Source: a virus. Taken from it: a DNA stretch of 20,068 nucleotides. The notes under the pieces were generated by a model that did not search any database, was not told where the DNA came from, and saw only the letters and a program-made list of their open reading frames with translations. The translations under genes were made by a program, and so were the position numbers. Location: IMG/VR virus record IMGVR_UViG_3300035698_012957, positions 1-20,068 of that record. One strand, 5' to 3'. Below are positions 1-20,068 of the stretch, in pieces. Each line of letters starts with the position of its first letter. Position 1 is the first letter of the stretch.

Positions 1-2
1 AA

Positions 3-137
3 TCTATTGGTATATATCACTCAATATGGTATTATAATACTCAATATATAGACCCAACTCCTTTTGAAGAGGGTATTATGTATCATACATTTATACCAAA
101 AGAGAGAGTTAATAATGAAGGATTTTTACGTATATGA
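3..137 (+). CDS. 3' end of an unidentified gene (5' partial)
   Basis: Reading frame 3 is open from the window edge for 44 codons and stops at a TGA at 135-137. The visible tail contains PTPFEEGIMYHTFIPKERV and ends NNEGFLRI. I do not recognise the family. A frame this long with no stop is uncommon in such AT-rich DNA, and the stop lies 22 bases inside the next gene, which fits the overlapping style of this strand. No other + frame is open across this stretch. The tail could be a chance open frame; seeing the upstream sequence would settle it. Confidence 0.5.
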   Translation, partial: SIGIYHSIWYYNTQYIDPTPFEEGIMYHTFIPKERVNNEGFLRI

Positions 138-849
138 GTTACTTGACCCCCTAACTAAAGTACCCTTTTATGTGGGCAAAGGCACAGGAAATAGGGCTTT
201 TAGCCATATAAATAGTACTAAAATTACTAATCAATATAAGCACAACAAGATTCAATCTATAAAAGCAAAAGGATTAATTCCAGAAGTTAGAATAGTAGAA
301 TACTATGAGCACGAAGATCAGGCTTATGACGCAGAAAAAATCTTAATAGCTTTTTATGGTAGAAAAGGGTACGAAGAAAAAGGTATATTAACAAACGTAT
401 GTGAAGATAACAGACCTCCTAACCTTAAAGGCATGTCCTATAAAGAGATATACGGAGACAGAGCAGAAAGCATCATAGAAAAGAAAAGACAGTTACAAAT
501 TGATGCGGGTGGTTATGGTCCTTCTAACCACACTAGTGCTACCAAACAAAAAATAAGCGATAGCGTTACTGGCATAAATAACCCTATGTATGGTAGAACT
601 CATAGTAAAGAAGCTATTGAAAAAATGAGTAAAGCAAAAATAGGAAAGTATGATGGTAAAAGTAATCCTAACGCCAAAAAATACTTAGTTACCTCTCCAA
701 CCCAAGAAGAACATATAATTGTTGGGGGATTAAAACAATTCTGTATTGATAGAGGATTTTCTTACGCTACCATGAGAAAAATTCAGAATACAGGAAATAC
801 TGCAACCAGAGGGCCATTAAAAGGATGGCTCATAAGAGAGATTATTTAA
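115..849 (+). CDS. GIY-YIG homing endonuclease with NUMOD3 DNA-binding motifs
   Basis: A free-standing endonuclease of the Seg type that cuts DNA at a recognition site and promotes its own spread. The N-terminal GIY-YIG domain shows YVYELL (residues 5-10) and FYVGKG (18-23), a following NRAF with the catalytic Arg (27), and the metal-binding Glu in AEKILIAFYG (73-82). A NUMOD3 motif lies around 155-178 (NPMYGRTHSKEAIEKM), and the C-terminus (203-226) looks like a NUMOD1-type helix-turn-helix. I chose the ATG at 115, preceded by AGAGAG at a good distance, over a longer TTG start at 64 with no ribosome site. The gene begins inside the 3' end of the previous gene and ends TAATG into the glutaredoxin gene. 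No self-splicing intron is visible around it, so it is probably a free-standing mobile gene. Confidence 0.9.
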   Translation: MKDFYVYELLDPLTKVPFYVGKGTGNRAFSHINSTKITNQYKHNKIQSIKAKGLIPEVRIVEYYEHEDQAYDAEKILIAFYGRKGYEEKGILTNVCEDNRPPNLKGMSYKEIYGDRAESIIEKKRQLQIDAGGYGPSNHTSATKQKISDSVTGINNPMYGRTHSKEAIEKMSKAKIGKYDGKSNPNAKKYLVTSPTQEEHIIVGGLKQFCIDRGFSYATMRKIQNTGNTATRGPLKGWLIREII

Positions 850-1088
850 TGCACCATACAATTTACGGAAAATCTGACTGCCTTTTTTGTGACAAAGCTA
901 AAGAATTACTAACTTACTATAATTGCCTTTATAACTATGTAGATATAGGCAAACTTTCAGCAGACCAAAGAGAGTATCTTATAGTAACTTATAATATGAA
1001 GACCGTCCCTATCATACTAGATGATTATGGTAAATTAATAGGCGGCTATAAGGAAGTACGTACCCTTTATGAAAAAACAAGCCAATAG
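849..1088 (+). CDS. grx: Glutaredoxin
   Basis: A small thioredoxin-fold oxidoreductase, 79 residues, close to the usual phage glutaredoxin length. It shows the dithiol active site C11-L-F-C14 after the first beta strand, the cis-proline motif T52-V-P54, and the Gly-Gly pair at 65-66 that contacts glutathione. Such phage proteins commonly supply electrons to ribonucleotide reductase; no reductase is seen in this window, so the partner is unknown. The ATG at 849 shares its A with the stop of the endonuclease gene and has AGAGAG about 8 bases upstream. A longer ATG start at 825 is possible, but it adds residues outside the fold and has no well-placed ribosome site. The 3' end overlaps phoH by 20 bases. 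Confidence 0.88.
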   Translation: MHHTIYGKSDCLFCDKAKELLTYYNCLYNYVDIGKLSADQREYLIVTYNMKTVPIILDDYGKLIGGYKEVRTLYEKTSQ

Positions 1089-1758
1089 TATAGGTTTACA
1101 CAGCCTAAAAGATATTAAACCGCTGACGCCAGCACAACGAGAAGTATACAAAACTTTTAATGACTATCACTTAGTATTACATGGACTAGCAGGGACAGGT
1201 AAAAGCTTATTAGCTATGTATCTTGCATTGCAAAGAGTATTAAGTAGTAAATCTCAGTATGACACTATCTATATTATTAGAAGTGCTGTACCGACAAGAA
1301 GTTTAGGGCATTTAAAAGGTGACTTAGACGATAAGGTAAAAGAGTATGAAATGCCTTACATACAGTTATGTAACTTTATGTTCGATGGTGTTGAAAATCC
1401 CTATGAGATTCTTAAGCGCCAAAACAAAATCAAATTCTTAGTTACTTCTTATGTTAGAGGTTTAACATTAGATAACGCTATTATAATAGTAGATGAGTTC
1501 CAGAATCTAAATTTTCACGAACTTGACTCTATTATTACTAGGCTAGGACAAGATGCCAAGATCATCTTTAGTGGTGATTATGAGCAGAGTGATTTAGGTC
1601 ACAAAGAAAAGAAAGATGTTCTTAAGTTCCTAGATATTATAGAAAGAATGGAAGACTACTTTAACTATATTGAGTTTGACATTGAAGACGTTGTTAGAAG
1701 TGGAATGGTAAAAGACTATCTATTAGCGAAAAGAGAAGTACTTAAAAAAGAGAGTTAG
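1069..1758 (+). CDS. phoH: PhoH-like P-loop ATPase
   Basis: A cytoplasmic ATPase of the PhoH family, common in marine phages. Its role in infection is not established; RNA or phosphate metabolism has been proposed. Walker A is GLAGTGKS (39-46) and Walker B is IIIVDEFQN (138-146). The PhoH signature region lies between them as RSAVPTRSLGHLKGDL (71-86), and a sensor-like SGDYEQSD follows at about 168-175. The length of 229 residues matches the short phage PhoH form. The ATG at 1069 lies inside the glutaredoxin gene, and its ribosome site (AAGGAAG, about 12 bases upstream) is weak, so translation is probably coupled. The stop TAG at 1756-1758 is followed almost at once by the nuclease gene. Confidence 0.93.
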   Translation: MKKQANSIGLHSLKDIKPLTPAQREVYKTFNDYHLVLHGLAGTGKSLLAMYLALQRVLSSKSQYDTIYIIRSAVPTRSLGHLKGDLDDKVKEYEMPYIQLCNFMFDGVENPYEILKRQNKIKFLVTSYVRGLTLDNAIIIVDEFQNLNFHELDSIITRLGQDAKIIFSGDYEQSDLGHKEKKDVLKFLDIIERMEDYFNYIEFDIEDVVRSGMVKDYLLAKREVLKKES

Positions 1759-1762
1759 GCAA

Positions 1763-2230
1763 ATCGCCAACCCAAGTAAAATAAAAGGTTCAGCTTACGA
1801 ACTAAAATTAGCTAAGTATTTGAGTAAAGAATTAAGCTTAGACGTTAAAAGAGTCCCCCTTAGTGGCGCATTGCCCGGTCTTAAGGGGGACTTATACGTG
1901 CCTAAAATTCTAAGGGAATTTCCTTTTGTAATTGAAGCTAAGCACTATAAAGAAATAGAGTTCAAAAACTTACTCACAGCCAAAAGTAATGATATATATA
2001 TGTTCTGGGAACAGACTCTTAGAGAAACTGCCGAAGTTAATGAATACTTTGGTACTGAGAAGATTCCTGTCTTAATGTTTAAATGGGACAGGAGTAAAGA
2101 TTTTGTAAGTTGGAGTTGTGACAAGATTTCTTGTGAAAACGAGTTCACTATACAAGCTCATGGACATAAATTTAAGATAGCCCTATTAGACCAGTGGCTT
2201 CCACGTGCTAAAGTAGCCTACGGACTTTAA
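1763..2230 (+). CDS. PD-(D/E)XK nuclease, Holliday junction resolvase-like, apparent ATC start
   Basis: A predicted DNA endonuclease of about 155 residues. With the start used here the protein begins (M)ANPSKIKGSAYELKLAKYL. The helix with Glu13, Gly-Asp at 42-43 (KGDLYVP) and E58-A-K60 in FVIEAKHYK form a PD-(D/E)XK core like that of archaeal Hjc resolvases and their phage relatives. It probably acts in recombination or in resolving replication intermediates, alongside the exonuclease downstream. The start is odd. The frame is open back to 1727 but has no ATG, GTG or TTG before the TTG at 1820, which would remove the conserved first helix and has no ribosome site. An ATC at 1763 sits 8 bases after AAGAGAG (1748-1754). 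ATC could be a true rare start or a changed ATG. Confidence 0.75.
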   Translation: MANPSKIKGSAYELKLAKYLSKELSLDVKRVPLSGALPGLKGDLYVPKILREFPFVIEAKHYKEIEFKNLLTAKSNDIYMFWEQTLRETAEVNEYFGTEKIPVLMFKWDRSKDFVSWSCDKISCENEFTIQAHGHKFKIALLDQWLPRAKVAYGL

Positions 2231-2242
2231 GTTTAATTTAAC

Positions 2243-2271
2243 TTGCTTAAAGCTTAACAATATAATATAAT
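2243..2271 (+). promoter_or_regulatory. Candidate sigma70-type promoter for the exonuclease-to-SAM-protein unit
   Basis: TTGCTT (2243-2248) and a perfect TATAAT (2266-2271) are separated by exactly 17 bases. They lie in the only sizeable gap (2231-2308) in the + strand block, just upstream of a gene with a clear GGAG ribosome site. AT-rich sequence often gives a -10 match by chance, but the -35 match, the spacing and the position support this one. Confidence 0.55.
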
Positions 2272-2308
2272 AATATTATCATAAATTAGAAATTATATTG
2301 GAGTTAAT

Positions 2309-3160
2309 ATGTCAAAAGGCTGGAACGACCTAGCAGAAGTAGAAAACGTAAGCACGTTGAAGCAAAATTTATTACTTATAGATGGTAATAACTTAGCCTA
2401 TAGATGGCTGAGAAGAAATAATCACGGAACGTTTTCTGAAGATTACGATAGAACAATTAGTAGCTTAGCTAACAGCTATAACGCTATAAGAGTAATTGTA
2501 TGCTTTGATTTTGGTAAGAGTTATTACCGAATGGAACTCTTAGACTCGTATAAAGGTACAAGAGAAAAACCAACAGACCCAGAAGAAGTAGAACGCTATG
2601 AGAACTTCTTCGGCTGTCTTAATACGTTACCTGATAATATCTCACAAGAATCTTATAAATATCGCGGTGTTGAGGCCGATGATTTAATAACCTTCTTTGC
2701 TCAAAACTTAGCGGACGAGTACGAACATACATGGATCGTATCAAGCGATAAGGATATTTATCAATTAGTAGAAGATGATGTTAGTATATTTAACATCTAT
2801 TCTAGAAAGGAAATCACAGTGGATTCCTTAGTAGAACAGTTTGACTTAACTCCTGATGAGTATAGACTTGCTCGTATCATATCCGGAGATAAAAGCGATA
2901 ATATTATTGGTATCGAGGGCATCGGGGATAAGCGTTCTATGGATTTAGCTAGAGAATATAAAACATTAGATAACCTAATTAGCGCATTACCTATTAATAA
3001 AAGTTCAAAGTTCATTCAAAACCTAAATAATGGTATTGATACCTTACGCCATAATGAACAATTAGTGAGTCTTAAAGACTATCATGAAGCTGCTATTAGG
3101 GCAGGTAAGATGGGTGACGAAGCTTGGGAGGAGTTAGCTCAAGTTGCCAGAAATACTTAA
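2309..3160 (+). CDS. 5'-3' exonuclease / flap endonuclease (FEN-like PIN domain)
   Basis: A 283-residue nuclease related to T5 D15, T4 RNase H and the Pol I N-terminal domain. It removes RNA primers or 5' flaps, or degrades DNA 5' to 3'. The metal-binding acidic residues are visible in order: D25 (LLIDGNN), D67 (CFDFGK), E122-x-D124-D125 (GVEADDL), D147 and D149 (SSDKD), and D194 and D197 (SGDKSDN). A helix-hairpin-helix (GIEGIGDKRS, 201-210) follows and binds DNA. The helical arch between the first sites includes YKGTREKP (81-88). The length is typical. The ATG at 2309 has GGAG 6 to 10 bases upstream and follows a promoter-like gap, so it probably begins a transcription unit that runs to 6345. 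Confidence 0.93.
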   Translation: MSKGWNDLAEVENVSTLKQNLLLIDGNNLAYRWLRRNNHGTFSEDYDRTISSLANSYNAIRVIVCFDFGKSYYRMELLDSYKGTREKPTDPEEVERYENFFGCLNTLPDNISQESYKYRGVEADDLITFFAQNLADEYEHTWIVSSDKDIYQLVEDDVSIFNIYSRKEITVDSLVEQFDLTPDEYRLARIISGDKSDNIIGIEGIGDKRSMDLAREYKTLDNLISALPINKSSKFIQNLNNGIDTLRHNEQLVSLKDYHEAAIRAGKMGDEAWEELAQVARNT

Positions 3161-3719
3161 CGTAAAAATAGAAAAAAGTCAACTTGCGTTAAAGCTAGAA
3201 CAAGAAAAAAGACTCAATTTTAGCATTTATCAGCATTACCCTTTTGATAATAGTTATGATGTATATGCTTGTATTGAGCATACTATATTTATAAAACCAC
3301 AATCAAAAGAGATAGTGCCTACAGGAATATATATCCAAATAGATAATCCATACTACGAATCCTTAATTATATCTAAAAATGATATGGTTGATAGAGGCTT
3401 AGTAGTAATGAATAACTACATGAATTTCAGTTATAGAAATCAGGTATATGCTATTATATACAATATAAATGACTTTGAAACATTTATTGATCCTGGTAAT
3501 GCTATAGCTTCAATTAAGTTTAATCAAGTACCTCAAGTTAAGTTTAGTTATACAGAAGCTATACAAGAGTCAACTATACCTTCTATAGGTAATAGCTGGG
3601 TTCAGCAGAGAAAAGAAGTACATCAGAAGTTAAATAGAGTAGGAATTAATCCGTCAAGGGATGAAATACTTAATCTGATAGATAATAAGGGCGGAGACGT
3701 TGAAGAAATTATGGAATAA
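3144..3719 (+). CDS. dUTPase-fold protein with degenerate active site
   Basis: 191 residues with a dUTPase-like core. Motif 1 is SYDVYA (37-42), followed by KEIVPTGIYIQI (55-66), a strand pair typical of trimeric dUTPases. The motif 2 region is ISKNDMVDRG (76-85), the motif 3 region is NYMNFSYRNQV (91-101) and motif 4 is PGNAIASIKF (117-126). The canonical motif 2 PRSGLA is absent. The catalytic Asp of the usual GxIDxxYRGE appears to be Asn94. Motif 5 is not seen, and about 50 extra C-terminal residues follow. It may therefore be an inactive or regulatory relative rather than a working dUTPase; a dCTP-deaminase-like role is less likely. The start is TTG at 3144, supported by GGGAGGAG at 3126-3133. 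It overlaps the exonuclease gene by 17 bases. Confidence 0.7.
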   Translation: MPEILNVKIEKSQLALKLEQEKRLNFSIYQHYPFDNSYDVYACIEHTIFIKPQSKEIVPTGIYIQIDNPYYESLIISKNDMVDRGLVVMNNYMNFSYRNQVYAIIYNINDFETFIDPGNAIASIKFNQVPQVKFSYTEAIQESTIPSIGNSWVQQRKEVHQKLNRVGINPSRDEILNLIDNKGGDVEEIME

Positions 3720-3909
3720 GTATAAGTATGTTTTAGGTTTATATGCTATATATTCAGGTATAGTTATTTGGGTTATAGCAGGAACAGATATGTTTATAGA
3801 AGGTAAATTGATAATATGTATATTAATAGCTATACTAATAGAATTAATTTATCTTAGAATACAATCAGAAGAATTGAATAAAATATTTAAAAGGTGGTTA
3901 GGAATATAA
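3700..3909 (+). CDS. Small membrane protein, two predicted transmembrane helices
   Basis: 69 residues with a basic N-terminus (MKKLWNKYKY) and two hydrophobic stretches, about 12-27 (LGLYAIYSGIVIWVIA) and 36-52 (KLIICILIAILIELIYL), ending in a charged tail. This looks like a helical hairpin in the inner membrane. I do not recognise the family. A holin-like role is conceivable from size alone, but no lysis gene is nearby, so this is a guess. The start is TTG at 3700 with AAGG 9 bases upstream, overlapping the previous gene by 20 bases. Its TAA shares an A with the ATG of thyX, so the two are translationally coupled. Confidence 0.65.
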   Translation: MKKLWNKYKYVLGLYAIYSGIVIWVIAGTDMFIEGKLIICILIAILIELIYLRIQSEELNKIFKRWLGI

Positions 3910-4571
3910 TGAGCGCACAAGTAAAATTAATTGGCTTAACAGTACCGGAAGAAGGGTTAGACTTACGAAATTCCGCAGATATTATAGCTTACTGTGCTAG
4001 AGTATCTAACCCTGCTAATCAAAGCAATAAAGATACGGCAGGAAAGCTATTAAGTTTTCTTATTAAGGAAGGACATTGGAGTCCTTTTGAGATGGTATCT
4101 TTAACTATGAAAATAGTGTCTACTAGGGATATAATTAGGCAAGTACTACGCCATAGGTCTTTTTCTTTTCAAGAGTTTTCGCAACGCTATGCAGAAGTAA
4201 CAGAGTTTACTAGTAGACCTGCTAGACTTCAGGATATGAAAAATAGACAAAATTCAGTACATACAGACGATGAAGCATTACAAAAATGGTGGGCAGATGC
4301 TCAAGATGATTCTACCCATATTGCTGAAAAGATTTATAGAGAAGCATTAGCTAAGGGTATAGCCAAAGAACAAGCACGAGCAGTATTACCAGAAGGTCTA
4401 GCAGTAAGTACAGTATATATGGCAGGAACATTACGTTCTTGGATTCATTATTGTCAGCTTCGTAGAGGTAACGGTACTCAACAAGAGCATATTGAGATTG
4501 CTGACAAATGTTGGGAAATTTTAAAAGAGCGTTATCCAGATGTATGTGAGGCAGCAGAATATGCCACATAA
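3909..4571 (+). CDS. thyX: Flavin-dependent thymidylate synthase
   Basis: Converts dUMP to dTMP using methylene-tetrahydrofolate, FAD and NADPH, feeding phage DNA synthesis. The ThyX signature RHRxxSxxxxSxRY is complete as RHRSFSFQEFSQRY. The early segment EGHWSPFEMVSLTM and the C-terminal RSWIHYCQLRRGNGTQQEH match the substrate-binding regions of the family. The length of 220 residues is normal. The ATG at 3909 overlaps the previous stop as TAATG and has AGGA just upstream; a GTG at 3894 would only add five residues. The gene sits in a nucleotide-metabolism run with a dUTPase-fold protein upstream. A change of product, such as a hydroxymethylated base, cannot be excluded because a glycosyltransferase lies just downstream, but nothing in the motif suggests it. 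Confidence 0.95.
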   Translation: MSAQVKLIGLTVPEEGLDLRNSADIIAYCARVSNPANQSNKDTAGKLLSFLIKEGHWSPFEMVSLTMKIVSTRDIIRQVLRHRSFSFQEFSQRYAEVTEFTSRPARLQDMKNRQNSVHTDDEALQKWWADAQDDSTHIAEKIYREALAKGIAKEQARAVLPEGLAVSTVYMAGTLRSWIHYCQLRRGNGTQQEHIEIADKCWEILKERYPDVCEAAEYAT

Positions 4572-4734
4572 TACTTATGAATTTACTATACATTTTGCAG
4601 AAGGCCCTGATGAATTCTGGGAGGAAAATCCCTCAATTACAACAGTAAAAGAACTAATAGAAGATATGTTAGATAATCAATGTTTACCCGTACTAGAGGT
4701 TACACCTGTTAGGAAAACTATAGAATACCTATGA
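4561..4734 (+). CDS. Hypothetical acidic protein, 57 residues
   Basis: A short acidic protein beginning MPHNTYEFTIHFAEGP and ending VRKTIEYL. It has a likely alpha/beta make-up, no membrane segment and no cysteine pair. I do not recognise it. The ATG at 4561 lies inside the end of thyX with GAGG about 9 bases upstream; a longer ATG at 4540 is possible but less well supported. The 3' end shares ATGA with the glycosyltransferase start, so it is probably translated as a link between the two genes. Confidence 0.65.
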   Translation: MPHNTYEFTIHFAEGPDEFWEENPSITTVKELIEDMLDNQCLPVLEVTPVRKTIEYL

Positions 4735-5852
4735 TTCTATTCTTAACTCAGTACTATGGCGGATTAGGTCATAGTATGAGGATTAAGCATATAATTGAAG
4801 AAACTAATAAGACTGAAAAATGTATATTAGTTAATCACTTATTTAAACCTCCTTTAGACATAAATTGCTTCAAAGAATATACATTAGTTAAAGATATAGA
4901 AACCACACAAGCTAATATCTTTAAGATACTAATGCCTACGCCTTTAGTAGAGGGTAGAATTAAAAAACTAATTAACATCTTAAATGAGAACCCTGAGATA
5001 CGCGTAGTCGTGTCTGAGGGTTTTCCTTTTTGTAGGCACCAATGGGCTTATGAATTATTCACATTCTTCGATGAATGTAAGAAGCGAGGTATTAAGATAA
5101 TTTGTAGCATAAGAGATTTTCCTTGGGATGAACCTCACCAGAAAGGCTTACAGGATTGGGTAGCTAAAACACAGAATATAATCGTAGATTATTATCTCGA
5201 TAAGGTACTAGTGCACGGTGATCCTAAAGTGCTACCTATTATATGCGATGCTATTAGTCATTATAAAATAGATCATTTATTAAAAGAATTGGAAAGTAAA
5301 ATTGTGTATACAGGATACGTAGTTAATCCTAATATACGAAAGCATAAAAGAAAAAACAATAAAGTAATAGTAAGTTGTGGGTTAAATAAAGATGAGAGTT
5401 TTTCTATCTTTGCTGATATACAAAAAGTAGCTAAGAATTATCCAGATTTAGATTTTGTACTTATAGTAGCTAATAAATATCGTAAAGTGCCTATAGGAAA
5501 GAAAGGTAACCTTATAATAGTTAACTATATACCTAATCTATATAAAGTCATAACAGAGAGCGCAATATTCATAACATACGGCGGATATAATTCTACTATG
5601 GAAATTATAGCAGGAGAGATACCTGCAATCATCATACCCAGAGTTAGTGGCGGTAAAATAGAACAATTTGTACGAAGTTATGTTATGGAGCCTTACAAGT
5701 TATTTAGAGTTAGGTCTGTAGCTGAATTATCAGATATAGGACAAGATATAGATTATATACTTAATAATGAGAGTTTCCCTTCTAAGTGTGACTTTGATTT
5801 AAATGGAGCAAAAAACAGTGCAGAAGAAATCCTCAGATGCTATCATAATTAA
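4731..5852 (+). CDS. GT-B glycosyltransferase (MurG / COG4671-like)
   Basis: 373 residues with the two Rossmann-like halves of a GT-B sugar transferase. The N-terminal half opens with a strand and the glycine loop YYGGLGHSMR (8-17), then has VVVSEGFPFCRHQ (92-104) and CSIRDFPWDEP (125-135), similar to the COG4671 group. The C-terminal half has the nucleotide-sugar region ITYGGYNSTMEIIAGEIPAI (281-300) with a following Glu-Gln at 311-312, as in MurG and UDP-glycosyltransferases. The likely donor is a UDP- or similar nucleotide sugar; the acceptor is unknown. Candidates are modified phage DNA bases, a host surface polymer or a virion protein. The gene starts at an ATGA overlap and its end overlaps the next gene by about 35 to 50 bases, so the two probably act together. 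Confidence 0.8.
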   Translation: MILFLTQYYGGLGHSMRIKHIIEETNKTEKCILVNHLFKPPLDINCFKEYTLVKDIETTQANIFKILMPTPLVEGRIKKLINILNENPEIRVVVSEGFPFCRHQWAYELFTFFDECKKRGIKIICSIRDFPWDEPHQKGLQDWVAKTQNIIVDYYLDKVLVHGDPKVLPIICDAISHYKIDHLLKELESKIVYTGYVVNPNIRKHKRKNNKVIVSCGLNKDESFSIFADIQKVAKNYPDLDFVLIVANKYRKVPIGKKGNLIIVNYIPNLYKVITESAIFITYGGYNSTMEIIAGEIPAIIIPRVSGGKIEQFVRSYVMEPYKLFRVRSVAELSDIGQDIDYILNNESFPSKCDFDLNGAKNSAEEILRCYHN

Positions 5853-6345
5853 ACAAGCAGAAATGCAGCTTACTGAATGGAGTATGCTTAAGACCTTCAT
5901 AGAAAAGAAAGACTTATCGTTAGCCTATAAGGCAGCAGAGCGCAACGCTTGGATTATACAAACGCTTCGTGATAAGAAATTTAGATGGAAATTTGGGGAA
6001 GCCCATAGCTTAGTTATGGTCGGCTGTGGGTATTATCCTTACAGTATGTTCGACGTGCATAAGCAATACTCTCATATCAAACAAGTAGGTTTAGATACTG
6101 AGAATAGCTGTATTCAGGTGTGTAATAAGTTGTTGGGGTCTGTGCCTGGATTAGGTGACGATATACAGTTTAAGCACTGTAACGGCTTAGATTACGACTA
6201 CTCTAATCTAGAGCAAGAAGACTTAGTGTTTTTAAGTGTTGATATAACTGATAGTGATGAAATATTTAAAAAGGTTATACAAACAAGTAGGGCGCAAATT
6301 TTCATCTGCGCCCCGTATGTTAGTAAATGGTTAAGTTCTATTTAG
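5818..6345 (+). CDS. SAM-binding Rossmann protein, nicotianamine synthase-like / class I methyltransferase
   Basis: About 175 residues. A helical N-terminus of some 60 residues precedes a Rossmann core with VMVGCGYYPYS (66-76), resembling the motif I of nicotianamine synthase-like and class I SAM-dependent enzymes. An acidic residue at the end of strand 2 follows (GLDTE, 91-95), as expected for SAM ribose binding. NGLDYDYSN and LVFLSVDITDS are later strand ends. It probably transfers a methyl or aminopropyl-type group; the substrate is unknown. It is short for a full methyltransferase, so the C-terminus may be reduced. I prefer GTG at 5818, which has GGAG 9 bases upstream, over ATG at 5803, which has no ribosome site. 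It is the last gene of the + strand block. Confidence 0.62.
   Translation: MQKKSSDAIIIKQAEMQLTEWSMLKTFIEKKDLSLAYKAAERNAWIIQTLRDKKFRWKFGEAHSLVMVGCGYYPYSMFDVHKQYSHIKQVGLDTENSCIQVCNKLLGSVPGLGDDIQFKHCNGLDYDYSNLEQEDLVFLSVDITDSDEIFKKVIQTSRAQIFICAPYVSKWLSSI
6290..6313 (+). other. GC-rich hairpin near the end of the SAM-protein gene
   Basis: GGGCGCA (6290-6296) and TGCGCCC (6307-6313) form a perfect 7-bp stem with a 10-base loop, in a region otherwise rich in A and T. There is no T run after it on either strand, so it is not a classic intrinsic terminator. It lies inside the coding sequence, close to the convergent junction, where an RNA structure could slow or protect transcripts. Confidence 0.4.
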
Positions 6346-6350
6346 AACTT
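6333..6350. terminator. Palindrome at the convergent junction, possible bidirectional terminator
   Basis: AAGTTCTA (6333-6340) and TAGAACTT (6343-6350) are a perfect inverted repeat around TT. As RNA this gives a 7-bp stem with a four-base loop. On the + strand it is followed by TT, giving a short TTTT run at 6349-6352. The stop codons of both facing genes lie at its centre. The stem is AT-rich and the T run short, so termination is a reasonable guess from position rather than proven by sequence. Confidence 0.4.
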
Positions 6351-6539
6351 TTGACCGTCTGAGCCCTTCTTGAACTTAGGCTTGCTACTGTAGACACCTG
6401 TATTCTCAAGACTATCTGGTCCGCCCTCAACTGGGTCTTCATTTGATGTACGATTGGCAGTTGCGCCGCCTGCAACAGGTTCTTGACTGAAAGAACCAGC
6501 TAGGTCTGCGGTTGTGCCTGTAACTTCATTTTTAGCCAT
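6342..6539 (-). CDS. Small disordered protein, last gene of the late block
   Basis: 65 residues rich in Gly, Ser, Asn, Glu and Pro, with no hydrophobic core: MAKNEVTGTTADLAGSF at the start, a GG-P-GG rich middle and a basic C-terminus KPKFKKGSDGQKF. It looks intrinsically disordered. The ribosome site AAGGAG about 8 bases before the ATG is strong, suggesting high expression with the beta-helix gene 18 bases upstream. I do not recognise the family; a minor virion or scaffold-type protein is a possibility inferred only from the neighbours. Its stop overlaps the stop of the + strand block. Confidence 0.6.
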   Translation of the reverse strand: MAKNEVTGTTADLAGSFSQEPVAGGATANRTSNEDPVEGGPDSLENTGVYSSKPKFKKGSDGQKF

Positions 6540-6557
6540 AATATAAATCTCCTTTTA

Positions 6558-7172
6558 TTAGCTGATTAATGCTATAATTGTTTCTGTAGTGTTACCAACA
6601 TTTGCTGCACCAGCTGTTGATGCTCGTACGGTAACGGCTGGAACGCCTGCTCCACCTGAGGTGAAATATGCATTTGCTACAGTGTTAAGTTGACTGAAGT
6701 TAACTTCTACAGCTGCATTTGACATGATTGACTTATCAACGCCAGTTGCATCCACACCATTTAGAGTCATAGTGCCTGTAGTTGCTTCATTAACAACTCC
6801 GAATTCTGCATTAGCTAGAACTACGTTAGTTAACTTAATAGTTGCTGCTGCAATGCCTTCTTTATAAACTGCTGCGCCGCCGCCTGTAACTACAGATGAG
6901 TTGCCCTTTAGGGTCATATTCTCAACGGTAATAGCGTTGGTTGCTGTGTTATCTAAACGAATACCACCGCCATCAACAACTACATCGTCTCTATTTCCTA
7001 CTCCAATAAATGCGATATCTGCGAAAGCACCAGCGATCATTCCATAGGTACCTGGGTATAATAATACGGTACTACCTGCGGTTAAATCTACTGTTGGAAT
7101 CTCTGATACTGCTGTATATTGAGCGTCGTCTGTTAGCTCTGGGCTAACTTTGTGTACAAATTTTTGAGCCAT
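6558..7172 (-). CDS. Right-handed beta-helix repeat protein, probable virion surface protein
   Basis: 204 residues of short beta strands with regular turns, such as GSTVLLYPGTY (33-43), DIAFIGVGNRDDVVVDGG (52-69), NAITVENMTLKGNSSVV (79-95) and IKLTNVVLANAEFGVVNE. This is the pattern of pectate-lyase-like parallel beta-helices. Only three Cys-free layers with no clear catalytic residues are evident, so a structural role (decoration, head fibre or tail spike) is more likely than an enzyme. It has a strong AGGAG site 7 bases before the ATG, its own promoter candidate upstream and Ala/Gly/Thr-rich composition, all consistent with high late expression. A glycan-binding spike is an alternative. Confidence 0.68.
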   Translation of the reverse strand: MAQKFVHKVSPELTDDAQYTAVSEIPTVDLTAGSTVLLYPGTYGMIAGAFADIAFIGVGNRDDVVVDGGGIRLDNTATNAITVENMTLKGNSSVVTGGGAAVYKEGIAAATIKLTNVVLANAEFGVVNEATTGTMTLNGVDATGVDKSIMSNAAVEVNFSQLNTVANAYFTSGGAGVPAVTVRASTAGAANVGNTTETIIALIS

Positions 7173-7194
7173 TTGTGTATCTCCTATATAATTT

Positions 7195-7210
7195 TTAATT
7201 AATTAATTAA
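7195..7210. repeat. TTAA tetranucleotide tandem repeat in the leader of the beta-helix gene
   Basis: Four perfect TTAA units lie 23 to 38 bases upstream of the beta-helix start codon, between its promoter candidate and its ribosome site. The tract would keep the leader RNA unstructured near the ribosome site, which could raise translation; it may also simply reflect base composition. Confidence 0.6.
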
Positions 7211-7253
7211 CTTATCCCGTCTATAACTAGCAGAATAATATATTCTTACGTTA

Positions 7254-7282
7254 AGTATAGTAAACTATCTGATAGTTTACAA
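7254..7282 (-). promoter_or_regulatory. Candidate promoter for the beta-helix gene with a dyad in its spacer
   Basis: Reading the - strand, TTGTAA (7282-7277) and TATACT (7259-7254) are separated by exactly 17 bases. The interval 7260-7280 is a perfect inverted repeat with 10-base arms GTAAACTATC / GATAGTTTAC around one base. A second overlapping palindrome, ATAGTTT-GT-AAACTAT on the - strand, extends past the -35. The repeat fills the space between -35 and -10, the usual place for a repressor or activator site. The leader would be about 75 bases. The stretch 7173-7304 contains no gene. Confidence 0.55.
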
Positions 7283-7304
7283 ACTATAATTTTTGAACTT
7301 TATG

Positions 7305-8291
7305 TTATTGTCCATCAGGGTCGTTATTGCCCTTAAATTTAATTGAATTGGTTTCAAAGTTTTCTTCTGTTTTTTCAATACTACTAACTATCTTACCACA
7401 CTGGTTCTGGCATAGAGTAAAAGCTCTGTCATACCCTTGTAAATATTGATCTAGTTTATCCCAATAGTTAGATGCTAAAATCTTTTCAATAGGATGATTA
7501 AATCCATTCAGTACTTCAGAGTAACTTTCAGGATAAAAAAACTTACTCTGATCTTTGTCGTAATAGTGTCCCCCAGTCCAACAGCATCTAAATACTAATC
7601 CTTCTGGTGATATATACCATTTAGGGTAATCTCCCCAACTACAAATGATCTTCTTAGGAAGCTCATCGAGGTTTGTTTTCCTCTTAATATGTATATATTC
7701 TGGATTAGTTGCAGGATTATGGCTTCGATTAGACTTGACTGTGCTAAATGTGGTAAAATTCAAATCTTTAGCCATCTGTTTGGCCTCTTCAACTTGATGT
7801 TCGTTGTGACTAAACACAATATATTTCCAATGTACTTGCGTATTGCCTGTTGCTATTACTGCTTTAGCGTTTGATAGTACCTTTTCGAAATTAGTATTAA
7901 TTCGATATAAAGAATGAGTGTCAGTTAATCCGTCTAAATCAAAATTGATTATGTCTCTTTTAGTTAGTATGTTACCTACATCTGTCCAGTAGTCAGTGTC
8001 ATGAACACCTCCATTTGTGTGGATCAGTAATCTAGTATCATGTTCCTTAACATAAGAAATAATTTCACGAAATTCTTTATTCATTATACTATCACCAAAA
8101 TTACCGTTTAATACCATCCAATCTAGATTTCGTAGAAATTCAGGGTAAAATAGCTTTTTAAAGTTTTTTAAGGTTATAGTGTATAATTTATCATTTAAAT
8201 TAATACGTAAAGGTTTAATTCTATGACATGCAGGGCACGCCGCGTTACATCTGAATGTTAGTTCAGTAGTAACCTGTCTATATTTTTTCAT
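7305..8291 (-). CDS. Radical SAM enzyme with C-terminal SPASM-like domain
   Basis: 328 residues. The radical SAM cluster motif is C15-x3-C19-x2-C22 (FRCNAACPACH) on the first strand, and LLIHTNGG (88-95) and INFDLDGL (115-122) match later strands of the barrel. The C-terminus carries C217, the pair C236-C237 in SPEGLVFRCCW, and C294-x3-C298, a SPASM-like auxiliary iron-sulfur site. SPASM enzymes usually modify peptides or proteins. The gene lies between a tail fibre gene and the beta-helix gene, so a virion protein is the likely target; this is inference. It starts at a TAATG overlap with the fibre gene and has no good ribosome site of its own, so it depends on translation of the fibre. Confidence 0.85.
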   Translation of the reverse strand: MKKYRQVTTELTFRCNAACPACHRIKPLRINLNDKLYTITLKNFKKLFYPEFLRNLDWMVLNGNFGDSIMNKEFREIISYVKEHDTRLLIHTNGGVHDTDYWTDVGNILTKRDIINFDLDGLTDTHSLYRINTNFEKVLSNAKAVIATGNTQVHWKYIVFSHNEHQVEEAKQMAKDLNFTTFSTVKSNRSHNPATNPEYIHIKRKTNLDELPKKIICSWGDYPKWYISPEGLVFRCCWTGGHYYDKDQSKFFYPESYSEVLNGFNHPIEKILASNYWDKLDQYLQGYDRAFTLCQNQCGKIVSSIEKTEENFETNSIKFKGNNDPDGQ

Positions 8292-9328
8292 TAGATGTAC
8301 CAGGCTTGTATATCAATAGTTATCCCTGAGGCTACTGTAGCGTCTGTAAATTGAATAGAATTGTTACCGGAATTAAAAATCCACTCGGCAGGAGTAGGCT
8401 GCATAACTCCGTCAGCATAAGCTGTTATATTACTAGAGTTAGTAGGAGTAGCTGTTCCTACACCAAATACGTTAGATCCGCTAGATACTTCGGTATTGTA
8501 CAAGGGCCTCATGCCATTAGCTACGTTACCACTAACAGTGTTTACATTATCAGTAACAGTATTTACAGCAGTACTAAGTGAATTTACATTACCTTGTGTA
8601 GCCATAGCAGCATTATCATTAGTAATTATTCTGGCATCGACAATATCTAACCTTGTAGTTAAAGATGTTCCTGTGCCTATTATGATTGTGGAATTAGCGG
8701 GTGTGTTAGTAAATCCTACTGTATAAACATCCTCACTCTCATCCCAATAAGCAGCTACATTTGCAGAACTGCCTCTATTTACCATTATTCCAGAATCTAC
8801 AGCTGGGGCACCTGTTTGATTGTTAGCTAGTAGAAGAATAGAGTCATTAAGAGATATATTATTTGATCCAACGACAGATGAATTACCTATTACTACTAAG
8901 TCACCCTCAATAGTTACAGACTGCTCAAAAGTTTTAGCAGATGAAAAAGCGGTAGCTCCCCCAGCTAATCCCGATAAGTTACCTTGCACTGAGTTAGTAT
9001 TATCTACTAAAGCCGAAGTTATAGCTATTTGATTACTTAATACTGATGCTATGTTAGAATTAGTAGTAATTGAATTCGCGGTAATAGTGTCTAAAGCAGA
9101 ATTAGTAGTAGACGCATAAGAATTTACATTATCTTGCAACGCGGTAAGATTAGCGTTTACTATGGCTACATTACTAGATACGGAAGTTACATTAATAGCA
9201 CTAGCTAAATGCTCAGCGGTAACAGCCCCAGTACTTATATGTCTAGACTGAATAGCTGAGTTTGCTATCTTTGCATTGCTAAGAGCATTCGCTGCTATTA
9301 CAGTTTCAGTAACTTTATTTAGACTCAT
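8291..9328 (-). CDS. Tail fibre protein
   Basis: 345 residues, rich in Asn, Ser, Thr and Ala. The N-terminus has NAKIANSAIQSRHISTGAV (18-36), the repeat style of trimeric tail fibres. A long heptad-like helical stretch (about 48-120) follows, then a beta domain (131-222) with VTIEGDLVVIG and SGIMVNRG-type strands common in marine phage structural proteins, and a C-terminal globular end (about 275-345, ADGVMQPTPAEWIF). The ATG directly follows the stop of the acidic protein and has GAGG about 14 bases upstream. It probably forms part of a receptor-binding fibre with the collar-domain protein two genes away. No enzyme motif is seen. Confidence 0.78.
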   Translation of the reverse strand: MSLNKVTETVIAANALSNAKIANSAIQSRHISTGAVTAEHLASAINVTSVSSNVAIVNANLTALQDNVNSYASTTNSALDTITANSITTNSNIASVLSNQIAITSALVDNTNSVQGNLSGLAGGATAFSSAKTFEQSVTIEGDLVVIGNSSVVGSNNISLNDSILLLANNQTGAPAVDSGIMVNRGSSANVAAYWDESEDVYTVGFTNTPANSTIIIGTGTSLTTRLDIVDARIITNDNAAMATQGNVNSLSTAVNTVTDNVNTVSGNVANGMRPLYNTEVSSGSNVFGVGTATPTNSSNITAYADGVMQPTPAEWIFNSGNNSIQFTDATVASGITIDIQAWYI

Positions 9329-9778
9329 TTATTTATCATCCTCGTTAAAAGATATATCATTAAAGAACTCTTCCATATAATTCTTAGTCTCTAAAGGTGA
9401 ATCTACATCTTCGTAAAAATCTTTCAAGAAACCTTCCACTTGTTCTTCTACAGAAGGTGGTTTTAATATGTCGTCGTACTCTTCTCCGATACATGCTTTT
9501 TTAACTATTTTTACACAAATATCTATTTCTTCATCTGTTAGCCCTGTTATGCTTCCATCCATAGACTTCTTTTCATCATAATTCTTAGGCTGTTCTAAGT
9601 ATATAGAATATACTAATCCTTCCATTAACTTAGCCACTTTAGGCTCTACTGCTATGAATGCGTCATAAGGAAAAGACTTTTGTATCATCTCTCCTTTCTC
9701 TAACGTAGTAAAAGACCTATAAGCACAGTAAACTAACTTATTATCCATATCTATTGCATTAAATTTAATATATTCCAT
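9329..9778 (-). CDS. Acidic hypothetical protein between two fibre genes
   Basis: 149 residues. The N-terminal half looks like a mixed alpha/beta domain (MEYIKFNAIDMDNKLVYC, then VYSIYLEQ). The second half is strongly acidic and helical, ending FFNDISFNEDDK. It has no membrane segment, metal motif or known catalytic pattern, and I do not recognise it. Its place between two tail fibre genes and its small acidic nature are compatible with a fibre assembly chaperone; this is inference only. The ATG has GAGG about 7 bases upstream, and its stop is immediately followed by the start of the downstream fibre gene. Confidence 0.7.
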   Translation of the reverse strand: MEYIKFNAIDMDNKLVYCAYRSFTTLEKGEMIQKSFPYDAFIAVEPKVAKLMEGLVYSIYLEQPKNYDEKKSMDGSITGLTDEEIDICVKIVKKACIGEEYDDILKPPSVEEQVEGFLKDFYEDVDSPLETKNYMEEFFNDISFNEDDK

Positions 9779-9787
9779 TATTTCCTC

Positions 9788-10867
9788 TTAAAGTTTGATT
9801 ATCATATTAAGTACTACAGTAGGAAATACTGTGTCTACTGTAATAGCTGAATGATCGTTTAATGCCCCAATAACGGTCACTGATGATGCGTCCTTAACTC
9901 CTGTAGAAACAGATTGAGTAGATACATTACTATGAGCACTTATAGAAACAGATGTTGAAGTTTTAGTTGAACTTGCAGACATTGCTGCTGTAGTAGCACC
10001 AAGACTACTATTATTAGAACCTTTACCTAATAATAATCTATCACTAAGATTAGGTATATTGAAAGTAGTTGATCCATCTCCTACGCCAAAAGCAGTACTT
10101 GTTACTGAAAATAAATTAGCATAAGTAGTTCTACTAATCGCACTTCCATCACATATTGACCACCCTGTAGGGGCAGCAGTACCTGCGTAAGGCATTACTA
10201 CTCCAGTAGGTATTCTTTCTGAGTTAGCTAACTTACTTCTAGTAACCTGTAAATCTTCTATATTATCTGCAAAGATAGTATTAACACCAATTTTTGCATT
10301 AGTTACAGCATTACTTGCCATTTCGTGTTCACTAATAGTAACAGCTGCAATTTTTACATTAGATATTGCTCTATCTTGCATCATAGCAGTAGTAACACTT
10401 TGTGCTGAAGGTAATCCGATATCTGTTACACCAGAAGCATTATCATATTTAGCGTACATTCGTACATTAGCTGCTCCAGCAGCTTCTACTACTGTTAAGA
10501 AGGTTTCTCCTATTTCATACGTAGTGAAATCTGCTGCGGCTAAAGTAGCTTCTACTCTATGTCCTACCCCTACCCTAGTCCAATTACCTCCATGAACGGG
10601 GTTACCTTTTTGATGTACAGAATCCCACATATAAAAAGCGTTAGTTTTAGAACTTCTAAATCCTATACCATTCAGTTCTTCGTCAGAAGAAATACTTAGA
10701 GCAGAGCCTGGGGGGCTTTGTATATTTAATCCAACTAATGTAGGCGCAGAGTCAGAATAGAAATTCTGCATTGTTGCTCTAAGAGAATTATTTACATGTG
10801 TCCTTGCCGTAGCATAGGAGGTTCCTGCGCTTGGTAATTGAAATGTATTACTATTTCCTAATGCCAT
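9788..10867 (-). CDS. Tail fibre / phage tail collar domain protein
   Basis: 359 residues. The N-terminal domain (about 1-155) includes WDSVHQKGNPVHGGNWTRVG and resembles the shaft base of fibres. Then come AIxNxKI-type repeats (about 163-215: ISNVKIAAVTISEHEM, VTNAKI), and a phage tail collar domain (219-282) with GVVMPYAGTAAPTGWSICDG, a TYANLFSVTSTAFGVGDG stretch and FNIPNLSDRLLLG. The collar domain is found in fibres such as T4 gp12 and in Mtd-like proteins. The Ser/Thr-rich C-terminus probably trimerises. It follows the J-like gene closely and is preceded by AGGAA. The NAKI repeats are shared with the other fibre protein here, suggesting the two have similar shafts. Confidence 0.88.
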   Translation of the reverse strand: MALGNSNTFQLPSAGTSYATARTHVNNSLRATMQNFYSDSAPTLVGLNIQSPPGSALSISSDEELNGIGFRSSKTNAFYMWDSVHQKGNPVHGGNWTRVGVGHRVEATLAAADFTTYEIGETFLTVVEAAGAANVRMYAKYDNASGVTDIGLPSAQSVTTAMMQDRAISNVKIAAVTISEHEMASNAVTNAKIGVNTIFADNIEDLQVTRSKLANSERIPTGVVMPYAGTAAPTGWSICDGSAISRTTYANLFSVTSTAFGVGDGSTTFNIPNLSDRLLLGKGSNNSSLGATTAAMSASSTKTSTSVSISAHSNVSTQSVSTGVKDASSVTVIGALNDHSAITVDTVFPTVVLNMIIKL

Positions 10868-10871
10868 ATTG

Positions 10872-13800
10872 TTATATTCCTGTAGCTATAAAAGTAAACA
10901 TCGCGCCTGACTCAACTAGAGTAGCATTTGATGAATAATATAGTCTTATATTGCTTTCGTTTTGATCTGCACTCATTATCACATGGGTAGGGATAGCTAG
11001 TGCGTTACTTGGGTTTACTATTGACACAGCAATCTGAGGATTATTAATAAATCCTACATTAGCGTAATTAACTGCTTGATTACCTGTACTATCAGGAGCA
11101 TAAGCATAAGTGTCATTAAAGGTTTTTTGATCCAGAGTTACATAGTAATTAAAGCTATCTATAGTATAATTATATAGAGAAGGATTACTATTGTTAATTT
11201 CGTATAATAGTTGGAAGTATCTAAAAGTTCTACTACCAGTGCTAAATACTTGGAAGCCGTCATCTACTGATGAAGCAGCGAATACACTAATATCAGTGTT
11301 ACCATTAGCCCAAGCATTAGGGTCTGTATCAGAAGTTCTAATCTTAATTACACTAGATACTGCTGTGGGTGACCCTTCAAAAGTACCTATACCGGCCGCA
11401 TCTCCAAATTGTTCTAAGTTTACTAACTTGTAACTACCAGAACTTGTGGTTAAGTTAGCGAAGGTATTACCCCCTGTAGCTACACCATTAGCATAGAAAG
11501 TTTCGCCTAATACTATAGCATTAGCGTTAACTACGCCTGCAATTAGCGCATATGAGTTAGAATTAGAAACATCTCCAGTATGTTGGCCTTCATTCCATAT
11601 AGCGTATACATTACCTAAACTACCACCACTTTGTAATGTTCTGTTAATAGTACTATAAGTAACTGCTGCTGCATTAGCATTAGAGTATCCTAATAATGTC
11701 CCAATTCCTTGAGCACCACCAGTATTACTATCTATAAGAATATTAGCTGTAGCACTTAGTGCCTCAGGATCACCTGTTGCGCCCGAAGCTATAGTTATTC
11801 TAAAATCATTATAAGTATCTACAGTAGCTACCGAAGCCTGTACGTTGACATATATAGAACCTGTTAAACTTCTACCAACATCACGAATACTTGTTTGGTA
11901 TATACCATTACTTTCTGTAGTTAAATCCGTTGGTGTTCCTATGACTACTGCTAGTCCCGTAGAAGTACCATTACTATTCTCAGTTGGGGTAGAAGGCACG
12001 CCCCCACTATAAGGGTCTGCTGCATAACTAAAGCCGCCATTATCAGAATTAGCTAAACTTTCATATATACCATTTTGATAGTTATCATTAGGTATTCCTA
12101 CAAATACATTACCTGTAGGAGTGTCTTCGCTCCAAGTTTTGAAAACATTAGCGTTTTCTGGTGCTGTAGTAGTAACTGCTACCCCAACAGTATCTGAACT
12201 ATAGTTACCGCTAGTATCTCTGGTCTTAGCTAAATAGGTATGAATACCGTAGCTATCTATTTGTACAACTTTTCTCGTCGATCCAGCACTGATTATAGCT
12301 ACACTAGAAGCGGTGCTAAAAGCAGTACCATAAGTACTAGAAGCTACAGCTCCGGGAACTCTTCTAACTACTACTTCTTTTAAGTCAAGATCCCTAAATT
12401 CTCCAGCGTCATTTCTATAATAATCCCAAAGTAAATTAACTGTATCACCAACTTGACCACCTGTCAAATTTTTAATATTTAAGGGTTGGGCAGTCTTGCC
12501 TAGTAGGTCCAATTCAATAATAGAAGTAGTACCCGTTATTTGCTTATTAAGAGGAGTTACTTGTACTATAACTTTAGTAGGTATCCCACTTACTTGTCCT
12601 TCTAGGTTATTAATAGTAAAGTTCATATGACCTTCAGAATCTACTCCGGTAGCCGGTAACTTTACCGTGTTAAAGGTAGTTAAGTTGAATCCTGTTACAG
12701 AGTCAGTTAGATCATCGTCGGTATCAACGCCGGATAATTTATAGGACACTTCATAGTCGGTAACTTCTTGTGCCACAATGTGATCAAATACAACAGTTAC
12801 TCTAGAAGATACTCCTACAGTTGTGTCTCTATATAAAGTTTCTACTAACTTTAGTCCTTCAACTCTCGAAATAGGAATAGTACTGATTATAATTGATTGA
12901 CTTACTGTCTTACTTCTTCTACTATTACTATTTACATTATAAGCTCTAACTATGTGTAATCCTTCATTTAGATCTTTAATAGTTTTATCACTACTTAAAG
13001 ATAGTGCTTCAAAAGTACTACTTAGCGCTACTTGATAAACGTTATTATTAGCTAATCTAAAATTACCTTGGTCTACGGGATAATCAATTGTCAAAGTTCT
13101 GGCACCTATAGTTACATTACCGATTTTACCTGGTAGTAAATCTTTAGAAATATTAATAGCAGTAGTTCCACTAACATTACCCGTTAGTGGGCTTGCAAAT
13201 TTAACTTTATAAATATGATTAGCTGTTAGATGGGCGTTATAGTAAGCATCCCCAGAGTCATAACTAGTATTAGCAATAGCGTAAGTATTACCAGAGTATA
13301 GAGCAACATTATCTCCTTGCTCTATAATAGGTACATTATATTCATCAACTTCTACTCTAATATCTGTTTCTGATCCTGATAAATTACTAACAACAATATT
13401 AGAATTGCTAAGAGTACCTGTGTACTCGCTAGGATTATGTAATAATCCATCAATAAATACTCTTACATCAGATAAGGTTCTAGCAGGATTATTTAGTGGT
13501 TGTGTAAAAGAGCCACTTGAAACAGGAATAGTATTATTATAAATCCTAGTTTGTTTACTACCCTCTAAATAAACTACATTATTAGAAAAATGCTCAGTTG
13601 ATAGTATTTGAGCTATTTCTAAGTAGAACGGAGAAGAGTCGACTGCAGTTAACAATTGAGTACCATCGTTAGCAAGTGAATTATTAATTTTTAATGTATT
13701 TGTATTTAAGTCGTAGGATACTATATTAGAACTAAACTTAGTTAAGTCAGACCTATATCCTACGAAGTTTAGAAGCCCTGAAGTATTAGATTTTTCTTTA

Positions 13801-16800
13801 ACAGGGATAGAAGCATAGTCGTCACCTTTTAGCCCATTAAAACTAGAATCATTAGTGGCTAGTACGTGCTTAAAGAAATTATCGTCAAATACAGAATTTA
13901 AACTAGGTACTTGGAATTCGATATTTTGGCTCACACCACCTACTTCGTCTACTCCTACATAAGCATTACATAGTAGAGGAATTACTCCTAATCGTGAAGT
14001 AAAGCCATTCTTTCCAATAATACTAATAGCAGTATTAGGAACTACATCGTCAATATTACTAGTAGAGGTAATCTGTAATCCAGAGTCTACAACTTGAGAA
14101 GAAGTGACATAGTAGTAGTCATCGGGCTTAGCTAATTCATAATTAGTTTGAAAGGCAGAAGGATATCCTGTAGTATCAGTATAACTATCCACTTGAAGAT
14201 TAACACTAACAGAACCGTCAGAACTTCTTACTGGATAAGAGTCGATCTGTAAAATAGGCTCAGGCGGAGCAACTAATTGGCTAAAAGTATCGACGTAAGC
14301 AGTAGGGGTGTAATTAATAATGGTATCTGAGTCAGTATATACATTACTAACGTACTCTACGCCCGTAACCGTTACCTCTTCATCAGTATCTCTAGCGATT
14401 TTAGTTACTTTGAATAGTTTATCAGAGGTAGCAGTATAATGGTTGTCAGGGTTAACTTCCCCCAAAGCCCACAGGTCTCCAACCTGAGGAATAGTGTCCG
14501 CAGTAAAAGCAACGTTAGTAGTGCTATACTCTTTAGTATGTGGATTGAATTTTTGAATTACATTGAAACGACCAAAGTCTGCTCCTGCTTCTACATTACC
14601 TGTACTAGATAGGTCATAAAGTACATTACTTAATAGGTAAGAATCAACTCTATTATCTTTACCTTTAATTATTCTCAAGGCAAGAGGTAGAGTATTAGCA
14701 GTAAAGGTAGATGCAGTAATTGCGGGAGAAGTGAAATGCTCTACATAAACATTTTGTTCACTAACTACAGAATTAGCGGTTATTCTACCTCCAAAACCAT
14801 ACGCAACACCTTGAGTTTTCATTTGAACTGCAATTATGGCTCCTACAGGCAATTCAGAAGCTTCTGATCCTGTAGCAAAGGTAGCAAATCTTCTTAAATA
14901 CTTACTAGCAGCTATAGAATATTGTCCGAATCGCATAGATTGACTTCTTCTATCTACTCCTTCTAAGTTAACAGAATCAACCTTTTCTATTTGATTCTGG
15001 TCTATAAGGGCGCGAGGGTCTTCTACTCTAATAGTTTCTCGTTTGTAATGATTAGTAGGATCGACAAAGGTTACGTCTATAGCGGATATGACGTCGCTTT
15101 CTTTACTACCGAATATAGTGAAAGAATCCTTAACTATATTAGTCTCATTAAATACTGCAATAGGTAGCTCATCAGGTAAATCCATATTTAGGATAATTTT
15201 ACCTTTGTAGTATGTAGGAACTGCTCTAATGGTTGAAGTAACTTGATTTACTATGCTAATAACAGAAGCCTCACTAGCTATAATTAAGTTAGTTATGAAA
15301 CGACGTTCTTTAATTTGTATCGAAGCGTTAAGCCCAGAAAGCTTATCTTTAACTCCTGTGTGCGTATTTCTAGCTTTGTGCTGATAAGTACTATTAGCGT
15401 AGCCATCTACACCAAGGTATTGTCCGGTAGTGATATCACAAGCGTCACAGTAAACTGCCGCTCTATAGAAATTATACTTATCTATATAGTCTTCAGAAAT
15501 ACCTAATCCATAAGACGTATTAGTTAATAAATCATATATAATCCATACAGGATTCTGCGTCCATGCATTTACAAAAGTACCGTCCCATACGCCTTCATAC
15601 AGAACGGGATTAGCGTCTGTTAACACCACATCAGTGCCTGATTTTTGTAGGTAATATCCTGTAGTAGGATACCCACTATCCCCAGAATCCGCAATTTCTA
15701 GATATCTCCAATCTATATCACCGTTTTCAATAATAGGTTGATTAAAATTACTTGGAACTTTAACTACCAATCCTTTAACCATAGAAGTAAATGTAGGTAT
15801 TGTCCCCGCGTACTCAGCATTAGAACGTATAGCATAGCCTATTAAGGCTGTTCTAGGATAGGCCATATCATCAAATTCAATCTCATCCCAGCCTTCAAAA
15901 CTAATATCATCTCTGAAACGCGAAGATTCACTATCATCTGATATTTTTTCTACAGTAAACCTGTAACCTAGTGGGTCTTTTTTTTCATCAGGAATAACTA
16001 TTAAGTTAGTAGTCTTATAAGGGGTATTAGTCTTGCCCGATATTACTTTCTCAGAGCTAGTAATAATATCTGTTCCAGTATTATCATATAAGGTTATCTT
16101 ATAGGTTACGGTATGGTCTAAAATATCTCCCTTATCTGTAGTCTGTAATAGTACGTTAACTCTAAGTCTGAAAGATAAAGCATCCCACCCAGTAATACTA
16201 GTATTCTGTAAGGTAACAGCTGCACGAGGTATAGAAGATAAGTTACCCTTCTTTAACCTAACTGTAGAGGACATAGATTGTGGCGTAACTACCCTATCAC
16301 CGAAAATACCTAAAGGTGCTTGATGTATAGTACCGTTTGTAGTCAATGATCTGAAGTTAGCTGCATCCTCGTTACCATCATCGTCAATAAGATCATCAAT
16401 AAAACCGTCATTAAGTTCAATATCTATAGGACCATTAGGATTAATTCTATATAGAGGTCCTTCTCCTAAAGCCGTAGTTAAGAATAGGATATCAGTAGAA
16501 AATAAATTATTAGGTGTTTCGGTAGGAGCATATTGTGCACCACCACCACCTTTACCGCCGCCCTTGTTATGTACTTTAATCCCGTTAGCGATGTATGTAT
16601 GATGTATGTCTACAGTGAAGTTAAATGTTTCCTGAGGAATTTCATCTGTTATAGACATTATGGGACAAGGATAGTTTTCTTCAGTAATTAGTGCGTCATC
16701 GACTTCTAAAGTACCAATCTCTACAAATTTATTATATTCATTCAATACCCAATGATTTGGAGTAACTAATAATTCAGTATCCCAAGCTTCTATTCTAATA

Positions 16801-16991
16801 ACCTTATCATATTCATGGTAAAACGTATCTGTTACTAATCCTATAACAGATTGTCCTTCTGAGTTGAAAGACATAACTTCGTCCCCAGTAATAATATCTT
16901 CAATTAAGATATATCCTGTAGGTGTACTAATCTTAGTACCGCGAGCAAAGCAACCACCCTTTTCACCTGTGATTAAAATTTGTTTTGTCAT
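10872..16991 (-). CDS. J: Giant tail-tip attachment protein J (host specificity) with N-terminal Hint domain
   Basis: 2039 residues, nearly twice lambda gpJ (1132). J forms the central tail tip and contacts the host receptor. After a Gly-rich start and a Hint domain (14-142), the protein resumes KGGGKGGGG and follows lambda J. ILFLTTALGEGPLYR (168-182) matches lambda LLSVIDAISEGP. YEGVWDGTFVNAW (465-477) and IIYDLLTNTSYGLG (484-497) match the lambda stretch IWDGTF through YGMG, and VDPTNHY to RRSQSMR (643-687) matches the lambda VDPNNGW to SRGQAHR region. Fibronectin III-like modules are likely near 1370-1600. The C-terminal third is Ser/Thr/Asn-rich beta sequence with no lambda counterpart and is probably receptor-binding. 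The gene starts one base after the I-like stop, and its ribosome site is weak, so it is probably coupled to I. Confidence 0.93.
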   Translation of the reverse strand: MTKQILITGEKGGCFARGTKISTPTGYILIEDIITGDEVMSFNSEGQSVIGLVTDTFYHEYDKVIRIEAWDTELLVTPNHWVLNEYNKFVEIGTLEVDDALITEENYPCPIMSITDEIPQETFNFTVDIHHTYIANGIKVHNKGGGKGGGGAQYAPTETPNNLFSTDILFLTTALGEGPLYRINPNGPIDIELNDGFIDDLIDDDGNEDAANFRSLTTNGTIHQAPLGIFGDRVVTPQSMSSTVRLKKGNLSSIPRAAVTLQNTSITGWDALSFRLRVNVLLQTTDKGDILDHTVTYKITLYDNTGTDIITSSEKVISGKTNTPYKTTNLIVIPDEKKDPLGYRFTVEKISDDSESSRFRDDISFEGWDEIEFDDMAYPRTALIGYAIRSNAEYAGTIPTFTSMVKGLVVKVPSNFNQPIIENGDIDWRYLEIADSGDSGYPTTGYYLQKSGTDVVLTDANPVLYEGVWDGTFVNAWTQNPVWIIYDLLTNTSYGLGISEDYIDKYNFYRAAVYCDACDITTGQYLGVDGYANSTYQHKARNTHTGVKDKLSGLNASIQIKERRFITNLIIASEASVISIVNQVTSTIRAVPTYYKGKIILNMDLPDELPIAVFNETNIVKDSFTIFGSKESDVISAIDVTFVDPTNHYKRETIRVEDPRALIDQNQIEKVDSVNLEGVDRRSQSMRFGQYSIAASKYLRRFATFATGSEASELPVGAIIAVQMKTQGVAYGFGGRITANSVVSEQNVYVEHFTSPAITASTFTANTLPLALRIIKGKDNRVDSYLLSNVLYDLSSTGNVEAGADFGRFNVIQKFNPHTKEYSTTNVAFTADTIPQVGDLWALGEVNPDNHYTATSDKLFKVTKIARDTDEEVTVTGVEYVSNVYTDSDTIINYTPTAYVDTFSQLVAPPEPILQIDSYPVRSSDGSVSVNLQVDSYTDTTGYPSAFQTNYELAKPDDYYYVTSSQVVDSGLQITSTSNIDDVVPNTAISIIGKNGFTSRLGVIPLLCNAYVGVDEVGGVSQNIEFQVPSLNSVFDDNFFKHVLATNDSSFNGLKGDDYASIPVKEKSNTSGLLNFVGYRSDLTKFSSNIVSYDLNTNTLKINNSLANDGTQLLTAVDSSPFYLEIAQILSTEHFSNNVVYLEGSKQTRIYNNTIPVSSGSFTQPLNNPARTLSDVRVFIDGLLHNPSEYTGTLSNSNIVVSNLSGSETDIRVEVDEYNVPIIEQGDNVALYSGNTYAIANTSYDSGDAYYNAHLTANHIYKVKFASPLTGNVSGTTAINISKDLLPGKIGNVTIGARTLTIDYPVDQGNFRLANNNVYQVALSSTFEALSLSSDKTIKDLNEGLHIVRAYNVNSNSRRSKTVSQSIIISTIPISRVEGLKLVETLYRDTTVGVSSRVTVVFDHIVAQEVTDYEVSYKLSGVDTDDDLTDSVTGFNLTTFNTVKLPATGVDSEGHMNFTINNLEGQVSGIPTKVIVQVTPLNKQITGTTSIIELDLLGKTAQPLNIKNLTGGQVGDTVNLLWDYYRNDAGEFRDLDLKEVVVRRVPGAVASSTYGTAFSTASSVAIISAGSTRKVVQIDSYGIHTYLAKTRDTSGNYSSDTVGVAVTTTAPENANVFKTWSEDTPTGNVFVGIPNDNYQNGIYESLANSDNGGFSYAADPYSGGVPSTPTENSNGTSTGLAVVIGTPTDLTTESNGIYQTSIRDVGRSLTGSIYVNVQASVATVDTYNDFRITIASGATGDPEALSATANILIDSNTGGAQGIGTLLGYSNANAAAVTYSTINRTLQSGGSLGNVYAIWNEGQHTGDVSNSNSYALIAGVVNANAIVLGETFYANGVATGGNTFANLTTSSGSYKLVNLEQFGDAAGIGTFEGSPTAVSSVIKIRTSDTDPNAWANGNTDISVFAASSVDDGFQVFSTGSRTFRYFQLLYEINNSNPSLYNYTIDSFNYYVTLDQKTFNDTYAYAPDSTGNQAVNYANVGFINNPQIAVSIVNPSNALAIPTHVIMSADQNESNIRLYYSSNATLVESGAMFTFIATGI
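16566..16952 (-). other. Hint (intein-like) domain within J, 129 residues, Lys at +1
   Basis: Residues 14-142 of the J-like protein. Block A starts C14-FARGTKISTPTGYILIEDI. Block B is LLVTPNHWVL with Thr77 and His80. Block F/G is FTVDIHHTYIANGIKVHN, ending His141-Asn142. These are the catalytic residues of a mini-intein; there is no homing endonuclease insert. A splicing intein needs Cys, Ser or Thr after the final Asn, but here the next residue is Lys143. This matches bacterial intein-like (BIL, A-type) domains, which cleave their flanks rather than splice efficiently. The domain sits in a Gly-rich linker exactly where lambda J begins, so C-terminal cleavage would give a J chain starting KGGGKGGGG. 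Confidence 0.85.
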
Positions 16992-16992
16992 A

Positions 16993-17721
16993 TTAGTATG
17001 ATATAAAGTCCCTAACTTCTACTTCTTCGTCTTTAGTATGGTGTATAGTCTCAAGGTAACCACTAATAAACTGTCCAGAAGCTCTAGTTAGTCCATAAAT
17101 TAATGCTACAGGAGTTTGTGTGGAAGTAGTATTGGCTAAACTGCCAAATATATTATTATCTTTACGAGTTTCTGAATCCTTAGGAGTAGCTTCTTGTTTC
17201 TTTGGAGTTTTGGAGAATAATCTAGATACAAACCCTAAAGCTAAGTTAATTGCTACAGAAGTTAACATTTTACCTGCAATGCCTGCAAAAAATCCACCAC
17301 TAGTGGCAGCAGGTGCTAAGGCCATCAGTCCAGGGCCAACACTGGCAAGAGCAGGAGCAGCAGAAAGGCCAAAACCACCTGTCATTACTCCTACAGCTAC
17401 GATAGCAGCAATAGCTAAGAAAGTACCCGTATTACCGCCAGCACCATAAACCATAGGAACTAAATATAATTCTTTATGTTTAGATGTTATTTTATTAAGT
17501 AACATATGATCACGAGTAACTGGGTCTTTATTGATATCATAGAAAGCAATATTTTCAGGATTCCCAGATACTTCAATAGTGTTCATGTACTTACGCATTT
17601 TAGGAAATTGGTTAGTTAATGCACTAATAACGTCAGAAAAATCTGCCGCTTTAAAAGTCATGGTAGCTAAGTTATTAGTATATTCTCGAAGAGTCGAGTG
17701 TACCTTAATAGTTACTTGCAT
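16993..17721 (-). CDS. I: Tail assembly protein I-like
   Basis: 242 residues. The N-terminal domain (about 1-95) has a beta-grasp pattern: MQVTIKVHSTLREY, then MTFKAADFSDVISALTNQFP and ELYLVPMVYGAGG. It is followed by a hydrophobic Gly/Ala-rich segment (about 96-165), a charged linker (168-190), and a C-terminal GSLANTTSTQTPVALIYGL stretch. This is the layout of lambda gpI, which works with K and J in assembling the tail tip; I is thought not to remain in the virion. Gene order K-like, I-like, J-like supports the call. The ATG overlaps the JAB gene by 10 bases and has GGGAAG upstream. Confidence 0.85.
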   Translation of the reverse strand: MQVTIKVHSTLREYTNNLATMTFKAADFSDVISALTNQFPKMRKYMNTIEVSGNPENIAFYDINKDPVTRDHMLLNKITSKHKELYLVPMVYGAGGNTGTFLAIAAIVAVGVMTGGFGLSAAPALASVGPGLMALAPAATSGGFFAGIAGKMLTSVAINLALGFVSRLFSKTPKKQEATPKDSETRKDNNIFGSLANTTSTQTPVALIYGLTRASGQFISGYLETIHHTKDEEVEVRDFISY

Positions 17722-18080
17722 AAATGTTCTTCCCTAAATTCATCGAATAGTAGTAAATTGTTTTTCTGATCGACCCAGTACATAAAGTACATATTGTATC
17801 CTACTATAAATTTGTACTGAGAGTGTACTGCTCCTAATTTATCTCCATCACTTGGATAGGGAAAATCCTCGTCAGGGTGAGAATGAAATATTCCCCAACA
17901 GTTTTCGTCATATTCTATTAGTATCTTTGGGTCTAGTACAAAAGTATTTTCAGGATCAATACTTAAATTTTTAGCTCGTACATACTCGAAGTTATTAGTT
18001 ATGATACCACAGCATTCTTTAGGATTTTCCTCATATGCGTGCGCTTTCATATCTGTTATTAATTGTTCATACCTGCCCAT
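17712..18080 (-). CDS. JAB/MPN (JAMM) metalloprotease, lambda K N-terminal half equivalent
   Basis: 122 residues with a full JAMM zinc site: Glu22 in NPKECCGII, then H66-S-H68 in GIFHSHPDEDFPYPS with Ser77 and Asp80. The same fold forms the N-terminal domain of lambda tail protein K, where it is fused to an NlpC/P60 domain. Here it is a separate gene, with two NlpC/P60-like genes directly upstream. It probably cleaves a tail protein or peptide bond during tip assembly; the substrate is unknown. The ATG has AAGG about 7 bases upstream and overlaps the preceding gene by 22 bases. Confidence 0.88.
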   Translation of the reverse strand: MGRYEQLITDMKAHAYEENPKECCGIITNNFEYVRAKNLSIDPENTFVLDPKILIEYDENCWGIFHSHPDEDFPYPSDGDKLGAVHSQYKFIVGYNMYFMYWVDQKNNLLLFDEFREEHLCK

Positions 18081-18481
18081 TTATATACCTTGTTTGTGTA
18101 CTGTTTATAGTGCCGCCCATAAGGGGCTATCCACGATTTATGCCCTGCCATAGTATGTAGAATCTTATCTTTTTCTATGTACATAGCACAATGATTCATT
18201 ACGTTAGCTGATCCAAGAGTCATTAAAATAACAGAATAAAGCTCTGGTTCTTCAATCTCTTCCCACCCCCATTCAGGTAGTAGGTCAAAAGGACTTTTGT
18301 GAAGCACTGTGTACCAATGCTCATCAACGACTTTGCAAAAGTCTCCGGTTTTGTAGGGGATATCTATACCTAGTTCTTCTCTATAAAGATAGGTAATAAG
18401 GTTGAAGCAATCAATGCCCTTCTCAGGACTAAATCCAAGGTGATAATAGGGTAGCCCTATATATTTATCATACCATTTCAT
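18059..18481 (-). CDS. NlpC/P60-like cysteine peptidase, copy 2
   Basis: 140 residues. The papain-like triad is visible: Cys25 in KGIDCFNLITYLYREELGI, His97 in MNHCAMYI and His109 in ILHTM. NlpC/P60 domains cut peptide links in peptidoglycan; lambda K carries one that may help the tail pass the wall or mature the tip. I used the ATG at 18481 (MKWYDKYIG) because it aligns with the start of the neighbouring paralogue; a TTG 30 bases further upstream is possible. It overlaps the upstream gene by 14 bases and the JAB gene by 22. The first strand and the GI(D/N)C block closely resemble those of the neighbour, so this pair probably arose by duplication. Confidence 0.82.
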   Translation of the reverse strand: MKWYDKYIGLPYYHLGFSPEKGIDCFNLITYLYREELGIDIPYKTGDFCKVVDEHWYTVLHKSPFDLLPEWGWEEIEEPELYSVILMTLGSANVMNHCAMYIEKDKILHTMAGHKSWIAPYGRHYKQYTNKVYKWAGMNN

Positions 18482-18887
18482 TGCTTCTATATACGAGATG
18501 AACACTATCAATCCAAGACGTTATGTAATCAATCATCACATAAGAATCCTGTTGAACGTGTATAAATCTCCCCCCTCCAATACACATGCCAAAATGAAAA
18601 GGTCTTCCACTTCGGGACTTAAACACTATTACATCATATTCTCGTGCTTTTGTCAAACTTACTTTCTTAGCATATTGGGTTGCCCACTCATCAATTTTCT
18701 CAAAAGTGACCTTCTTAATCCACGCTCTACCCATATTAGCCTTACCTTCAGGAAAATCTAGTATCTTCCATAAAGTGTCAAAATGAGTTATGCCTAGTTC
18801 TTCTTTGTATATTTGATCTATAAGTGAAATACAGTTAATGCCCATATAGTCATGTTTGTACTCCATATATTTACGATATTTGTTCAT
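18468..18887 (-). CDS. NlpC/P60-like cysteine peptidase, copy 1
   Basis: 139 residues. The triad candidates are Cys19 in YMGINCISLIDQIYKEELGI, His98 in PFHFGMCIGGG and His110 in RFIHVQQD. The block GI-x-C-x-x-LI-x-x-Y-x-EELGI is shared with the next gene, but the rest has diverged. The usual Ser or Gly after the Cys is replaced (NCISL). This is probably the second wall-acting or tip-maturing peptidase of the tail module; whether both are active is unknown. The ATG at 18887 lies inside the 3' end of the radical SAM gene (17-base overlap), with AAGAGA just upstream. Confidence 0.8.
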   Translation of the reverse strand: MNKYRKYMEYKHDYMGINCISLIDQIYKEELGITHFDTLWKILDFPEGKANMGRAWIKKVTFEKIDEWATQYAKKVSLTKAREYDVIVFKSRSGRPFHFGMCIGGGRFIHVQQDSYVMIDYITSWIDSVHLVYRSNEMV

Positions 18888-20016
18888 ACCAATCTCTTAA
18901 TTCTGGAAAAGTTTTTGAAAAATCTGAATTTCTTTTTTCATCCAAATTCATATTATAAGCTTTAAATGCTTTCGAAAGATAAGATAGATCCTCAGCTTCC
19001 ATGAACTTAATCCAATCCATCATGCTATCAGCTGTTTCAGGATCGACCACTCCTTTGAAAGTAGATAAAAATCTTTCGTACATACTTCTAGCCAATACTT
19101 TTTTATCTTTTGATAAAATTTGTATTGATTGAAAATTAGGGTTTATCTGAGTAGTTCCATGTATATAAAGATTATGTGTTTTACCCCACATGACTAATTT
19201 TGGCATACTGAATAATGAATACACATTAACTACAGAACTAATAGTTTTGATCCTGCTACCGTATGTTTCACATCCTTTGTTAAAAGTGTCCCAATCGAAA
19301 CCTGTTCTTATATATTCAGAAACTTCTTTATACCCATCACAGCTAGGCCATATAGTAACTTCATCAAATTTATCCCACATACTGATAAAGTCTTTAGTGT
19401 CAGGAAGTATACTAAGATTGGTGTTGTAAGTCAAACGTAGTTTGGTAAAGTTATTATCAATTAACCAATTCAATAATTTTAGATGTCCCTTAGCCATTAA
19501 GGGCTCTCCTCCTGCAAAATATATTTCCACAACGTGAGGTAATATCTTAGGTAAATCATTCCATAATACTTCATTATCCGACCAATTATCAATTAATACT
19601 TCTTTACGTCCTAATTCTTGTGCCCATCTAGTAGATATCTCAGGACCACACATTCTACATTTAAAATTACATATGTTACTAAATCGTATATCTATATACT
19701 TAGGCATTTGTAAAGGCACATTTTGAAGATAATCATAATCTTTCCAACGATTATTGACCTCCATTCTAGGACTCACGCTACTAGCTTCTTTACTGTAACA
19801 AATAGATTCACATTGCGCAGGTACTCCGCCATCTAGGAAGGTCTCCCTAACATTTTGATATTCTTCACTTTTCCATACAGAAATAGGAGACTCCGAAGAG
19901 TCTCCTAAGTTATAAGTAGTTTTATCTATAGAACCCTCAGAAAAGCAACAAACTTTATATTTGCCTTGTATGTTTCCATGCATATGAATCCATGGTAGGA
20001 TGCAACCTTTAATCAT
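18871..20016 (-). CDS. Twitch/SPASM-type radical SAM enzyme
   Basis: 381 residues. The radical SAM motif is C116-x3-C120-x2-C123 (SNICNFKCRMCGPE), with FAGGEPL (167-173) for SAM methionine binding and LRLTYNTN as a later barrel strand. Unusually, the cysteine-rich auxiliary region lies before the core: C5-x2-PWIHMHG, YKVCC (C23-C24), then C69 and C73. This resembles a SPASM/twitch module placed at the N-terminus. Such enzymes act on peptides or proteins. The gene opens the tail-tip cluster seen here and is a second, distantly related radical SAM gene, 10.6 kb from the first. Its ATG overlaps the end of the previous gene by 8 bases, and the ribosome site is poor. Confidence 0.87.
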   Translation of the reverse strand: MIKGCILPWIHMHGNIQGKYKVCCFSEGSIDKTTYNLGDSSESPISVWKSEEYQNVRETFLDGGVPAQCESICYSKEASSVSPRMEVNNRWKDYDYLQNVPLQMPKYIDIRFSNICNFKCRMCGPEISTRWAQELGRKEVLIDNWSDNEVLWNDLPKILPHVVEIYFAGGEPLMAKGHLKLLNWLIDNNFTKLRLTYNTNLSILPDTKDFISMWDKFDEVTIWPSCDGYKEVSEYIRTGFDWDTFNKGCETYGSRIKTISSVVNVYSLFSMPKLVMWGKTHNLYIHGTTQINPNFQSIQILSKDKKVLARSMYERFLSTFKGVVDPETADSMMDWIKFMEAEDLSYLSKAFKAYNMNLDEKRNSDFSKTFPELRDWYEQIS

Positions 20017-20068
20017 CAGTAAATTTGTTACTTTTATTCATATTTTCTTCTGCCGTCATTATTTGAAG
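20009..20068 (-). CDS. 3' end of an unidentified gene (5' partial)
   Basis: On the - strand one frame is open from the window edge for 19 codons, reads LQIMTAEENMNKSNKFTDD and ends with TAA at 20011-20009, overlapping the start of the radical SAM gene by 8 bases. The overlap is typical of this block. Too little is visible to name it; by lambda gene order it could be an L- or M-like minor tail protein. It could also be a short internal ORF starting at the ATG within this stretch. Confidence 0.45.
   Translation of the reverse strand, partial: LQIMTAEENMNKSNKFTDD

Follow-up and report, generated by a model that had tools for sequence, protein, structure and literature searches.

Initiation at AUU, AUC or AUA (AUH) codons is already known as such. 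According to the account in PMC5472188, few of the non-canonical starts of bacteria have been characterised experimentally and IF3 represses them; its examples include infC, which starts with ATT in E. coli and ATC in Streptomyces, and the Streptomyces gene sigR, where a GTC start repressed by IF3 sets stoichiometry. As described in PMC10158994, IF3 demands Watson-Crick pairing at codon positions one and two, and at position three it favours the stronger pairs. IF3 sensitivity is also seen when ribosomes re-initiate close to a preceding stop codon, with genes V and VII of phage M13 serving as the model (PMC2268962).

The gene considered here lies in what we call the window, the whole stretch of DNA that was analysed, which is one complete IMG/VR virus record of 20,068 bases and a single metagenomic one. 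It encodes a nuclease within the run phoH-nuclease-FEN-dUTPase-thyX (Table 1), and it shares with infC a probable start of the AUU/AUC type, at which initiation is selected against by IF3 in infC (on the account in PMC5472188) and may be here. The infC gene is an autoregulatory host gene, whereas the window gene belongs to a phage and has relatives with recurrent changes among AUG, UUG and AUH. The likeness to sigR would lie in a non-canonical start that sets a low stoichiometry in a tightly packed operon, and in misannotation in genomes; sigR differs in that its codon is GTC rather than AUH, that its case was made with mutants and that it is a host regulator, as PMC5472188 describes it. In common with M13 genes V and VII, a phage start lies a few nucleotides from an upstream stop, an arrangement that is IF3-sensitive in M13, but the M13 start is AUG and gene VII has no Shine-Dalgarno site, as given in PMC2268962.

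Table 1. Features of the nuclease locus in the window
Feature	Position	Strand	Basis or remark
phoH-like ATPase gene	1069..1758	+	ORF; Pfam PhoH E 3.2e-39
phoH stop TAG	1756-1758	+	4 nt before nuclease ATC
Shine-Dalgarno-like site AAGAGAG of the nuclease	1748..1754	+	sequence; duplex energy -4.4 kcal/mol; 8 nt before ATC
Probable ATC start codon of the nuclease	1763..1765	+	homologous start column in relatives
PDDEXK_15 nuclease (Hjc/D14-like Holliday-junction resolvase family)	1763..2230	+	155 codons + stop; Pfam, phrog, alignment
First usual in-frame start TTG, rejected	1820..1822	+	would delete K8, G9, E13
Flap endonuclease (T5 D15-like) gene, conserved downstream neighbour	2309..3160	+	profile matches; neighbours in relatives

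The nuclease matches PDDEXK_15 (PF24608, phage putative PDDEXK endonuclease; E 8.9e-25, 87.9 bits against a curated cut-off of 27) and phrog_244, "RusA-like Holliday junction resolvase" (E 1.1e-21). E13 in helix 1, D43 and the pattern E58-x-K60 are invariant in 31 aligned sequences, and by analogy with Hjc we take E13, D43, E58 and K60 to be catalytic. Among solved structures, a profile made from the alignment of 31 relatives matches the resolvase 7bgs (E 0.0026) and has a weak match to Hjc itself (1hh1; E 0.14), so that on sequence similarity the protein qualifies as a putative Hjc-type Holliday-junction resolvase, with weak similarity to Hjc itself. Domain, active-site pattern and the order nuclease-FEN-dUTPase are common to the window and the T5 D14-type nucleases, PDDEXK_15 proteins and Hjc-like resolvases. 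T5-like D14 proteins are among the cultured relatives, and the order of the T5 D14 module, with a D14-like nuclease directly 5' of the flap endonuclease (FEN; D15) and dUTPase genes, is found in T5-like phages and the window alike; the T5-like members examined start with ATG, in contrast to the ATC of the window nuclease. A scan for relatives in bacterial genomes found none.

The nuclease frame is preceded by TAG at 1724-1726 and runs open from 1727 to its stop at 2228-2230. An earlier note on this DNA had held that no ATG, GTG or TTG precedes TTG 1820 and that the conserved first helix lies upstream of that codon, and both statements are borne out: TTG 1820 is the first usual start, at residue 20, and an alignment of 31 relatives shows no variation at K8, G9 and E13 (the ATC being residue 1). 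A start at TTG 1820 was rejected since it would lose these residues and has no ribosome site, its duplex energy with the 16S tail being -0.1 kcal/mol as against -4.4 for ATC 1763. The note's choice of ATC 1763 as the only well-placed codon behind AAGAGAG is likewise upheld; that motif is the sole ribosome site (about 77% of those in the family are as weak or weaker) and the codon falls in the homologous start column. In nine window genes ATH accounts for 9.3% of the in-frame codons, so one at this column by chance is unlikely once, and more so in several lineages. With an AUH codon at the homologous column and no usual start before the invariant residues, the gene would join the infC class of start codons, and translation very probably begins at AUC 1763, a codon that is very rare as a start. 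The proximity of the phoH stop to this codon is of the kind expected of translational coupling, which may operate here.

Relatives were surveyed at the column of the window's ATC. The first homology search found ATG or TTG there in 43/43 relatives. Of 320 loci searched in all, 234 had a nuclease match, and these reduced to 94 distinct viral-contig genes after removal of duplicates, the window included; L125, which is cut at its 5' end and lacks the motif, was dropped. The 94 start with ATG (78), TTG (11), ATT (3), ATC (the window) and ATA (1), in a sample enriched for relatives of the ATT clade because one homology search used an AUU member as query. Wherever a gene had no usual start the codon at the column was ATH (4/4). 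Pattern scans for ATH starts were also run, and every AUH contig was recovered by homology searches as well. The KIKG-only scan, whose pattern was too narrow, gave 0 matches, and the single match of another (L320) was dismissed, having an ATG immediately after. An ORF-wide census of start codons returned mainly antisense or internal artefacts, and its filter missed the AUH nuclease genes other than the window's, which was the only sense gene to stand out.

The three ATT genes (L255/L184/L253, L256/L252 and L257/L176/L251) each have GGAG 6 nt before the ATT. They retain this codon at DNA identities of 79.4-88.7% and across 39-65 synonymous codon differences, with variation in the neighbouring codons and the spacer. 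L256 codes for about 149 residues and has its first usual start at residue 92. In L257 a TTG stands in frame 4 codons before the ATT but falls within the ribosome site; the energies are -6.4 for ATT and -2.3 for TTG. The ATA gene (L254/L319), in which the contig ends, has AAGG 7 nt 5' of the ATA and a stop directly before it. Its upstream stop lies at a distance of 66 nt, and coupling is hence not a feature of all members.

Cultured phages provide a further set, of 28 genes chosen by hand whose starts were read: 19 have ATG, 5 GTG, one a clear AUH start and three a probable one. Two candidates were left out, AhSzq-1 (L321; stops in frame) and Melnitz-2 (L328; no family motif). The clear case is Bacillus phage Bobb (L324), which has no usual start before the conserved motif and whose site energy is -6.9 for ATA 1204 against +1.4 for the annotated ATG, 19 codons late. 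In 015DV002 (ATT), BSP12 (ATA) and Goe17 (ATA) annotation places the start a few codons earlier, at a TTG or ATG, with sites of -3.5, -3.0 and -1.0 against -6.6, -9.3 and -9.3 for the AUH codons; judged by sequence, these three genes probably use AUH starts despite the usual alternative. When the start columns are excluded from the tree, 6 changes are required to explain the 9 AUH rows, and starred branches force at least 5 changes between AUH and NUG, with the qualifications that the method was a quick one, that the window's branch is long and its placement unsure, and that 3 of the 9 rows are only probable and a fourth (L257) has the upstream TTG.

Several of these loci also carry homing endonuclease genes. 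In 015DV002 (L323, 219-1240) and Bobb (L324, 199-1210) one lies within the 5' coding region of the resolvase, with a truncated original resolvase 5' end upstream of it and a further N-terminus for the resolvase that begins at an AUH codon 1 nt after the endonuclease stop; their near relatives 000TH009 and Bp8p-C have an ATG resolvase start and no insert. In the window, a GIY-YIG/NUMOD3 homing endonuclease (115-849; region 78-851) lies directly 5' of glutaredoxin, whose ATG at 849 overlaps the endonuclease stop as TAATG. Upstream of the endonuclease, 24 bases at 78-101 resemble the glutaredoxin start (75% identical to the functional one, E 0.19) and look like a relic of it, as if the element had brought a replacement 5' end for the gene that it entered. 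No Rfam family for a group I intron or known RNA element reached its gathering score in 8 sources. Elsewhere in the window, a tail-tip J-like protein of 2039 aa (10872-16991, minus strand) carries, close to its N-terminus, a Hint domain resembling that of inteins (PT-HINT, E 1.9e-9), and among the tail genes the translations of 7305-8291 and 18871-20016, both on the minus strand, resemble radical-SAM proteins by eye (CxxxCxxC-type motifs).

The neighbouring genes of the same loci, glutaredoxin (grx), phoH, FEN, dUTPase and thyX, served as controls, with flagged rows judged by eye. No grx gene lacked a usual start (0/57); 1/80 FEN genes was flagged (L229, truncated at the N-terminus) and 2/119 thyX genes, both of which have a usual start on reading. 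For dUTPase, a weaker test, 35/71 were flagged through a badly placed start column, and by eye all have a usual start before the conserved block. Among the five flagged phoH genes (5/99), L037 and L031 have GTG (or ATA), L214 has GTG, L301 is unclear, perhaps with a frameshift, and L283 is a clear ATC. The L283 frame has no usual start before the conserved block and its ATC lies 6 nt after AAGGAG, a possible AUH start; AUH is therefore apparently not exclusive to the nuclease. Clear AUH starts number 1/426 in the controls and 5/94 in the nuclease (Fisher p 0.0009, a rough figure given related rows and enriched sampling), or by lineage 1 and 3 (p 0.02, also rough since rows are related). Inspection by eye of the ORF calls for the window, L251, L252 and L253 shows that every syntenic gene except the nuclease was called with a usual start near its 5' end; those calls also include a small number of weak or antisense ORFs that lack a good start, such as L253 7166-7528. 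A general relaxation of initiation in these phages is disfavoured, the nuclease standing alone among the syntenic genes.

The same comparison bears on the most serious rival explanation, that the AUC start is used but neutral, re-initiation beside the phoH stop and a strong ribosome site having let AUG decay without regulatory meaning. This is the alternative that survives best, though we think it unlikely on balance. It would account for the stop-to-start distance of 4 nt in the window and for a spacing of 1 nt from upstream stop to AUH codon in Bobb, 015DV002 and BSP12, and it agrees with ribosome sites that are at least as strong in AUH genes (median energy -6.4, n=5) as in ATG genes (-4.0, n=78). 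The latter difference is also consistent with compensation for a weak codon, and neutral decay sits badly with the near absence of AUH from neighbours in the same tightly packed loci and with a clade that held AUU while its spacer changed.

A one-base sequencing or assembly error, or a just-arisen mutation from ATG to ATC with loss of the start, is considerably less probable. The window's base is known from one record with no independent copy, its nearest nucleases are only about 50-55% identical, and ATG is the commonest codon in relatives. Against these points stand AUH codons at the same column in other contigs and in the cultured phage Bobb, the retention of ATT across 79% DNA identity and a remaining nuclease frame that is intact with its conserved residues. 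The earlier note had left room for a one-base change from ATG, and the comparison divides that suggestion: a change of one base fits the ATG or TTG of most relatives, but a lone error is improbable because others carry ATT or ATA. From the sequences, the AUC start looks genuine rather than the result of a sequencing error, and of a kind that standard gene finders overlook. Least credible of all is production of the nuclease solely as a PhoH-nuclease fusion by +1 ribosomal frameshifting near CTT AAA AAA GAG AGT TAG, for which the A-rich run there and a nuclease frame that is +1 to phoH and open over roughly the last 30 nt ahead of the phoH stop might speak, but in relatives where the nuclease adjoins phoH it has an ATG of its own at this column, the N-terminus aligns with the family starts exactly at the ATC, and no canonical +1 motif is apparent.

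We therefore return to initiation at AUC, and propose a mechanism that builds on what the sequences establish about the identity of the gene, the position of its start, the recurrence of AUH at the column and the conservation of AUU in one clade. AUC 1763-1765 would be read by initiator tRNA as fMet, with ribosomes arriving by way of AAGAGAG, very likely through re-initiation after the phoH stop. Third-base pairing at AUU, AUC or AUA is imperfect and would be disfavoured by IF3, so we expect little output, varying with host IF3 and the level of free 30S subunits. The several shifts of the family to AUH codons would fit a product needed in small amounts. To this reading as a whole, AUC initiation with a ribosome site and coupling giving low, IF3-dependent output, we assign a probability of roughly 0.7. 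The note's regulatory suggestion, a nuclease level kept low by way of IF3, gains plausibility from infC and sigR as analogues. The odds are about even that low output has been selected for. It is doubtful that IF3-dependent regulation is the purpose of the AUC start. Just as tentative is the broader idea that selection has favoured AUH codons again and again in phage nucleases of the Holliday-junction type. Such a start, of low rate and gated by IF3, would, like that of infC, tie a potentially harmful recombination nuclease to upstream translation and the initiation-factor state of the host.

We found no earlier description of recurrent AUH starts in a phage resolvase family in the open-licence literature. 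Gene finders that admit only NTG starts truncate or miss AUH genes, as with the Bobb resolvase, annotated 19 codons short, and L256, where the first usual start comes only at residue 92. If the AUH starts are real and regulated, these phages would control the amount of a recombination nuclease through the discrimination exercised by IF3, and the family would offer a natural series of AUG, UUG, GUG, AUA, AUU and AUC at one site for testing that discrimination.
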